Origin: an uncultured Pelagibacteraceae bacterium
Lineage (GTDB): Bacteria; Pseudomonadota; Alphaproteobacteria; Pelagibacterales; Pelagibacteraceae
Reading direction: 5' to 3'
NCBI GenBank assembly: GCA_902618975.1
Contig: CACNCN010000001.1
Coordinates: 62,001 to 126,000, forward strand
Length of the DNA: 64,000 nucleotides
Of this stretch, positions 1 to 64,000 are shown piece by piece. The notes beneath the pieces are model-generated. The model ran no database searches, was not told the DNA's origin, and worked only from the letters and a program-made list of their open reading frames with translations. The translations under genes and the position numbers were made by a program. Numbering within the stretch: position 1 is the stretch's first letter; each line of letters opens with the position of its first letter.

Positions 1-260
1 CAACTATATTATTAGAAAAGGTTGTTAAAGAGGTCAAAAAAAATAATTACTTTATAAATAATCTTGATATCAATATAATTACTCAAACTCCAAAAATATC
101 AAATTATAAAAAAAAAATAATTAAATCCATTGCTTCAATTTGTGATATACAATTAAATAAAATAAATATTAAAGGTAAAACAACCGAAAAACTTGGACTA
201 ATTGGTAAAGAAAAAGCTATAGCATGTGAGGTGATTGTCTCTATTTCGCAATATGATTAA
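1..260 (+). CDS. ispF: 2-C-methyl-D-erythritol 2,4-cyclodiphosphate synthase, C-terminal part (partial)
   Basis: The reading frame enters from the left edge (first full codon at base 3) and ends at TAA 258-260, giving 85 residues. The segment KTTEKLGLIGKEKAIACEV near the end matches the IspF C-terminal signature (TTEKLGFxGRxEGIAA). IspF makes the cyclic diphosphate of the MEP isoprenoid pathway. In many Alphaproteobacteria ispF is fused behind ispD, but that part lies outside the window, so fusion cannot be judged. The ORF track missed it because the start is off the window. The next gene, pgpA, begins inside its last codons. Confidence 0.9.
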   Translation, partial: TILLEKVVKEVKKNNYFINNLDINIITQTPKISNYKKKIIKSIASICDIQLNKINIKGKTTEKLGLIGKEKAIACEVIVSISQYD

Positions 261-747
261 TAATTTTCATTTTTTATTCGTATCATTATTTGGCATTGGA
301 AAAATAAGCAAAATACCTGGTAGTATCGCATCTCTAGCAACTACTATATTTCTTTTTTTTTTATTTCATATATTAAATATCTCACCTAATATTATATTGG
401 TTTGTATTCTAATAATATTTTTTTTTTCGATTTACTCTATAAGCGTATTTATTAAAAATCTAGATGATAAGGATCCTAAAGTAATTGTCATAGATGAATT
501 TATTGGCCAATCAATTCCAATATGTCTTTATGAAATTGCACATGAAACAACTAATGACACTGGTCAAGTGTTAACTTTTTATTTCATAATGTTTATTTTA
601 TTTAGAATATTTGATATCACAAAACCGTATCCTGTAAGCTATTATGATAAAAAATTTAAAAATAGCTTTGGTGTAGTCATGGACGATGTTTGTGCAGGAT
701 TATACGTAGTGGGTATTTTAGTATTGTATATGGTAATAACATCGTGA
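253..747 (+). CDS. pgpA: Phosphatidylglycerophosphatase A
   Basis: This membrane enzyme dephosphorylates phosphatidylglycerophosphate to phosphatidylglycerol. Family landmarks are GKISKIPGSIAS near the N-terminus, the acidic VIDEFIGQ motif near residue 82, FRIFDITKPYPV, and GVVMDDVCAGLY near the C-terminus, with hydrophobic segments between them. The track start at 235 is a TTG; I prefer ATG 253, which gives 164 residues, close to family length, and overlaps the ispF stop at 258-260. The overlap with ispF upstream and pncC downstream suggests one transcript with translational coupling. Family assignment is firm; the exact start is inferred. Confidence 0.92.
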   Translation: MINNFHFLFVSLFGIGKISKIPGSIASLATTIFLFFLFHILNISPNIILVCILIIFFFSIYSISVFIKNLDDKDPKVIVIDEFIGQSIPICLYEIAHETTNDTGQVLTFYFIMFILFRIFDITKPYPVSYYDKKFKNSFGVVMDDVCAGLYVVGILVLYMVITS

Positions 748-1217
748 AAAATCTTTCAAAAAAAATTGTTAGAATATTGATAAAAAAAAAATTAAAAATT
801 TCTTTTGCAGAATCTTGTACTGGTGGATTACTTTCAAATTCTATTACATCAATTAGTGGCTCCTCTAAAATATTTACTTTAGGATTAGTTACTTATTCAA
901 ATCAAGCTAAGATTGGTATTCTTAACGTTCCAAAAAATATATTAAATCGTCATGGAGCAGTAAGTTTTGAAACTTGCCTTGCTATGGTAAAAAATCTTAG
1001 TAAAATAAGTAAAACCAATATATGTGTATCAGTTACAGGTATTGCTGGCCCCAAAGGGGGGACAAAAGAAAAACCAGTAGGTTTAGTTTATATAGGTATC
1101 AAAAAAGGTAGTAAAATCCTTGTTAAAAAACATCTATTTAAAAACAAGAAAAGAAACTTAATACAAAAAGCAACGGTTATTCAAGCATTAAAGTTAATTT
1201 TAAGTATTACTAAATAA
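744..1217 (+). CDS. pncC: Nicotinamide-nucleotide amidase (stand-alone CinA C-terminal domain)
   Basis: The product deamidates nicotinamide mononucleotide in pyridine-nucleotide recycling. It shows the CinA C-terminal signature FAESCTGGLL, followed by SGSSKIFTLGLVTYSNQAK, HGAVS and VTGIAGPKGGTKEKPVGLVYIG. There is no CinA N-terminal MoCF domain. I choose GTG 744, which gives 157 residues and overlaps the pgpA stop TGA (GTGA); the track start at 690 adds residues that do not look like the family. Its 3' end overlaps the convergent COQ10-like gene by 18 bases. Confidence 0.9.
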   Translation: MKNLSKKIVRILIKKKLKISFAESCTGGLLSNSITSISGSSKIFTLGLVTYSNQAKIGILNVPKNILNRHGAVSFETCLAMVKNLSKISKTNICVSVTGIAGPKGGTKEKPVGLVYIGIKKGSKILVKKHLFKNKKRNLIQKATVIQALKLILSITK

Positions 1218-1649
1218 ATCCTCTGCTCTTTTTTGAAAAGCATCTGCTATTTTATTAAGTCCATATTGAAATGATTTAGTCATTAATATATTTAAGAATT
1301 TATTTTTTAATTCAAAGTCAACCTCAAATGATACTTCAGTAGCATTTTCTTTTTGATTAAAGCTCCATTTGTTTTCCAAATACTTTAAGGGTCCGTCTAT
1401 ATTGGTGACATTTATAATATCATTTTTTTTGTTATATCTAACGTCGCTTTTATAGGTATCTTGAAAAATTCCTTTTCCAATTGTCAAATCTGCAATAATA
1501 AATATTATATCTCCTTTCTCATAGCGTTCGTAAACTTTTGAATTTATACAATAAGGAATAAAAGTTGGATATTTATCTATATCTAAAACTAAACTTATTA
1601 AATTTTCTTTTTCTGTTTCAATTATTCTTCTGACTGAAGCTTGGGGCAT
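1200..1649 (-). CDS. COQ10 / RatA-type START-domain protein
   Basis: The 149-residue protein starts [21 protein letters not shown] and continues [11 protein letters not shown], as in the alphaproteobacterial SRPBCC family related to mitochondrial COQ10, a ubiquinone-binding protein needed for respiration. The family also includes RatA toxin homologues, so toxin versus quinone-carrier function cannot be settled from sequence; quinone handling is the likelier role here. The start is supported because the N-terminus aligns well with relatives. It lies inside the 3' end of lipA for 32 bases, so the two are probably translated in a coupled manner. Confidence 0.82.
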
Positions 1650-2565
1650 TTAAGATTAATCTTTGTTCTTTTAATTTTTTAAAATCTTCATCAGCATGAT
1701 AAGAAGACCTTGTTAATGGTGTAGATGAAACTAATAAAAAACCCTTAGATTTAGCTATGTCTCCTAATTCTTTAAATTCATTTGGATGATAGTACTTATC
1801 AAGTGGATGATGCTTAGGGGATGGTTGCAAATATTGACCAATTGTCAAAAAATCTACTTTCGCAGAAATTAAATCATCCATGACTTGAATAATTTCATCT
1901 TTTTTTTCACCCAAACCAACCATTATTCCTGATTTAGTGAAAATATTTTTATTAATTTCTTTTGATTTTTTTAAAAGTTCCAAAGAAGCAAAGTATCTTG
2001 CCCCAGGTCTTACTCTTCTATAAAGACTTGGAACAGTTTCAATATTATGATTAAAAACATCAGGATTTGCATCAACTACTCTTTTATATGCATCACCTTT
2101 TCTTAAAAAATCGGGTGTTAACACTTCAATAGATGTATCAGGATTTAAATTTCTCGTAGAAATTATTACATCATGAAAATGATTTGAACCACCATCTGGT
2201 AGATCATCTCTATCAACTGAAGTTATAACAACGTGCTTAAGACCCAATTTTTTTACAGCATTAGAAATTTTATATGGTTCAAATGGATCTAATGCTTTTG
2301 GTTTACCAGTTATGACATCGCAAAATGCACATGCTCTAGTGCAGGTGTCACCCATTATCATAAATGTTGCATGCCTTTTACTCCAACATTCAGTTATATT
2401 TGGACAATTGGCCTCCTCACAGACTGTAACAAGCTTTCTTTTATTAACTAAACTTTTTGTCGTAAAAAATTCTTTGCTGTTTACTATTTTAGATTTAATC
2501 CATTCAGGCTTTCTTTTAATTGGATTATTAGGATTATTAATTTTTTCTGGATGTCTATTTTTCAT
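1618..2565 (-). CDS. lipA: Lipoyl synthase
   Basis: LipA is a radical SAM enzyme that inserts two sulfurs into protein-bound octanoyl groups to make lipoyl cofactors of 2-oxoacid dehydrogenases. The auxiliary cluster motif [12 protein letters not shown] (CX4CX5C), the radical SAM motif CTRACAFC and the C-terminal RSSYHADE are all present. The track start at 2574 is TTG; ATG 2565 (MKNRHPEK) gives 315 residues and begins right before the conserved RHPEK segment, so I prefer it. Either start overlaps the end of the upstream ftsB-like gene. The last 32 bases overlap the COQ10-like gene. Confidence 0.96.
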
Positions 2566-2860
2566 TTTTTTCAATCATATAGATCTTCTCTCCACTTTTT
2601 CCAAAGATAAATTTGTCTCGTATCAAAATTTCAATAAAATCAAGATCTAATTTTTCATTTAAAAGTGAATTTTTGTGTTCTAAATTCATGTTTTTATTCA
2701 ATATTTTTTTTTCTTTAATAACAAGATTATCTAACTCTAGCCTCTTTTCATAATAAGACAATAAGCCACGATCTCCATCAAGAATATTAAATAAAAAATA
2801 TAAGATTAAAAGTGAAGAAATTAATAAAGAATAATTTTTTTTTATTTTATTTAGAATCAC
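2555..2860 (-). CDS. Septum formation initiator family protein (FtsB/DivIC-like)
   Basis: This 101-residue protein has one N-terminal membrane segment (about residues 10-28), a [15 protein letters not shown] stretch, a coiled coil and a final [18 protein letters not shown] block. That layout is characteristic of the FtsB/DivIC septum initiator family, single-pass proteins that link early and late divisome components. It starts with GTG, and the GTGA overlaps the eno stop. An ftsB-type gene directly after eno is a widespread proteobacterial arrangement, which supports the call. Confidence 0.83.
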
Positions 2861-4116
2861 TTTAAGTTATTCATATTTAATTTTTTATTTAAAGTCTCTT
2901 CAATTCTTAATAACTGGTTATATTTTGCAACTCTTTCTGATCTAGAAAGTGATCCTGTCTTTATTTGATTAGAATTTGTACCTACTGCTAGATCTGCAAT
3001 AAATGTGTCTTCGCTCTCACCAGATCTATGTGAAATTATTGTATTAAAACCAATAGTTTGCGCAAATTTAATAACCTCTAAAGTTTCAGTAACTGTCCCA
3101 ATCTGATTTAATTTAATCAATATTGAGTTAGATGATTGATTAAGAAAACCGATTTTTAATCTTTCTAGATTTGTAACATACAAATCATCACCTACAATCT
3201 GTGTTCCATATTTGTTATGTTTCATAAACTTATTCCAAGCTTTCCAATCGTTTTCCGCAAAGGGATCCTCAATAGATTTAATTTTATATTTATTGATTAA
3301 TTGATTAAATTTTTTTATCGTATTTTCTACGGAAATATATTTTTTTGAATGTATACAGTATTTATTATTTTTATATAACTCATTAGCTGCAACATCTAAA
3401 CAAATTGAAATGTCTTTCCCGTTTTTGAAGCCAGAAACTTTTATTGATTTAGTTATAAGCCTTAAAGCAGTTTCATTATCAGATATCATTGGCGCAAAGC
3501 CACCCTCATCACCGACAGACGTGGAATGACCCATATTTTTAATTATCTTTCTTAAATTGTTAATAACTAAAAAACATATTCTTAAAGCTTCAGTAAATGA
3601 TTTTGCTTTATCAGGTCTAATCATAAATTCTTGTATTTGTAGACCATTATTTGCATGGGCACCTCCATTTATAATATTCATAAGTGGATATGGTAACTTA
3701 AAATTTTTTTTTACAAAAAATGTCTTATATAATTCTACTTTTTTAATTTTAGCCGATAATTTTTTATTAGCCATAGATATTGCAAGAATAGTGTTGGCAC
3801 CAAGTTTTTTTTTCTGTTTGGTACCATCTAATCTTATTAAAATATTATCTACTTTTTCCTGATCATGAACATTTATGTTTTTTAATTTTTTAGCAATAAC
3901 TTGATTTATAATTTTCACAGAATTAAAAACACTTTTACCTAGATATCTTGAGTTATTTGTGTCTCTTTTTTCAAAAGCTTCGTATGAACCAGTTGAAGCT
4001 CCAGATGGTGATATTGCGCTCGCAACAAAATTTTTAGAAGAGATCTCAACCTCAATTGTTGGATTTCCTCTGCTATCAAAAACTTGTCGTCCAATAATTT
4101 TTTCAATTTTTGACAT
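2857..4116 (-). CDS. eno: Enolase (phosphopyruvate hydratase)
   Basis: Enolase interconverts 2-phosphoglycerate and phosphoenolpyruvate. The 419-residue product carries IIGRQVFDSRGNPTIEVE at the N-terminus, HSTSVGDEGGFAP in the middle, the metal-binding region SIEDPFAENDW, the catalytic-lysine segment ILIKLNQIGT and SHRSGESED near the C-terminus. It is the normal family length. The start overlaps the kdsA stop by one base (TAATG). Supplying PEP next to kdsA, which consumes PEP, makes a sensible pair. Confidence 0.97.
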   Translation of the reverse strand: MSKIEKIIGRQVFDSRGNPTIEVEISSKNFVASAISPSGASTGSYEAFEKRDTNNSRYLGKSVFNSVKIINQVIAKKLKNINVHDQEKVDNILIRLDGTKQKKKLGANTILAISMANKKLSAKIKKVELYKTFFVKKNFKLPYPLMNIINGGAHANNGLQIQEFMIRPDKAKSFTEALRICFLVINNLRKIIKNMGHSTSVGDEGGFAPMISDNETALRLITKSIKVSGFKNGKDISICLDVAANELYKNNKYCIHSKKYISVENTIKKFNQLINKYKIKSIEDPFAENDWKAWNKFMKHNKYGTQIVGDDLYVTNLERLKIGFLNQSSNSILIKLNQIGTVTETLEVIKFAQTIGFNTIISHRSGESEDTFIADLAVGTNSNQIKTGSLSRSERVAKYNQLLRIEETLNKKLNMNNLK

Positions 4117-4943
4117 TAGTATTTTTTTACAATTTTATCTATTTGTATAATTTTTTTTAATAATACCTCCAATTTGTTTATCGGAAGCATATTTGGTCCA
4201 TCAGATGGAGCATTATCTGGATCCTGGTGCGTTTCTATAAAAATAGCTGCGACTCCAACTGCTACTGCTGCCCTAGACAGATGTTCAATGAACTCCCTTT
4301 GTCCACCACTTTTATCGCCTTTGCCACCAGGTTCTTGTACTGAGTGTGTAGCATCAAATACAACAGGATATCCATTTTTAGACATTATAACTAATGATCT
4401 CATATCAGATACCAGAGTATTGTAACCGAAGCTTGCACCTCTTTCTGTAACTAATATATTTTTATTTCCATTGTCAGATATTTTTTTTGTAACATTTATC
4501 ATGTCCCATGGAGCTAAAAATTGACCTTTTTTAATATTTATAATTTTATTTGTTTTAGCTGCAGCAATAAGAAGATCTGTTTGTCTGCATAAAAATGCTG
4601 GAATTTGAATTATATCTACAAAATTTGAAATTATTTTACACTGTTCAACAGTGTGTACATCTGTAAGGATTGGTACATTGAATTTTTTTTTAATTTTCTG
4701 GAAAATTTTTAAAGATTTTTCTAAACCAATACCCCTCTTGCTTTTCAGGCTTGTTCTATTAGCTTTATCGAAAGAAGTTTTATAAATGAAATTTATTTTT
4801 AATTTTGAGGTTATTTTCTTAATTTTTCTTACCATTTCGATTGCATGCTGTTCGCTTTCTAGCTGACATGGTCCAGCTATTAAAGTAAGGGGTTTTTTGT
4901 TAGAAATTAATAAATTCTTACATTTAATTGTATTGTTTTTCAT
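4116..4943 (-). CDS. kdsA: 3-deoxy-8-phosphooctulonate (KDO-8-P) synthase
   Basis: KdsA condenses PEP with arabinose 5-phosphate to form KDO 8-phosphate, the lipopolysaccharide inner-core precursor. The 275-residue protein shows AGPCQLES, PILTDVHTVEQC, IPAFLCRQTDLL, GQFLAPWDM and FDATHSVQEPGG. The Cys in AGPCQLES is the residue that marks metal-dependent members of the family (E. coli-type enzymes have Asn there); this subclass call is inference from known family structure. It overlaps pyrG and eno by one base each. Confidence 0.96.
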   Translation of the reverse strand: MKNNTIKCKNLLISNKKPLTLIAGPCQLESEQHAIEMVRKIKKITSKLKINFIYKTSFDKANRTSLKSKRGIGLEKSLKIFQKIKKKFNVPILTDVHTVEQCKIISNFVDIIQIPAFLCRQTDLLIAAAKTNKIINIKKGQFLAPWDMINVTKKISDNGNKNILVTERGASFGYNTLVSDMRSLVIMSKNGYPVVFDATHSVQEPGGKGDKSGGQREFIEHLSRAAVAVGVAAIFIETHQDPDNAPSDGPNMLPINKLEVLLKKIIQIDKIVKKY

Positions 4944-6556
4944 TATTTATATTTTGAAGCTTTAATGAAAGATGAAAAAAGAGGATGTGGAAATAAAGGT
5001 CTAGATTTAAATTCAGGGTGAAATTGTACTCCGATAAACCATTTATGTTTTTTTAATTCAATTATTTCAGGTAGTTTTTTATCTGGGGACAGTCCAGAAA
5101 ATATCATTCCTTTATTTTCAAATTTACTCATTAAGCTTATGTTTACCTCGTATCTATGTCTGTGTCTTTCACTAATAACTGATGATTTATAAATATTTTT
5201 TATAATAGAATTATGTCTTAAATTTGCAGCATAAGACCCTAATCTCATTGTTCCACCCAATTCATCTCTAGTGCCTTTTAACAATTTACCGTCTTTTATC
5301 CATTCATTCATCAGACCTATTACTGGAAAACACTTTTTATTAAATTCAGTTGAGCCAGCATTCTTAATTTTAAGCACATTTCTGGCAAATTCAATAACTG
5401 CCATTTGCATGCCAAAACAAATTCCTAAAAAGGGTATGTTGTTCAATCTAGCAAATTTAATAGCAGAAATTTTCCCTTCGGTACCTCTTTTTCCAAATCC
5501 GCCAGGTATGAGAACTCCTGATATATTTTTCAATTCTTTTCGTGTATTTTCAATTTTAAGTTCATCGGATTCTATTCTTATTAAATTAACTTTTACGTTA
5601 TTATTTATTCCACCATGTGTTAAGGCTTCATCTAATGATTTATAAGCGTCTTTTAAATTCACGTATTTACCAATTATTGCAATATCGATTGAATTTTTTT
5701 TTGTTGAAATTATTTTTGTTATTTTTTTCCAAGGATTTAGATTAACTTTTTTTCTTGGTAATAAATTGAAAAATTTTAAAACTTGTTTATCTAACTTTTC
5801 TCTATAAAAACTTATAGGTGCCTCATAAATTGTTTTTACATCAACAGTTTCTATTACATTATCAATTGATACATTGCAGAATTGAGAGATCTTTCTTCTT
5901 TGTGAAATTTCAATACTTCTTTCACATCTACAAATAATTATATTTGGCTGTATACCAATACTTCGTAATTCTTTAACAGAATGTTGTGTGGGTTTGGTCT
6001 TTATTTCATCTGATGATTTTAAGTAGGGAACCAATGTTAAATGTACAAATAAACTTTTCTTAAAACCCTCTTCGTTTGAAAATTGCCTTATAGCCTCCAG
6101 AAATGGTAAGCTTTCAATGTCTCCAACAGTTCCTCCAATTTCGCAAATTACAAAATCTTCTTTCTTGATATCATTTTTAATAAATTCTTTTATTCTGTTT
6201 GTGATATGTGGAATTACTTGAACAGTTTTTCCTTCATATAATCCCTTACGTTCTTTTTTAATTACATCACTATAAATTTTTCCTGTAGTGATGTTATCTG
6301 TCTTTTTGCAAGAAACGTTAGTGAATCTTTCATAATGACCTAAATCTAAATCTGTTTCAGCACCATCTTCCGTAACAAAAACTTCTCCATGTTGAAAGGG
6401 ACTCATTGTTCCCGGGTCTACGTTCAGATATGGATCCATTTTTCTAAGTCTAACTTTGTAACCTTGAGATTTTAAGAGGTAAGCTAAAGATGCAGATGAC
6501 AAACCTTTTCCTAGTGATGAAACCACGCCGCCTGTAACGAATATATATCGCGCCAT
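4943..6556 (-). CDS. pyrG: CTP synthase
   Basis: CTP synthase aminates UTP using glutamine and ATP. The 537-residue protein has the N-terminal synthetase domain (FVTGGVVSSLGKG, then MDPYLNVDPGTMSP and GGTVGDIES) and a C-terminal class I glutamine amidotransferase domain with LGICFGMQ (nucleophile Cys), GSYAANL and the HPEF catalytic segment. Length is typical. CTP feeds CMP-KDO synthesis and CDP-diacylglycerol made by CdsA elsewhere in the window. It is the first gene after secG, separated by 46 bases, and its stop overlaps the kdsA start. Confidence 0.97.
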   Translation of the reverse strand: MARYIFVTGGVVSSLGKGLSSASLAYLLKSQGYKVRLRKMDPYLNVDPGTMSPFQHGEVFVTEDGAETDLDLGHYERFTNVSCKKTDNITTGKIYSDVIKKERKGLYEGKTVQVIPHITNRIKEFIKNDIKKEDFVICEIGGTVGDIESLPFLEAIRQFSNEEGFKKSLFVHLTLVPYLKSSDEIKTKPTQHSVKELRSIGIQPNIIICRCERSIEISQRRKISQFCNVSIDNVIETVDVKTIYEAPISFYREKLDKQVLKFFNLLPRKKVNLNPWKKITKIISTKKNSIDIAIIGKYVNLKDAYKSLDEALTHGGINNNVKVNLIRIESDELKIENTRKELKNISGVLIPGGFGKRGTEGKISAIKFARLNNIPFLGICFGMQMAVIEFARNVLKIKNAGSTEFNKKCFPVIGLMNEWIKDGKLLKGTRDELGGTMRLGSYAANLRHNSIIKNIYKSSVISERHRHRYEVNISLMSKFENKGMIFSGLSPDKKLPEIIELKKHKWFIGVQFHPEFKSRPLFPHPLFSSFIKASKYK

Positions 6557-6602
6557 GGAATTATCTTATAGACCCTAACTATAGAAATTGAAAGAGAAAA
6601 TT

Positions 6603-6896
6603 TTACTCGGGTAATTTAGGTGTTTCGTCTGAATTTTCCTCTACCGTATCCAAAATAGACTTGGTTGGACTTATTTCATCACGAGATAGAATCGTTAATG
6701 TTAAGCTACATATTATGAATAAAGTTGCTACAATTGCAGTAGCTTTTGTCATAAAGTTACCCGCTGATCTTGCAAACATAAAACTATCCTGGGAAACGCC
6801 AATACCAAGTGCACCTCCCTCTGATTTTTGTAAAAGAACCAGTATAACTAAAATAATTGCTAAAATAATATTAATAATAAGTAATATGTTTTCCAT
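6603..6896 (-). CDS. secG: Preprotein translocase subunit SecG
   Basis: SecG is the small two-helix subunit of the SecYEG channel. The 97-residue product starts with a membrane helix (ILLIINIILAIILVILVLLQ), then SEGGALGIGVS and a second helix after residue 50, followed by a hydrophilic tail. The QKSEGGALG segment between the helices is the family signature. It sits 6 bases after tpiA, and the tpiA-secG-pyrG order is common in Alphaproteobacteria. The opposite-strand ORF 6661-6906 is a shadow. Confidence 0.92.
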   Translation of the reverse strand: MENILLIINIILAIILVILVLLQKSEGGALGIGVSQDSFMFARSAGNFMTKATAIVATLFIICSLTLTILSRDEISPTKSILDTVEENSDETPKLPE

Positions 6897-6902
6897 AAAT
6901 AT

Positions 6903-7655
6903 TTAAATAATAGTTTTTTTAACTATATCAATAAATTTATTCTGATTAAGGGAAGCACCTCCAATTAAGAAACCATCAACATTTTTAATTTTTTTTAAAT
7001 TATTGATATTTTTGCTATTTACAGACCCCCCATAAATAACCTTGGGAGTATTGAATTTAAATTTTTTTCTCAAAATTGTCTTTATAAAATCTATTTTTTG
7101 AAAAATTTCATAATTTTTAGGCATAAGCCCAGTTCCAATTGACCAAACAGGTTCATATGCAATTATGATATCGTTATATTTTTTTATATTTTTTAATCCA
7201 TGAATAATTTGATTTTTAATTACTTGATATGTTTTTTTTTGTTTTTTTTCTTTATAACTTTCACCTATACAAAAAATTATTTTTAACTTTTCATTAATTG
7301 AACTTTTTATTTTTTTGTTAATAATATTATTGTTATCACCTATCGTTCTTTTTTCTGAGTGTCCTAAAATTATATACCTAGCTCCAGTCAATTTTATCAT
7401 TTTAGTGCTTACATTTCCAGTATAGGGACCAAAACCACTTTCATAAAAACAATCCTGAGCACCCACATCAATATTTCCCCTTTTGGAAATCTTTACAAAT
7501 TGTTCTAATAAAGTGAAGGGAGGACAGTAAATAATGCCTGCTTTTTTAAATTTTTTTTTTTTACTTAAATTTATCACCTTATTTAATCGATTTATTAAGG
7601 AAGAATAAGCATTCATTTTCCAATTAGCTATGAAATATATTTTATTATTTGTCAT
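6903..7655 (-). CDS. tpiA: Triose-phosphate isomerase
   Basis: TpiA interconverts dihydroxyacetone phosphate and glyceraldehyde 3-phosphate. The 250-residue protein keeps all catalytic parts: FIANWKMN with the substrate Lys, LGHSEKR with the electrophilic His, and IAYEPVWSIGTG with the catalytic Glu, plus the phosphate-binding GGSVNSKN near the C-terminus. Length is standard. It is the first gene of the minus-strand group and faces the ppiD-like gene across a 56-base divergent spacer that must hold both promoters. Confidence 0.96.
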   Translation of the reverse strand: MTNNKIYFIANWKMNAYSSLINRLNKVINLSKKKKFKKAGIIYCPPFTLLEQFVKISKRGNIDVGAQDCFYESGFGPYTGNVSTKMIKLTGARYIILGHSEKRTIGDNNNIINKKIKSSINEKLKIIFCIGESYKEKKQKKTYQVIKNQIIHGLKNIKKYNDIIIAYEPVWSIGTGLMPKNYEIFQKIDFIKTILRKKFKFNTPKVIYGGSVNSKNINNLKKIKNVDGFLIGGASLNQNKFIDIVKKTII

Positions 7656-7711
7656 TATCAGTAATTTAATTTATAGCTTTGTTTTTTATAATCAACAATT
7701 AACATTTTTTT

Positions 7712-9130
7712 ATGCTAGGTAAATTAAGAAATTTTTCAAAAAGTAAATTAGCTGGTGTTTTAGTTGTAATAATTATAATTCCTTTTGTTTTTTGGGGTAT
7801 GGGGAGTGTTTTCAGCGGAGGTAATAAAAATAATCTTGCTATAATTAATGGAGAAAATATATCGTCTCAAGATTTTATAGATTATGTTAATAATTCTAAT
7901 ATTGATATTAAAACTTTAAAAGATAATATTGAAAACAATGTTTTAGAAGAATTATTATCACAATTAATTTCTTATAAATTGTTATCCTTAGAAACAAAAA
8001 GAATTGGTTTATCACTTTCAGATAAAGGACTGTTTGAACACATAGTAAAAGACGTAAAATTTTCTGACGACACTGGAGAATTTTCAAGATTAAAATACGA
8101 AAAGTTTTTGTTAGAAAATAATATAAATGCTGTTAATTTCGAAAAAAGGCTTAAACAAAATATTACACAAAGAAATTTATTTCAATATGTTAGTGGTGGT
8201 ATTGTAAGTCCAAATTTCTTGGTAAAAAATTTATTTTTAGAAAATACTAGACAAATTAATATTGAATTTATTAATTTAGAAGAAAATTATAAAAAAGAAT
8301 TTTCAGACAGCAGTATAAGTGAATATATAAATAATAATAAAGATGAACTAAAAAAAGATTTTATTGATGTTAGTTATGTAAAATTTACTCCAAAAGATAT
8401 AACTAATAAAAATGAATTTGATAAAAATTTTTTTGAAGAATTAGATAAAATAGAAAATGAACTAACTAATGGTACAGGTACCATAGAAATTGCACAAAAA
8501 TTTGATTTAGAGGTGAAAACAAAAAAAAATTATTTTTATATAGACAAGGATGAATTGTTTTTAAAAGAAATCTATAATGAGAGAAAAAATTTTAAGTCAA
8601 ATATTTTAGACAAAGAGGATTATTACATTATTTATGAAATTACTAATTTATCAAATAAAATACCAGAAATTAAGAATGAAGATTTTTTTAATGAGGTTGT
8701 AAACAAACTAAGAAATAAAAATAAGTTTGAATATAACAAAAATATTTTAAAAAAAATTGAAAATAATAAATTTAATAATGACGATTTCAATAATATAGCA
8801 AAAAGACCAGATGCTATAAAAAAAATGGTTATTAATTCAATTAATGATAATTCGTTTTTTGATATAGACTCTCTTAAGTTGCTTTATTCCGTACCTCAAA
8901 ACGATTTTTTACTAATAGTAGACAACAAAAAAAATGTCTATTTAACAAAAGTAAAAAGTTTTAATTTTAAAGATTTTTTAGAGAAAAACGAAAATTACAA
9001 CAAATTCTTTTTGCAATCTAATTATGATATTAAAAACTATATATCTTCAACTTACGACAGTTTATTAAATAATAAATATGAAATTACAGTGAATCAAAAC
9101 ACATTAGACAGATTAAAGAATTTTTTTTAA
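7712..9130 (+). CDS. ppiD: PpiD-like periplasmic folding factor (SurA_N domain)
   Basis: The 472-residue protein begins MLGKLRNFSKSKLAGVLVVIIII, one N-terminal anchor, then INGENISSQDFIDYVN and a long helical SurA_N-like chaperone region, as in PpiD proteins at the SecYEG exit. The centre aligns only loosely with a parvulin (PPIC) domain, from about residue 205 to 320. I do not see the usual conserved parvulin residues, so isomerase activity is doubtful. It is shorter than E. coli PpiD (about 620). It lies just before trpE with a one-base gap, an order seen in other Alphaproteobacteria. Confidence 0.78.
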   Translation: MLGKLRNFSKSKLAGVLVVIIIIPFVFWGMGSVFSGGNKNNLAIINGENISSQDFIDYVNNSNIDIKTLKDNIENNVLEELLSQLISYKLLSLETKRIGLSLSDKGLFEHIVKDVKFSDDTGEFSRLKYEKFLLENNINAVNFEKRLKQNITQRNLFQYVSGGIVSPNFLVKNLFLENTRQINIEFINLEENYKKEFSDSSISEYINNNKDELKKDFIDVSYVKFTPKDITNKNEFDKNFFEELDKIENELTNGTGTIEIAQKFDLEVKTKKNYFYIDKDELFLKEIYNERKNFKSNILDKEDYYIIYEITNLSNKIPEIKNEDFFNEVVNKLRNKNKFEYNKNILKKIENNKFNNDDFNNIAKRPDAIKKMVINSINDNSFFDIDSLKLLYSVPQNDFLLIVDNKKNVYLTKVKSFNFKDFLEKNENYNKFFLQSNYDIKNYISSTYDSLLNNKYEITVNQNTLDRLKNFF

Positions 9131-9131
9131 A

Positions 9132-10586
9132 ATGTTAAATTTAAGTTTAAAAAAATTTAGACAGAATCATAAAAATGGAAAGAGTCAAATTTTGTATATT
9201 AGTCATAAAGCCGATGGTGATAAGCAAATAGAAAATTTAACTAATAACCTACTATATAAGAAAAATACTTTTATTTTTGAATCTGTTGAAAAAGGAACAA
9301 TAAAAGGTAGGTATACAATATTTGGTGCGGACCCAGACAAAATTTGGGAATTTAATAAAGGGAAATGTTATGAAAGCTCAAGCAAAAAAACAAAACTTGT
9401 AAAAGGTTCTCCCAAATCAAACATTGACAAAATTATTAAGAGTTTCAAGTTTAACATCCCAAAAAATCTACCTCAAATTAGCTCGATTATTTCAGGATAT
9501 TTTTCTTATGATATAATTAGATATGTTGAAAATATTCCAGACAAATGCAAAGATGATTTAGGTTTACCTGATGCGAGATTAATAAGACCAAGAAACCTTA
9601 TAATTTATGATAATTTAAAAAAAAAAATATTTTATATCTTCAATTGTTTTAAAGAAGAAAAAATAAAAGATTATCAAGCTAAATACGATCAAATTGAAAA
9701 TAAATTGGAATATCTTATATTTTTATCAAACTATTCAATGAAAATAAAACAAAATCACAAGATAAAAAAAAACTATATAAAATCGAATATCTCAAAAAAG
9801 AAATTTATTAGCATGGTAAAAAAAGCTAAGAAATATATTAAAATTGGTGACATTTTTCAGGTGGTTTTAAGCCAAAGGTTCCAATCTAGTCTTACAAAAT
9901 CACCTTTGGAAATTTATAAAAAACTTAAAATAACAAATCCTTCTCCTTTTATGTATTTTTTCAATTTTGATGATTTTCAAATTATAGGTGCCAGCCCAGA
10001 AATCCTAGTTAGATTAAGAAATAATAAGATAACTGTAAGGCCAATAGCTGGTACACGTCCAAGAGGAAAAACAAAAAAATTAGACAATTTTTATAAGAGT
10101 GATTTATTAAAAGACAAAAAAGAAATTTCAGAGCATCTTATGCTGTTAGATTTAGGTAGGAATGATGCTGGAAAAGTATCAAAAATAAATTCCGTAAAAG
10201 TTACTGAGAGATTTATTGTTGAAAAATATTCACATGTGATGCACATAGTTTCAAATGTAATAGGACAATTTAATAACAAATACTCAAAATTTGACACTCT
10301 TTTGGCTGGGTTTCCAGCTGGTACTGTATCTGGTGCTCCAAAAATTCGTGCAATGGAAATTATTGATGAACTCGAAAGCACTAAAAGAAAAGTTTATGCT
10401 GGTGGCATAGGTTATTTTTCTGCGAATGGAGATTTTGATACTTGTATTGCACTTCGAACAGCTGTGGTTAAAAATAATTTATTTTATGTCCAAGCTGGAG
10501 CTGGTATAGTTGCCGACAGTATTCCGATCAATGAGTACAATGAAACCGTTAATAAAGCTAAAGCATTATTTAATGCGTTAAATTGA
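9132..10586 (+). CDS. trpE: Anthranilate synthase component I
   Basis: TrpE turns chorismate and ammonia into anthranilate, the first tryptophan step. The 484-residue product has an N-terminal regulatory region and the chorismate-binding domain with GDIFQVVLSQRF, ASPEILVR, RPIAGTRPRG, DLGRNDAGKV, FPAGTVSGAPKIRAM and the C-terminal QAGAGIVADS. DLGRND is followed by Ala where relatives often have Val; this is probably neutral. The stop TGA overlaps the trpG ATG by one base, fitting a co-translated two-subunit enzyme. Confidence 0.96.
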   Translation: MLNLSLKKFRQNHKNGKSQILYISHKADGDKQIENLTNNLLYKKNTFIFESVEKGTIKGRYTIFGADPDKIWEFNKGKCYESSSKKTKLVKGSPKSNIDKIIKSFKFNIPKNLPQISSIISGYFSYDIIRYVENIPDKCKDDLGLPDARLIRPRNLIIYDNLKKKIFYIFNCFKEEKIKDYQAKYDQIENKLEYLIFLSNYSMKIKQNHKIKKNYIKSNISKKKFISMVKKAKKYIKIGDIFQVVLSQRFQSSLTKSPLEIYKKLKITNPSPFMYFFNFDDFQIIGASPEILVRLRNNKITVRPIAGTRPRGKTKKLDNFYKSDLLKDKKEISEHLMLLDLGRNDAGKVSKINSVKVTERFIVEKYSHVMHIVSNVIGQFNNKYSKFDTLLAGFPAGTVSGAPKIRAMEIIDELESTKRKVYAGGIGYFSANGDFDTCIALRTAVVKNNLFYVQAGAGIVADSIPINEYNETVNKAKALFNALN

Positions 10587-11152
10587 TGAAAATTTTACTA
10601 ATAGATAACTACGATAGTTTTACTTACAATTTATTTCATTACCTTTCATCTTTAAAAATGGATGTAGATGTAAAGCGTAATGATAAAATTAATACTAGGT
10701 ATATTTTAAAAAATAAATATAAAAAAATTGTAATTTCTCCAGGACCAGGGAATCCAAACCAATCAGGTAATTGTATTGATATAGTTAATAAACTTTATAA
10801 AAATATTCCGATTTTAGGAGTCTGTTTAGGTCATCAAATAATTGGTCAAGTCTTTGGATCAAAAATAATTCAAGCTAAAAAAATGATGCATGGAAAAACT
10901 AGCGTCATTTTATCAAATAAAATAGGAATTTTAAAAAATCTGCCAAAAAAATTTGAAGCAACCAGGTATCATAGCTTAATAATTGAAAAGAAAACATTAT
11001 CTAAAGATTTAATAATTACCGCCGAAACATCAGATGGATTAATAATGGGAATACAACATAAAAAATATAATGTTCATGGAGTACAATTTCACCCTGAAAG
11101 CATTAAAACTAAGTTAGGTATTAATATTTTAAAAAACTTCATTAAAGTTTAA
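10586..11152 (+). CDS. trpG: Anthranilate synthase component II (glutamine amidotransferase)
   Basis: TrpG hydrolyses glutamine and delivers ammonia to TrpE. The 188-residue protein shows LLIDNYDSFTYNL at the start, SPGPGNP, the nucleophile segment GVCLGHQIIGQ and the catalytic HGVQFHPES. I use ATG 10586, which overlaps the trpE stop, rather than the TTG at 10583. It may also serve as PabA for folate synthesis, as in organisms with a single such subunit; this is inference. A 77-base gap separates it from trpD. Confidence 0.95.
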   Translation: MKILLIDNYDSFTYNLFHYLSSLKMDVDVKRNDKINTRYILKNKYKKIVISPGPGNPNQSGNCIDIVNKLYKNIPILGVCLGHQIIGQVFGSKIIQAKKMMHGKTSVILSNKIGILKNLPKKFEATRYHSLIIEKKTLSKDLIITAETSDGLIMGIQHKKYNVHGVQFHPESIKTKLGINILKNFIKV

Positions 11153-11229
11153 GCATTTAATAAGGAATTTTTTGCAATTGGGTAATTATAATATTTATGA
11201 TTATAAGAGTTATGATAATGGTTAATTAA

Positions 11230-12222
11230 ATGAAACAATTCATTGAAAAAATTAAAAATAAAGAAAATCTATCTTTTGATGAAAGCAAAGCTGCATTTGA
11301 ATTATTAATGGATGGTAAAGCTGAGGAACAAGAAATATTTGATTTTTTAACACTTTTATCAAATAAAGGTGAGGCTTCAGAAGAAATAGCTGGTGGTGTC
11401 TATGTTCTTAGGAATAAGTCTAAAAGAGTAAATGTAGAAAATTGTATTGATACATGCGGTACAGGTGGTGATGGTATGAATACTCTTAATATATCAACAG
11501 CATCTGCAATATTACTCGCAAGTATGGGAGTGAAAGTAGCAAAACATGGAAATAAAGCTGTTTCATCAAAGTGTGGATCAGGTGATGTTTTGGAGGCTTT
11601 AAATATAAAAATTAATTTAGAACCAAAGGATGTAGAAATACAAATTAATAAATATAATTTTGGTTTCATGTTTGCGCCTAATTATCATAGTGCGATGAGA
11701 TTTGTTGGACCAACTAGAAAAAAAATCGGTAAAAGAACTATATTTAATATGATAGGACCTTTAAGTAGTCCAGCTCTTGTTAAAAGACAAGTAGTAGGAG
11801 TTTTTGATAAAAAATTTATAAAGATATTTGCAAATGCCCTAAAAAACTTAAATTTAAAATTTGCATGGATTATAAACAGTGAAGATGGACTAGATGAGAT
11901 TTCTCCTTATGCAAAAACAAATGTAATTCAATTAAAAGATGGAAAAATTTCCGAAATTATTATTGACCCTAAAGAATTAAACATAAATTTAGACAAATTT
12001 GAAAATATTATCGGTGATGATGCAAATTATAATGCAGACCAAATGATTAATATATTCAAAGGTGAGGATAATGATTTTTCTAAAGCAGTCTGTTTAAATG
12101 CTGCTGCAGGTTTAATGGTAAATGAATCTTACAAAAATTTTGTTGATGCATATAATAGCGCTAGAAATCATATCTTATCAAATAAAGTTTTTAAACACTT
12201 AGAAAAAATTCAAAATGGCTGA
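11230..12222 (+). CDS. trpD: Anthranilate phosphoribosyltransferase
   Basis: TrpD transfers phosphoribose from PRPP to anthranilate. The 330-residue protein shows DTCGTGGDGMNTLNIST (PRPP-binding), KHGNKAVSSKCGSGDVLEAL, FAPNYHSAMRFVGPTRKKIGKRTIFNMIGPL and DEISP. Length is normal. The last 8 bases overlap the trpC start, so translation is coupled. The 77-base spacer before it has no evident terminator hairpin. Confidence 0.96.
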   Translation: MKQFIEKIKNKENLSFDESKAAFELLMDGKAEEQEIFDFLTLLSNKGEASEEIAGGVYVLRNKSKRVNVENCIDTCGTGGDGMNTLNISTASAILLASMGVKVAKHGNKAVSSKCGSGDVLEALNIKINLEPKDVEIQINKYNFGFMFAPNYHSAMRFVGPTRKKIGKRTIFNMIGPLSSPALVKRQVVGVFDKKFIKIFANALKNLNLKFAWIINSEDGLDEISPYAKTNVIQLKDGKISEIIIDPKELNINLDKFENIIGDDANYNADQMINIFKGEDNDFSKAVCLNAAAGLMVNESYKNFVDAYNSARNHILSNKVFKHLEKIQNG

Positions 12223-13006
12223 AAATATTCTTGAAAAGATAATTAAAAAGAAAAGTGAAAATATATTCAATTTAAAAAAAACTATTTCCACAGACAAATT
12301 AGACGAATTGATTAATAAAAATAGAACATTTATTAATTTTAAAGAAAAAATTGAAAATAATATCAAAGAAAGTAAATTTTCTATTATTGCGGAAATCAAA
12401 AAAGCAAGCCCTTCCGCGGGTGTAATTATCAAAGATTACGATCCAGTTAACATTGCAAATATATATAATGATAATAAAGCTACTTGTTTATCAGTTCTAA
12501 CTGAAGAAGAATTTTTTTTAGGTAATTTAGTACATATTAGTAAAATTAAACAAAAAATTAATTTACCAATTCTTTGTAAGGATTTTTTTGTAGATAAATT
12601 TCAAATACCCCTTGCTAAAAGCTATGGAGCGGATGCCATATTAATAATTCTGGCTGGTGTTTCGGATAGGCTGGCAAATGAATTATATGAAGAAGCTTTA
12701 AAGCTAAACATGACTGTTATTGTGGAAGTTCACACTATAAATGAAGCGAAACAAGCACTTAAATTTAAAGATGCTTTGATAGGAATAAATAATAGAAACT
12801 TAAAAACTTTAAAAACAGAAATAAATACAACTTTTGATATTCATGATATTTTGGTTAATCACTCAGGACCTTTAATTTCAGAGAGTGGAATTAAAACAAA
12901 AGACGAACTATTAGAAATATCAAGTAATACATCTATTAAAACTTTTTTGATTGGTGAATCGCTTTTGAAAAACTTAAAAAATAATTTAATTTTTTCCGTC
13001 CTCTAG
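12215..13006 (+). CDS. trpC: Indole-3-glycerol phosphate synthase
   Basis: TrpC closes the indole ring from CdRP. The 263-residue TIM-barrel protein keeps IIAEIKKASPSAGVI (catalytic Lys), SVLTEEEFFLG, ILCKDFFVDKFQI, VEVHTINEA, IGINNRNLKT and ISESGIKTKDE. It is a stand-alone enzyme, not fused to trpF. trpF, trpB and trpA are not in the window, so the pathway is split as in many Alphaproteobacteria. It ends 88 bases before lexA. Confidence 0.96.
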   Translation: MAENILEKIIKKKSENIFNLKKTISTDKLDELINKNRTFINFKEKIENNIKESKFSIIAEIKKASPSAGVIIKDYDPVNIANIYNDNKATCLSVLTEEEFFLGNLVHISKIKQKINLPILCKDFFVDKFQIPLAKSYGADAILIILAGVSDRLANELYEEALKLNMTVIVEVHTINEAKQALKFKDALIGINNRNLKTLKTEINTTFDIHDILVNHSGPLISESGIKTKDELLEISSNTSIKTFLIGESLLKNLKNNLIFSVL

Positions 13007-13055
13007 TTACATTATGCGCTATTTTATTTGTTTTTTTACTATTGTGAATTTTGGA

Positions 13056-13070
13056 GAACTTTTATAGAAC
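13056..13070 (+). promoter_or_regulatory. SOS box (LexA operator) of lexA
   Basis: The sequence GAACTTTTATAGAAC is an exact GAAC-N7-GAAC direct repeat, the reverse complement of GTTC-N7-GTTC, the LexA-binding consensus known in Alphaproteobacteria. It lies 25 bases upstream of the lexA start codon, the expected place for autorepression. That LexA binds here is inference from the match and location. Confidence 0.82.
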
Positions 13071-13077
13071 ATTATTT

Positions 13078-13092
13078 GTACGATATTTGTTC
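13078..13092 (+). promoter_or_regulatory. Second, imperfect SOS-type repeat at lexA
   Basis: GTACGATATTTGTTC is GTAC-N7-GTTC, one mismatch from the alphaproteobacterial SOS box, in the opposite orientation to the perfect box and ending two bases before the lexA ATG. It could be a second operator that blocks early elongation or translation start. With AT-rich surroundings chance is possible, so confidence is modest. Confidence 0.45.
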
Positions 13093-13094
13093 TT

Positions 13095-13772
13095 ATGTTA
13101 ACAAAAAAACAAAAAAATTTATTGCTATTTATTAATAAGAAACTGAGAAGCTCTGGTGTTTCTCCTTCTTATGAGGAAATGAAGGATTCGTTAAATTTAA
13201 AATCAAAGTCAGGTATTCATAGATTGATTAGCGCTTTAGAGGAAAGAGGATTTATTAAACGACTTGCACATAAAGCAAGAGCCTTAGAAGTAATAAAATT
13301 ACCCGAAACTGCTTCAGCAAATGATATATATAATAATTTTTCACCTAGTGTGATTAAAGGTGGTTTGGATGAGGCTAATGATATAAAAGAAAATGAAGTG
13401 CCTATTTTAGGTGATATTGCTGCTGGAACTCCAATTGAAGCAATTCAAAATGAAGTAACGAGGATACCATTACCTGACAGTATAGAAAATAAGGGTGAAT
13501 TTTTTGGTCTAAAAGTTAGCGGCGACTCAATGATTGAAGCCGGGATAAATGACGGTGATACAGTTATAATTAAAAAAACGAATACAGCTGAGAACGGTAA
13601 AATTGTCGTCGCTTTAATTGATGATCATGAAGCGATGTTGAAAAGATTAAGAAGAAAAGGAAAAACAATAGCTCTTGAAAGCGCCAATAGAAATTATGAG
13701 ACTAAAATTTTTGGTCCTGATAGAGTTAAAGTTCAGGGAATACTTGTATCTTTATATAGAAACTTCCACTAA
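13095..13772 (+). CDS. lexA: SOS regulon repressor LexA
   Basis: LexA represses DNA-damage genes and cleaves itself when RecA is activated. The 225-residue protein has an N-terminal winged helix ([32 protein letters not shown]), the Ala-Gly cleavage site in GDIAAGTP, and the S24 peptidase domain with [13 protein letters not shown] (catalytic Ser) and [11 protein letters not shown] (catalytic Lys). Length matches alphaproteobacterial LexA. An exact GAAC-N7-GAAC operator lies upstream. The following gltX starts 20 bases later and may be cotranscribed. Confidence 0.96.
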
Positions 13773-13792
13773 AATAGTCTAAATATTTAAAA

Positions 13793-15190
13793 ATGTCTAA
13801 AGTAGCAACTAGATTTGCTCCATCACCGACAGGAGCTCTACATATTGGGGGTGTTAGAACGGCATTATTTAATTGGCTATACTCCAAAAGTCAAAACGGT
13901 AAGTTTTATTTAAGAGTTGAAGATACTGATAAAGAACGATCTAAAGATGAATATAAAGACCAAATAATACAATCACTAAAATGGATTGGTATAAAATTTG
14001 ATGGAGAAGAATATATTCAATCAGAAAAAGTAGACGATCACATAAAAGTTGTAAATGAACTTCTTAAAAACGATAAAGCGTATAAATGCTATTGTTCAAG
14101 TGAAGAAATAGAAGAACAAAAAAAAAGATCGAGACAAAAAAAGATTCCTTATATTTACGATAGAAAATGGAGAGATAAAAAAGAATCTGATGCCCCAAAA
14201 GATATTAAACCTGTTATTAGATTTAAAAGTCAGATTAATGGAAAATCGATATTAAAAGATTTAGTTCAAGGTGATGTTGAAATTGACAATAATACAATTG
14301 AGGATTTTATTATCCTAAGAAATGATGGTACTCCAACATATAATTTGTCAGCAGCTGTAGATGACCACTTAATGAATATGACGCATATTATTAGAGGTGA
14401 CGATCACAAAATAAACACCTTCAAACAAATACAAATTTACCATGCAATGAAATGGAATTTACCTTCATTTGCTCATGTACCACTAATACACACCATCGAA
14501 GGAAAGAAACTATCAAAGCGAGATCATGCTTCTACATTGGATGATTACTCAAAAATAGGGATTATGCCAGATGCTCTAAGAAATTATCTTTTGAGATTAG
14601 GCTGGTCTTATAAGGATAAAGAAATTTTTACCTTAGATGAAAGTATTAAATTTTTTAATTTAGATGGTATAGGTAAATCTCCATCGAAACTCGATATGAG
14701 TAGAATATTATCAATAAATGAGCACTATATTAAGAATATTAATGAAAATGATTTATTCAATCAATTAATTGAATATTGTAAATTATATAAAAGTGAAATT
14801 CAATCAGATAAAAAAGATAAGATTAAAAAATCTCTTACTTTCTTAAAAAATAAAGCAAAAACTTTAGAGGATATATTTAATAATGGTCAATATATTATAA
14901 AAGATGAGGTTGATTTTAATAAGGATGATCTTAAATTAATTGATGATAAAGCAAGAAAAGTAATTTCTGACTTTAATAATCAATTTGAAAAAATAGATCA
15001 GCCTTCTCGAGAAATTTTAGAACCAATAATAAATGGGCTCATAAAATTCCACGACACAAATTTTAAGGGGGTTGGACAACCATTAAGGATTGCACTAACT
15101 GGCTCAAAGTTTGGACCTGGCATTTATGATATTATTTTATCTTTAGGGAAAGAAGAGGTTCAAAAAAGACTAAGAGCTAAGATAGCTTGA
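13793..15190 (+). CDS. gltX: Glutamyl-tRNA synthetase
   Basis: This class I aminoacyl-tRNA synthetase charges tRNA-Glu. The 465-residue protein has RFAPSPTGALHIGGVRTALFNWL (HIGH-type motif), EDTDKERS, the IRGDDHKINTFKQI segment and the KMSKS-type loop GKKLSKRDHAS. Length is usual. Whether it also mischarges tRNA-Gln cannot be told here; gatCAB is not in the window. Its 3' end overlaps the convergent lpxB by 21 bases, leaving no room for a classical terminator on either side. Confidence 0.96.
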   Translation: MSKVATRFAPSPTGALHIGGVRTALFNWLYSKSQNGKFYLRVEDTDKERSKDEYKDQIIQSLKWIGIKFDGEEYIQSEKVDDHIKVVNELLKNDKAYKCYCSSEEIEEQKKRSRQKKIPYIYDRKWRDKKESDAPKDIKPVIRFKSQINGKSILKDLVQGDVEIDNNTIEDFIILRNDGTPTYNLSAAVDDHLMNMTHIIRGDDHKINTFKQIQIYHAMKWNLPSFAHVPLIHTIEGKKLSKRDHASTLDDYSKIGIMPDALRNYLLRLGWSYKDKEIFTLDESIKFFNLDGIGKSPSKLDMSRILSINEHYIKNINENDLFNQLIEYCKLYKSEIQSDKKDKIKKSLTFLKNKAKTLEDIFNNGQYIIKDEVDFNKDDLKLIDDKARKVISDFNNQFEKIDQPSREILEPIINGLIKFHDTNFKGVGQPLRIALTGSKFGPGIYDIILSLGKEEVQKRLRAKIA

Positions 15191-16306
15191 AACTACCTCT
15201 GTGGCCTCTGATGATGAAGACGTTTTAGATCTAATCTCATTTAAAGTATGATTCACATCGTGAATTTGCTTTTTCATAAGATCAGGGTTTTTTAAAAAGT
15301 ATACCACAGATCTAAAAATTTCTTTTGAATTACATTCTTTTTGAATTAATTCTGGGATTATTTCTTTTTGATTTATAATATTAATAATATTTGCAAATTT
15401 TGTCTTAACTAAAGACTTAACAATAAAAAAATTAATAAAATTCATTTTATAAATTATGATAGACGGAACTTTCGCATTGCAGATTTCAAGAGAAACAGTT
15501 CCAGATTTTGCCACAGCAAATATTGAGTTTGATAAAATTTGAGATTTTATATTTTCTTCTGATATCACATCAACATTATCAAATTTTGTTTTTATAATCT
15601 CATCCTTTATCAAATCTTTATTTTGATCAGTCGCATGAAAAATAAAATTATATTCATTAAATTTTTTATTCATTAATTTAATAAAATCTATTAAGATTGG
15701 TAAAAGAATGTTTGTTTCAGATGTTCGACTTCCAGCAAATAAAGATATTATTTTTTTATTTTCATTAATTATATTTGATAAATTTGTTTTAACATTTTCT
15801 TTATTTTCGAGTAAGGGATGACCAACAAAAGTATTCTTGATACTTTCTTTATCAAAATATTTTTTTTCAAAATTAAATAATAATAAAACATGGTCTAAAA
15901 ACTTTTTAAAATTCTTAACCCTACCCTCTCTCCATACCCATACTTGTGGTGCTACATAATGTATTGTTTTAATATTAGGATTGATATTTTTTACTTTTTT
16001 AGCAACTCTTAGGGTAAAATCTGGACTATCTACACTAAATAGAATATCGGGATTAAATTCAATTATCTTGTTTACAGTTTCATTTATTTTGTTTCTGATT
16101 TTAAACAAATTTAGTATAACACTAGTAAAACCAATGTAAGTTATATCTTTAAGATCATAAATTGATTTGATTCCAAGTTTGTTTAAATGAGAGCCTCCAA
16201 CACTTAAATATTCTATATCGGAATGATTTTGTTGAAGTTTATCTATTACGGTTGATGCTAATTTGTCTCCTGAGGGTTCACCAGTTAATATAAAAATTTT
16301 TTTCAT
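15170..16306 (-). CDS. lpxB: Lipid-A-disaccharide synthase
   Basis: LpxB condenses UDP-2,3-diacylglucosamine with lipid X to the lipid A disaccharide on the inner face of the inner membrane. The 378-residue glycosyltransferase (GT19) starts IFILTGEPSGDKLAS and carries SVGGSHLNKLGI, SVDSPDFTLR, HYVAPQVWVWREGRV, LLFNFEKKYF, VGHPLLE, LFAGSRTSE and KSGTVSLEICN. It overlaps lpxI by 4 bases (ATGA) and is the last gene of the long minus-strand run. Its end overlaps gltX. Confidence 0.95.
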   Translation of the reverse strand: MKKIFILTGEPSGDKLASTVIDKLQQNHSDIEYLSVGGSHLNKLGIKSIYDLKDITYIGFTSVILNLFKIRNKINETVNKIIEFNPDILFSVDSPDFTLRVAKKVKNINPNIKTIHYVAPQVWVWREGRVKNFKKFLDHVLLLFNFEKKYFDKESIKNTFVGHPLLENKENVKTNLSNIINENKKIISLFAGSRTSETNILLPILIDFIKLMNKKFNEYNFIFHATDQNKDLIKDEIIKTKFDNVDVISEENIKSQILSNSIFAVAKSGTVSLEICNAKVPSIIIYKMNFINFFIVKSLVKTKFANIINIINQKEIIPELIQKECNSKEIFRSVVYFLKNPDLMKKQIHDVNHTLNEIRSKTSSSSEATEVVSSYLSS

Positions 16307-17097
16307 TTCACTGAAATAAACATCCTATTTTTATTAGCAAAACTAATACATTTATTTTTATCTAAAAATACATGTTGTTTACCTTTTACAACAATGCCTT
16401 TTAATCCAGCTGTCTTACTTTGTTTTAACGTTTTTAAACCAATGGTAGGTAAGTCAACTCTAAGATCCTGTTTTTTTTTTGGAAACTTAACTAAAACACC
16501 ATGGTTTCGAAATTTTTTACTTTTACTTTTTTCGAGTAATTTTTTTGTTCCACCTTTTCCCTCTATAGAAATTACTTTTTTATTTCTTACAACTACAGCT
16601 TGGCTGTAATTATACTCTTTTAAATTATTTAGCGTTTTGATGGCCTTTCTAATATCTAATTGATCCTTACTGTTGGGCTTAATACTTGAGTAGTTACCTT
16701 TTTTAAGAGTTAGCTCTGGATTAAATTTAAGTGAATTTTCAGTTTTTATATTATTTTGAGCTAATATTTTTATAATTTCTTTCAAAATTGCAGCATCACC
16801 AAGCTTCGATGCTTTAATAATTCTTGGAATATAGTAAATTCCTTTAAAATCTAACTTTAATTTAGAAAAGTTTGGCTTAATAACTTTCCCTGCAAATAAA
16901 ACTTTTTTACAGCTGTTTTCCTTAAGAATATTAATTATTTTTCCAAATTGACCCATAGAAACTAAATAAGATTTACTATCTTTTTTAAATTTCTTTGATT
17001 TGGATAAATCTATTATTAAATACTTTATTTTTCTTTTCTTAATTATTTTAAGTATTTTGTTCGGAAAATCTGTATCACCAAAAATTAATCCTATCAT
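16303..17097 (-). CDS. lpxI: UDP-2,3-diacylglucosamine pyrophosphatase LpxI
   Basis: LpxI splits UDP-2,3-diacylglucosamine to lipid X and UMP, the non-orthologous replacement of LpxH found in Alphaproteobacteria. The 264-residue protein fits the family (formerly DUF1009): an N-terminal GLIFGDTDFP region, MGQFGKIINILKENSCKKVLFAGKV, GDAAILKEI, and a C-terminal block with VVRNKKVISIEGKGGT, RVDLPTIGLKT and GIVVKGKQ. Its position between lpxA and lpxB is the standard alphaproteobacterial arrangement and strongly supports the call. Confidence 0.92.
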   Translation of the reverse strand: MIGLIFGDTDFPNKILKIIKKRKIKYLIIDLSKSKKFKKDSKSYLVSMGQFGKIINILKENSCKKVLFAGKVIKPNFSKLKLDFKGIYYIPRIIKASKLGDAAILKEIIKILAQNNIKTENSLKFNPELTLKKGNYSSIKPNSKDQLDIRKAIKTLNNLKEYNYSQAVVVRNKKVISIEGKGGTKKLLEKSKSKKFRNHGVLVKFPKKKQDLRVDLPTIGLKTLKQSKTAGLKGIVVKGKQHVFLDKNKCISFANKNRMFISVK

Positions 17098-17098
17098 T

Positions 17099-17875
17099 TT
17101 ATGAAAATGGGGTGCAAATAGACCTTTTTTTATCTTTTGTAATGAATTCTATTACTTCTTTAACTAATGGATTTTGATGAAATGAACCATTTAATTTACT
17201 TATATTTTCATTGATATTTTTGGTAGCGAAAATCTCCTTATAAGCCTCACTCAAGCCTAAAATGTGCTTATTTTCAAATTTAGCTCTTCTCAACCCTATT
17301 AAATTCAATCCTTGTAATGAATTTCTATTCCCTGTTGATAATCCATATGGAATAACATCGTGCAATACTCCAGTCATACCTCCGATCATTGCCATTTTAC
17401 CAATTCTTGTAAACTGTTGAACAGCAGAATTTCCACCAATTACCACTCCGTCTTCAATAATAGCGTGTCCACCTAAAGGAACATTATTTGCTATGATTAC
17501 ATTATTACCTACATGACAATCATGTGCTATATGAGATGAGATCATAAACAAACAATTATTTCCAATTATAGTTTTTCCTCCACCACCAATTGTCCCAGGA
17601 TTTATTGTGACATATTCTCTTATTTTATTGTTGTCTCCAATAATTAAACATGTTTCTTCACCATTATATTTTAAATCTTGAGGATCATTAATTGAAACAA
17701 ATGGATAAATTTTATTTCCTTTTCCAATTTTTGTATTACCAATTATACTTACATGAGATTGAATTATTGTATTCTCTCCAATTTCAACATTAGGACCAAT
17801 AAAAGAATATGGACCGATCTTTACGCTAGAATGAATTCTTGCGTCTTTATCAATTATAGAAGTTTTATCTATCAC
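17099..17875 (-). CDS. lpxA: UDP-N-acetylglucosamine acyltransferase
   Basis: LpxA adds the first 3-hydroxyacyl chain to UDP-GlcNAc. The 258-residue protein is a left-handed beta-helix built of hexapeptide repeats ([IV]GxxxxI), with the catalytic His in SSHIAHDCHVGNN and the conserved VIPYGLSTGNRNSLQGLNLIGLRR stretch before the C-terminal helices. It starts with GTG; the GTGA overlaps the lpxD stop by 4 bases. Acyl chain preference cannot be read with confidence. Confidence 0.96.
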   Translation of the reverse strand: MIDKTSIIDKDARIHSSVKIGPYSFIGPNVEIGENTIIQSHVSIIGNTKIGKGNKIYPFVSINDPQDLKYNGEETCLIIGDNNKIREYVTINPGTIGGGGKTIIGNNCLFMISSHIAHDCHVGNNVIIANNVPLGGHAIIEDGVVIGGNSAVQQFTRIGKMAMIGGMTGVLHDVIPYGLSTGNRNSLQGLNLIGLRRAKFENKHILGLSEAYKEIFATKNINENISKLNGSFHQNPLVKEVIEFITKDKKRSICTPFS

Positions 17876-18849
17876 TTATTTTCTCTAATAAAGTTTTTTA
17901 AATCTTTAGCTGGATAGCCCATCACTTTAGAATTATCTGGAATATTTTTTATAACTCCACTTCCGCCGCCTATTTGGACATTATTACCAACTTTAAGGTG
18001 GCCCGAAATTCCTGCTTGACCACCAATCATAACATTATTACCTAAAACAGAACTTCCAGCAAATCCAACTTGTCCTGCTATGATACAGTTTTCACCAATT
18101 TTAACGTTATGAGCTACGTGTATTTGATTATCTAAAAATGTATTTTTTCCTATAATAGTATTTGAAATTGAACCTCTATCTATTGTAGATCCACAGCCTA
18201 TTTCTACATTATCTTCAATTATAACAATACCTATTTGAGGGTATCTTATATTAGAGTCTTTATTAGGAAAAAATCCAAAACCTTTTTTTCCAATCACACA
18301 ATTATCTAAAATATGAACATTATTCTTAATTAATGAATTTCTAATAATAACATTAGACCCTATAGAACAGTTATTTCCTATGATTACATTTTTTTCGATT
18401 ATTGAGTTATGACCTATTGAACAATTTAAACCAATTTTTACACCCTCGCCAATTAGTACATTTTTTCCAAATTTAACTTCATTATTTAATTTTATTTCAT
18501 TTATATCTTTAACGGAGCTATCAAGTTTATCAGTTACAGAGTCTGGATAAAAAATTTTGGTAATTTGGGCTGTATGTAATAAAACTTTATTTGAAATTAT
18601 AGCCTTGCAAGTGTTTGGTAAAATCGATGTAAAATTTTCTGGTGTTATACAATAAGATGCTTTTGTAATTTTTGCTAATTCAATATATTTTTTTGAATGA
18701 AAAAAAGTTATTTCGTTTTTTTTAGATGTGCTTAAATCTTTAATATCGTTTATTTTGTCATCGGGGAAATTATAATTATTTAAATTAATTGATTTAAGTA
18801 AATAATTAATATTATGAGGTCCAGTATTTTTAAAAAATGGATTGATCAT
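17872..18849 (-). CDS. lpxD: UDP-3-O-(3-hydroxyacyl)glucosamine N-acyltransferase
   Basis: LpxD adds the second 3-hydroxyacyl chain in lipid A synthesis. The 325-residue protein has the N-terminal uridine-binding domain (residues 1-100, with EITFFHSKKY), a long hexapeptide-repeat beta-helix, the CGSTIDRGS segment and the catalytic His region QIHVAHNVKIGENCIIAGQ, followed by a short C-terminal helix. The order fabZ-lpxD-lpxA differs from E. coli, where lpxD precedes fabZ. A 54-base gap to fabZ is the only non-trivial gap in this 13-gene cluster. Confidence 0.95.
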   Translation of the reverse strand: MINPFFKNTGPHNINYLLKSINLNNYNFPDDKINDIKDLSTSKKNEITFFHSKKYIELAKITKASYCITPENFTSILPNTCKAIISNKVLLHTAQITKIFYPDSVTDKLDSSVKDINEIKLNNEVKFGKNVLIGEGVKIGLNCSIGHNSIIEKNVIIGNNCSIGSNVIIRNSLIKNNVHILDNCVIGKKGFGFFPNKDSNIRYPQIGIVIIEDNVEIGCGSTIDRGSISNTIIGKNTFLDNQIHVAHNVKIGENCIIAGQVGFAGSSVLGNNVMIGGQAGISGHLKVGNNVQIGGGSGVIKNIPDNSKVMGYPAKDLKNFIRENK

Positions 18850-18903
18850 TTATAGGTTTAATATCAAAACCTACATCAAAAAGTTATCAAGATTTATTGC
18901 TAA

Positions 18904-19353
18904 TTATTTCCTATCTACTATTGTAGCAGACCATTGCGCGTCTGCCATTTTTTTTCCCTGCACAAATGCCTCGCCCTTATATTTCCATACTTTACCATGT
19001 GATCTTATTGCCTCGATATTTAACTCTAGCTTGCAATCAGGTATAACTGGGTTTCTAAATCTTGCTTTCTCAACACTCATCAAAAATACTAGTTTATTTT
19101 CATATTCAGCTTTATCAATACCAGCAGCTGTTAGAGCAGCCGCAGCTTGACCGAACGCCTCGACAATTAAAACTCCTGGCATTACAGGTTGACCCGGAAA
19201 ATGACCTTGTACAAAAAAACTATCTTTTTTAACATTTACTATAGCGGTTGCAGAAAACAATTTTTTAATATTAACCAGTTCATCAATTAATAACATTGGT
19301 TCTCTGTGAGGTAGTAAATTAATTATATCTAGTTTAGTAAGCTTTTCAGTCAT
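18904..19353 (-). CDS. fabZ: 3-hydroxyacyl-[acyl-carrier-protein] dehydratase FabZ
   Basis: FabZ dehydrates 3-hydroxyacyl-ACP in fatty-acid elongation and competes with LpxA/LpxD for that substrate, which explains its place among lpx genes. The 149-residue hot-dog protein shows INLLPHREPMLLIDE, the catalytic GHFPGQPVMPGVLIVEAFGQ with His and Glu, and KARFRNPV. Its ATG overlaps the skp stop by one base. Confidence 0.96.
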   Translation of the reverse strand: MTEKLTKLDIINLLPHREPMLLIDELVNIKKLFSATAIVNVKKDSFFVQGHFPGQPVMPGVLIVEAFGQAAAALTAAGIDKAEYENKLVFLMSVEKARFRNPVIPDCKLELNIEAIRSHGKVWKYKGEAFVQGKKMADAQWSATIVDRK

Positions 19354-19883
19354 TAATTTTGAATATTAATTTTTTTTACATTATTATCTAAAATTTTTAT
19401 AATATCATTAGTTATATTTAAATCATTAATACCTATAACTATATTTTTTTTATCAATTATTAAAGAAACCGAATTTTCTTTTGAATAATCAGACAAAATT
19501 GGCTTAAGTTTTTCTAACAAAACTTTAGTATATTTTAATTTCAATGTATCTAATTCTTTGCGATTATTATTTAATTGCTCTTGATATTTCTTAATTTTAT
19601 TATTTAGTTCAGTAATTTTATTATTTAATTCATCTTGACTTAATAAATTTTTTTTTGCACTTATATCTTCATCATCTTTTTTTATAGAAACCTCTAACTC
19701 TTTAATTTTTTTTCTATAAATTTCGTCTTTTTTTTTTAGTTCATCATTTATATATTTCCCTGCTTCTGAATTATTTAAAACCTTATTCATATCTAAAAAA
19801 ACTATTTTGTCACTTGAGAAAGATTTTAAAGGAGAAGTGAATACCGATATGAATATAAAAAAAAAAATAAATTTTTTATTCAT
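19353..19883 (-). CDS. skp: OmpH/Skp family periplasmic chaperone
   Basis: The 176-residue protein has a signal peptide (KKFIFFFIFISVFTSPLKSFS), then IVFLDMNKVLNNSEAGK, a long charged coiled coil from about residue 40 to 115 and a C-terminal IIDKKNIVIG strand. This is the Skp (OmpH) layout: a trimeric jellyfish chaperone that carries unfolded outer-membrane proteins to BamA. It directly follows bamA with a one-base overlap, the usual neighbourhood. Sequence identity in this family is low, so the call rests on layout plus position. Confidence 0.88.
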   Translation of the reverse strand: MNKKFIFFFIFISVFTSPLKSFSSDKIVFLDMNKVLNNSEAGKYINDELKKKDEIYRKKIKELEVSIKKDDEDISAKKNLLSQDELNNKITELNNKIKKYQEQLNNNRKELDTLKLKYTKVLLEKLKPILSDYSKENSVSLIIDKKNIVIGINDLNITNDIIKILDNNVKKINIQN

Positions 19884-22108
19884 TAAAAAGTAGTACCAAT
19901 TCTAAATCTAAAAGTTTCAGTTTCATCATTTTCATGTTTAGTCAAAGGCAATGCAAAAGAAAAACTTAATGGTCCTATGGGAGTAAACCAATCTACAGCA
20001 AGTCCTGATGATGATCTAATTTTATTACTATCTAATGAATCGTTATAGTCGACACCAAATATATTTGCTGAGTCTAGAAATATACTAAAATCCACATTCT
20101 GAAGATCACCCAAAAGTTTAGGTATTGTTGCTGCAATATTTAATGCTGTACCAAAGTTACCGCCTATATAATCACTTCCATCTTTAGGACCTACTTTTCC
20201 AGCCACAAAACCTCTTAATTTCCTTGATGGTATAAAAATTCTTTTACTTACTCTTACATCATCATCAAGGCTATTTACACTTTTTGCAAAAAATATGAGA
20301 GATAAGACGGAGTCTTCACCAAATTTATTATATTTAGAAAATTCATAAGAATTAACAATACTTGTATCATCAGCGTAAATCGGTAATTCTTGAAAGAAAG
20401 AACTTTTATATCCATCCGTTGGCTGAAAATTTTGATTTAATTTATTTAGTGTAAGACCATAAGAAAAATTAGTATCAAAATAATTTCCCTCTTGTTTTTG
20501 TTTTGCGGCTGACGCAGTATTTGAAGTCTCTAAATTTTCAATAAATGTTGAAATTTTAGGTGAAAAAAAAATATCTTTAAATTGTTCGTAAGATGTTCCC
20601 ACAGAAAAACCAATTGTCTCTGTTTCATATCCAAATTTATTCATCAAATCAATTTGAGAATTTTCAACAGAGGTTATTAATGATTTTTCGCTATTTTTAT
20701 AATTAGGATCGGTATAACTAAACAAGCCAGTTATAGAATTATCGCTAAAAGCAACATTAGCTTTTAACTTTGTTCCTTGACCAACATAATTATTTTCAGC
20801 GATTGAAAATGATACGGTTGTACCGCTTGTACCAGTACCTGCTCCAGCAGATACCTCTCCAGTAGGTTTCTCGTCAACAATTATATCAATTTTTTTTTGC
20901 TGAGGTGTTGAACCATCATAAACTTTAGACTCTACAGTGGAAAAAATATTTTTTGACTTTATATTATTAATTGATTTTTTAAATAATATTTCATTATATG
21001 GGTCACCTTCATCGGTTATAATTGAATTTCTAATGACATTTTCATTTGTCAAATAATTACCCAAAATATTAATTTGCTCTACATATTTTTTTTCACTTTC
21101 TTTAATATTAATTATTAAATCAATATATTTCTCATTTACTTCTTCATTATATGTTGCATTAATAAATTCATATTGTTTGTTTAAAGCAATTTCGTCTATT
21201 TGATCGAGAATTTTTTTTATTCTGTTTAAAGAATACGTTTTGTTTTTTAAATTTATTAAAACATCATTTATATCTTCAAAATTTTTTTTATCGAAATTAT
21301 TGGGTAAATTTAACACCACGTTGTTAAAAATATATTTTTCACCAGCATCAATATTAAAAACTAATTCGAATTTATTCTGATTAATAACTAAAGCTGAGGT
21401 TGAATTTACTTTAACATTGTAATATCCATTATTTTTATAATAATTTGTTAGTAATTTTTCATCCAATTGAATTCTTTTTTCGTCTAAAAATTTTTTATTT
21501 GAAATAAATTTCCAAAATTTACTTTCTTCTGAGACTATTATTCTTTTTAATTTTCTATCTTTAACTTTCTTATCACCTATAAATTTGATTTTTTCAATAT
21601 ATGCCTTATCACCTAGGTCTATATTGTAATTTAAGCTAACTGTATTATTTTCATTTTTTTTTATTGATGTTTCTATAATTGAAAAATAGTAACCATTTTT
21701 TTTTAATATAGTTGCAAGTATACTCTCATCTTTTTTAACTTTACTTTTAACAAAAGAATTTTTCTCTTTTAATTGAATTTTATTTCTTAATGTTTTTAAT
21801 ATTGTTTTATTTTTTACACCAGAAAATTCAATTTCTTCTATAATCGGATTTTCAACTATATTTACAATTAAAGTTTCTTTATCTAAAGAAATAACTACAT
21901 TTTCAAAAAAGTCTGTTTGGTAGAGTTTTTTAAGAATTATATTTAGTTCAGATTTATTATAATTTTTATTTTTTTTTATTTCACCAAATAAAATAATAGT
22001 TTCGTCTGAGATTCTATTATTTCCATTTATTTTAATATTTTTTACTATATTAGCATTTGTAGAAGTTATAATAAAAAATAAAACTAATATTTTAAAAAAA
22101 AAATTCAT
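19883..22108 (-). CDS. bamA: Outer membrane protein assembly factor BamA
   Basis: BamA inserts beta-barrel proteins in the outer membrane. The 741-residue protein has a signal peptide, POTRA repeats to about residue 420 (NIKINGNNRISDETI, IEEIEFSGVKNK, IEKIKFIGDKK and later repeats), and a C-terminal barrel including the conserved loop-6 motif RKLRGF and a final FRFRIGTTF strand ending in Phe. The track start at 22111 is TTG; ATG 22108 overlaps the dxr stop (ATGA). No site-2 protease gene (rseP) lies between dxr and bamA, unlike most relatives. Confidence 0.95.
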   Translation of the reverse strand: MNFFFKILVLFFIITSTNANIVKNIKINGNNRISDETIILFGEIKKNKNYNKSELNIILKKLYQTDFFENVVISLDKETLIVNIVENPIIEEIEFSGVKNKTILKTLRNKIQLKEKNSFVKSKVKKDESILATILKKNGYYFSIIETSIKKNENNTVSLNYNIDLGDKAYIEKIKFIGDKKVKDRKLKRIIVSEESKFWKFISNKKFLDEKRIQLDEKLLTNYYKNNGYYNVKVNSTSALVINQNKFELVFNIDAGEKYIFNNVVLNLPNNFDKKNFEDINDVLINLKNKTYSLNRIKKILDQIDEIALNKQYEFINATYNEEVNEKYIDLIINIKESEKKYVEQINILGNYLTNENVIRNSIITDEGDPYNEILFKKSINNIKSKNIFSTVESKVYDGSTPQQKKIDIIVDEKPTGEVSAGAGTGTSGTTVSFSIAENNYVGQGTKLKANVAFSDNSITGLFSYTDPNYKNSEKSLITSVENSQIDLMNKFGYETETIGFSVGTSYEQFKDIFFSPKISTFIENLETSNTASAAKQKQEGNYFDTNFSYGLTLNKLNQNFQPTDGYKSSFFQELPIYADDTSIVNSYEFSKYNKFGEDSVLSLIFFAKSVNSLDDDVRVSKRIFIPSRKLRGFVAGKVGPKDGSDYIGGNFGTALNIAATIPKLLGDLQNVDFSIFLDSANIFGVDYNDSLDSNKIRSSSGLAVDWFTPIGPLSFSFALPLTKHENDETETFRFRIGTTF

Positions 22109-23286
22109 CAATTACGATCTTTAATACATAGATCGAGAGTTTTCAATCTTACATATTTATTTAGATTTACTATCTCATTGATATTCTGGGGTATTTTTCT
22201 TTTAAGTTGTCTAAATTCTTTAAAATTTAAAATTTTATTAATTAAAACATTAATATCTTTATAACTAATATTGTTATTTAAAAATTGACTTACTAATTCA
22301 TCATTTGCTGAAACTAATACTGTATCGTAAAGGGAGTTATTATCGTCAAATTTATTCAAGATATTTAATAGTTTGAATTTTTTAAAATCTGGCTTGGATA
22401 AGTTCAAATTATTTAATTTTTTAATGTCAACTCTTTTAGAACTTAGAATTTTTTGATTTTTATCATAAAGTGTATTAAAGATTGGAATCTTCATGTTGGT
22501 TTCATGTACTAATAATTTAGAAGTTCCATTATTAAATTTTATTATTGAATGCAAATATGCTGTTGGATGTATTAAAATCTCAAGTTGTTTTTTTTTAAGA
22601 TTAAATATTTTTTGAGCTTCTAGAATCTCAAAAACTTTGTTCATCATTGTTGAGGAGTCAATAGATATTTTTTTTCCCATTTTCCATATTGGATGGTTTA
22701 TAGCATTAGAGGGTTTTACTTTTTTAAATTGGCTTATTGGTAAATTTAAAAAAGGACCACCAGAAGCTGTAATGTAAATTTTTTCTACATTACTAACATT
22801 AAACCCGCCAAGACTTTGCCAAATAGAAAAATGTTCAGAGTCTACAGGTAAAAATTCTGATTTATTTTTTATTAGTTCTTTTTTAATTAAATCCCATGCA
22901 CATATTATTGACTCTTTATTTGCTATAGCAATCTTTTTAGTAAATTTTATAATTTTGATTGTTGGCTCTAGTCCATCAAAACCAGATATTGCTGACATTG
23001 CATAATCTATTTTATTATTTTTGAAAATCTTGCCAAAACTATTATATCCATTAAAAATTTTTACTTTATTTTTTTTTAATTTTTTTTTAACTAAGTCATA
23101 TGAGTTTTTATTCTTAACAATTATATTTTTGACCTTAAATTTTTTGACTTGTGATACTATATTATTTACATTTGAATTTGTTGTTAGTAATTCAATTTCA
23201 AATTTTTTAATATCTTTATTAATTATATTTAAAGTATTTTTTCCTATAGAGCCTGTTGAGCCTAAAATTGCTATTTTTTTTTTCAT
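22108..23286 (-). CDS. dxr: 1-deoxy-D-xylulose 5-phosphate reductoisomerase
   Basis: Dxr makes MEP, the committed step of the non-mevalonate isoprenoid pathway, matching ispF at the left edge. The 392-residue protein has the NADPH-binding ILGSTGSIGKNTL, IANKESIICAW, PVDSEHFSIWQ, TASGGPF, NHPIWKMGKKISIDSSTMMNK and IHPTAYLHS. It overlaps cdsA by 4 bases upstream and bamA by one base at the chosen bamA start. Length is normal. Confidence 0.96.
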   Translation of the reverse strand: MKKKIAILGSTGSIGKNTLNIINKDIKKFEIELLTTNSNVNNIVSQVKKFKVKNIIVKNKNSYDLVKKKLKKNKVKIFNGYNSFGKIFKNNKIDYAMSAISGFDGLEPTIKIIKFTKKIAIANKESIICAWDLIKKELIKNKSEFLPVDSEHFSIWQSLGGFNVSNVEKIYITASGGPFLNLPISQFKKVKPSNAINHPIWKMGKKISIDSSTMMNKVFEILEAQKIFNLKKKQLEILIHPTAYLHSIIKFNNGTSKLLVHETNMKIPIFNTLYDKNQKILSSKRVDIKKLNNLNLSKPDFKKFKLLNILNKFDDNNSLYDTVLVSANDELVSQFLNNNISYKDINVLINKILNFKEFRQLKRKIPQNINEIVNLNKYVRLKTLDLCIKDRN

Positions 23287-23936
23287 AGCCAGTATATTAT
23301 ATTATAAATAAATAAGCCAAAAGGTACTGCAAATATTATTCCATCTACTCTATCAAGCAATCCACCATGTCCTGGCAATATTGAACCTGTATCTTTTACA
23401 TTTGATCGTCTTTTAAAATAAGAAATAAAAAGGTCACCTAATTGACAAATTACTGATATTAAAATGAATACAAAACATATTATTAAATAATTAAATTCAA
23501 TATTTAATAAATATTTATAATAGTAGAAGTAATAAATGATGGGAAACAAACAAAATACAAATGATCCAATTGATCCAGAAATTGTTTTATTAGGACTGAT
23601 TTTTGTTAGTTTTTTTCCACCTATTAATTTTCCACATACATATCCACCAATGTCAGAAAATATACATACTGATAAGATTATGATTACATCTTTCCTATTT
23701 GAAATATAAAGAAAATATGCAAATAAAATTAAATAAAAAACAAATGATAAATTAATTATTAGTTTTTTTAAAAAATTTTCTTTCCATATATTATCAATTA
23801 AAGTTTTAAACTCAAAAAACGAAATAAGTGAAATTACGGTTAAAAGCAATAACCAAACTAAATTATTAAAAAAGCCAATTATTAATAACAAAATTAATAC
23901 AATTGATGTTAAAACTCTTTTGTAGAAATTATTCAT
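23283..23936 (-). CDS. cdsA: Phosphatidate cytidylyltransferase
   Basis: CdsA makes CDP-diacylglycerol from phosphatidate and CTP. The 217-residue, multi-span membrane protein ends with the family signature KISPNKTISGSIGS followed later by DTGSILPGHGGLLDRVDG. It is at the short end of the family (E. coli is 285), mostly by having fewer N-terminal membrane helices, as is common in Alphaproteobacteria. It sits between uppS and dxr, with a one-base overlap with uppS and four with dxr. Confidence 0.94.
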   Translation of the reverse strand: MNNFYKRVLTSIVLILLLIIGFFNNLVWLLLLTVISLISFFEFKTLIDNIWKENFLKKLIINLSFVFYLILFAYFLYISNRKDVIIILSVCIFSDIGGYVCGKLIGGKKLTKISPNKTISGSIGSFVFCLFPIIYYFYYYKYLLNIEFNYLIICFVFILISVICQLGDLFISYFKRRSNVKDTGSILPGHGGLLDRVDGIIFAVPFGLFIYNIIYWL

Positions 23937-24610
23937 TATATATTGCCGAAATTTCGCTTTATTTTTTTAAATTTAAGTAAAATTTTTTCAAAATCCTTTT
24001 CATTAAAATCTGGCCACAATTTTTTTTCAAAAAAAATTTCGGAATATGCAATTTGCCATAATAAAAAGTTACTTAATCGATTGGTATCTCCAGTTCTAAT
24101 TAATAAATCAGGATCCGGAATACCATTTGTATAAAGATTTTTACTAATATTTCTCTCATTTATATTGGTTTTTTTTTTTATTATTTTTTTTAACGCATAC
24201 ACGAGCTCGTTTTTAGATCCATAATTTAATGCAAGATTTATTTGTAATTTATTATTTTTTTTTGTTAAATCCTCAGAATCTTTTAAAAGTTTATTTATTT
24301 TTTTTGAAAAATTTTTAACACCTATAACTTTTAATTTAATGTTTTGTTTATTAAGTTCAAATATTTTGTCACCCAAAAAACTTTCGAGCAATTTAAACAA
24401 AAAATTTACTTCTTTTTTAGGCCTCTTCCAATTTTCGGTTGAGAAAACAAAAAGTGTCAAAAAATTAATTTTATTTTTGATCGTAGATTTGATTATTTTT
24501 TCTACTGTTTTTAATCCTTCTTGGTGACCTAAATTTCTTGATTTTTTATTTTTTAAACCCCATCTACCATTACCATCCATAATTATGGCTACATGATTAA
24601 TTGGATTCAT
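23936..24610 (-). CDS. uppS: Undecaprenyl diphosphate synthase (cis-prenyltransferase)
   Basis: UppS makes the C55 lipid carrier for peptidoglycan and polysaccharide. The 224-residue protein shows HVAIIMDGNGRW (catalytic Asp), GHQEGLKTVEKII, FVFSTENWKRP, ALNYGSKNEL, DPDLLIRTGDTNRLSNFLLWQ and YSEIFF. It overlaps frr by 4 bases upstream and cdsA by one base downstream. Confidence 0.96.
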   Translation of the reverse strand: MNPINHVAIIMDGNGRWGLKNKKSRNLGHQEGLKTVEKIIKSTIKNKINFLTLFVFSTENWKRPKKEVNFLFKLLESFLGDKIFELNKQNIKLKVIGVKNFSKKINKLLKDSEDLTKKNNKLQINLALNYGSKNELVYALKKIIKKKTNINERNISKNLYTNGIPDPDLLIRTGDTNRLSNFLLWQIAYSEIFFEKKLWPDFNEKDFEKILLKFKKIKRNFGNI

Positions 24611-25158
24611 ATCTGCATTATTTCTTTTTCTTTTGTATTTACTTTTTCTTCTATTTTTTTAATATTTTCATCTGTCAAATTTTGTATATTTTTTTCCTCT
24701 TTTTTTTCAATATCTTCACTTATTGATTTATTTTTTAGTAATTTTTTAAGTTCATCATTTCCTTCTCTTCTAATATTTCTTATTGAAATCTTACATTGCT
24801 CACCCATATTTTTTATCAGTTTGGCTATTTCATTCCTTCTCTCTTCGCTTAAATCAGGAATGGGTAACCTTATTAATTGTCCATCAATCTGAGGGTTTAG
24901 TCCAAGATCTGATTTCTTGATAGCAGTATCAATAAGACTTACATTATTTACGTCCCAAACTTGGATGTTAATAACTCTTGGTTCAGGGGTAGTTATAGTA
25001 CCAACTTGATTTATAGGCATTTTCTGTCCGTATACATCAACATAAATTAAATCCAGCATATTTGAATTTGCCCTACCAGTACTCAAAGTTGACAGGTCTT
25101 TTATAAATTTTTCGAAAGTTTTACTCATTTTATTTTTATAAATACTTAAGCTAAACAT
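24607..25158 (-). CDS. frr: Ribosome recycling factor
   Basis: Frr splits post-termination ribosomes together with EF-G. The protein shows LSTGRANSNMLD, VDVYGQKMPINQVGTI, DLGLNPQIDGQLIRLPIPDLSEERR and a C-terminal alpha-helical block ending KEKEIMQI. The track start at 25161 is GTG; ATG 25158 overlaps the tsf stop (TGATG) and gives 183 residues, near the usual 185. An internal ATG at 25128 would remove the first helix, so I reject it. Confidence 0.95.
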   Translation of the reverse strand: MFSLSIYKNKMSKTFEKFIKDLSTLSTGRANSNMLDLIYVDVYGQKMPINQVGTITTPEPRVINIQVWDVNNVSLIDTAIKKSDLGLNPQIDGQLIRLPIPDLSEERRNEIAKLIKNMGEQCKISIRNIRREGNDELKKLLKNKSISEDIEKKEEKNIQNLTDENIKKIEEKVNTKEKEIMQI

Positions 25159-26012
25159 CACTCACCTATTTTAATTCTATGAAATGCACTTATCTCTAAA
25201 TTTGATAATTTAAGGCTCTGAATTATTTCATTAACTTTTTTATCTGGATCCATCACCCAAGATTGTGTCATTAAACAATTGTCTTGAATAAATTTATTTA
25301 ATTTACCTTTTGAAATTTTTTCAACAATTTCTTTTGGTTTACCATTATTTTTTAGTTCTTCAGCTATTAATTCTTTTTCTTTAATTAATATATTTTGATC
25401 AATTAATTTCTCATTTATAGCAATAGGGTTTGAAGCAGCTATATGCATAGATAGTTGTTTTCCAAAATTTAAAAAACTTTCATCATTTTCATCATCGTAA
25501 TTAATTGACGAAATTACAGCTAATTTTGCAAGCTTATCTTTTACAACTGAATGTAGGTAAGTAAAAATCTTACCTTTTTCACACACAATTGTTTTAGATC
25601 TACCTAAGGTTATTTTTTCTCCAATTTTAGATATTAAATCTACAAGTGTGTCTTCCACTGATTTACTATTTTTCATTATAGTTTTTTTTAATTTTTCAGG
25701 ATCTGATGAAACAGAATTGTTTATTTCACTTATTTCTTTAACGAAAGAAATAAAATCATCATTTTTTGCAACAAAGTCAGTTTCACAATTTACCTCTATT
25801 AATGATGATTTTTTATTATCTCCAAAAACAGCCACGACACCTTCGTTAGCCTCCCGAGTCATTTTTTTGGATGCCTTTGAAATTCCTTTAACTCTTAGAA
25901 TCTCAATAGCCTTTTCAATATCACTGTTGGCTTCCTTTAAAGCATTATTGCAGTCTTTAAATCCAGCACCAGTTAATTTTCTAAGTTCTTTGACTTTATC
26001 TATGTCACTCAT
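25158..26012 (-). CDS. tsf: Elongation factor Ts
   Basis: EF-Ts is the guanine-nucleotide exchange factor for EF-Tu. The 284-residue protein has the N-terminal UBA-like domain ([23 protein letters not shown]), the hallmark [14 protein letters not shown], two dimerisation-type subdomains and [10 protein letters not shown] near the C-terminus. It starts directly after the rpsB stop with no gap and overlaps frr, so rpsB, tsf and frr are surely one transcript. Confidence 0.96.
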
Positions 26013-26777
26013 TTAATTCAAAGATTTATCTTTAGATATTTTGCTTTGTAAATCTTTTTCTTTGTTATTTTTTTCTATAGAAACATTAGATAAGTTTGAT
26101 TTTGCGTTTTGAATTGTTTCTTTTATAAGTGAACAATAAAGATCTATCGATCTTCTCGCATCATCGTTTCCTGGTATAGGATAGTCTATACCATCGGGAT
26201 TTGAATTAGTATCAAGTATAGCAATAATTGGAATTCCGAGTTTTATAGACTCTTTTATTGCTAAAGACTCATAATTAGTATCTATTACAAAAACTAAATC
26301 AGGAATAGTTTTCATATCTGAAATTCCCCCTAAAGATCTTTCCAATTTATCTCTTTGCGTACTCATTTTTAAAAGTTCTTTTTTAGTAAAACCTCGATTT
26401 TCTGAGGATAAATCTGTATTAATTTTTTGTAATTTTTTAATTGAATTAGATATTGTTCCCCAATTTGTTAACATGCCGCCAAGCCACCTATAATTAACGT
26501 AATATTGATTAGTACTTTTAGCTAAATCTGCTATTGCATCAGAAGCTTGTTTCTTAGTAGAAATAAATAATATCTTTCCATTGTTTGAAATAGTTTCATA
26601 GACTTTTTCTAAAGCTATCTTTGTCAATTCTAAAGTCTGAGTTAAATCAATGATGTGTATTGAGTCTCGTTTTCCAAATATATATTTTTTCATTTTTGGG
26701 TTCCATCTAAGTGTTTTGTGACCTAGGTGAACTCCTGCCTCTAATAATGCTTGTATTGTTAAATTAGGTATTTTCAT
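26013..26777 (-). CDS. rpsB: 30S ribosomal protein S2
   Basis: S2 binds the 30S subunit body late in assembly. The product (254 residues) carries [60 protein letters not shown] and [23 protein letters not shown]. The track start at 26837 adds 20 residues unlike the family; ATG 26777 (MKIPNLTIQ) is the true start because the upstream part is a structured RNA leader, described separately. S2 itself could be the ligand of that leader. Confidence 0.96.
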
Positions 26778-26780
26778 ATT

Positions 26781-26848
26781 ATTCCCGGTTAAACCACCAC
26801 AATAATTTCCATTTAAGGACCGGAGGTTATTAACCACTTATTGTGTGA
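26781..26848 (-). ncRNA. Structured rpsB leader (candidate S2 autoregulatory element)
   Basis: On the minus strand the leader has an 8-bp stem CACAATAA / TTATTGTG (26838-26845 with 26798-26805) enclosing 32 bases. Within that loop CCGGT (26819-26823) can pair with ACCGG (26785-26789) just before the start codon, making a pseudoknot. GGTTAA (26830-26835) can instead pair with TTAACC (26787-26792), and the two pairings exclude each other. The region is clearly more GC-rich than the surrounding spacer. A cis-regulatory RNA ahead of rpsB has been reported in Pelagibacter; that this is the same element is inference. Confidence 0.68.
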
Positions 26849-26900
26849 GTATTTTTTTATGGATATTTACAAATTTATTTTAAACAAAACAAGTATTTTT

Positions 26901-29900
26901 TTAGTGAATTATTGATTGTATTTGTTGTTTTTTTAACGAATTTACAATTTTTCTATCTATATATCGTCTATTTTGTAAGTTTAAAGTGATATATTTTTGT
27001 TTAAATTTATATTTAATTATTACTTCTGTGTTACCAAGTGTATCAAGATGCTTAGATAAATCCTCGATTTTTGATAAATGGTCTAACATAAATTCTATTT
27101 TATTTATTGGTTTGTTATAAATTTCTTTTATAGATGAAATATTTAAAATATTGATTTTTTTAGTTTTTTTGTCGTCGTCAGTTATTATTTTATTTAAATT
27201 AATAATTACAGAATTTCCTTCAATTAATATTTTTCTATTTTTTTCAAGTATTTCAGAGAATATAAAAATTTCAAAAACTCTTGATAGATCTGAAAATTTT
27301 ACGATAGCATAAGATGTCCCTTTTCCAGTTTTTTTTTCCTGAATTTTTAAAATAGTAGCAGCAATATTTGAGTTTTTTAATTCATTATTATTAACAAAGT
27401 TTTCGTAATTAATTATATTAAAATCATTATATAATTCCTTGTATTGATTTAATGGATGGTTAGATATAAAAAAACCGACTGCTTCAAATTCCTTTTTTAG
27501 TTTTTCTTCAAAAATCCATTCATCATTTTTATCAACAATTTGATCATTTGTTTGAGAATTATCACCAAACAAATCTATTTGATTGGCCTCTTTATTCTCA
27601 AATACACTTTTTGACTTAAGAATTAATTTAGGTATAGAATTAAATAACGCAGATCTATTTTCATAAATTTCATCAAATGCTCCCGATTTAACGAGACCCT
27701 CAAGCTGAAGTTTGTTTATATCTTTTGGGTTAACTCTATTAATAAAATTCTCAATTGATAAAAATTTTCCATTTTTAATTCTTTCTTCAACAATGTTATT
27801 TATAGCCTCATACCCAACATTTTTGATTGAACCAAGGGCATAATAAAAATTTTTTTGATCTGATCTAAAATCTGCAAAACAACTATTTATATTTGGTCTA
27901 ATGACTTTTATCTTTAATCTATTTATTTCTTCGTAAAATTCTGCGAGTTTTTTTTGGTTTGATATATCCATTGTCATAGATGCTGCGAAAAATTCATTTG
28001 GATAATGTGTTTTTAAAAATGCTGTTTGGTAAGCTATTATTGCATACGCTGCCGCATGACTTTTATTGAAACCATATTCTGCAAAAGGTTCAATTTTTAA
28101 AAAGATACCTGCTGCTACGTCTTTACTTATACCATTTTTAACAGCTCCTTCTATAAACCTCATCTTTTGTTTCTCTACCTCTGATCTTTTTTTTTTTCCA
28201 ATAGCTTTTCTTAATATATCAGCTTCTGCAGCTGAAAAACCTGACAGTTTTTGTGCAATTTGCATAACTTGTTCTTGATATATTATTACACCGTAGGTCG
28301 GTTTTAAAATTTCCTCTAACAATGGATGAATATAATCTGGTTCTCGATTATTATTTTTGCATTCATTATAAATAGGGATATTGCTCATTGGACCAGGTCT
28401 ATATAAAGCAACTAAAGCAATGATATCCTCTAACTCAGTAGGTTTCATATTTATTAACGCATCTTTCATTCCTGAGCTTTCTAGTTGAAATAACCCGACA
28501 GTATTACCTGATGACAAGGTATTAAATACTTTGGAGTCTTCATAACTTATTTTATTAATATCAAATTCTTTATTTGAATTATTAATTAATTTTTGCGTTT
28601 TATTTATTACCGTCAAAGTTTTTAAACCTAAAAAATCAAATTTAATTAAACCAGCATTTTCAGCAGAGTACATATCAAATTGCGTTGAAGGCAATAAAAG
28701 ATCTGTTGAGTGATCTTTGTATAATGGAACTGTATCTGTTAATTTTCTGTCAGCTATAACTACACCAGCTGCATGTGTTGCAACATTTCGATTTAATCCC
28801 TCTAACTTAAGTGATAAGTCTATCAAACGTTTAATTCTTTTATCTGTTTTTATTAAATTTTGTAATCTTGGCTCTGAATTAATGCACTCTTGTAAATTTT
28901 GGGGTCTCGAGGGATCAAAAGGTATCATTTTAGCTATATTATCAATGAACCCATACGATAGACCCAAAACTCTTCCAACATCTCTTATAACCATTCTTGC
29001 TTTTAACTTTCCAAAAGTGATAATATGAGCAACACTATCTTTGTATTTTTTAGATAGATAATCAAAAACTAAATCTCTTTTTTCCTCACAAAAATCAATA
29101 TCAAAATCAGGTAAAGAAATCCTAGAAGGATTTAAAAATCTCTCAAAAATTAGATTAAACTTTATTGGGTCTACATCAGTAATAGATAAACACCATGCAA
29201 CTAACGACCCGGCACCCGAACCTCTTCCTGGACCTACAGGTATATCATTACCTTTCGCCCAATTTATATAGTCAGCGACTATTAAAAAATAACTTGCATA
29301 CTTCATTTTTTTAATAATTTCTAACTCATGGTTTAGTCTAAGTTTATATATAGAGTGGTACTTATCATAATTATTTTTAAGATATGGATTTTCTTGAAAT
29401 TTTTGATCCAAACCATTCAGAGAGTATTTTGTAAGCTCTGTTTCAGTATCATCATTATTTGTTTTTTTAATATTCGGAAGCATAGGTTTTGATGGAGTGG
29501 GTCTGTAGCTACATCTAAATGGTAAATTAACATTATTTTCAATAGCTTCGGGTAGGTCTCTAAATAATTCAAACATTTCATGATCAGATTTAAAATAATG
29601 GTTATTAGAATAAGAAAGTCTATTTTTATCATTCAAGTAAGTTTTGTTACCTATACATATTAAAGTTTCATGGGCTTCATGCATAGATTTATCCAAATAA
29701 AAAACTTCGTGTGATGCAATTATAGGTATTTTTAGGTCATAAGAGGTTTTTAGATTGAACCTTTCAAATTGTTTTTCATTTAGGTCGTCGTGTCTTTGTA
29801 TTTCTAGATAAAAGGAAAAATTAAAATTTTTTTTTAATTTATTATAAATTTCTTCAATTTCTTTAAATCTATTTTTTAAAAATAATTTGCCAATTAAACC

Positions 29901-30311
29901 ATTAATGTTATTGGACATGACAATTATACCCTCGGGTTTTAGTAGAAGATCGTCTAGAAAACACAAAGGTTCATACGTTTCACTTTTTTCTAAATATGAT
30001 TTAGAGGATAATTCAATAATTCTTTTATAACCTATTTCACTAGACGCAATTAATGTTAATTTACCAGTAGTATCACCATATTTAAAAGCAATTTGTGTAC
30101 CGATAATAGGTTGAGTACCTTGTTTTGAAATAGCTTCAGAAAACTCCAAGGCTCCACAAAGATTAAACGAGTCAGAAATTCCTAGAGCTTTAACTTTATT
30201 TGCTTTACAAAAATCTTTAAGATTATCAATTTTTATTGCTCCTTCACATATGGAATATTGAGTATGTATTTTGAAATGGGTAAATGAATTATTTTTTTCT
30301 AATTCTTGCAT
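26901..30311 (-). CDS. dnaE: DNA polymerase III alpha subunit
   Basis: DnaE is the replicative polymerase. The 1136-residue protein has an N-terminal PHP domain (FTHFKIHTQYSICEGAI), the palm region VGPGRGSGAGSLVAWCLSITDVDP and PDFDIDFCEEKRD with catalytic Asp residues, the fingers with ATHAAGVVIAD, helix-hairpin-helix motifs around residue 850, and a C-terminal OB domain. The first PHP metal ligand, His in the HxHxxYS pattern of relatives, is Lys here (HFKIH), so the PHP site is probably inactive. Its start overlaps lolD by 23 bases. Confidence 0.96.
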   Translation of the reverse strand: MQELEKNNSFTHFKIHTQYSICEGAIKIDNLKDFCKANKVKALGISDSFNLCGALEFSEAISKQGTQPIIGTQIAFKYGDTTGKLTLIASSEIGYKRIIELSSKSYLEKSETYEPLCFLDDLLLKPEGIIVMSNNINGLIGKLFLKNRFKEIEEIYNKLKKNFNFSFYLEIQRHDDLNEKQFERFNLKTSYDLKIPIIASHEVFYLDKSMHEAHETLICIGNKTYLNDKNRLSYSNNHYFKSDHEMFELFRDLPEAIENNVNLPFRCSYRPTPSKPMLPNIKKTNNDDTETELTKYSLNGLDQKFQENPYLKNNYDKYHSIYKLRLNHELEIIKKMKYASYFLIVADYINWAKGNDIPVGPGRGSGAGSLVAWCLSITDVDPIKFNLIFERFLNPSRISLPDFDIDFCEEKRDLVFDYLSKKYKDSVAHIITFGKLKARMVIRDVGRVLGLSYGFIDNIAKMIPFDPSRPQNLQECINSEPRLQNLIKTDKRIKRLIDLSLKLEGLNRNVATHAAGVVIADRKLTDTVPLYKDHSTDLLLPSTQFDMYSAENAGLIKFDFLGLKTLTVINKTQKLINNSNKEFDINKISYEDSKVFNTLSSGNTVGLFQLESSGMKDALINMKPTELEDIIALVALYRPGPMSNIPIYNECKNNNREPDYIHPLLEEILKPTYGVIIYQEQVMQIAQKLSGFSAAEADILRKAIGKKKRSEVEKQKMRFIEGAVKNGISKDVAAGIFLKIEPFAEYGFNKSHAAAYAIIAYQTAFLKTHYPNEFFAASMTMDISNQKKLAEFYEEINRLKIKVIRPNINSCFADFRSDQKNFYYALGSIKNVGYEAINNIVEERIKNGKFLSIENFINRVNPKDINKLQLEGLVKSGAFDEIYENRSALFNSIPKLILKSKSVFENKEANQIDLFGDNSQTNDQIVDKNDEWIFEEKLKKEFEAVGFFISNHPLNQYKELYNDFNIINYENFVNNNELKNSNIAATILKIQEKKTGKGTSYAIVKFSDLSRVFEIFIFSEILEKNRKILIEGNSVIINLNKIITDDDKKTKKINILNISSIKEIYNKPINKIEFMLDHLSKIEDLSKHLDTLGNTEVIIKYKFKQKYITLNLQNRRYIDRKIVNSLKKQQIQSIIH

Positions 30312-30981
30312 TACTGGATTTTAACTTTCCATCTATAATTTGCAATTTATAATCTGCTAAATTTGCGAAATACATATTGTGAGTTGCAAAAATTAAAACT
30401 CTATTTTTGTTTTTTGTATTTAATAATAATTTAAATATTTCTTTGGAGTTTTTTTTATCTAGACTACCTGTTGGTTCGTCAGCTAAAATTATTTGTGGTG
30501 AATTGACAATTGCTCTACATATTGCGATTCTTTGAGCTTCTCCGCCTGATAACTCGCTTGGAAAATGATTCTTTCTTTTTAAAATTTTGACTTTTGAAAG
30601 CATCCTATTAGTGAGTTTGGAAGCCTTATGAATATCGTTTTCAATTGATAATCTTGCAATTAAAATATTTTCAAATGCTGTAAAGTCATTAAGTAAATTA
30701 AAATCTTGATAAATGATACCTATTTTTGATGCTCTGGTTATATCGTTAATGCTATTTTCTTTAAAATTTATTTTTTTATTGTTAATAAAAATATTTCCCT
30801 TTGTGGGTTTATCTATCATAGAAATAATATTTAATAGTGTTGATTTGCCTGATCCTGATGGCCCGACTATTGAATAAGATTTGCCTATTGAAAATTTATA
30901 ATTTATGTTTTGTAAAACGTTAAATTTATTTTTACTAAATTTTTTATAAACATTTGAAATCTTAATAATAGTTTTACTCAT
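30289..30981 (-). CDS. lolD: Lipoprotein-releasing ABC transporter ATPase LolD
   Basis: LolD powers release of lipoproteins from the inner membrane. The 230-residue ATPase has Walker A GPSGSGKSTLL, the Q-loop YQDFNLL, the ABC signature ELSGGEAQRIAICRA, Walker B IILADEPTGSLD and the switch His in FATHN. It overlaps lolE by 8 bases upstream. Pairing with one LolC/E-type permease, not two, is normal in Alphaproteobacteria. Confidence 0.93.
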   Translation of the reverse strand: MSKTIIKISNVYKKFSKNKFNVLQNINYKFSIGKSYSIVGPSGSGKSTLLNIISMIDKPTKGNIFINNKKINFKENSINDITRASKIGIIYQDFNLLNDFTAFENILIARLSIENDIHKASKLTNRMLSKVKILKRKNHFPSELSGGEAQRIAICRAIVNSPQIILADEPTGSLDKKNSKEIFKLLLNTKNKNRVLIFATHNMYFANLADYKLQIIDGKLKSSNARIRKK

Positions 30982-32200
30982 ATTTTAAACTTTTCACAGG
31001 GTCTAGATTTGATGCTTTTATAGCTGGATATAATGATACTACAGACGTAATGATTGTAGATATTATAGAAATAAGAATAATTGAAGGTATATTTATCTCT
31101 GAAGGCATTTTACTAAAGAAATAAATTTCCTCTGGAAAAATTGAAATATTGAATAAATTACTAATTAATATTCTTATTTCCTCAATATACAGTGAAAATG
31201 TAATACCAATTATTACACCAAACATAGTAGCTGATAGTCCTATTATAATACCTATTAAAAAAAAAATTTTTTTAATAGATTTGTTTTGTACACCTATAGA
31301 TTTTAAAATTGCAATATCTTTTGTTTTATTTTTAACCAATATAGTTAATCCTGAAATAATATTGAAAGCCGCAACTATTATAATTAATGACAAAATTATA
31401 AACATTACATTTCTCTCAATCTTTAAAGCAGAAAACAAAGAGTTATTCAAATCACTCCAAGTATAAACAAAGTCATTTGGAAATAATTTCATTAATTCTT
31501 TTTTTGCTGAACTAATCTTTTCAGGTTTTTTAAGATAGATTTCAATAAATCTATCTCTTTTATTTAAATTAAATAAGCTTTCTAAATCTAAAATATTTAT
31601 GAAGACTACATTCTGGTCGTATTCAATTAATCCACTATGGAAAATTGAGTCTACAATAAATGCTTCTTGTTTAGGAAGAGAACCTACAATGGTATTAATA
31701 CCATAAGGTGACATTATTACGATTTTATCTCCAATATTTACATTCAATATTGAACTCAACTCTCTTCCAATAGATATATGTTTTCGATATAGATTTTTGT
31801 TACCTTTAAAGTCGTTCTTCGAAATATCTAATTTCTTAAAATCTTCATTCGTATAACCTCTAATTAATATACCTTTTGTATAATCTTTGTTTAAAACTAT
31901 ACCTTCGCTATTGTTACTAATTACTATGTTATTTGAAAAATTCTTGAGATTTTTTAGAATATTATTATTTAATAAAACTTTATTTTCATAAGGCTTTATG
32001 ACAGCATGTGCATTAAAGCCAACTATTTTATTTATTAATTCGGATCTAAATCCATTCATTACAGACATAACTATAATTAAAACAGCTACGCCTAAACTAA
32101 TACCAATAAATGAAAATATTGAAATTACATTTAAAAAATTTTCTTTTTTTTTTGGTTTTAAATATCGGAATATTATTTTTTTTTCTAATAAGGAGATCAA
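30974..32200 (-). CDS. lolE: Lipoprotein-releasing ABC transporter permease (LolC/LolE type)
   Basis: The 408-residue protein has the LolCE layout: one N-terminal helix (ISIFSFIGISLGVAVLIIVMSVMNGF), a large periplasmic domain (about residues 50-260) and three C-terminal helices with a final LDPVKSLKYE. The periplasmic part contains the GNKNLYRKHISIGRELSSILNV segment. The start used is TTG, one base after the proS stop; I see no better in-frame ATG nearby. As a single permease gene it presumably forms a homodimer with LolD. Confidence 0.91.
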   Translation of the reverse strand: MISLLEKKIIFRYLKPKKKENFLNVISIFSFIGISLGVAVLIIVMSVMNGFRSELINKIVGFNAHAVIKPYENKVLLNNNILKNLKNFSNNIVISNNSEGIVLNKDYTKGILIRGYTNEDFKKLDISKNDFKGNKNLYRKHISIGRELSSILNVNIGDKIVIMSPYGINTIVGSLPKQEAFIVDSIFHSGLIEYDQNVVFINILDLESLFNLNKRDRFIEIYLKKPEKISSAKKELMKLFPNDFVYTWSDLNNSLFSALKIERNVMFIILSLIIIVAAFNIISGLTILVKNKTKDIAILKSIGVQNKSIKKIFFLIGIIIGLSATMFGVIIGITFSLYIEEIRILISNLFNISIFPEEIYFFSKMPSEINIPSIILISIISTIITSVVSLYPAIKASNLDPVKSLKYE

Positions 32201-32201
32201 T

Positions 32202-33524
32202 TTATAATTCTTTATTTATAATTTTAATTATTTCTTTTAAATCTATTTTTTGAATATCGTCACCAACTTTCTTAAATTCAATTAGCTCGCCTTCAGATTT
32301 TTTTCCTAATATTATTTGAAAAGGTATACCTATAAGGTTAAATTTTTTCATTTTAGCCGATAAACTTTCATCAGTATCATCTATAATTGTGTCAATTTTA
32401 TTATTTTTTAAAACTTTACTAATGTTCATGGCTTTATCTAGAGAAGATTTATCATTCTTATTTATTAAAGGTATTATTGCACAATGATAAGGTGCAATTT
32501 TTGTTGGCCAACACATCAATTCATTTTTGTCATCGTATTTTGCTTCTATTATTGCACCTACTAACCTTGAAACACCAATTCCATATGAACCCATTTTAAC
32601 ATACTCTTTTTTTCCATTAATATCTACTGATGCTTGCATAGGCTTTGAATACTTATCACCAAAATAAAAAATATGACCAACTTCTATACCTTTAGTGATT
32701 AATTGATTTTCTTTTTTGACATTGCTATTAAAATCTACTTCATTATACTTTTCGTCAGTTACGGAATAATAGTGATCGTATTTTTTTCGTAAACTTTCTA
32801 AAGATGATTTATCTAAAGATGTATCTTGGAAATTAACATCAAATATATCTTTGTCTGTGTAAATTTTACTTTCCCCTGTTTCAGCCAAAATTATAAACTC
32901 ATGAGATAAGTTGCCACCTATTGGACCAGTATCAGCGGCCATTGGTATAGCTGATAATTCTAATCTTTTGAATGTTCTTAGATACGATAGAAAAAATTTA
33001 TTATAGGAAAAAAAAGCATCGTTATCAGTCAAATCAAAGGAATATGCATCCTTCATGAAGAACTCTCTACATCTCATTACACCAAATCTTGGTCTTAGTT
33101 CATCTCTAAATTTCCATTGTATATGATAAACAAGCTGTGGTAACGACTTATAAGATTTAACAGAGGATCTAAAAATATCAGTAACCAATTCCTCATTTGT
33201 GGGACCGTATAACATTTCTCTATTTTGCCTATCCTTAATCCTTAACATTTCTTCCCCATAGTCATCAAATCTTCCACTTTCTTTCCAGATTTCGCTAGAT
33301 TGAATAGTTGGCATTAAAATTTCTTGAGCTAAAATTTTATTTTGTTCTTCTCTAACAATATTTTCAATTTTTTTCATAATTTTAAAACCCAATGGTAGCC
33401 AAGAATATATTCCTGCTGATGATTGCTTAATCATACCAGTTCTTAACATTAATTGATGTGACTTTATTTTTGCTTCGGAAGGGTTATTTTTTAAAATTGG
33501 AATTAGTGATTTTGAAAATAACAT
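32202..33524 (-). CDS. proS: Prolyl-tRNA synthetase (short alphaproteobacterial type)
   Basis: ProS charges tRNA-Pro. The 440-residue class II synthetase shows LMLRTGMIKQSSAGIYSWLPLG (motif 1 region), WKESGRFDDYG, GPTNEELVTD, WKFRDELRPRFGVMRCREFFMKDAYSFD (motif 2) and GSYGIGVSRLVGAI (motif 3), then an anticodon-binding domain. It lacks the about 180-residue INS editing domain of the long bacterial form, a known property of Alphaproteobacteria. Gaps to rnj and lolE are four bases and one base. Confidence 0.95.
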   Translation of the reverse strand: MLFSKSLIPILKNNPSEAKIKSHQLMLRTGMIKQSSAGIYSWLPLGFKIMKKIENIVREEQNKILAQEILMPTIQSSEIWKESGRFDDYGEEMLRIKDRQNREMLYGPTNEELVTDIFRSSVKSYKSLPQLVYHIQWKFRDELRPRFGVMRCREFFMKDAYSFDLTDNDAFFSYNKFFLSYLRTFKRLELSAIPMAADTGPIGGNLSHEFIILAETGESKIYTDKDIFDVNFQDTSLDKSSLESLRKKYDHYYSVTDEKYNEVDFNSNVKKENQLITKGIEVGHIFYFGDKYSKPMQASVDINGKKEYVKMGSYGIGVSRLVGAIIEAKYDDKNELMCWPTKIAPYHCAIIPLINKNDKSSLDKAMNISKVLKNNKIDTIIDDTDESLSAKMKKFNLIGIPFQIILGKKSEGELIEFKKVGDDIQKIDLKEIIKIINKEL

Positions 33525-33528
33525 ATAA

Positions 33529-35187
33529 TTAAATTCTAACTAAATTTATATTGGTTAAAGGTTTTTTTCCAGTTATTTCCTTTGTGTGCCTTCTGCATAA
33601 AATTTTTAAAGTTTCGACTATATTTTCCTCTTGTTTTATATTATTTAATGAAAATGTTTTTAGAGATTTATTAATTTGATCTTGCATATTAAAATTAAAT
33701 TGCTCTAAATCTTTTATGGGTAAACCTTTCTGGTTTATAATTGCTGGTTCGTGTGTGTTTTGACGTGAATTAATAATAATTACAACATTTAAAAAACCAT
33801 TGGCAGATAAATTTTTTCTTTCCTTTATAGATTTTGCTTCTTCCTCCACACCTATATTTCCATCTAGATAAATTTTACCGTATGGTGCTTTATCAAAAAC
33901 CTCTGGTGTAGTGTCTTTTGAAAATCTTACAATGTCTCCATTTTCTACCTTGATTGGATAAGGAATTTTCATTTTTTTGGCAAAATCTATATGTTCTAAC
34001 ATGTGCCTTTGCTCTCCATGCACTGGTATAATAGATCTTGGCTTAATCCATTCATACATTTCTTTTAATTCATCTCTATTAGGGTGTCCTGAAACATGAA
34101 CAAACTCATTTTCTTCAGAAATTACCTCTATTCCATCTCTGACTAATTGATTATGTAGCTTATAAAGTTTTTTTTCATTGCCTGGAATTATTTTTGATGA
34201 AAATATCACAGTATCACCAGCTTCTATGTTTACATCGGGATGTATATAATTAGATATTCTATTCATAGCACCCATCGGTTCACCTTGAGATCCAGTACAC
34301 AAATAAATAATTTTTTCCCTTGAAATATTTTTAGTATCACGTGGATCTAAAGGTTCAATTACTTCCGACAAATATCCACACTGTCTTGCTGCTTTATATA
34401 TTCTTTGCATTGATCTACCTACTAATGAAATTTGCCTTCCTGTTTTTTTTGCACAATAAAAAATTGTTTCCATCCTTGCTACGTTTGAGGCAAATGATGT
34501 AACCACAACTCTTTTTTTTTGACGTTCAATAATTTTGATTAAACTTTTCCTTACATCTCCTTCTGATCCGGATCTACCCATATTAAAAATATTCGTTGAG
34601 TCACAAATCATAGAGACAACACCCTCCTTTCCTATTTCAATTAATCTTTTTGAGTCTAAATTTTTTCCAACTAAAGGTTCAGGATCACATTTCCAATCTC
34701 CAGTATGCAAAATATTACCAATGGATGTACTAATTTTAAGACCGTTGGGCTCCAATATTGAGTGAGTTAAATTAATATATTCGATATTAAAGGGTCCAAG
34801 CTGAAAAGATGAACCTAATTTTACAATTTGTAAATAATTTGTAATATCAATTTTTTTTTCTTTAAATTTTTCAATTACTAGTGTTGCAGTAAATGGTGTA
34901 GCGTAAATGTTGCACTTCAATTTAGGCCATACATACGAAATTGCTCCGATATGATCTTCATGAGCATGTGTTAAAACTATACCAAGTAAATTGTCTTTTC
35001 TTCCTTCTATAAATCCTGTATCTGGCAAAATAAGATCTATTCCCGGGATACTATCATCTGCAAATGTTATTCCTACATCAACAATTATCCATTTGTGGTT
35101 TTCTGGTTGCCCATAACCATAAAGATTCATATTCATCCCAATTTCACCTGCGCCGCCTAATGGGCAATATAAAAGTTCATCTTTCAT
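33529..35187 (-). CDS. rnj: Ribonuclease J
   Basis: This metallo-beta-lactamase/beta-CASP nuclease processes rRNA and degrades mRNA from the 5' end. The 552-residue protein has GGAGEIGMNMNLYGYG, the zinc motif LTHAHEDHIGAI, later HSILEPNGLKI and LHTGDWK, the beta-CASP region with CTGSQGEPMGAMNRI and VHVSGHPNRDEL, IPVHGE, and a C-terminal domain. It overlaps coaX by 4 bases. Confidence 0.93.
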   Translation of the reverse strand: MKDELLYCPLGGAGEIGMNMNLYGYGQPENHKWIIVDVGITFADDSIPGIDLILPDTGFIEGRKDNLLGIVLTHAHEDHIGAISYVWPKLKCNIYATPFTATLVIEKFKEKKIDITNYLQIVKLGSSFQLGPFNIEYINLTHSILEPNGLKISTSIGNILHTGDWKCDPEPLVGKNLDSKRLIEIGKEGVVSMICDSTNIFNMGRSGSEGDVRKSLIKIIERQKKRVVVTSFASNVARMETIFYCAKKTGRQISLVGRSMQRIYKAARQCGYLSEVIEPLDPRDTKNISREKIIYLCTGSQGEPMGAMNRISNYIHPDVNIEAGDTVIFSSKIIPGNEKKLYKLHNQLVRDGIEVISEENEFVHVSGHPNRDELKEMYEWIKPRSIIPVHGEQRHMLEHIDFAKKMKIPYPIKVENGDIVRFSKDTTPEVFDKAPYGKIYLDGNIGVEEEAKSIKERKNLSANGFLNVVIIINSRQNTHEPAIINQKGLPIKDLEQFNFNMQDQINKSLKTFSLNNIKQEENIVETLKILCRRHTKEITGKKPLTNINLVRI

Positions 35188-35918
35188 AATAATTTAATTA
35201 AGCCCTTAAGTGTAATATCCTTGTCCAATTCACAGATGTATTCAATTGAGTTTTTAAACAAGTATGCAAACCCACCTGTAATTTTTATTTTATACATAGA
35301 TTTTGAGTCTTTAATTATTAGTTTAATTATATTATTTATTAAACCTATATAGCCCCAATAAAAACCAGAATTTACAGCATCTTTAGTATTTTTACCTAAA
35401 ATATTTTTTGATTTAGTAAGTTTTACTTTGGGAATTAACGAGGCTTTATTTATTAAATTTTTAAGTGACATGTCTACACCGGGTGCAATTATGCCACCTA
35501 AATATCTATTTTTTTTAACAACATCAAACGTTGTAGCGGTACCAAAATCTATAATTATATAATTGTTATTATTATCAATTACACTTAATGCATTAGCAAT
35601 TCTATCAGATCCAACCTGTTTTTTATTAACTGCAATTTTAATGTATTTATCTAGATTTAAACTTTTTAATTCTAAACATTTAATGCTTAGATTAATTTTG
35701 AAGAATTTTTTTAATATAAGATATTTTGATGGTACAACACTACATACTATTGCTTTTTTTATTAGTTTTTTATGTTTAAGCAAAAAATTTAAATTTTTAT
35801 ATAGATATTTAGTAGATACTTTATTTGTGTTGAATATTTTCTTTTTAATTATTTTATTTTTTTTATTTACTAAGCAAACCTTAATATCCGTATTTCCTAT
35901 ATCTCCGATTATATACAT
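35184..35918 (-). CDS. coaX: Type III pantothenate kinase
   Basis: CoaX phosphorylates pantothenate in coenzyme A synthesis. The 244-residue ASKHA-fold protein has the phosphate-binding DIGNTDIKVCLV, VGSDRIANAL, IIDFGTATTFDVV and GGIIAPGVDMSLKNL, and KITGGFAYLF near the C-terminus. The usual type III length is about 250. It starts directly after birA with no gap. A birA-coaX-rnj order is typical of Alphaproteobacteria after the nuo operon. Confidence 0.94.
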   Translation of the reverse strand: MYIIGDIGNTDIKVCLVNKKNKIIKKKIFNTNKVSTKYLYKNLNFLLKHKKLIKKAIVCSVVPSKYLILKKFFKINLSIKCLELKSLNLDKYIKIAVNKKQVGSDRIANALSVIDNNNNYIIIDFGTATTFDVVKKNRYLGGIIAPGVDMSLKNLINKASLIPKVKLTKSKNILGKNTKDAVNSGFYWGYIGLINNIIKLIIKDSKSMYKIKITGGFAYLFKNSIEYICELDKDITLKGLIKLL

Positions 35919-36437
35919 TTATAAATTTTTTAATTTTTTTTCGTAAATATTTTTTAAAATATTAAAAACCTTTTTTTTTGATATTTTATTTTTTAAATGT
36001 TGATTGACATAAGTTGTCTTATAATTTTGAAAATTTGGACTTTGATGGATATTAATTCCTATACCTACTATCATATATTTCATATTCTTTATTCTTAAAA
36101 TTTCTTGCAAAATTCCACATATTTTTTCATTGTTTATAATTAAATCATTTGGATATTTAATGTTAATTTTTTTTTTAATAAATTTTCTTAATGTCATTTT
36201 AACAATATTACAATTAAACTTAAGCATTTCATTTACGTTTTTTTTTTCATTTATATTAAAAAAAAAAGTTGTGAATAAATTTCCTTTGTAAGAAATCCAC
36301 TTTTTACCATGACTGCCCCTGCCATTTGTTTGTTGATCAGAAACAACTATTCCTTTGTTAATTCCACTTTTGATTTTATTTATAGCGGTTTTGTTAGTAC
36401 TTATTACTTTTTTATATGAGTATGTCTTTAATTTCAT
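35919..36437 (-). CDS. birA: Biotin-[acetyl-CoA carboxylase] ligase (minimal, catalytic domain only)
   Basis: BirA attaches biotin to the acetyl-CoA carboxylase carrier protein. The 172-residue protein has the biotin-AMP loop GRGSHGKKWIS, IKYPNDLIINNEKICGILQE with the catalytic Lys, and VGIGINIH. It has neither the N-terminal DNA-binding helix-turn-helix nor most of the C-terminal SH3-like domain, so it cannot act as a biotin-operon repressor. At 172 residues it is shorter than most alphaproteobacterial BirA (about 240). It starts directly after nuoN. Confidence 0.88.
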   Translation of the reverse strand: MKLKTYSYKKVISTNKTAINKIKSGINKGIVVSDQQTNGRGSHGKKWISYKGNLFTTFFFNINEKKNVNEMLKFNCNIVKMTLRKFIKKKINIKYPNDLIINNEKICGILQEILRIKNMKYMIVGIGINIHQSPNFQNYKTTYVNQHLKNKISKKKVFNILKNIYEKKLKNL

Positions 36438-37853
36438 TTATAAAATAGTTATTTTTGACACGATTTCTAACAAATAACTAGGATATATGAAGTAGATTAA
36501 AATTATTATAGTTGAAAATGTAAGTGATAGTTTTAACCCTAAATTGTGATTTAAATCATATTTATGTTTAGCATCATCAAAATAAATAGTTTTAATAATC
36601 CTCAAATAATAAAATGCAGCTACAACTGTAGAAAGCAAACCTATAATTGCTAGAAAATACATTTCTTTTTCTATAACAGCTAAAAAAATATAAAATTTTG
36701 CGAAGAAACCTGCCAGTGGAGGTATTCCAGCCAAGGAAAATAAAACTATTAAAAGAGATAAAGATAACATCGGATGATTTTTTGAAAGACCAGATAGATC
36801 GTCAATATTCTCAAAATATTTTTCTTCTTTTCTTAACATAAAAAGACAACTAAAAAATGCAAGATTCATGAATAGATAAATCGAAACATATGTTATTGAG
36901 CTTTGTATCCCCTCATTGGACCCTACTGAAAGTCCTGCTAAAGCAAAACCCATATGGCTTATTGAGCTATATGCCATAAGTCTTTTTAAATTTTTTTGAC
37001 CTATTGCTGCAACTGCACCAAAAATCATTGATGCAATTGATAAAAAAATAATAATTACCTGCCACTGCTCAATCAAATTTATAAATGGAACATACAAAAA
37101 TCTTATTAAAACAGTTAGTGCTGCAATTTTTGGCAGTATTGCAAAAAAAATAGTAACAGATGTCGGTGACCCTTCGTAAACATCTGGTGCCCACATATGA
37201 AATGGTACTGCTGATATTTTAAAAGCTAAACCGACAAGAATAAAAACTATTCCCAAAGTAAGACCATATTGAACTTGATCTATATTGGCACTGATTTCAT
37301 CAAAATTTGTAGATCCAGCAAATCCATAGATTAATGAGCAACCATATAATAGAAGACCCGAAGATAGAGCACTTAGGACAAAATATTTTAAACCAGACTC
37401 AGAAGACAATTTATTATTTCTATCGAAGGACGCCAAAACATACAAGGCTAGTGATTGTAATTCTAAGCCCATATAAAAAACAATTAGATCATTAGAGCTA
37501 ATCATTATTAACATTCCCAATATAGAGCTTAATAGTAATATAGGATATTCAATCTTAAAAATTTTAGTTACTTTAAGATACTTAGAGGAAGATAACATTA
37601 CAAAAATTCCTGAGATTGTGATTAAAAATTTCATGAAAGATGACATGAAATCTATTTTGTATCCATTGCCAAACAACGTTACATCTTTTGAATTAAATAA
37701 ATTAAGATTAAGAATTAACATTATCAAAAGAGAAACTACCGATAAATTATAAATCATATTGGTACTATTTTTTTTATAAACACCTATTAGAAGTAGCGCC
37801 ATAATTGACAACGATAAAAATATCTCAGAAAATACTAGTTCTAAATTTATCAT
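36438..37853 (-). CDS. nuoN: NADH-quinone oxidoreductase subunit N
   Basis: NuoN is one of three antiporter-like proton-pumping subunits of the membrane arm of complex I. The 471-residue, roughly 14-helix protein has MISSNDLIVFYMGLELQSLALYVLAS with the conserved Glu, GLAFKISAVPFHMWAPDVYEGSPTSVT with Lys and Pro of the broken helix, and KRLMAYSSISHMGFALAG. It is the last nuo gene and continues without a gap into birA. Confidence 0.95.
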   Translation of the reverse strand: MINLELVFSEIFLSLSIMALLLIGVYKKNSTNMIYNLSVVSLLIMLILNLNLFNSKDVTLFGNGYKIDFMSSFMKFLITISGIFVMLSSSKYLKVTKIFKIEYPILLLSSILGMLIMISSNDLIVFYMGLELQSLALYVLASFDRNNKLSSESGLKYFVLSALSSGLLLYGCSLIYGFAGSTNFDEISANIDQVQYGLTLGIVFILVGLAFKISAVPFHMWAPDVYEGSPTSVTIFFAILPKIAALTVLIRFLYVPFINLIEQWQVIIIFLSIASMIFGAVAAIGQKNLKRLMAYSSISHMGFALAGLSVGSNEGIQSSITYVSIYLFMNLAFFSCLFMLRKEEKYFENIDDLSGLSKNHPMLSLSLLIVLFSLAGIPPLAGFFAKFYIFLAVIEKEMYFLAIIGLLSTVVAAFYYLRIIKTIYFDDAKHKYDLNHNLGLKLSLTFSTIIILIYFIYPSYLLEIVSKITIL

Positions 37854-37854
37854 T

Positions 37855-39348
37855 TTATTTACTCACAATACTTATAGCTAAATTTTGATTGTAATTTTCT
37901 ATAAAATTACTTACTGAAAAACTAATAGTTTTAAATAAAGGATCAGGGTAAAACCCAAATAATAAAGTTAATATAGCTATAGAGTATAAAATTATACTCT
38001 CTGAACGTTTTAAATCTAACATACCTTTTAAATTAATATTTGTTATTTCCCCGAATATAACTCTACGGTATAACCACAACATATATGCTGCACTTAAAAT
38101 TACCCCAATACTTGCTAAAATTGCGACTAAGAAATTTTTTTTGAAGGCGCCTATTAAAATTAAGAACTCACCAATAAATCCAGTTGTACCAGGTAGTCCG
38201 ACGGCTCCTAGTGTAAATATCATAAATACAACAGAATACCTTGGCATTATTGATACTATGCCACCATAATTGTTGATCAATCTAGTGTGTTTTCTTTCAT
38301 ATAAAACACCTACACACAAAAATAATGCTGCAGATATTAATCCATGGCTGATCATTTGAAAAATACTTCCCTCTATACCTTGTTGAGTCATTGTAAATAT
38401 ACCTAACGTAACAAAGCCCATATGTGCAACTGATGAATAAGCGATTAATTTTTTCATATCATCTTGCATTAATGCAACTAATGAAGTGTAGATAATTGCA
38501 ATTATACTTAATACAAAAACTAATGGAGCAAAATATGCAGATGCAAGTGGAAATAATCCAATTGAAAACCTTATAAAGCCATATCCTGCCATTTTAAGTA
38601 ATATTGCTGCTAATAATACAGATCCAGCGGTTGGTGCCTCGACATGTGCATCCGGCAACCATGTGTGTACAGGCCACATTGGCGTTTTAACTGCAAAAGA
38701 ACTAAAAAATGCTAACCATAAAAGATTCTGATAATTCTCTGCTATACCAATTTCATAAAGTTGTTCAACATCTGTAGTACCAGTTATCCAATATATGCTT
38801 ATTATTGCCACAAGCATTAAAACTGATCCAAGCAAGGTATACAAAAAAAATTTAAATGCTGAGTAAACTCTTCTGTCGCCACCCCAAATTCCAATTATTA
38901 AGAACATTGGAATTAAACCACCCTCAAAGAAAAGATAAAATATTACTAAATCAAGAGAACAAAATACACCTATCATAAGTGACTCCATCAAAAGAATCGC
39001 TATTAAAAAATCTTTTATTCGATATTTAATCGTAGAGTTAACTGAAATTATACATATGGGTGTTATAAATGTAGTTAATAAAACAAATAAGATTGAAATT
39101 CCATCGATTCCAACTTTATAATTAATTATACCAAGTAACCAATTTTTTTCCTCGATAAATTGAAAGGCACTAATATTTTTATCAAATATAACCCAAAGAT
39201 ATAATGACAAAATTAAATTTGCTGTAGTAATAAACAGCGCAACATACTTAGCAGTATAGTTTTTTTCTGTTGCTCTTATAAAAAATATAAATAATGAACC
39301 AATAAAAGGTAAAAGTATCAGTGAAGATAGTATAGGAAAATTCATCAT
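37855..39348 (-). CDS. nuoM: NADH-quinone oxidoreductase subunit M
   Basis: NuoM is an antiporter-like subunit in the middle of the complex I membrane arm. The 497-residue protein shows GIDGISILFVLLTTFI, FYLFFEGGLIPMFLIIGIWGG, FAVKTPMWPVHTWLPDAHVEAPTAGSVLLA and KKLIAYSSVAHMGFVTLG. Two tandem ATG codons (39348, 39345) overlap the nuoL stop. Length is normal. Confidence 0.96.
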   Translation of the reverse strand: MMNFPILSSLILLPFIGSLFIFFIRATEKNYTAKYVALFITTANLILSLYLWVIFDKNISAFQFIEEKNWLLGIINYKVGIDGISILFVLLTTFITPICIISVNSTIKYRIKDFLIAILLMESLMIGVFCSLDLVIFYLFFEGGLIPMFLIIGIWGGDRRVYSAFKFFLYTLLGSVLMLVAIISIYWITGTTDVEQLYEIGIAENYQNLLWLAFFSSFAVKTPMWPVHTWLPDAHVEAPTAGSVLLAAILLKMAGYGFIRFSIGLFPLASAYFAPLVFVLSIIAIIYTSLVALMQDDMKKLIAYSSVAHMGFVTLGIFTMTQQGIEGSIFQMISHGLISAALFLCVGVLYERKHTRLINNYGGIVSIMPRYSVVFMIFTLGAVGLPGTTGFIGEFLILIGAFKKNFLVAILASIGVILSAAYMLWLYRRVIFGEITNINLKGMLDLKRSESIILYSIAILTLLFGFYPDPLFKTISFSVSNFIENYNQNLAISIVSK

Positions 39349-41258
39349 TTAATAATTAAAATAGTTAAGAATACAGAAAAACCAAGAAGCATTATAAATG
39401 CATATTGGTAAATATAACCTGACTGGAATTTAACGGCTTTTTGGGAGAATTTTTTTATTAATAGAGAAATTCCGTCCGGACCAAATCTATCTATAAATAA
39501 ATTATCTATTTTTTTCCAAAAAAGATGGCCAGCACTTTTACATGGCTTGATAAGAATATATTCATAAAATTCGTCGAAGAACCATTTATTTTTTAAAAAA
39601 GTATATAGTGGTTTATTAGTTTCTGCCAAATATTTTGTTATGTTTGTATTTTTTAAAAATAATACATAAGACAATGGAATTGAGATAATCACTAACAAAG
39701 GTGTAGTTAATAAAAACCACAAAGGAGGGTGCTCGTTACTTAAGGGTTCAAGATAAAAAATAGATGATTTCCAAAACTCAATCGAGCTACTTTCGCTAAT
39801 AAGTAAATCTTTAAATAAATATCCTGCAAATATAGCCCCTATGGTTAGGATAATCAGAGGCAATAACATAGTTGGTGGAGACTCGTGAACTTTATCAAAG
39901 TTAATTTGATTATTATTATATTTTCCGTGAAATGTTTTAAAAATTAGTCTCCAGGAATATATTGATGTCAAGAAGGCTGTCATCACACCTATAAATGCCG
40001 CAAAGTATCCGACATAACTGCCTTTTAGAAAGGCAAATTCAATTATTGCATCTTTAGAATAAAATCCAGACAATAATGGAAATCCAGTTAATGCTAAGGT
40101 ACCTATAATCATATACGTATACGTATATGGTAGTTTGGATTTAATCCCTCCCATAAAGTTTATATCCTGCTCATTATTCATAGCGTGAATTACGGATCCA
40201 GATCCTAGAAATAACAATGCTTTAAAGAAAGCATGTGTAAATAGATGAAACATTGCTACGTTATATGCTCCAACACCAGTAGCAAAAAACATATATCCTA
40301 GTTGACTGCAAGTTGAATAAGCAATGATTTTTTTTATATCATTTTGAACAAGAGCAATACTTGCCGCAAATAATGCCGTTGTCATTCCAACTATAGTTAT
40401 TAATGTTAGTGCTAGCGGTGAATATTCGTAAACAGGTGAGCATCTCACAACAAGAAACACACCTGCAGTAACCATTGTAGCAGCATGAATGAGTGCAGAA
40501 ACAGGCGTAGGCCCCTCCATTGCATCGGGAAGCCAAGTATGGAGAAAGATTTGAGCAGACTTTCCCATCGCTCCAATAAATAAAAGAACACAAATAGTAT
40601 TTATAGCATTAAAATTTAATCCTAGAAAAACTATGTCCTTATTTTCAATTGTTTTTATTGCTTCGAATACATCTATGTAATTGACAGTACCGAAAAAATA
40701 AAAGATTAAAAAAATACCTAAAGCTAGGCCGAAATCACCTACTCTATTTACTAGAAAAGCTTTTATAGCTGCAGAATTTGCAGTATTTTTTTTAAACCAA
40801 AATCCTATTAGTAAGTAGGAGCATACACCTACGCCTTCCCAACCAAAAAAAAGCTGAATAAAGTTATCAGCTGTCACAAGCATTAACATAGCGAATGTGA
40901 ATAAAGATAAATATGACATAAACCTGGGTTTGTGAGGATCATGAGACATATAACCAACTGAGTAAATGTGAACTATTGCTGATATCAACGTAACTACAAC
41001 AAGCATTAAAGCTGAAAGTGGATCCACATATATTGACCAATTAACATTTAGAGTTCCAGACTCAATCCACTTTGCGATTATGACATGATTTGTGTAATCA
41101 TGGTATATTACTTTGTAAAATATCAATAGTGAGAGGCATGCTGAAATAGAAACGCATAAGCATGTAATGATTTCTGAACTTTTAGATCCTATATATCTTC
41201 CAAAAAAACCTGATAAGACTGAACCTAATAATGGCAAAAATACTATTATATATACCAT
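39345..41258 (-). CDS. nuoL: NADH-quinone oxidoreductase subunit L
   Basis: NuoL is the distal antiporter-like subunit with the long lateral helix that runs along the membrane arm. The 637-residue protein has FFGWEGVGVCSYLLIGFWF, GKSAQIFLHTWLPDAMEGPTPVSALIHAATMVTAG, KKIIAYSTCSQLGYMFFATG and HAFFKALLFLGSGSVIHAM. It is the usual length. The gap to nuoK is one base, and its end overlaps nuoM. Confidence 0.96.
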   Translation of the reverse strand: MVYIIVFLPLLGSVLSGFFGRYIGSKSSEIITCLCVSISACLSLLIFYKVIYHDYTNHVIIAKWIESGTLNVNWSIYVDPLSALMLVVVTLISAIVHIYSVGYMSHDPHKPRFMSYLSLFTFAMLMLVTADNFIQLFFGWEGVGVCSYLLIGFWFKKNTANSAAIKAFLVNRVGDFGLALGIFLIFYFFGTVNYIDVFEAIKTIENKDIVFLGLNFNAINTICVLLFIGAMGKSAQIFLHTWLPDAMEGPTPVSALIHAATMVTAGVFLVVRCSPVYEYSPLALTLITIVGMTTALFAASIALVQNDIKKIIAYSTCSQLGYMFFATGVGAYNVAMFHLFTHAFFKALLFLGSGSVIHAMNNEQDINFMGGIKSKLPYTYTYMIIGTLALTGFPLLSGFYSKDAIIEFAFLKGSYVGYFAAFIGVMTAFLTSIYSWRLIFKTFHGKYNNNQINFDKVHESPPTMLLPLIILTIGAIFAGYLFKDLLISESSSIEFWKSSIFYLEPLSNEHPPLWFLLTTPLLVIISIPLSYVLFLKNTNITKYLAETNKPLYTFLKNKWFFDEFYEYILIKPCKSAGHLFWKKIDNLFIDRFGPDGISLLIKKFSQKAVKFQSGYIYQYAFIMLLGFSVFLTILIIK

Positions 41259-41259
41259 G

Positions 41260-41571
41260 TTAGCCTTTTAAATTATCTATCTCTTCAACTCTGATAGTTC
41301 CGACATTTCTAAAATAAACTACTATTATCGCAAGTCCAATAGCTGCCTCTGCAGCAGCAACAGTTAAAATAAAAAGTGTAAAAATTTGACCCGACAAATC
41401 GTTGAGGTAAGCAGAAAAGGATACAAGGTTGATATTTACAGCTAAAAGAATTAGTTCAATGCTCATTAGAATGACAATTATATTTTTTCTATTTAAAAAT
41501 ATTCCAGCTATTCCAATAGTAAAAATTATTGCTCCTAATGTTAAATAGTGACCTAAACCTATCTCAAACAT
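41260..41571 (-). CDS. nuoK: NADH-quinone oxidoreductase subunit K
   Basis: NuoK is a small three-helix membrane subunit beside NuoJ and NuoN. The 103-residue protein has [42 protein letters not shown] with the conserved Glu, and [21 protein letters not shown] with the second Glu needed for pumping. The track start at 41574 is TTG; I use ATG 41571, which overlaps the nuoJ stop. Confidence 0.95.
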
Positions 41572-42208
41572 CAATATTTACCCCTTTATTTTTTTCTACA
41601 TCTATTAATTCTATCCCCCCTGCTCTCTCTCTTGATATTTGTTTTATATAGCTTTGTCTTTTAAGGCCGGAACGTTTTCTATATGTTAAAACAATCGCAC
41701 CTATCATAGAAACAAGTAAAATCATTCCTGAAATCTGAAATAAATGTATGTAGTCTGTATACAGCACAGCACCAATTGAGTGAGTATTAGTAATACCTAA
41801 ATTTAAGGATATGTTGTTAAATGTTTCTATTTCTGGTTTTAATTTCCATCCACCAATTACGATTACTAATTCAAAAAAAATTATTGCACTAATCAGGAAA
41901 CCAATAGGAATATGAGAACTGCTAGTGGCGCTATTTTTTTTGCTTTGAAACCATTCATTCTCTTGTTGTGCAACATTTAACATCATAACAACAAATAAAA
42001 AAAGCACTGCAACTGCACCAACATAAACAATAAGCATAATCATGCCTAAAAATTCAGCTCCACCCATTATAAATAAGCAGGATATGCTAACAAAATCTAA
42101 TATTAAAAAAAAAACAGAATGAACCGTGTTTCTTGATACAGTAACCATTATAGCGGATACAATTGCAATAAATGAAAATATATAAAAAAATATAGATTGA
42201 ATTATCAT
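41564..42208 (-). CDS. nuoJ: NADH-quinone oxidoreductase subunit J
   Basis: NuoJ is a five-helix membrane subunit with the pi-bulge helix near the quinone-to-proton coupling path. The 214-residue protein contains [45 protein letters not shown], the family hallmark, and [20 protein letters not shown]. The hydrophilic C-terminal tail after the last helix is moderately long, as in Alphaproteobacteria. It overlaps nuoK by 8 bases. Confidence 0.95.
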
Positions 42209-42211
42209 TAA

Positions 42212-42697
42212 TTATCTATGAGCACTGTCTGCTTTTATATTTGCCTCTAATATGCTTTCCCATCGATCACCGTTTTCTAACAATTTTTCTTTATTATAAA
42301 ATAATTCTTCTCTTGTTTCAGTCGCAAACTCAAAATTTGGACCTTGAACGATAGCATCTACTGGGCATGACTCTTCACAAAGTCCGCAATAAATACATTT
42401 AAGCATGTCAATATCATAGCGAGTTGTTTTTCTACTTCCGTCCTCTCTTTCAGATGATTCAATCGTAATTGCTTGAGCAGGACATACAGCTTCACACAAC
42501 TTACATGCAATGCATCTCTCTTCACCGTTAGGGTATCTTCTTAACGCATGTTCACCCCTTGCTCTTGGGCTTATCGCTCCTTTTTCAAATGGATAGTTAA
42601 TTGTTTTTTTCTTTTTGAAAATTTCTTTTACTGCAATTAAAAGTCCAGATAAAAAATCTAGCAAAAATATGGTTTTAAAAAATCTTGATATTTTCAT
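42212..42697 (-). CDS. nuoI: NADH-quinone oxidoreductase subunit I
   Basis: NuoI holds the two [4Fe-4S] clusters N6a and N6b that pass electrons towards NuoB. The 161-residue protein carries [16 protein letters not shown] and [16 protein letters not shown], two ferredoxin-type CX2CX2CX3CP motifs, preceded by [28 protein letters not shown]. Length is standard. Gaps to nuoH and nuoJ are two and three bases. Confidence 0.97.
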
Positions 42698-42699
42698 AA

Positions 42700-43701
42700 T
42701 TAATTTCCTGGCAATAAGTCAAAATATAATAAAAAACTGGAAGTCAAAACCACATAAAATAAAGAAAAAGGTAGAAAAACTTTCCAGCCTAGTTTCATAA
42801 GTTGATCATATCTGTATCTTGGTACTATGGCTTTAACAAGTGCAAACAATAAAAATAATAAAATAATCTTAATTATTAACCAAATTGGACTGGGTATTAG
42901 AATAAATGGGTAAATATTTATCGGAGATAACCATCCTCCTAGGAATAAAATTGAGCCTATAGCACACATTAGTAAAATATTTGCATATTCTCCTAACCAA
43001 AACATAGCATACATCATTCCAGAATACTCAGTTTGATAACCTGCAACAAGTTCTGCCTCAGCTTCAGGAAGATCAAATGGCGGTCTGTTTGTTTCAGCCA
43101 AAGCAGATATAAAAAAAATTACAAACATTGGAAATAAGGGAATTATGAACCACATTTTTTCTTGTGCCATCACTATGTCTGATAAATTAAGTGAACCCAC
43201 ACATAAAAGTACATTTATTATTATTACACCTATTGAGACTTCATAAGACACCATCTGAGCGGCTGATCTTATCGATCCAAAAAAAGGATACTTTGAATTT
43301 GATGCCCACCCCCCCATAATTATTCCGTATACACCTAAAGAAGAAACAGCAAATAAATATAATATGCCAACATTAATATCTGACAGAACAATGCCTTTCC
43401 CAAATGGAATTACTGCCCATGCAATTAATGCTAAAGTCATTGTAACTATAGGAGCTAAAATAAAAATAATTTTATTTGAGGTAGCGGGTATTATTATCTC
43501 TTTAAAGATATATTTTAAAGCATCAGCTAGTGATTGGAATAATCCAAAAGGTCCAACCACATTGGGGCCCCTTCTTTTTTGTACAAAAGCCCAAACTCTT
43601 CGATCTAGCCAAACTATAAGTGCAACCGCAGTTAATACAGGAAGTATTAACAACATTATTTTGTAAGTTTCTAAAAAAAATATGTTTAAATAATCGACCA
43701 T
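42700..43701 (-). CDS. nuoH: NADH-quinone oxidoreductase subunit H
   Basis: NuoH is the eight-helix membrane subunit that forms the quinone entry chamber. The 333-residue protein has [52 protein letters not shown], and [38 protein letters not shown], the most conserved loop of the family. It begins right after the nuoG stop. Confidence 0.97.
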
Positions 43702-45723
43702 TTAACCATCAGTTCCAGTCATTTTTAAATTCATTCTAGAATTTTTACACTCATTCATGGTTTTTGACGCTCTTGCAATAACATTTGAGTGATAATAATC
43801 AATATAATCTAAATCAATTTTTTCCTCTAAAAGTTTTTGATTCAAATTATTTAGCGTATTTTTTTTATTTATTTTTAGAAAATTTATTAAACTATCTATT
43901 AAATAATCTTTATTTTTATACAAAGTTTTATTCTTTATTTTATTCGCAAGATCATTAATTATTAACCAATCCTCTTTAGCCTCACCTGGAGGATAATTTG
44001 CTTTAAAAGCTTTTTGAAGTTTGCCTTCGAGATTTGTATAGTAACCATCTTGCTCAGTGTATGCTGCGGATGGCAATATAATATCTGCCAATTCAGCGCC
44101 TTGGTCCCCGTGAGTGCCAACATAAATTACAAATTCATTTATTTTTTTAAATTTAATTTTATCTTGACCGAACATAAAGACAATTTTAAATTCGTTATTT
44201 TTCAATTTATCAATACAATTTGTTTTTTGACTTGGATCAATAATATCTAAATCATAACAGCCAACTGCAGACGCATTTCTTGATATTAGGTTTAAAGGCT
44301 CCCATGTTTCATTTAAATTATGATTTTTTAAAAAAACTTTAGTTTTATCAAACAAATATCCACTAGACTTAAGTTTAAAGAATGATTCACCAAATATAAT
44401 TGTTGGTTTTTCTGAACTTGAGAAATCTTTGTATAATTTTCCGTTCTTGTCTAAGAAATTATTAAAGTCAGAGGTTTTATTGCTTAAAATTTCATATGGA
44501 TATGTTAAGTCCCCAACATCTCCAAATGAATAAATTTTTGTATTATTTTTTAAATATGTCTTTCTAATTCTAGAGTTTAAAATCGTAGCCTCGTATCTTG
44601 GATTTGTTCCAATTAACAATATGAAATCAGACTCTTCTAACCCATTCAATGTAGTATTAAATATGTAATTTTTTCTTTCGCTTGTATTAATATTTATATT
44701 TTCTGATCGACATTCGATATTTTTACAGTTTAAAATTTTTTCAAAGAATTCTTTAATAGAATAAATTGTCTCCATATTTGTTAGGTCACCAATAAATCCA
44801 CTAATTTCATCTGCACTCGTTGAAACAATTTTATTTTTTATTAATTCTAAACTCTCATCCCATGAGATTTCTTTGAACTGTCCATCTTTTTTAAGAAGAG
44901 GCACATCTAATCTTTGAAATTTTAGTCCGTCACATGCATATCTTGTTTTGTCAGATATCCACTCTTCATTTATATCCTCGTTTATTCTCGGTAGAACTCT
45001 TTTAACTTCCCAGCCATATGTATCTACTCTAATATTTGAACCCACAGCATCCATAACATCAATTGTCTCTGTTTTTTTGAGCTCCCACGGTCGTGCTTCG
45101 AATACGTAAGGTTTAGATGTTAGTGCGCCAACTGGACATAAATCTATTACATTTGCAGATAATTCTGACTCCATAGCCTTTTCAAGATAAGTTGTGATTT
45201 GCATATCTTCACCCCTCCCAATTGCTCCTAACTCAGGCACACCAGCAACCTCGGTTGCAAATCTTATGCATCTAGTGCAGTGAATACATCTTGTCATTTG
45301 AGTTTTTATTAAAGGGCCCATATATTTTTCTGGAACAAATCTTTTATTTTCCTTGTATCTAGATTTATCTATTCCATAAAACATAGATTGATCTTGCAAA
45401 TCACATTCACCACCCTGATCACAAACAGGGCAATCTAATGGATGATTGGCCAAAAGAAATTCCATTACTCCCTTTCTAGCCTTCTCAACCTTCTCTGTAT
45501 TGGTTTTAATTACCATTCCCTCTGTTGCTGGCATCGCACAAGATGCGATAGGTTTAGGTGACTTTTCCATTTCTACTAAACACATTCTACAATTCCCAGC
45601 TATTGATAACTTTTCATGATAACAAAATCTTGGAATTTCTGCGCCTGCTAATTCGCAAGCTTGTAAAACTGTTAGTCCCTCTTCAACTTCTATATCATTA
45701 TCATTAACTTTAAGTTTTATCAT
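43702..45723 (-). CDS. nuoG: NADH-quinone oxidoreductase subunit G
   Basis: NuoG is the large iron-sulfur subunit of the peripheral arm. The 673-residue protein has an N-terminal [2Fe-2S] domain (CYHEKLSIAGNCRMCLVE, then CAMPATEGM), HPLDCPVCDQGGECDLQD for the His/Cys cluster N5, CIHCTRCIRF and CPVGAL for a [4Fe-4S] cluster, and a C-terminal molybdopterin-oxidoreductase-like domain without cofactor function. The track start at 45753 ([10 protein letters not shown]) lies inside nuoF; ATG 45723 gives the family N-terminus MIKLKVND, 4 bases after the nuoF stop. Confidence 0.95.
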   Translation of the reverse strand: MIKLKVNDNDIEVEEGLTVLQACELAGAEIPRFCYHEKLSIAGNCRMCLVEMEKSPKPIASCAMPATEGMVIKTNTEKVEKARKGVMEFLLANHPLDCPVCDQGGECDLQDQSMFYGIDKSRYKENKRFVPEKYMGPLIKTQMTRCIHCTRCIRFATEVAGVPELGAIGRGEDMQITTYLEKAMESELSANVIDLCPVGALTSKPYVFEARPWELKKTETIDVMDAVGSNIRVDTYGWEVKRVLPRINEDINEEWISDKTRYACDGLKFQRLDVPLLKKDGQFKEISWDESLELIKNKIVSTSADEISGFIGDLTNMETIYSIKEFFEKILNCKNIECRSENININTSERKNYIFNTTLNGLEESDFILLIGTNPRYEATILNSRIRKTYLKNNTKIYSFGDVGDLTYPYEILSNKTSDFNNFLDKNGKLYKDFSSSEKPTIIFGESFFKLKSSGYLFDKTKVFLKNHNLNETWEPLNLISRNASAVGCYDLDIIDPSQKTNCIDKLKNNEFKIVFMFGQDKIKFKKINEFVIYVGTHGDQGAELADIILPSAAYTEQDGYYTNLEGKLQKAFKANYPPGEAKEDWLIINDLANKIKNKTLYKNKDYLIDSLINFLKINKKNTLNNLNQKLLEEKIDLDYIDYYHSNVIARASKTMNECKNSRMNLKMTGTDG

Positions 45724-45727
45724 TTTA

Positions 45728-47050
45728 TTACTTTTCCAATAAGTGTTGATCAACTAAATAAGGAATGTTTCTCTCTTTTTTAATTACAGGATCAAACTTG
45801 TTTCTTTTTAAAATCTCATCTTTAAAATGTCGTAAAAGACCTTGTACTGGCCACGAGGATCCTTCTCCAAATGCACAAATTGTGTGACCCTCAATTTGTT
45901 TTGTGACATCCATTAACATATCAACCTCATCTCTTGTTGCTTCACCTTGTGCCATTCTTTCCAACATTCTCCACATCCAGCCAGAACCTTCTCTGCAAGG
46001 TGTGCATTGTCCACAACTTTCATGTTTGTAAAACCTTGCAATTCTTGCCATGCATTTAATAATATCCTGATCTTTATTTATAACTACTACACCTGCAGTT
46101 CCAAGACCACTTTTATGATTTACTAAACTGTCAAAATCCATAGTTATAGTTTCACAAATTTCTTTAGGTAGCATTGGCATGGATGATCCTCCAGGAATTA
46201 CTGCTTGCAAATTATCCCATCCGCCAATTACTCCTCCTGCATGTTTTTCTATTAGAGTTTTCAATGGGATTCCCATTTCCTCCTCAACATTACAAGGGTT
46301 ATTCACATTTCCAGAAATACAAAAAATCTTTGTTCCAGTATTTTTAGGTTTTCCAAGAGAAGAAAACCACTTTCCACCTTTTCTTAATATTGTTGGTACA
46401 ACTGCAATAGTTTCAACATTGTTAATAATTGTCGGACATCCATATAAACCTACTAAAGCTGGAAAAGGAGGTTTTAGTCTGGGTTGACCCTTTTTACCCT
46501 CTATACTTTCAAGTAAAGCTGTTTCTTCACCACAAATATACGCTCCTGCACCAAAATGAATAAATATGTCAAAGTCCCAACCAGTGTCTGATGCATTCTT
46601 ACCGATTAGTTTTTTTTCGTATGCTTCATCGATTGCTTTTTGAAGTCTTATCCCCTCATTGTAATATTCACCTCTTATATAAATATAGCATTTATTTGCA
46701 TTAACAGCGTATGAGGCCAGAAAACAACCTTCAATTAATTTATGAGGTTCAAATCTTAAAATATCTCTATCTTTACATGTACCAGGTTCTGACTCATCAG
46801 CGTTTATAACTAGATAATGTGGTCTACTTCCAACTTCTTTTGGTGCAAAAGACCATTTTAAACCAGTTGGAAAGCCTGCACCGCCCCTACCCCTTAATTC
46901 TGATAGTTTTATTTCATTAATAATCCAATCTCTTCCTTTGGAAATTATTTCTTTTGTCTTAGACCAGTCTCCAATTTTTAATGCTCCTTCTAAATCTGAA
47001 TTTATATCGTTATATAAATTTTTAAAAATTCTATCGTCGTCTTTAAGCAT
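45728..47050 (-). CDS. nuoF: NADH-quinone oxidoreductase subunit F
   Basis: NuoF binds NADH and FMN and carries cluster N3. The 440-residue protein has the nucleotide-binding [29 protein letters not shown], the FMN site [19 protein letters not shown], and [12 protein letters not shown] with a later Cys in [10 protein letters not shown] for the [4Fe-4S] cluster. Length is standard. It overlaps nuoE by 8 bases. Confidence 0.97.
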
Positions 47051-47651
47051 TTTTAGATCCTAATAAAGTTGTTCTATTATGTTCTGGTTCAGAGTTTTTT
47101 CTTCCTCTATAGGAGCCAGGTTTTGGATTTTCACCATTCAAAATTTGGTCAAAAATTTTTGAGGCTTTATTTTTATCCAAATCCTCATAATAATCATCAT
47201 TAATTTGCATCATTGGTGCATTGATACAAGCCCCTAAACATTCAACCTCAGTCCAAGAACATTTTCCGTCGTGAGCGAGAATATTTTGTTCATTTGAAAT
47301 TTTTTCTTTACATGCATCAACTAATTTATATGCACCTCTAATCATGCACGGTGTTGTTGTGCAGACTTGTACAAAATATTTTCCTACTGGAGACAAATTA
47401 TACATTGAGTAAAATGTAGACACCTCATAAACTTTTATGTAAGGCATATTTAACATTTTAGCTATATATTTCATTGCAGCTAGAGGTATCCAGTTGTTAT
47501 TTTGTTTTTGAGCTAAATAAAGTAAAGCCATTACTGCACTTTGTTGTTTTCCTTGAGGATAATTGCTAATAATTTTATTTGCTAATTTTAAATTATCTGA
47601 ATTAAATTCAAATTTATCCGGTTGCTCTTTTGAAACTTTTTTTAAACTCAT
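47043..47651 (-). CDS. nuoE: NADH-quinone oxidoreductase subunit E
   Basis: NuoE carries the off-path [2Fe-2S] cluster N1a. The 202-residue thioredoxin-fold protein shows [35 protein letters not shown] (CX4C) and [12 protein letters not shown] (CX3C), giving the four cluster ligands. A polar C-terminal tail after about residue 170 ([17 protein letters not shown]) is typical of alphaproteobacterial and mitochondrial versions. Its ATGA overlaps the nuoD stop. Confidence 0.96.
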
Positions 47652-48823
47652 CTATCAACCTCTCCAAAAACTATATCCATTGATCCTAATACAGCAGGTA
47701 CGTCAGCCAACATATGTCCTTTTATTAAATAATCCATCGCTTGTAAGTGAGAAAATCCTGGTGCTCTAATTTTACATTTATAAGGTTTGCTACTTCCGTC
47801 TGATATTAAATATACTCCAAACTCACCCTTGGGAGCCTCGACAGCTGTATAAATTTCATCTTTATCAACTCTATAACCTTCAGTAAAAAGTTTGAAATGA
47901 TGTATTAATGCCTCCATTGACTCTTTGATTTCTTTTTTTGGGGGTGGTGAAATTTTTCCATCATTTGTTTTAATTGGTCCTTTTGGCATGTTATCAAGAC
48001 ATTGAATTATAATTTTAATACTTTCTTTCATCTCCTCTACTCTACATAAATACCTATCGTAACAATCGCCATTTTTTCCAACTGGAATTTTAAAGTCAAA
48101 TTGATCATAACAATCATATGATTGGGATTTTCTTAAATCCCAAGCTACGCCCGAGCCCCTTAGCATTACACCGGAAAAAGAATAATCTAATGCATCTTGT
48201 TTGCTAACAATTCCTATATCTACATTTCTTTGTTTGAAAATTCTGTTGTCCGTAAGTAATGTTTCGAGATCATCTATTATTTTTGGAAAAGTTTTACAAA
48301 ATTTGTAAATATCATCATCTAAACCTATCGGTAGATCTTTGTGAACACCTCCAGCTCTAAAATAATTAGCATGCAACCTTGAGCCTGAAACTCTCTCATA
48401 AAAACCCATCAACTTTTCTCTCTCTTCGAAACCCCATAATGTGGGAGTTAATGCCCCAACATCCATAGCCTGTGTTGTTATATTTAGTAAGTGACTTAAA
48501 ATTCTTCCTATTTCGCAAAACATAACTCTTATAAATTGAGCACGAATTGGAACATTTATTTTTAATATTTTCTCTATTGCTAAAGCAAATGCATGCTCTT
48601 GGTTCATAGGTGCAACATAATCAAGCCTATCGAAGTATGGTACTGCTTGAGCATATGTTTTATGCTCAATTAATTTCTCAGTACCTCTATGAAGCAAACC
48701 TATATGTGGATCAGCTTTTTCAACAACTTCACCGTCAAGTTCTAATATAAGTCTTAATACACCATGCGCAGCCGGATGTTGCGGACCAAAATTCAAATTC
48801 ATTGTTTTAGTTTCTTTAGGCAT
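47648..48823 (-). CDS. nuoD: NADH-quinone oxidoreductase subunit D
   Basis: NuoD is the 49-kDa-type subunit that lines the quinone-binding site, related to NiFe-hydrogenase large subunits. The 391-residue protein has [64 protein letters not shown] and [15 protein letters not shown]. It is separate from nuoC, as in Alphaproteobacteria, not fused as in E. coli. Confidence 0.97.
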
Positions 48824-49413
48824 TATTTTTTAGATTGGTTCTTTATATATTTTGTTCCTTCCCAAGGACTTTCATAATCAAAATTTCTATAATTTTGCTC
48901 TAGCTTAACAGGTTCATAGATAACTTTTTTATTTTCCTCGTTATAACGAACTTCATTATGTCCTGTTAATGGAAAATCTTTTCTTAAAGGATGTCCTTTA
49001 AAACCATAATCGGTAAGTATTCTTCTTAGGTCTGGGTGATCTTTAAATGAAATTCCATACATATCGAATACTTCTCTTTCCATCCAATTTGCTGCAGGAT
49101 AAATCGAAGTAATAGAATTTACCATGTCATTCTCTTTTATTTCAAATTCGATCTTTATTCTTTGGTTATTTTCATGACTTAACAAGAGATAAATCATTTT
49201 AAATCTTTTTTCTTTTTCAGGATAATCAACAGCTGTTATATCAATTAATTGTCTAAATTTTGTTTTAGAGTTATTTTTCAAAAATAATATTACTTCAACT
49301 AAATCATTTCCATCAGTAAATAGTTTTAACTCACTGTGTTTTATAAAAGAGTTATTTATTTTTGTTGTAAGTTCTGAATTTATAAATTTTTCTGTAGTTT
49401 CTAAATTAATCAT
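48823..49413 (-). CDS. nuoC: NADH-quinone oxidoreductase subunit C
   Basis: NuoC is the 30-kDa-type subunit that packs against NuoD. The 196-residue protein has [88 protein letters not shown], the family signature, and a typical [12 protein letters not shown] end. It overlaps nuoD by one base. Confidence 0.96.
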
Positions 49414-49418
49414 TTTAA

Positions 49419-49934
49419 TTATCTTTCTAAAGAACCTTTATTTCTAATTTTTTTTTGCAACTGCATGATTCCATATAAAAGAGCTTCGGCAGATGGCGGA
49501 CATCCTGGAACATATACATCTACTGGAACAATTCTATCACAACCTCGTACAACAGAATATGAATAATGGTAATACCCCCCACCATTCGCGCAACTACCCA
49601 TAGATATTACATATCTTGGTTCTGGCATTTGATCATAAACCTTTCTTAAAGCTGGAGCCATTTTATTTGTAAGAGTTCCTGCAACTATCATAACATCGGA
49701 TTGTCTTGGACTAGCTCGAGGAGCAGCACCAAATCGTTCAAGATCATATCTAGGCATAGAAGTTTGCATCATTTCTACTGCACAACATGCAAGACCAAAC
49801 GTCATCCAATGAAGAGAGCCTGTTCTTGCCCAATTAACAAGATTATCCATTGATGTAGTAACAAAACCGTTTTCACTAAAATCTTTAGCAATTTTTTCAA
49901 ACTCTTGTGGTATATCTTTTTTTATTTCTTGCAT
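49419..49934 (-). CDS. nuoB: NADH-quinone oxidoreductase subunit B
   Basis: NuoB carries the terminal [4Fe-4S] cluster N2 that reduces quinone. The 171-residue protein shows [15 protein letters not shown] with the unusual tandem Cys ligands, [46 protein letters not shown], and [19 protein letters not shown]. All four cluster Cys residues are in place. Confidence 0.97.
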
Positions 49935-49938
49935 AATT

Positions 49939-50307
49939 TTATTCCCAATCTAAAGCACCTTTTTTCCACTCGTAAATAAATCCAATTGTTAAAATTGATA
50001 GAAAAATCATCATTGATATAAAACCAAATATACCTATTTTACCAAGAGTTATTGCCCACGGAAATAAAAAGGCTATTTCTAAATCAAAAATTATAAATAA
50101 TATTGCGACTAAATAAAATCTTATGTCAAATTCCATTCTAGAGTCATTAAATGGCTCAAAACCACATTCGTAAGGTGAAAGTTTTTCTGGGTCTGGTTTT
50201 TTTGGAGAAAACACAAAATTTAAAAAAATAAATCCACAGCTTAAGACTATGGCAATTATTAAAAATAAAATTATTGAAAAATACTCATTTAAAAATTCAG
50301 TTGGCAT
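49939..50307 (-). CDS. nuoA: NADH-quinone oxidoreductase subunit A
   Basis: NuoA is a three-helix membrane subunit at the start of the complex I operon. The 122-residue protein has [48 protein letters not shown], the family core including the Cys-containing loop, and [13 protein letters not shown] at the end. The track start at 50310 is TTG; I use ATG 50307. The 109-base spacer up to tRNA-Asp should hold the nuo promoter, but I could not pick a convincing one. Confidence 0.95.
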
Positions 50308-50416
50308 CAAAATTATATATATGCCTTTTTTAGTTTATTGAAAGCGATGTTAAGTCACGTAATTTAAGGCTATTTTATTAATTTATTTTAAAAAATGATA
50401 ATAATTCTCAATTGGG

Positions 50417-50494
50417 TGGCGGGAGTGACGGGACTCGAACCCGCGACCTCCTGCGTGACAGGCAGGCGCTCTAACCAAGCTGAGCTACACCCCC
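50417..50494 (-). tRNA. tRNA-Asp (GTC)
   Basis: The minus strand folds into a complete cloverleaf: acceptor GGGGGTG with CACTCCC, D-arm GCTCAGCTTGGTTAGAGC, anticodon loop CTGTCAC giving GTC for Asp, T-arm GCGGGTTCGAGTCCCGT and an encoded CCA. It lies 8 bases downstream of tRNA-Val, separated only by an A-rich run on the minus strand, so both come from one precursor. Confidence 0.95.
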
Positions 50495-50502
50495 TTTTTT
50501 TT

Positions 50503-50578
50503 TGGTGGGCAGTAAAGGACTCGAACCTTTGACCCCCTCGGTGTAAACGAGATGCTCTACCAGCTGAGCTAACCGCCC
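50503..50578 (-). tRNA. tRNA-Val (TAC)
   Basis: The minus strand gives acceptor GGGCGGT with ACTGCCC, D-arm GCTCAGCTGGTAGAGC, anticodon loop TTTACAC giving TAC for Val, T-arm AAAGGTTCGAGTCCTTT, discriminator A and an encoded CCA. The candidate promoter at 50592-50620 fits transcription of this gene followed by tRNA-Asp. Confidence 0.95.
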
Positions 50579-50591
50579 AAAAATAAACGCT

Positions 50592-50620
50592 GTTTTACAT
50601 CAACGAAATACTAATGTAAA
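50592..50620 (-). promoter_or_regulatory. Candidate sigma-70 promoter of the tRNA-Val/tRNA-Asp pair
   Basis: On the minus strand TTTACA (-35, five of six consensus bases) is followed after 17 bases by TAAAAC (-10, four of six), which ends 13 bases before the tRNA-Val 5' end. Both elements sit in the arms of an 8-bp inverted repeat TTTTACAT...ATGTAAAA (50593-50621). AT-rich DNA makes chance promoter matches common, so this is moderate evidence. Confidence 0.45.
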
Positions 50621-50632
50621 ATACAATTATTC

Positions 50633-53017
50633 TCAGTTTGTCAATACTTTTTGAGATTTGTTGTCTTCTTTAGATATTTTATCTACTTCAACCCACTCGA
50701 CTCTTTTCAACTCTTTAACTAATGCAATTTTAAGCACATCGTCAACTAATTTAACTGGTGTTATTTTTATATCCTCTTTTACTTTCTTTGGAATATCTAC
50801 TAAATCTTTTTCATTTTCTTTAGGAATTAAAACGTGCTTTATACCTGCACGATGAGCAGCTAATAATTTTTCTTTTAATCCGCCAATTGGTAATACTTGC
50901 CCGGTAATTGTAACTTCACCTGTCATTGCAATATTTCTATTTACTGGGATATTTGTAATTGAAGATACTATGGATGTAACCATCGCAATTCCAGCAGAAG
51001 GACCATCTTTTGGAGTTGCACCCTCTGGTACGTGAATATGGAAATCTTTTTTTTCAAAAGTTGGAGGGATAATGCCATATTCTAAACTTTTTGATCTAAC
51101 AAAAGATTTTGCTGCTTTTGCTGATTCTTGCATTACATCACCTAATTTGCCAGTAATTTGCATTCTGCCTTTTCCAGGCATATTAACAGTTTCTATTTTT
51201 AGGATTTCTCCGCCAAACTCTGTCCATGCTAAGCCTGTTACAACACCAACTTTGTCTTCACTTTCAGCCTCACCGTACTTAAATTTTTTAACACCAAGAT
51301 AATCTGAGATATTTTTTTCGTTAACTTCCACACTTGTCTCTTCTCTATTGACAACTTTTTTTACAACTTTTCTTGTTATTTTTGAAATCTCTCTTTCTAA
51401 ATTTCTTACACCAGACTCTCTAGTGTACGATCTTATAATTTCTTTAATAGTTCCGTCTTTTATATTTAATTCACCATCTTTAACTCCATTCTCTTTTATT
51501 TGTTTTGGCACTAAATATTTATTTGAAATGTTAATTTTTTCATCTTCAGTATATCCAGGGATTCTTATTACCTCCATTCTATCCAAAAGAGGTGGTAATA
51601 TATTTAAAGTATTCGCTGTGGTGACAAACATTACGTCAGATAAATCGTAATCTACTTCAAGATAATGATCATTAAAGTTTGTATTTTGTTCTGGGTCTAG
51701 AGCTTCTAATAATGCTGAAGACGGATCACCCCTATAATCATTACCAACTTTATCTATCTCGTCTAATAAAATAAGAGGGTTTTTTGTGCCAGCTTTCTTC
51801 ATCATTTGTATTATTTTACCTGGAAGTGACCCAATATAAGTTCTTCTGTGGCCTCTTATTTCTGCTTCATCTCTAACACCACCAAGTGACATCCTAACAA
51901 ACTGTCTATTAGTTGATTTTGCTATTGATTTACCCAAAGAAGTTTTACCAACTCCTGGCGGTCCAACTAAACATAAAATTGGTCCTTTCATTTTATCCAT
52001 TCTTTTTTGAACAGCTAGAAATTCTATAATTCTCTCTTTAACCTTTTCTAAACCAAAATGATCTTTGTCTAATACCTTTAAAGCATTTGTTAAATCTATA
52101 TCTACTTTATCTTTTTTATACCAAGGTAAATCAACCATCCAATCGAGATAATTTCTTACAACAGTTGCTTCGGCTGACATTGGGCTCATATTTTTTAATT
52201 TTTTTAATTCAGACATACATTTTTTTTGTACATCCTTTGGCATCCTTGCTTTTTGAATAGCTTTATTTAAATTCGAAGTTTCGTCTTTTCCATCCTCTAT
52301 CTCACCAAGCTCCTTTTGAATTGCTTTTAACTGCTCATTCAAATAATATTCTCTTTGAGTTTTTTCCATTTGAGTTTTAACTCTACCTCTAATTCTCTTC
52401 TCAACACCTATTATGCTCGCCTCATTTTCCATGATTTTAATTATAGAATTAAGTCTTTTTTTAACATCTAGTGTTTCAAACAATTGCTGTTTTTCTGATA
52501 TTGTAGCATTTAAATGTGAAGCAACATTATCAGCAATTTTAGATGGATCTTTAAGTTGTTTAATATTGTCAATTACATCGCTTGAAATTTTTTTGTTAAT
52601 GGAAGATAATTTTTCTAATCTTTTAATTGCAGTGGAAGCTAATGGTGTTAAGTCTTCGTTGCTATCAATTTTTTCCTCTAAATATTCAAAATTGCAAGAT
52701 ACATATTTGTTTTCATCAATAAAATCTAATATTTTAATCCTTTTTGTTCCCTCCACTAATACTTTTACAGTTCCGTCAGGAAGTTTTAATAACTGAAGTA
52801 TATTACTTTGGCATCCATAATTAAAAATATCATTTTTATTAGGATCGTCTATTTCTGAATTTTTTTGAGTAACTAAAACAATTTTCTTTTGTCCCTTCAT
52901 AACTTCATTTAATGCAGTTATGGATTTATCTCTTCCTACAAATAATGGTATAACCATGTTCGGAAAAACTACTATGTCTCTTAAAGGCAAAAGTGGTAAT
53001 TTTGTTTTTACATCCAT
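50633..53017 (-). CDS. lon: ATP-dependent protease La
   Basis: Lon degrades misfolded and short-lived regulatory proteins. The 794-residue protein has the N-terminal substrate domain (LPLLPLRDIVVFPNMVIPLFVGR), a coiled coil, the AAA+ module with Walker A GPPGVGKTSL and Walker B ILLDEIDKVG, and the protease domain with the Ser in PKDGPSAGIAM and the Lys in GGLKEKLLAAHRAG. ATG 53017 gives MDVKTKLPLLPLRD, the family start. It ends 54 bases before tRNA-Val. Confidence 0.97.
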   Translation of the reverse strand: MDVKTKLPLLPLRDIVVFPNMVIPLFVGRDKSITALNEVMKGQKKIVLVTQKNSEIDDPNKNDIFNYGCQSNILQLLKLPDGTVKVLVEGTKRIKILDFIDENKYVSCNFEYLEEKIDSNEDLTPLASTAIKRLEKLSSINKKISSDVIDNIKQLKDPSKIADNVASHLNATISEKQQLFETLDVKKRLNSIIKIMENEASIIGVEKRIRGRVKTQMEKTQREYYLNEQLKAIQKELGEIEDGKDETSNLNKAIQKARMPKDVQKKCMSELKKLKNMSPMSAEATVVRNYLDWMVDLPWYKKDKVDIDLTNALKVLDKDHFGLEKVKERIIEFLAVQKRMDKMKGPILCLVGPPGVGKTSLGKSIAKSTNRQFVRMSLGGVRDEAEIRGHRRTYIGSLPGKIIQMMKKAGTKNPLILLDEIDKVGNDYRGDPSSALLEALDPEQNTNFNDHYLEVDYDLSDVMFVTTANTLNILPPLLDRMEVIRIPGYTEDEKINISNKYLVPKQIKENGVKDGELNIKDGTIKEIIRSYTRESGVRNLEREISKITRKVVKKVVNREETSVEVNEKNISDYLGVKKFKYGEAESEDKVGVVTGLAWTEFGGEILKIETVNMPGKGRMQITGKLGDVMQESAKAAKSFVRSKSLEYGIIPPTFEKKDFHIHVPEGATPKDGPSAGIAMVTSIVSSITNIPVNRNIAMTGEVTITGQVLPIGGLKEKLLAAHRAGIKHVLIPKENEKDLVDIPKKVKEDIKITPVKLVDDVLKIALVKELKRVEWVEVDKISKEDNKSQKVLTN

Positions 53018-53098
53018 ATTATAAATATGGTCATTATAAAAAATAATGCAATAGCAAACTATAAATTATTAACTATGAAAATTTGTAATAACAGTTAT

Positions 53099-54361
53099 TT
53101 ATGCAGCTGTCGTTTTGTCTGTTTTTGATTTGTTCTTTGAGTGTACTATAATTGGCTGAGAGTGTCCTTTGACCGCACCTACATCTACCAAAACTTCTTC
53201 AATATTGTTTTGTCCTGGTAGATCAAACATTGTTTTCAATAATAAATTCTCAAGTATTGACCTTAGACCTCTTGCGCCAGTCTTTTTACTTATTGCTTTT
53301 TTTGCAATTTCTTTAATAGCGTTATCCTTAAAATTTAATTTTACTCCCTCTAGTTTAAATAACTCTTGATACTGTTTAACCAATGAATTTTTAGGTTCTA
53401 ATAATATCTTAACTAAAGATTTTTCATCTAAATCTTCTAATGTCGCAGTTATTGGAAGTCTGCCTATGAATTCGGGAATTAATCCATATCTTAATAAATC
53501 TTCGGGTTCTAAGTTTTTCATCCACTCACCAGTTTTTTTGTCCTCTAAACTTTTGACTTCAGCTTCAAAACCAATTGATGAACCTTTGTCTCTTTGAGAA
53601 ATGATCTTGTCCAAACCAGCAAAAGCACCACCACAAATAAATAAAATGTTAGTTGTATCAACTTGAAGAAACTCTTGTTGGGGATGTTTTCTTCCACCTT
53701 GAGGAGGGACACTGGCAACTGTTCCTTCCATGATTTTTAAAAGAGCTTGTTGTACACCCTCTCCTGAAACGTCTCTAGTTATCGAAGGATTTTCAGATTT
53801 TCTACTTATCTTATCAACTTCATCTATATATACTATGCCCCTTTGAGCTTTTTCCACGTTATAATCTGCTGATTGTAATAATTTTAAAATAATATTTTCA
53901 ACGTCTTCGCCAACATAACCCGCCTCGGTAAGAGTTGTTGCATCTGCCATAGTAAATGGTACATCTAAAATTCTTGCTAAAGTTTGAGCCAATAAAGTCT
54001 TACCACAACCTGTAGGACCAACTAAAAGTATATTAGACTTTGCAAGCTCAACTGTCTTGCTAGTTTTATTTTCGTAATTTAATCTTTTGTAGTGATTATG
54101 AACAGCTACGGATAAAACTTTTTTTGCATGACTCTGTCCTATTACGTAATCATCTAATATCTTACAAATATCTTTCGGAGACGGTAAACCATCTTGATGT
54201 TTTACAAATGTGTCTTTATTTTCCTCTTTAATGATATCCATACATAGTTCGACACACTCATCACAAATAAAAACAGTAGGTCCTGCTATCAATTTCCTAA
54301 CTTCATGCTGGCTTTTGCCACAGAAAGAACAGTAGAGAATATTTTTATTATTTGTGCTCAT
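53099..54361 (-). CDS. clpX: ATP-dependent Clp protease ATP-binding subunit ClpX
   Basis: ClpX unfolds substrates and feeds them to ClpP. The 420-residue protein starts with the C4 zinc domain ([11 protein letters not shown]...CDECVELC), then Walker [13 protein letters not shown], the pore loop GYVGEDVE, Walker [10 protein letters not shown], the ClpP-docking IGF loop in SSIGFEAEV, and [10 protein letters not shown]. Length is standard. It lies 85 bases after clpP and 81 bases before lon, the classic tig-clpP-clpX-lon order. Confidence 0.97.
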
Positions 54362-54446
54362 ATCAATTTCGAATCAATAATATATATTATTACAAGTGAA
54401 CCAAACTAATCAAGTTAAGCTTTAACTTAGACCTACATATTGTAAA

Positions 54447-55058
54447 TTATTCTCTTTTATCCACAACTTTGTCTATTAAACCGAATTCTTTAGCTGCATC
54501 TGGAGTCATGAAGTTGTCACGTTCTAGTGCTGACTTAATTTCATCAACCGACTTACCTGTATGAGAGGAGTAAATTTTATTTAATCTTTCCTTTAATGAA
54601 AGAACCTCATTTGCATGTATTTCAATATCAGTAGCTTGGCCTTGAAAACCTGCTGAAGGTTGGTGAACCATTATCCTTGAGTTTGGTAAAGAAAATCTTT
54701 TTCCTTTTGAGCCAGCTGCTAATAAAAAAGAACCCATGCTTGCTGCTTGTCCAATGCATAGTGTTGAAACCTCCGGCTTTATATATTGCATAGTGTCATA
54801 GATACCTAACCCAGCAGTAACTAATCCGCCTGGACTATTTATATACATGTAGATTTCCTTTTTGGGGTTTTCCGACTCTAAAAAAAGCATCTGGGCAGTT
54901 ACTAAAGAGGCAACTGCATCATTAATAGGGCCGACCACAAAGATAATTCTTTCTTTTAATAACCGAGAATAAATATCATAGGCCCTCTCGCCCCTGCTAG
55001 ATTGCTCCACTACCATAGGTATGAGGTTTGACATCTGTTCTTTAATTTTATCGGACAT
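54447..55058 (-). CDS. clpP: ATP-dependent Clp protease proteolytic subunit
   Basis: ClpP is the tetradecameric serine peptidase of the ClpXP machine. The 203-residue protein keeps the catalytic triad: Ser in [15 protein letters not shown], His in [15 protein letters not shown] and the Asp in the following [17 protein letters not shown] region of the family. It begins [34 protein letters not shown], typical for Alphaproteobacteria. The gap to tig is 32 bases. Confidence 0.97.
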
Positions 55059-55090
55059 AAATTGATTCTTTTTACTTATACAACTTGTGA

Positions 55091-56560
55091 TTACTTTTTG
55101 CTAACTTTTTTTGTTTTTTTCTTTTTCTTTTCAGAAGATTTTTCATTTGTTTTAGTATCACTAGCTTTTTTTGAGGAAAGTTTTTTTTCTTTTATATCTT
55201 GCCCCTTTTTGCCTGTATCCTTGCTTTCTTCAGATTTAACTAAAAACTTAGATTGCTTTGTTAAATTTCTTTCATTCTCTTCTTTTAGTATTTTTTCTGC
55301 TTCTAATTTAGAAATACTTTTGTTCGTAGATTTTGCATTTTTTTTAATCTCATTTATAATTTTTTCCTCATATATCTGACCTCTTAAACTATCAAGGGCA
55401 GCTGGGTTCTTTTGGTAGTAATCTTGAATAATTTTTTCTTGACCTGGCATCATTCCCATTTGCTTAGAGAGTTCTCTATTAATTTCATCATTAGAAATCT
55501 TCAAATTTTTTTCTTCGCCAAATGCACTTAAAAATAAACCAGTTTTAATTCTCTTAGTTGCCTCTTCTGTTAAAGCTTTCTTATTTTTTTTAATATCCTC
55601 TTCTTTCATACCTTGTGATATGATTTTTATCTCTTGTTCAATTAAATTTTGAGGCAATTCGTCAATTTTATATTTTTCAATTTGTTCTAAAATTTTTCTT
55701 TTTGTAATTAAATCTAGTGAATTTTTAAATTCGTCATTAATTTGTTTCGAGATTAATTCTCTAAGATTGTTTAAATCTTTTGCACCTAAATTTTTTGCAA
55801 ATTCATCATTAATTTTAATCTCATCTGGTATTTTTATAGCTTGAATTTTACAATCGAAAACAGCTTCCTTATTTACTAATTCTTTTTCATTAAAATTATC
55901 TGGTAATTTAACTTTTACTTTTCTAGTTTCATTTTTTTTTACGCCTATCAATTGACTATCAAATCCTTTAATAAATAAGTCTTTTCCTAAAACTATCTGA
56001 GTACCTTTTCCTACATTTCCTTTGAATTCTTTTTCATTAACAGTCGCCTCATAATCGAAAGTAATTGAGTCCCCGTTCTTTGCTACATATTTGTCATCTG
56101 TATCTTTAAAGTTATTTTGCGTCTTAGCTATTTGATCAATTCTCTTGTCAATTTCCTTATCCTCAATTTTTACTGAGTATTCTTCAAAGGTGATATTTTC
56201 AAAAGATTTAATATTTAACTTTGGTAACTCTGTAACAGATATTACATATTCGAGATCCTTGCCTTCACCAAAAGATTTTAAATCTATTTTTGGCTGTCCC
56301 GCAGGTTTAATTTTGTTGTCCTGCAGAGCTTTAGTTGTAGTTTCTTTTAAAACCTTATCAATTACTTCTCCATAAACAGCTTTGCCAAACTGTCTTTTTA
56401 AAATTTCAGTTGGTACCTTTCCTGGTCTGAAACCTTTCAACACGACATCTTTTTTTATTTCTTCATACTTTTCGTCAAGTTGTTTGGTTATAAAAGATTT
56501 ATCTATTAAAACCTTAATATCTTTCTCTAAACCTTTTTTGTTTTGAACCGTTATTTTCAT
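55091..56560 (-). CDS. tig: Trigger factor with extended lysine-rich C-terminal tail
   Basis: Trigger factor is the ribosome-bound chaperone. The 489-residue protein has the N-terminal ribosome-binding domain with the GFRPGKVP docking loop, the FKBP-type middle domain ([44 protein letters not shown]) and the helical C-terminal domain. After about residue 430 it carries an extra tail very rich in Lys and Ser ([15 protein letters not shown]), which makes it longer than E. coli Tig (432). The start codon lies only 7 bases from the 3' end of tRNA-Leu. Confidence 0.93.
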
Positions 56561-56567
56561 AAATCAA

Positions 56568-56652
56568 TGGTAGGCGAGAAAGGACTCGAACCTTCACATG
56601 TTGCCATATTGGTTCCTAAGACCAACGCGTCTACCAATTCCGCCACTCGCCC
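56568..56652 (-). tRNA. tRNA-Leu (TAG)
   Basis: The minus strand gives a class II tRNA with a long variable arm: acceptor GGGCGAG with CTCGCCT (G1.U72 wobble), D-arm GCGGAATTGGTAGACGC, anticodon stem TTGGT/ACCAA with loop CTTAGGA, giving TAG for Leu CUA codons, T-arm AAGGTTCGAGTCCTT and encoded CCA. The CCA ends at 56568, just 7 bases before the tig ATG, so tRNA and tig are almost certainly on one primary transcript. Confidence 0.94.
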
Positions 56653-56663
56653 AATTTAAGTGG

Positions 56664-56691
56664 TTTATATATTATAGAACTAATTTGTCCA
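56664..56691 (-). promoter_or_regulatory. Candidate promoter of tRNA-Leu and tig
   Basis: On the minus strand TGGACA (-35, five of six) and TATAAA (-10, five of six) are separated by 16 bases, with the -10 box 11 bases upstream of the tRNA-Leu 5' end. It lies in the 77-base divergent spacer to the DUF1289 gene. It is a reasonable sigma-70 site, but AT-richness raises the chance level. Confidence 0.45.
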
Positions 56692-56729
56692 ATACGAATT
56701 ATGGTGTAAAATAATAAAAAAAATTAATT

Positions 56730-56987
56730 ATGGTTGTTTCTCCTTGTATAAGTATTTGTAAATCCGATCCTATAACCGGTTATTGTTATGGATGTAGTAG
56801 ATCAAAAGATGAAATTTCAAAGTGGAAAAATGAAGATACTGATGATAATTGGAAAATACAAAATATTAAGGATATAAAAAATAGAATGGCAAGTTGGCAA
56901 CTTAAAAGTTTTGAGCAGTCATATGAGTATAAATGCAAAAATGGTATTTCAATTGCTAAAAAAATCAAAATGGAACAAAATAAATGA
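56730..56987 (+). CDS. DUF1289 family putative iron-sulfur protein
   Basis: The 85-residue protein starts VSPCISICKSDPITGYCYGCSRSKDEISKW, with Cys at 6, 10, 19 and 22 in the CX3CX8CX2C pattern of the DUF1289 family, which is predicted to bind iron-sulfur or zinc. The rest is charged and helical (NWKIQNIKDIKNRM). Its function is unknown; family members are often near DNA-related or Fe-S genes, and here the third gene on is an Fe-S uracil-DNA glycosylase. Its stop overlaps the start of the next small gene (ATGA). Confidence 0.85.
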   Translation: MVVSPCISICKSDPITGYCYGCSRSKDEISKWKNEDTDDNWKIQNIKDIKNRMASWQLKSFEQSYEYKCKNGISIAKKIKMEQNK

Positions 56988-57163
56988 GTAAAACGATTGT
57001 AGTAGTTATAATATATATAATAGGGGTACTTCTTGGAGCTTTCTTTCTTGATATATGGGGTGCAGAAACGAATATGAAAAAAGGAATTATAGCTCTTGGT
57101 TGGACTGCAATTTTTTTAGTCAGTTTATTTTTTGTTGATAAAGATAAAGACAAAGAAGATTAA
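56984..57163 (+). CDS. Small two-helix membrane protein (59 residues, not in ORF track)
   Basis: The frame runs from ATG 56984 to TAA 57161-57163 and codes for 59 residues with two hydrophobic helices (VVVIIYIIGVLLGAFFLDIWG and IIALGWTAIFLVSLFFV) and a charged C-terminus (DKDKDKED). Four bases overlap the DUF1289 stop and only 8 bases separate it from the glycosylase gene, so it fits neatly between two real genes on the same strand. The ORF track left it out because of its length. I do not recognise a family, and no function is proposed. Confidence 0.72.
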   Translation: MSKTIVVVIIYIIGVLLGAFFLDIWGAETNMKKGIIALGWTAIFLVSLFFVDKDKDKED

Positions 57164-57171
57164 AACAATTA

Positions 57172-57858
57172 ATGAATTCTGAAATAATATCTTTAAATAA
57201 AAAGATTATTAATTGTAATAAATGCCCCAGGCTAATTAAATTTAGAAAAAAAATATTAAAAAATAAAAGAAAAAAATATATTAATGACAAATATTGGGGC
57301 AAACCTATAACAGGATTTGGAGATATGAGAGGAGAAATTCTTTTTGTGGGCTTGGCTCCTGCTGCACATGGAGCAACCAGAACTGGTAGAGTTTTTACTG
57401 GAGATAAATCATCTGAATTTCTGTATCGTTGTTTATACAAAGCTAAAATATCAAATCAAAATACATCAGAACATATAAATGACGGATTAAAATTAAATAA
57501 TGCATTTATAACAGCAGCTTTAAAATGTGTACCTCCCGAAGATAAACCTGAAAAAAAAGAACTAATAAATTGTTTTCAGTATTTTGAGAAAGAAATTAGC
57601 ATTATGACTAATTTAAAAGTTATAATTGCGTTAGGAAAAATTGCATTTGATACTTGCATACAGTTTTACAGAAAAAACCATAATTTAAATTATAAATTTA
57701 TTTTTAAACACGGTAAAAGGTACGAGCTTTCAAATAAGTTGACATTAATAGGCTGCTACCATCCTAGTCCAAGAAATGTAAATACAGGTCGTATTAATGA
57801 AAATAAAATGACTAATCTTTTTAAAAAGGTTAAAGATGATTTAAATTTTATGAATTAA
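57172..57858 (+). CDS. Type 5 uracil-DNA glycosylase (UdgB-like, Fe-S)
   Basis: This enzyme removes uracil and other deaminated bases from DNA. The 228-residue protein has the Cys pair CNKC at residues 15 and 18, the family 5 motif GLAPAAHGATRTGRVFTGDKSS (family 5 has Ala where family 4 has the catalytic Glu), two further Cys (ALKCVPPE... and ELINC) that complete a [4Fe-4S] site, and a C-terminal CYHPSPRN motif. It is likely part of base-excision repair, relevant for an AT-rich genome. The 3' end overlaps the convergent ybgC-like gene by 11 bases. Confidence 0.9.
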   Translation: MNSEIISLNKKIINCNKCPRLIKFRKKILKNKRKKYINDKYWGKPITGFGDMRGEILFVGLAPAAHGATRTGRVFTGDKSSEFLYRCLYKAKISNQNTSEHINDGLKLNNAFITAALKCVPPEDKPEKKELINCFQYFEKEISIMTNLKVIIALGKIAFDTCIQFYRKNHNLNYKFIFKHGKRYELSNKLTLIGCYHPSPRNVNTGRINENKMTNLFKKVKDDLNFMN

Positions 57859-58246
57859 ATTTTTTTAAGAGTTCTTCAGGTAATTTAGTAGGCTTACCAG
57901 AACTATTTATTGCAACCAAAACAACCTCTGCCTCAGTAATTTTTTCTTCTTGTCTAATTATTATTTGATTCATTTTAAATGATGCTTTTGATATTGAAAT
58001 TATAGATGAATGTACCGAGAGTTTGTCTTCAAATTTTGCTGGTCTTATATAATTAATATTGCAAGATTTGACTACAATTATAACATCATTTGTTCTTTTT
58101 AAATCTAAGTTGCTAAAACCAATACTATAAATAGCTTCAGATCTAGCACGCTCTAAAAATTTTAGATAATTAGCGTAATACACTACACCACCTGCATCAG
58201 TATCCTCGTAATATACTTTAAAATTGTATATGAATTCTTTTTTCAT
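57848..58246 (-). CDS. ybgC: YbgC/FadM family acyl-CoA thioesterase
   Basis: The 132-residue hot-dog protein has YYEDTDAGGVVYYANYLKFLERARSEAI, the YbgC signature with the catalytic Asp, and NINYIRPAKFEDKL. E. coli YbgC hydrolyses short acyl-CoA or acyl-ACP and is encoded beside tol-pal; here no tol gene is near, so the physiological substrate is open. It is a single-gene unit on the minus strand, starting 45 bases from the divergent 46-residue gene. Confidence 0.85.
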   Translation of the reverse strand: MKKEFIYNFKVYYEDTDAGGVVYYANYLKFLERARSEAIYSIGFSNLDLKRTNDVIIVVKSCNINYIRPAKFEDKLSVHSSIISISKASFKMNQIIIRQEEKITEAEVVLVAINSSGKPTKLPEELLKKFNS

Positions 58247-58291
58247 AATTTATAATATCAAATAATAAAAAATTTTTATACAACATACAAA

Positions 58292-58432
58292 ATGAAAATT
58301 TATATTATATGGTTGATTGGAGTTATATTATGGAATTTTGGATATCCTACAGCGCCTCCAATTCTTGATGTTATCGCGGCGGTAATTTTATCTTTTATGA
58401 GTATTGGACTAAAAAAATATTTTAAATTTTAA
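58292..58432 (+). CDS. 46-residue putative membrane protein (not in ORF track)
   Basis: ATG 58292 to TAA 58430-58432 codes for a protein starting MKIYIIWLIGVILWNFGYP, then TAPPILDVIAAVILSFMSIG and a basic LKKYFKF end. It has two hydrophobic stretches with a PTAPP turn between them. The frame fills the gap between ybgC (-) and the DUF3047 gene (-) exactly, ending immediately before the DUF3047 stop. I have the impression that this protein recurs in Pelagibacterales, but that needs a search. Function unknown. Confidence 0.66.
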   Translation: MKIYIIWLIGVILWNFGYPTAPPILDVIAAVILSFMSIGLKKYFKF

Positions 58433-59077
58433 TTATTCAGATGAAAAAAAAATATTTTGGTAATAAGCAATTGATTTCATTTTTGAATTATCAGTGTCAC
58501 TCATAATTGCAACACCATTTAGTTCGTCAACATTAAGATTATGTAACTTTTTAAAATCATTCTTTACATTTGTTTTAACTGAAATCCATTCGTTATCATT
58601 GATATTTGTAGTTGCTAAAACAAAGTCAATTGATTTTTTAGTAAAAGGACTTGTCCAAAATTCACCAATATTTTCATTACTTGAAAAAACATAATTTATA
58701 GCTCTATTTGACAGTGCAGTTGAACCAGTTTTTTTAATAACAAATACTCTAGCAGCATAATCATGACCCTTTTTACTTCTTTCGTTAATTCCAAATAAAT
58801 TTTTTTCAACTTTCCATGTTATATTTAAAAAAGGTGTTTTATTCAGGTCAATTTTAATCTCTTTTCCTAGGCCAGAAGCTTGACCTTCGGCTTCGGCTTT
58901 TAAATAGTTACCGTTTTCATTGGATCCAATAGAGTAATCAGTAAGTTTTTTTATTTTTCTAACTTTTAATGTTTGAAGTTCCTCTTCATTAAATTTAAAA
59001 ACTTCTATTTTTTCAGCATAAGTGACATTAGAAATTACATTTATAGTAAACAAAAAAACTAGAAATTTTTTAAACAT
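58433..59077 (-). CDS. DUF3047 family secreted protein
   Basis: The 214-residue protein has a signal peptide (FKKFLVFLFTINVISNVTYA) and then a beta-rich domain with NYLKAEAEGQASGLGKEIKIDL, LNITWKVE, KKGHDYAARVFVI and VDELNGVAIMSDTDNS, which fits the DUF3047 family. Its function is unknown; exported location (periplasm) is predicted from the signal peptide. It begins one base after the dehydrogenase stop, so it belongs to the NCS1-dehydrogenase operon. Confidence 0.82.
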   Translation of the reverse strand: MFKKFLVFLFTINVISNVTYAEKIEVFKFNEEELQTLKVRKIKKLTDYSIGSNENGNYLKAEAEGQASGLGKEIKIDLNKTPFLNITWKVEKNLFGINERSKKGHDYAARVFVIKKTGSTALSNRAINYVFSSNENIGEFWTSPFTKKSIDFVLATTNINDNEWISVKTNVKNDFKKLHNLNVDELNGVAIMSDTDNSKMKSIAYYQNIFFSSE

Positions 59078-59078
59078 A

Positions 59079-60083
59079 TTAAGGTATTAAAATAATCTTT
59101 GGAGATGCACAAGTGCCATCGTGTATCTGCTTAAATGCCTCAGAACCATTTTTTAGATCTTTGTATTGAATCCAGTTTAAATCACCAATTAAACTCTCGG
59201 ATAAAATTTTTATAGTTTGGTTGAAATCTCTAAATGTGTAGCAATATGTACCAATAAATGTAATCTCCTGAAGTGTTGTTTTTCTAAAATCAAAACTACC
59301 GCCCGCATCTGTTAAACCAACATGAACAATTGCTCCTCCAGGTTTTGTTGATTTAATTGCAAATTGTCTTGTTTTTTCATTACCTACAGCATCAATCACA
59401 AAATCAAAACTGTTATTTTTTATTTTATCTGACTCAGTATTTAAAACTTGCGATTGTAAAGATTTCTTACAAACATTTAGCCTTTTTTCATTTATCTCTA
59501 CTAAAGTTGTATGTAAATTTTTTTTTATATTCTGCAATATCAAGGCGCATAAAATACCGATTGCTCCACCTCCTATAATTAGCACTTTTGCTTTGTCTAA
59601 TGGTAATTGCAAATTTTTTTCTCCTAACTCAACGGCGTGTAAGGAAACTGCAGTAGGTTCTGTTAATGCTGCTTTATTGATATCTAGTTCTTTAGGAAGA
59701 TTATTTAAGTTTTTGTTTGGAACTGAAACAAATTCTGCTAGCCCCCCTTCTCTTACAAAAGGTCTATTCATTCCAATTAACGATCTTTCTGGACAAAGAT
59801 GCTCAGAATTTCTATTACAGTAATCACATTTACCACAACTAATTAAAGGGTTAACTATTACTTTATTTCCTTTATTAGAACCTTCGTAAATTACTCCGCT
59901 TATTTCATGGCCTAAAATTAATGGCGGTATCCTTCTTTCATCTTTTCCATGATAAGCGTGCATATCAGAACCACATATTCCTGATGCAGATACCTTTATT
60001 ATCGATTCATTTTTTTTGATTTTTGGATCATCATAATCTTGATAAACTATCTTTTCTACATCGGTAAAAACTAGTGCTTTCAT
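59079..60083 (-). CDS. Zinc-dependent alcohol dehydrogenase (MDR family)
   Basis: The 334-residue medium-chain dehydrogenase has the catalytic zinc ligands in GICGSDMHAYHGKDERRIPPLILGHEISG, the four structural-zinc Cys in SCGKCDYCNRNSEHLCPERS, and a Rossmann motif VLIIGGGAIGILCAL. It resembles threonine/sorbitol/galactitol-phosphate-type dehydrogenases, but the substrate cannot be named. Its ATG overlaps the stop of the upstream NCS1 permease (TAATG), implying coupled production and perhaps a common substrate. Confidence 0.86.
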   Translation of the reverse strand: MKALVFTDVEKIVYQDYDDPKIKKNESIIKVSASGICGSDMHAYHGKDERRIPPLILGHEISGVIYEGSNKGNKVIVNPLISCGKCDYCNRNSEHLCPERSLIGMNRPFVREGGLAEFVSVPNKNLNNLPKELDINKAALTEPTAVSLHAVELGEKNLQLPLDKAKVLIIGGGAIGILCALILQNIKKNLHTTLVEINEKRLNVCKKSLQSQVLNTESDKIKNNSFDFVIDAVGNEKTRQFAIKSTKPGGAIVHVGLTDAGGSFDFRKTTLQEITFIGTYCYTFRDFNQTIKILSESLIGDLNWIQYKDLKNGSEAFKQIHDGTCASPKIILIP

Positions 60084-61537
60084 TACTTACTTTTTAAAAG
60101 ATAGTAAATTATAAAAGAAATTACAGCACCAATTATCCATGAAAAAGATTGTAAAAAATTTAAATTTATATTCCAAATTGTAGAGGAAGAAAAAATAAAA
60201 CCTATAATTATTGCGTATAAACCTCCTATATGCCAGCCACGTGAATAAAAGTAAGATCCTTCAATACTTGTAGAATAAATGTCTTTATTTTCAATTTTTT
60301 TATCTTTTATTAAAAAATAGTCTGCAATGATTACACCAAATATTGGACCAAAAAAAGATCCAAGTGTATCAATGATTGATAAAATTCCTATTTTACTAAA
60401 AATCGGCAACCATAATATTCCAACAATAAAGGAAAATATTATAATAATTATACCTGAGCTTTTTAAATTTAGAGTTTTTGGTAAAAAATTGATTATTGTA
60501 TTTTGAGAAGGAATATAATTTGCAATTAAGTTTGTTGATACAGATGCCACTAAGATAAAAATTAAAATTACAATTGTTAAGAAAGTATTGTTAATTTTTC
60601 CAATAATATCATTAGGATTTGTTAACAATCTTTCAATTTCAACATTATTTTTAGCCAATATAATATCCGCTCCTAGTACAATAAAGATTGCAAATATAGA
60701 TAATAAAATAAAATTTATTATAAGACTTAAGTTTCCTTTAATTAGGTTATCATTGCTTTGTACATATCTTGAGTAATCTCCAAAATTTACAATCAAAATT
60801 GAAAAAAAAGCAAACAGGGTACCTGTAACAGTAATTAAAGGCGCTACATTATTTTTTGACAAAAAATTTTCAAAATTTAAAGTTAACGATGCAGATTTCA
60901 AAACATCATTAAAGTTTTCAGATATCATTATAAGACAAATGGTTAATCCAAAATATATAAAAATACCTGAGAACTTTATGATTGATTTTATAACTGCCTG
61001 CCCTTTGCTAAATAAAAAAAATTGTACTAATAGAGTTAACAAAAAAGATACAATATCTATAAGATCCAGTCCCATAAAAAATATTGTAAATATATTGCTA
61101 TCAAGAATATTTCCTTGTTGAGAAAATAAAAATATTCTAATCAAATAACCAATTGCTTTTGAAATAAAAAATGTTTGAACACCGAACATAAAAATTCCAA
61201 CAATACCTCTAAGCAATCCGAAATATTTGGCTCCCAAAATACCAAGTGATGATCTGAGAATTACAACAAAAGGTAATCCATGCTTTTGAGAAGGCTTTCC
61301 GATTAATGTTGAAAATATAAATGTTAAAATACAAGCAAATATACCGCCTAATAAAACGACATAAAAATTCAAATCATATACTAAATATAGAGACGCTATA
61401 AGTGAAAAGCCAATTATACTTTGTAAACTTACTGCCCAAAAGAAAAATAGGTCACCCCACCTCCAGTTTTTGTCATTCGGATTGACAGATACTATTTCCC
61501 AATTTAATAAATCAGTATTTCTTTTATCTTGAATCAC
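60083..61537 (-). CDS. NCS1 family nucleobase/hydantoin-type permease
   Basis: The 484-residue, about 12-helix protein follows the NCS1 pattern: NDKNWRWGDLFFFWAVSLQSIIGFSLIASLY, GKPSQKHGLPFVVILRSSLGILGAKYFGLLRGIVGIFMFGVQTF, NFGDYSRYVQSN in the middle and SKIGILSIIDTLGSFFGPIFGVIIADYFLI in the C-terminal half. NCS1 proteins import purines, pyrimidines, hydantoins, allantoin or thiamine with sodium or protons. It starts with GTG. It lies 26 bases after dctM and overlaps the dehydrogenase start by one base. Confidence 0.87.
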   Translation of the reverse strand: MIQDKRNTDLLNWEIVSVNPNDKNWRWGDLFFFWAVSLQSIIGFSLIASLYLVYDLNFYVVLLGGIFACILTFIFSTLIGKPSQKHGLPFVVILRSSLGILGAKYFGLLRGIVGIFMFGVQTFFISKAIGYLIRIFLFSQQGNILDSNIFTIFFMGLDLIDIVSFLLTLLVQFFLFSKGQAVIKSIIKFSGIFIYFGLTICLIMISENFNDVLKSASLTLNFENFLSKNNVAPLITVTGTLFAFFSILIVNFGDYSRYVQSNDNLIKGNLSLIINFILLSIFAIFIVLGADIILAKNNVEIERLLTNPNDIIGKINNTFLTIVILIFILVASVSTNLIANYIPSQNTIINFLPKTLNLKSSGIIIIIFSFIVGILWLPIFSKIGILSIIDTLGSFFGPIFGVIIADYFLIKDKKIENKDIYSTSIEGSYFYSRGWHIGGLYAIIIGFIFSSSTIWNINLNFLQSFSWIIGAVISFIIYYLLKSK

Positions 61538-61563
61538 TTATAGTTATAATAAACAATTATAAA

Positions 61564-62898
61564 TTACTGTCCATATAAGAGAGTTGGTAACCAAAGCGCA
61601 ATTTTAGGAAAGATTATTATTAAAATTAATCCAAAAATTTGTAGAACCATAAATTGCATCATACCTACATAAATATCTTTTAGATCCCATTCTGGTACAA
61701 CGCCTTTTAAAAAATATGCTGATAATGCTACAGGAGGAGATAGCCAGGCGGTTTGCAAATTTACCGCAACAAGAATAGCAAACCAAGTTAAGTTAAAACC
61801 AAGTGCTTCAACAAGTGGAAGTATAATTGGAATTATAATCATCACAATTGGTACCCATTCTAGCGGCCAACCTAAAAGAAATATCATTACCATTATCATC
61901 GCAAGTATTAAATATTTGTTCATTTCTAAACTTAATAAAAATTCTGTTAACAATGTTGGTGTGCCTAATCGTGCAAATACAGCTCCAAAAAAATTAGAGG
62001 CAGCAACTAAAACCATTATCAATGCTGTAATTTCTAGAGTTTTAACTAGCGCCTCTTGTAACTTAGGTAATGTTAATTTTTTATAAGCTAAAGATAATAG
62101 TAATGCGCCCATAGCACCACATCCAGCAGCCTCTGTTGGTGTTGCAAAACCAAATAAAATACTTCCTAACGCTGCGAATACTAATGCAGCTGGTGGAACA
62201 AGACCTAAGAAAAATTCAATCCAAACTTCTTTCATACTTGTTGGTCTCATATCCTCAGGAAGAACAGGACCTAATTTAGGATTCAACATGCATCTTATTG
62301 TGGTGTATGCAGCATATAAAGATGCAAGCAATATTCCGGGAATAATCGCGGCCGCAAATAAGTCAATCACAGGAATTTCCATTATTGGGCCCATTACTAC
62401 AAGCATAATGCTTGGAGGAATTAAAATTCCTAAAGTGCCTCCTGCCGTAATAGTTCCTGCGGCTAGTCTTACATCATAACTAGACTTGTTCATTGATTTT
62501 GCTGCCATAATTCCAAGAATTGTTACTGATGCTCCAACTATTCCGGTAGCTGCAGCAAATATTACAGAAACAAATAGTACAGCATAATATAAAGAGCCTC
62601 TAACTCTAGAAAGCATCAATTGAAAAGCTGAGAACAATCTTTCCATTAAACCAGCTTGCTCCATCATGATTCCCATAAACACAAAGAGCGGTACGGCGGC
62701 TAGAGTTTGTTCCGTCATAACCATAGAAAACTGCAGGGTCATTAAATAAAAAACTAATTTTCCAAAACCTAAATAACCAAAAACAAAACCTAGAAATATA
62801 AGTGTAAATGATATTGGGAAACCTACAAATATCGCAAATAACATTACACCAACTAAAATAAAACCTAATATTGCTGGATCAATTAATTCTGCTATCAT
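61564..62898 (-). CDS. dctM: TRAP transporter large permease (DctM family)
   Basis: DctM is the 12-helix ion-coupled permease of tripartite TRAP importers. The 444-residue protein has LAAVPLFVFMGIMMEQAGLMERLF, FAAATGIVGASVTILGIMAAKSM, LAAGTITAGGTLGILIPPSIMLVVMGPI and PTEAAGCGAMGALLLS, all family hallmarks. Its ATG overlaps the dctQ stop (ATGA). The substrate is set by dctP, which is cut at the window edge. Confidence 0.93.
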   Translation of the reverse strand: MIAELIDPAILGFILVGVMLFAIFVGFPISFTLIFLGFVFGYLGFGKLVFYLMTLQFSMVMTEQTLAAVPLFVFMGIMMEQAGLMERLFSAFQLMLSRVRGSLYYAVLFVSVIFAAATGIVGASVTILGIMAAKSMNKSSYDVRLAAGTITAGGTLGILIPPSIMLVVMGPIMEIPVIDLFAAAIIPGILLASLYAAYTTIRCMLNPKLGPVLPEDMRPTSMKEVWIEFFLGLVPPAALVFAALGSILFGFATPTEAAGCGAMGALLLSLAYKKLTLPKLQEALVKTLEITALIMVLVAASNFFGAVFARLGTPTLLTEFLLSLEMNKYLILAMIMVMIFLLGWPLEWVPIVMIIIPIILPLVEALGFNLTWFAILVAVNLQTAWLSPPVALSAYFLKGVVPEWDLKDIYVGMMQFMVLQIFGLILIIIFPKIALWLPTLLYGQ

Positions 62899-63509
62899 TT
62901 TTTATGACCTGGCCACTCACCTTTCTTGGCTGCCCAATAACTTTTTAAGACTTCTGAAATTCCCTGAATAAGTAAAAATATAATTCCTAATAATAAACAA
63001 GTTTTGATCGGCCACATGTACGGCATCCATGTGGTATCCATTCCCCTCTCGCCCCTTCTTATAGACTCTTCAACAAAGCCTATTGTCATGTATAAAAAAA
63101 CAACTAATCCAGGAAAATAAAATAGTATATATAACCAAAAATCTATTAAACCTTGTGTTTTGGTTTTAAAATTTCTGTATAAAAAATCTGCTCTTATATG
63201 AACTCCTTTTGACAAAGCATAACCTGCACCCAACATAAATAATGCTCCATATAAAAATCTACTTATGTCGTAAGCCCATATTGTAGGTGCTAAAAATAAT
63301 TTTCTTGCTAGAACTTCATATGTCATTGCAAATATTAATGGCATTAATATCCAACAAACAATGCTTCCAACTATTTTACTGAATTTGTCAATTTTAATTA
63401 TGGTATTTGCCATCCATGATGGCATATCATCTGGCATTTTATCAGAACCACCACGCCTTTCGGCAATCATTTCATCTGAAATATCTAACTTTGATGGTTT
63501 CTCTGACAT
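62895..63509 (-). CDS. dctQ: TRAP transporter small permease (DctQ family)
   Basis: DctQ is the four-helix partner of DctM. The 204-residue protein has an extended cytosolic N-terminus (about 40 residues, ISDEMIAERRGGSDKMPDDMPSW) and then membrane segments with MTYEVLARKLFLAPTIWAYDISRFLYGALFMLGAGYALSKGVHIRADFLYRN, the typical DctQ core. The long N-terminal extension fits DctQ partners of TakP-like (alpha-keto acid type) binding proteins. It is separated from dctP by 65 bases that contain a strong hairpin. Confidence 0.9.
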   Translation of the reverse strand: MSEKPSKLDISDEMIAERRGGSDKMPDDMPSWMANTIIKIDKFSKIVGSIVCWILMPLIFAMTYEVLARKLFLAPTIWAYDISRFLYGALFMLGAGYALSKGVHIRADFLYRNFKTKTQGLIDFWLYILFYFPGLVVFLYMTIGFVEESIRRGERGMDTTWMPYMWPIKTCLLLGIIFLLIQGISEVLKSYWAAKKGEWPGHKK

Positions 63510-63525
63510 AAATATTTATTAAAAC

Positions 63526-63552
63526 TAGAGCGGACTGTAAAAGTCCGCTCTA
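63526..63552 (-). terminator. Intercistronic hairpin between dctP and dctQ
   Basis: The arms TAGAGCGGACT and AGTCCGCTCTA form an 11-bp perfect stem with a 5-base loop, far more stable than anything else in the window spacers. On the minus strand it follows the dctP stop by 22 bases and is followed by AT-rich sequence but only a short T stretch. It could be a leaky terminator or an mRNA 3'-end stabiliser that keeps binding-protein levels above permease levels. Confidence 0.7.
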
Positions 63553-63574
63553 ATTAAATCAAGATAATTACTGA

Positions 63575-64000
63575 TTACTTTAATGTCGCCGCGTGGGCCA
63601 TTCCTAGCTTAGCGTTTGACATTTGTGCACCACTCCAGAATGGAACTGCAATATCAGCAAACTCTTTCATTGAAGTATAAACTTCGTTGAAAAATGCATT
63701 TTCTGCAGCATTTTTATTAAGAGATGCTTTTGCAGCAGCCATGTATTCGCTGAAATAGTCTGTAGGAGTATCTTCTAAAATTACTCCATGCTTAGTAGTT
63801 AGTTCTCTAAGTGCTTTTCCATTTTCATAGATTCTGTAACTTAAAGATTTAGCTAATGAAGCGTTCGCAGCTACTTCAAGAGATTTTTTCTCATGTGCAG
63901 TCATTGCATTATATGTTTTTCCAGTAATGTAAAAGTCAGCATTAACGACTACTTGGTGTAAGCCTTGAAGATAGTAGTGCTTTAATACTTTTTGGAAACC
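63575..64000 (-). CDS. dctP: TRAP transporter solute-binding protein (DctP/TakP-like), C-terminal part (partial)
   Basis: The frame is open from TAA 63575-63577 to the right edge (141 residues); the track entry 63575-63904 is only the part after an internal Met. The residues upstream (GFQKVLKHYYLQGLHQVVVNADFYITG) continue with DctP-family logic: HQ in the ligand-cleft strand, then a helical C-terminal half with SLAKSLSYRIYENGKALRELTTKHGVILEDTP. Proximity to dctQ-dctM confirms the family. The substrate is unknown, since most of the binding site is outside the window. Confidence 0.87.
   Translation of the reverse strand, partial: GFQKVLKHYYLQGLHQVVVNADFYITGKTYNAMTAHEKKSLEVAANASLAKSLSYRIYENGKALRELTTKHGVILEDTPTDYFSEYMAAAKASLNKNAAENAFFNEVYTSMKEFADIAVPFWSGAQMSNAKLGMAHAATLK

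Follow-up and report, generated by a model that had tools for sequence, protein, structure and literature searches.

Background

A cis-regulatory RNA located before the gene for ribosomal protein S2, the rpsB motif (RF01815), was defined by Meyer et al. (2009) in Pelagibacter ubique, in the gap between dnaE and rpsB (PMC2704228). It comprises a stem P1, short P2 and P3 (with two P3 pairs stated for P. ubique) and a pseudoknot of the P2-P3 junction with an extension 3' of P1, and the same authors extended the motif, pseudoknot included, to Gammaproteobacteria (PMC2704228). In E. coli, S2 represses rpsB-tsf through the 5' UTR, S1 is needed for effective repression, and the operator does not include the ribosome binding site (PMC10931766); this autoregulation by S2 (with S1) was described by Aseev (2008, 2009) and is reviewed in PMC10931766.

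The window analysed here is a stretch of 64,000 nucleotides from an uncultured Pelagibacteraceae bacterium, and all coordinates are window positions. The original prediction proposed that rpsB has a structured, pseudoknotted leader and pointed out that RNAs of this kind were known before the S2 gene in Pelagibacter, which matches the rpsB motif, RF01815 (PMC2704228). The window element is an ordinary, well-preserved and slightly divergent rpsB leader RNA (RF01815), and the motif, including its pseudoknot, has been known since 2009 from the same group of marine bacteria. The pseudoknot is thus not new, since P1, P2, P3 and the pseudoknot had already been described by Meyer et al. (PMC2704228).

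Leader sets and covariance models

The element is carried by 79 SAR11 relatives, whose leader sequences, together with that of the window, made up a set of 80 leaders (63 distinct). An alignment of 26 SAR11 leaders (A1) was compared with 500 shuffled versions and with slid controls, in which relatedness is kept. A further alphaproteobacterial set contained 90 leaders (L082-L171), of which 84 were parsed by script. RF01815 was surveyed in 190 genomes spread over the Alphaproteobacteria, and matches were taken at E <= 0.01. The gathering cut-off of RF01815 is 40 bits, a listing rule of Rfam rather than an anatomical feature. A SAR11 covariance model was built from 26 SAR11 leaders, with the window sequence left out.

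Assignment to RF01815

The leader was recovered by both covariance models for S2 leaders, a scan that the original prediction had proposed. Using cmscan, comparison of positions 26400-27100 with Rfam returned RF01815 (rpsB) over its full length at 26849-26769 on the minus strand (34.5 bits, E 5.3e-5), and the SAR11 model matched the window at 26849-26775 with 85.7 bits (E 6.5e-22), its runner-up place in the window reaching 9.7 bits. A match to RAGATH-17 (24.5 bits, E 1, cut-off 102) was considered as due to chance. Because 34.5 bits falls under the gathering cut-off of 40 bits, the rpsB leader is missing from the window-wide Rfam scan at gathering score, which listed tRNAs only. A previously unannotated, sub-threshold sequence is hereby placed in a known regulatory RNA family.

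RF01815 was present once per genome in 122 of the 190 alphaproteobacterial genomes, scoring above the cut-off in 48 only; the other 74 matches fell below 40 bits, for example that of a complete Pelagibacteraceae genome (38.1 bits). An rpsB match was found just downstream in all 90 fetched loci, above as well as below the cut-off. As 74 of 122 genomes fall below 40 bits and yet every fetched match precedes rpsB, this cut-off looks too strict for Alphaproteobacteria, most of whose members of the family it passes over.

Structure of the leader

The leader lies on the minus strand at 26849-26778 (...TACTCACACAATAAGTGGTTAATAACCTCCGGTCCTTAAATGGAAATTATTGTGGTGGTTTAACCGGGAATAATATG), directly upstream of the rpsB start codon ATG (26775-26777), and all elements below are given on that strand. 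The 5' strand of P1 (26838-26849) consists of CTC, a bulged A and CACAATAA (26838-26845), and its 3' strand (26794-26805) of TTATTGTG (26798-26805) followed by GTGG; CACAATAA and TTATTGTG form an 8-bp stem. Both strands were located by cmscan with RF01815 and by the SAR11 model, and P1 carries compensatory changes. As in the rpsB motif, three stems meet in a junction that is closed by P1, P2 and P3 being variable, and pairing joins the P2-P3 junction to an extension 3' of P1. P2 is the hairpin GGTT-AAT-AACC (26825-26835), for whose stem divergent SAR11 leaders have GGGC/GCCC or AGGA/TCCT, and P3 is the short hairpin CC-TTAAAT-GG (26809-26818), closed by CC/GG with two pairs as in P. ubique. 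The pseudoknot strands are CCGGT in the P2-P3 junction (26819-26823) and ACCGG (26785-26789), 7 nt before the rpsB start codon.

The 8-bp stem, CCGGT/ACCGG and a further pairing, GGTTAA with TTAACC, which has ACC in common with ACCGG, can all be drawn at the places given in the original prediction, on the minus strand. The small P3 had been overlooked there, as had the fact that GGTTAATAACC is by itself the local hairpin P2. The leader was also correctly described as GC-richer than other spacers (37.5% versus a median of 22.7% for other window spacers, a tRNA-bearing spacer reaching 40%).

The conserved P2-P3 junction ACCUCCGGU (26819-26828) includes CCUCC, the core of the 16S anti-Shine-Dalgarno sequence. 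This identity may be a coincidence, because the junction reads CUACCGGU in several divergent SAR11 leaders.

Conservation and covariation

The stem and the pseudoknot exceed chance expectation. Among the 63 distinct SAR11 leaders, double changes were found at 4 of the 7 inner pairs of P1 (C-G/T-A/A-T; G-C/A-T; T-A/C-G; T-A/A-T) and at 3 of the 4 pairs of P2, and the pseudoknot was paired in all 63, with one double change (CCTGT/ACAGG in L056). In A1, 97.5% of cells were paired under the full structure with pseudoknot, compared with at most 53% when it was slid. Double-changed cells numbered 26 versus 7.0 in shuffles, and the covariation score was 0.154 versus 0.069, a value reached by 0 of 500 shuffles, which leave relatedness in place uncorrected.

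In all 84 parsed leaders of the further alphaproteobacterial set, the pseudoknot strand was found 4 nt after GGNGG, with its partner upstream. Double changes occurred in L100, L104 and L171 (CTGGT/ACCAG) and in L162 (TCGGT/ACCGA), hitting two pairs other than that changed in SAR11 L056; L169, outside the script-parsed leaders, also reads CTGGT/ACCAG. The RF01815 model used for finding these loci knows CUCCGGU and AACCGG as sequence and not as pairs, so these changes are independent evidence. Taken over both sets of leaders, such compensatory changes, which are an addition to the known rpsB motif, argue that the pseudoknot is real and evolutionarily maintained, and the structured leader of the original prediction, with its pseudoknot next to the start codon, stands. 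Covariation had been named as a test for three helices: P1 and the pseudoknot, and P2 too, carry compensatory changes, and the alternative helix GGTTAA/TTAACC is without them. A lack of such changes, named at the outset as the outcome that would count against the prediction, was thus found for the alternative helix and not for P1, P2 or the pseudoknot.

Transcript start and gene neighbourhood

A promoter-like sequence, TTGTTT-N17-TAAATA, is located upstream of the leader (26864-26892, minus strand) and follows a pattern conserved among SAR11. Of 75 distinct SAR11 upstream regions, 59 carry the pattern TTGn3-N13..16-WnGTAn3, compared with 2.4 (maximum 6) in dinucleotide shuffles; it ends 11-23 nt before P1. 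A generic sigma-70 scan listed no promoter at the expected place upstream of the leader. The conserved pattern suggests a transcript that begins a short way upstream of P1 and includes the whole element; a start downstream of the stem, which would have spoken against the predicted leader, is made less likely by this promoter-like sequence upstream of P1.

The leader is flanked by dnaE (26901-30311, minus strand, family match), which is also its upstream neighbour in 76 SAR11 loci, and by rpsB (26013-26777, minus strand; NCBIfam TIGR01011, 313 bits). By coordinates and families, tsf, frr, uppS, cdsA, dxr and bamA follow rpsB gaplessly (19883-26012, minus strand), the tightly packed order after the leader being rpsB-tsf-frr-uppS-cdsA-dxr-bamA-ompH-fabZ-lpxD-lpxA-lpxI-lpxB. 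At 15170-22111 the run goes on nearly gapless through bamA, an ompH-like and a fabZ-like gene, lpxD, lpxA, lpxI and lpxB. Since the run from rpsB to lpxB has almost no gaps, polar effects of the leader on the downstream lipid A genes are possible.

LpxI is coded in this run where LpxH, used by many bacteria at its place, might be expected. In bacteria pyrH often sits between tsf and frr; it is absent there in the window (24607-26012), and in the SAR11 loci for which the gap was determined the two genes are adjacent, 15-32 nt apart in 40 of the 75 that have an frr match.

Distance to the start codon

In SAR11 leaders the distance from the end of the pseudoknot strand to the AUG is 4-10 nt, and 8 nt in 68 of 80, compared with a median gap of 16 nt in the 84 leaders of other Alphaproteobacteria. 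A Shine-Dalgarno core beyond the pseudoknot strand was found in 2 of 80 SAR11 leaders versus 72 of 84 in the other Alphaproteobacteria. That SAR11 leaders have the pseudoknot at a distance of about 8 nt to the start codon, without a Shine-Dalgarno sequence beyond it, is a modest addition to the known motif.

The missing Shine-Dalgarno sequence is weakened as an rpsB-specific trait, given that only 7 of 53 window ORFs are preceded by a Shine-Dalgarno core: as such cores are uncommon throughout the window, their lack before SAR11 rpsB is partly a general habit of the genome. An altered SAR11 anti-Shine-Dalgarno sequence was suspected because GGATCACCTCCTT was not found, and is ruled out, since the 16S gene ends in GGATTACCTCCTTT, with a normal CCTCC. 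Compared with the expected GGATCACCTCCTT, this 16S rRNA 3' end (L172-L174) shows a C-to-T change beside the anti-Shine-Dalgarno sequence.

Function and rival explanations

The explanation retained as a whole, an rpsB leader RNA whose fold with pseudoknot mediates feedback of S2 on rpsB-tsf-frr translation, is considered highly probable. By analogy with E. coli, the SAR11 leader most likely senses free S2 and so places translation of rpsB-tsf-frr under autoregulation by S2; the S2 control of the original prediction agrees with published work. As sequence comparison shows, P1 closes on a three-way junction from which the short P2 and P3 extend, and the pseudoknot is formed by CCGGU of the P2-P3 junction and ACCGG, which is located between P1 and the rpsB start. 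On the model of rpsB-tsf in E. coli, this fold is expected to be bound and stabilised by free S2 (possibly together with S1), and the S2-bound leader would block 30S loading on rpsB, reducing rpsB-tsf-frr translation. In SAR11 the block is probably direct occlusion, because the pseudoknot strand lies so close (4-10 nt) to the AUG. As the E. coli operator leaves out the ribosome binding site (PMC10931766), we infer this for SAR11 specifically, and it is not a result, because the rarity of Shine-Dalgarno sequences is partly a genome-wide habit. That the SAR11 motif might be a compact operator containing the ribosome landing site, which S2 would occlude directly, in contrast to repression in E. 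coli, is a tentative reading, for which we would not claim even chances. If it holds, one of the most abundant bacteria of the ocean would have a simple and testable version of S2 feedback.

Two other explanations were weighed against feedback of S2 through the pseudoknotted fold. A structural leader that promotes or protects translation (through mRNA stability or S1 docking), without feedback by S2, would draw on the fact that conservation of a fold does not by itself prove feedback; we consider it unlikely, as the element stands directly before rpsB in all 90 loci of the class and S2 feedback acts on E. coli rpsB-tsf via the 5' UTR (PMC10931766). The model of the original prediction, in which S2 toggles the leader from the pseudoknot form to a rod and back, the rod having GGTTAA (26830-26835, minus strand) paired to TTAACC (26787-26792, minus strand), has in its favour that the window does contain the 6-bp helix, as part of the nested minimum-energy fold (-12.4 kcal/mol), and that its 4-bp core GGTT/AACC can form in 64 of 80 SAR11 leaders. 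All six pairs, however, are present in 1 of 80 SAR11 leaders, that of the window, and in none of the 84 leaders from other Alphaproteobacteria, with 0.76 expected by shuffle, and the mutually exclusive pairing did not hold up as a conserved switch. In A1 the helix was paired in 73.7% of cells versus 76.8% when shuffled, with 494 of 500 shuffles pairing it at least equally and double changes not in excess; on the 63 distinct SAR11 leaders the values were 68.8% versus 72.6%. A perfect helix of at least 6 bp between the loop and the 3' extension arises in 19% of shuffles.

The toggling model is also opposed by P2, the local hairpin to which GGTT belongs: because P2 becomes GGGC/GCCC in divergent SAR11 leaders while TTAACCGG stays unchanged, P2 is kept and the alternative helix is broken. 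In the window, the pseudoknot-free fold plus the pseudoknot duplex amounts to -16.4 versus -12.4 kcal/mol for the alternative (the loop penalty being omitted, these values are indicative only), and the means over leaders are -20.2 for the pseudoknot-compatible fold plus duplex versus -14.0 kcal/mol (pseudoknot penalty omitted, likewise indicative only). Single-strand folding was rejected as support: folded as a nested structure, the window leader has no more than ordinary stability (z 0.51), and the minimum-energy form holds the alternative helix and not P1, under a program that cannot score a pseudoknot and is uninformative for it. Conservation or covariation of both competing helices among relatives, by which a two-state switch would be recognised, was not found. 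The comparison of leaders thus indicates that the GGTTAA/TTAACC pairing is incidental, and it is rejected as a conserved feature; a bistable switch is regarded as very improbable.

Comparison with known systems

The window leader resembles the rpsB motif RF01815 (PMC2704228) in its gene, its location in the dnaE-rpsB gap, P1, short P2 and P3, the pseudoknot and the conserved CUCCGGU and AACCGG. It differs from that motif by its score of 34.5 bits (below 40), by an A/T-rich P1 and by a T-T mismatch at the central position of the outer CTC/GTG segment of P1. Other Pelagibacter leader motifs, the rpsL motif and the SAM-V riboswitch, were discovered by the same approach (PMC2704228), but they belong to other genes and have other folds and, for SAM-V, another ligand. 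With the E. coli rpsB-tsf leader the window leader shares a structured rpsB 5' UTR; the E. coli operator excludes the ribosome binding site, whereas in the window the pseudoknot strand lies 7 nt from the AUG.
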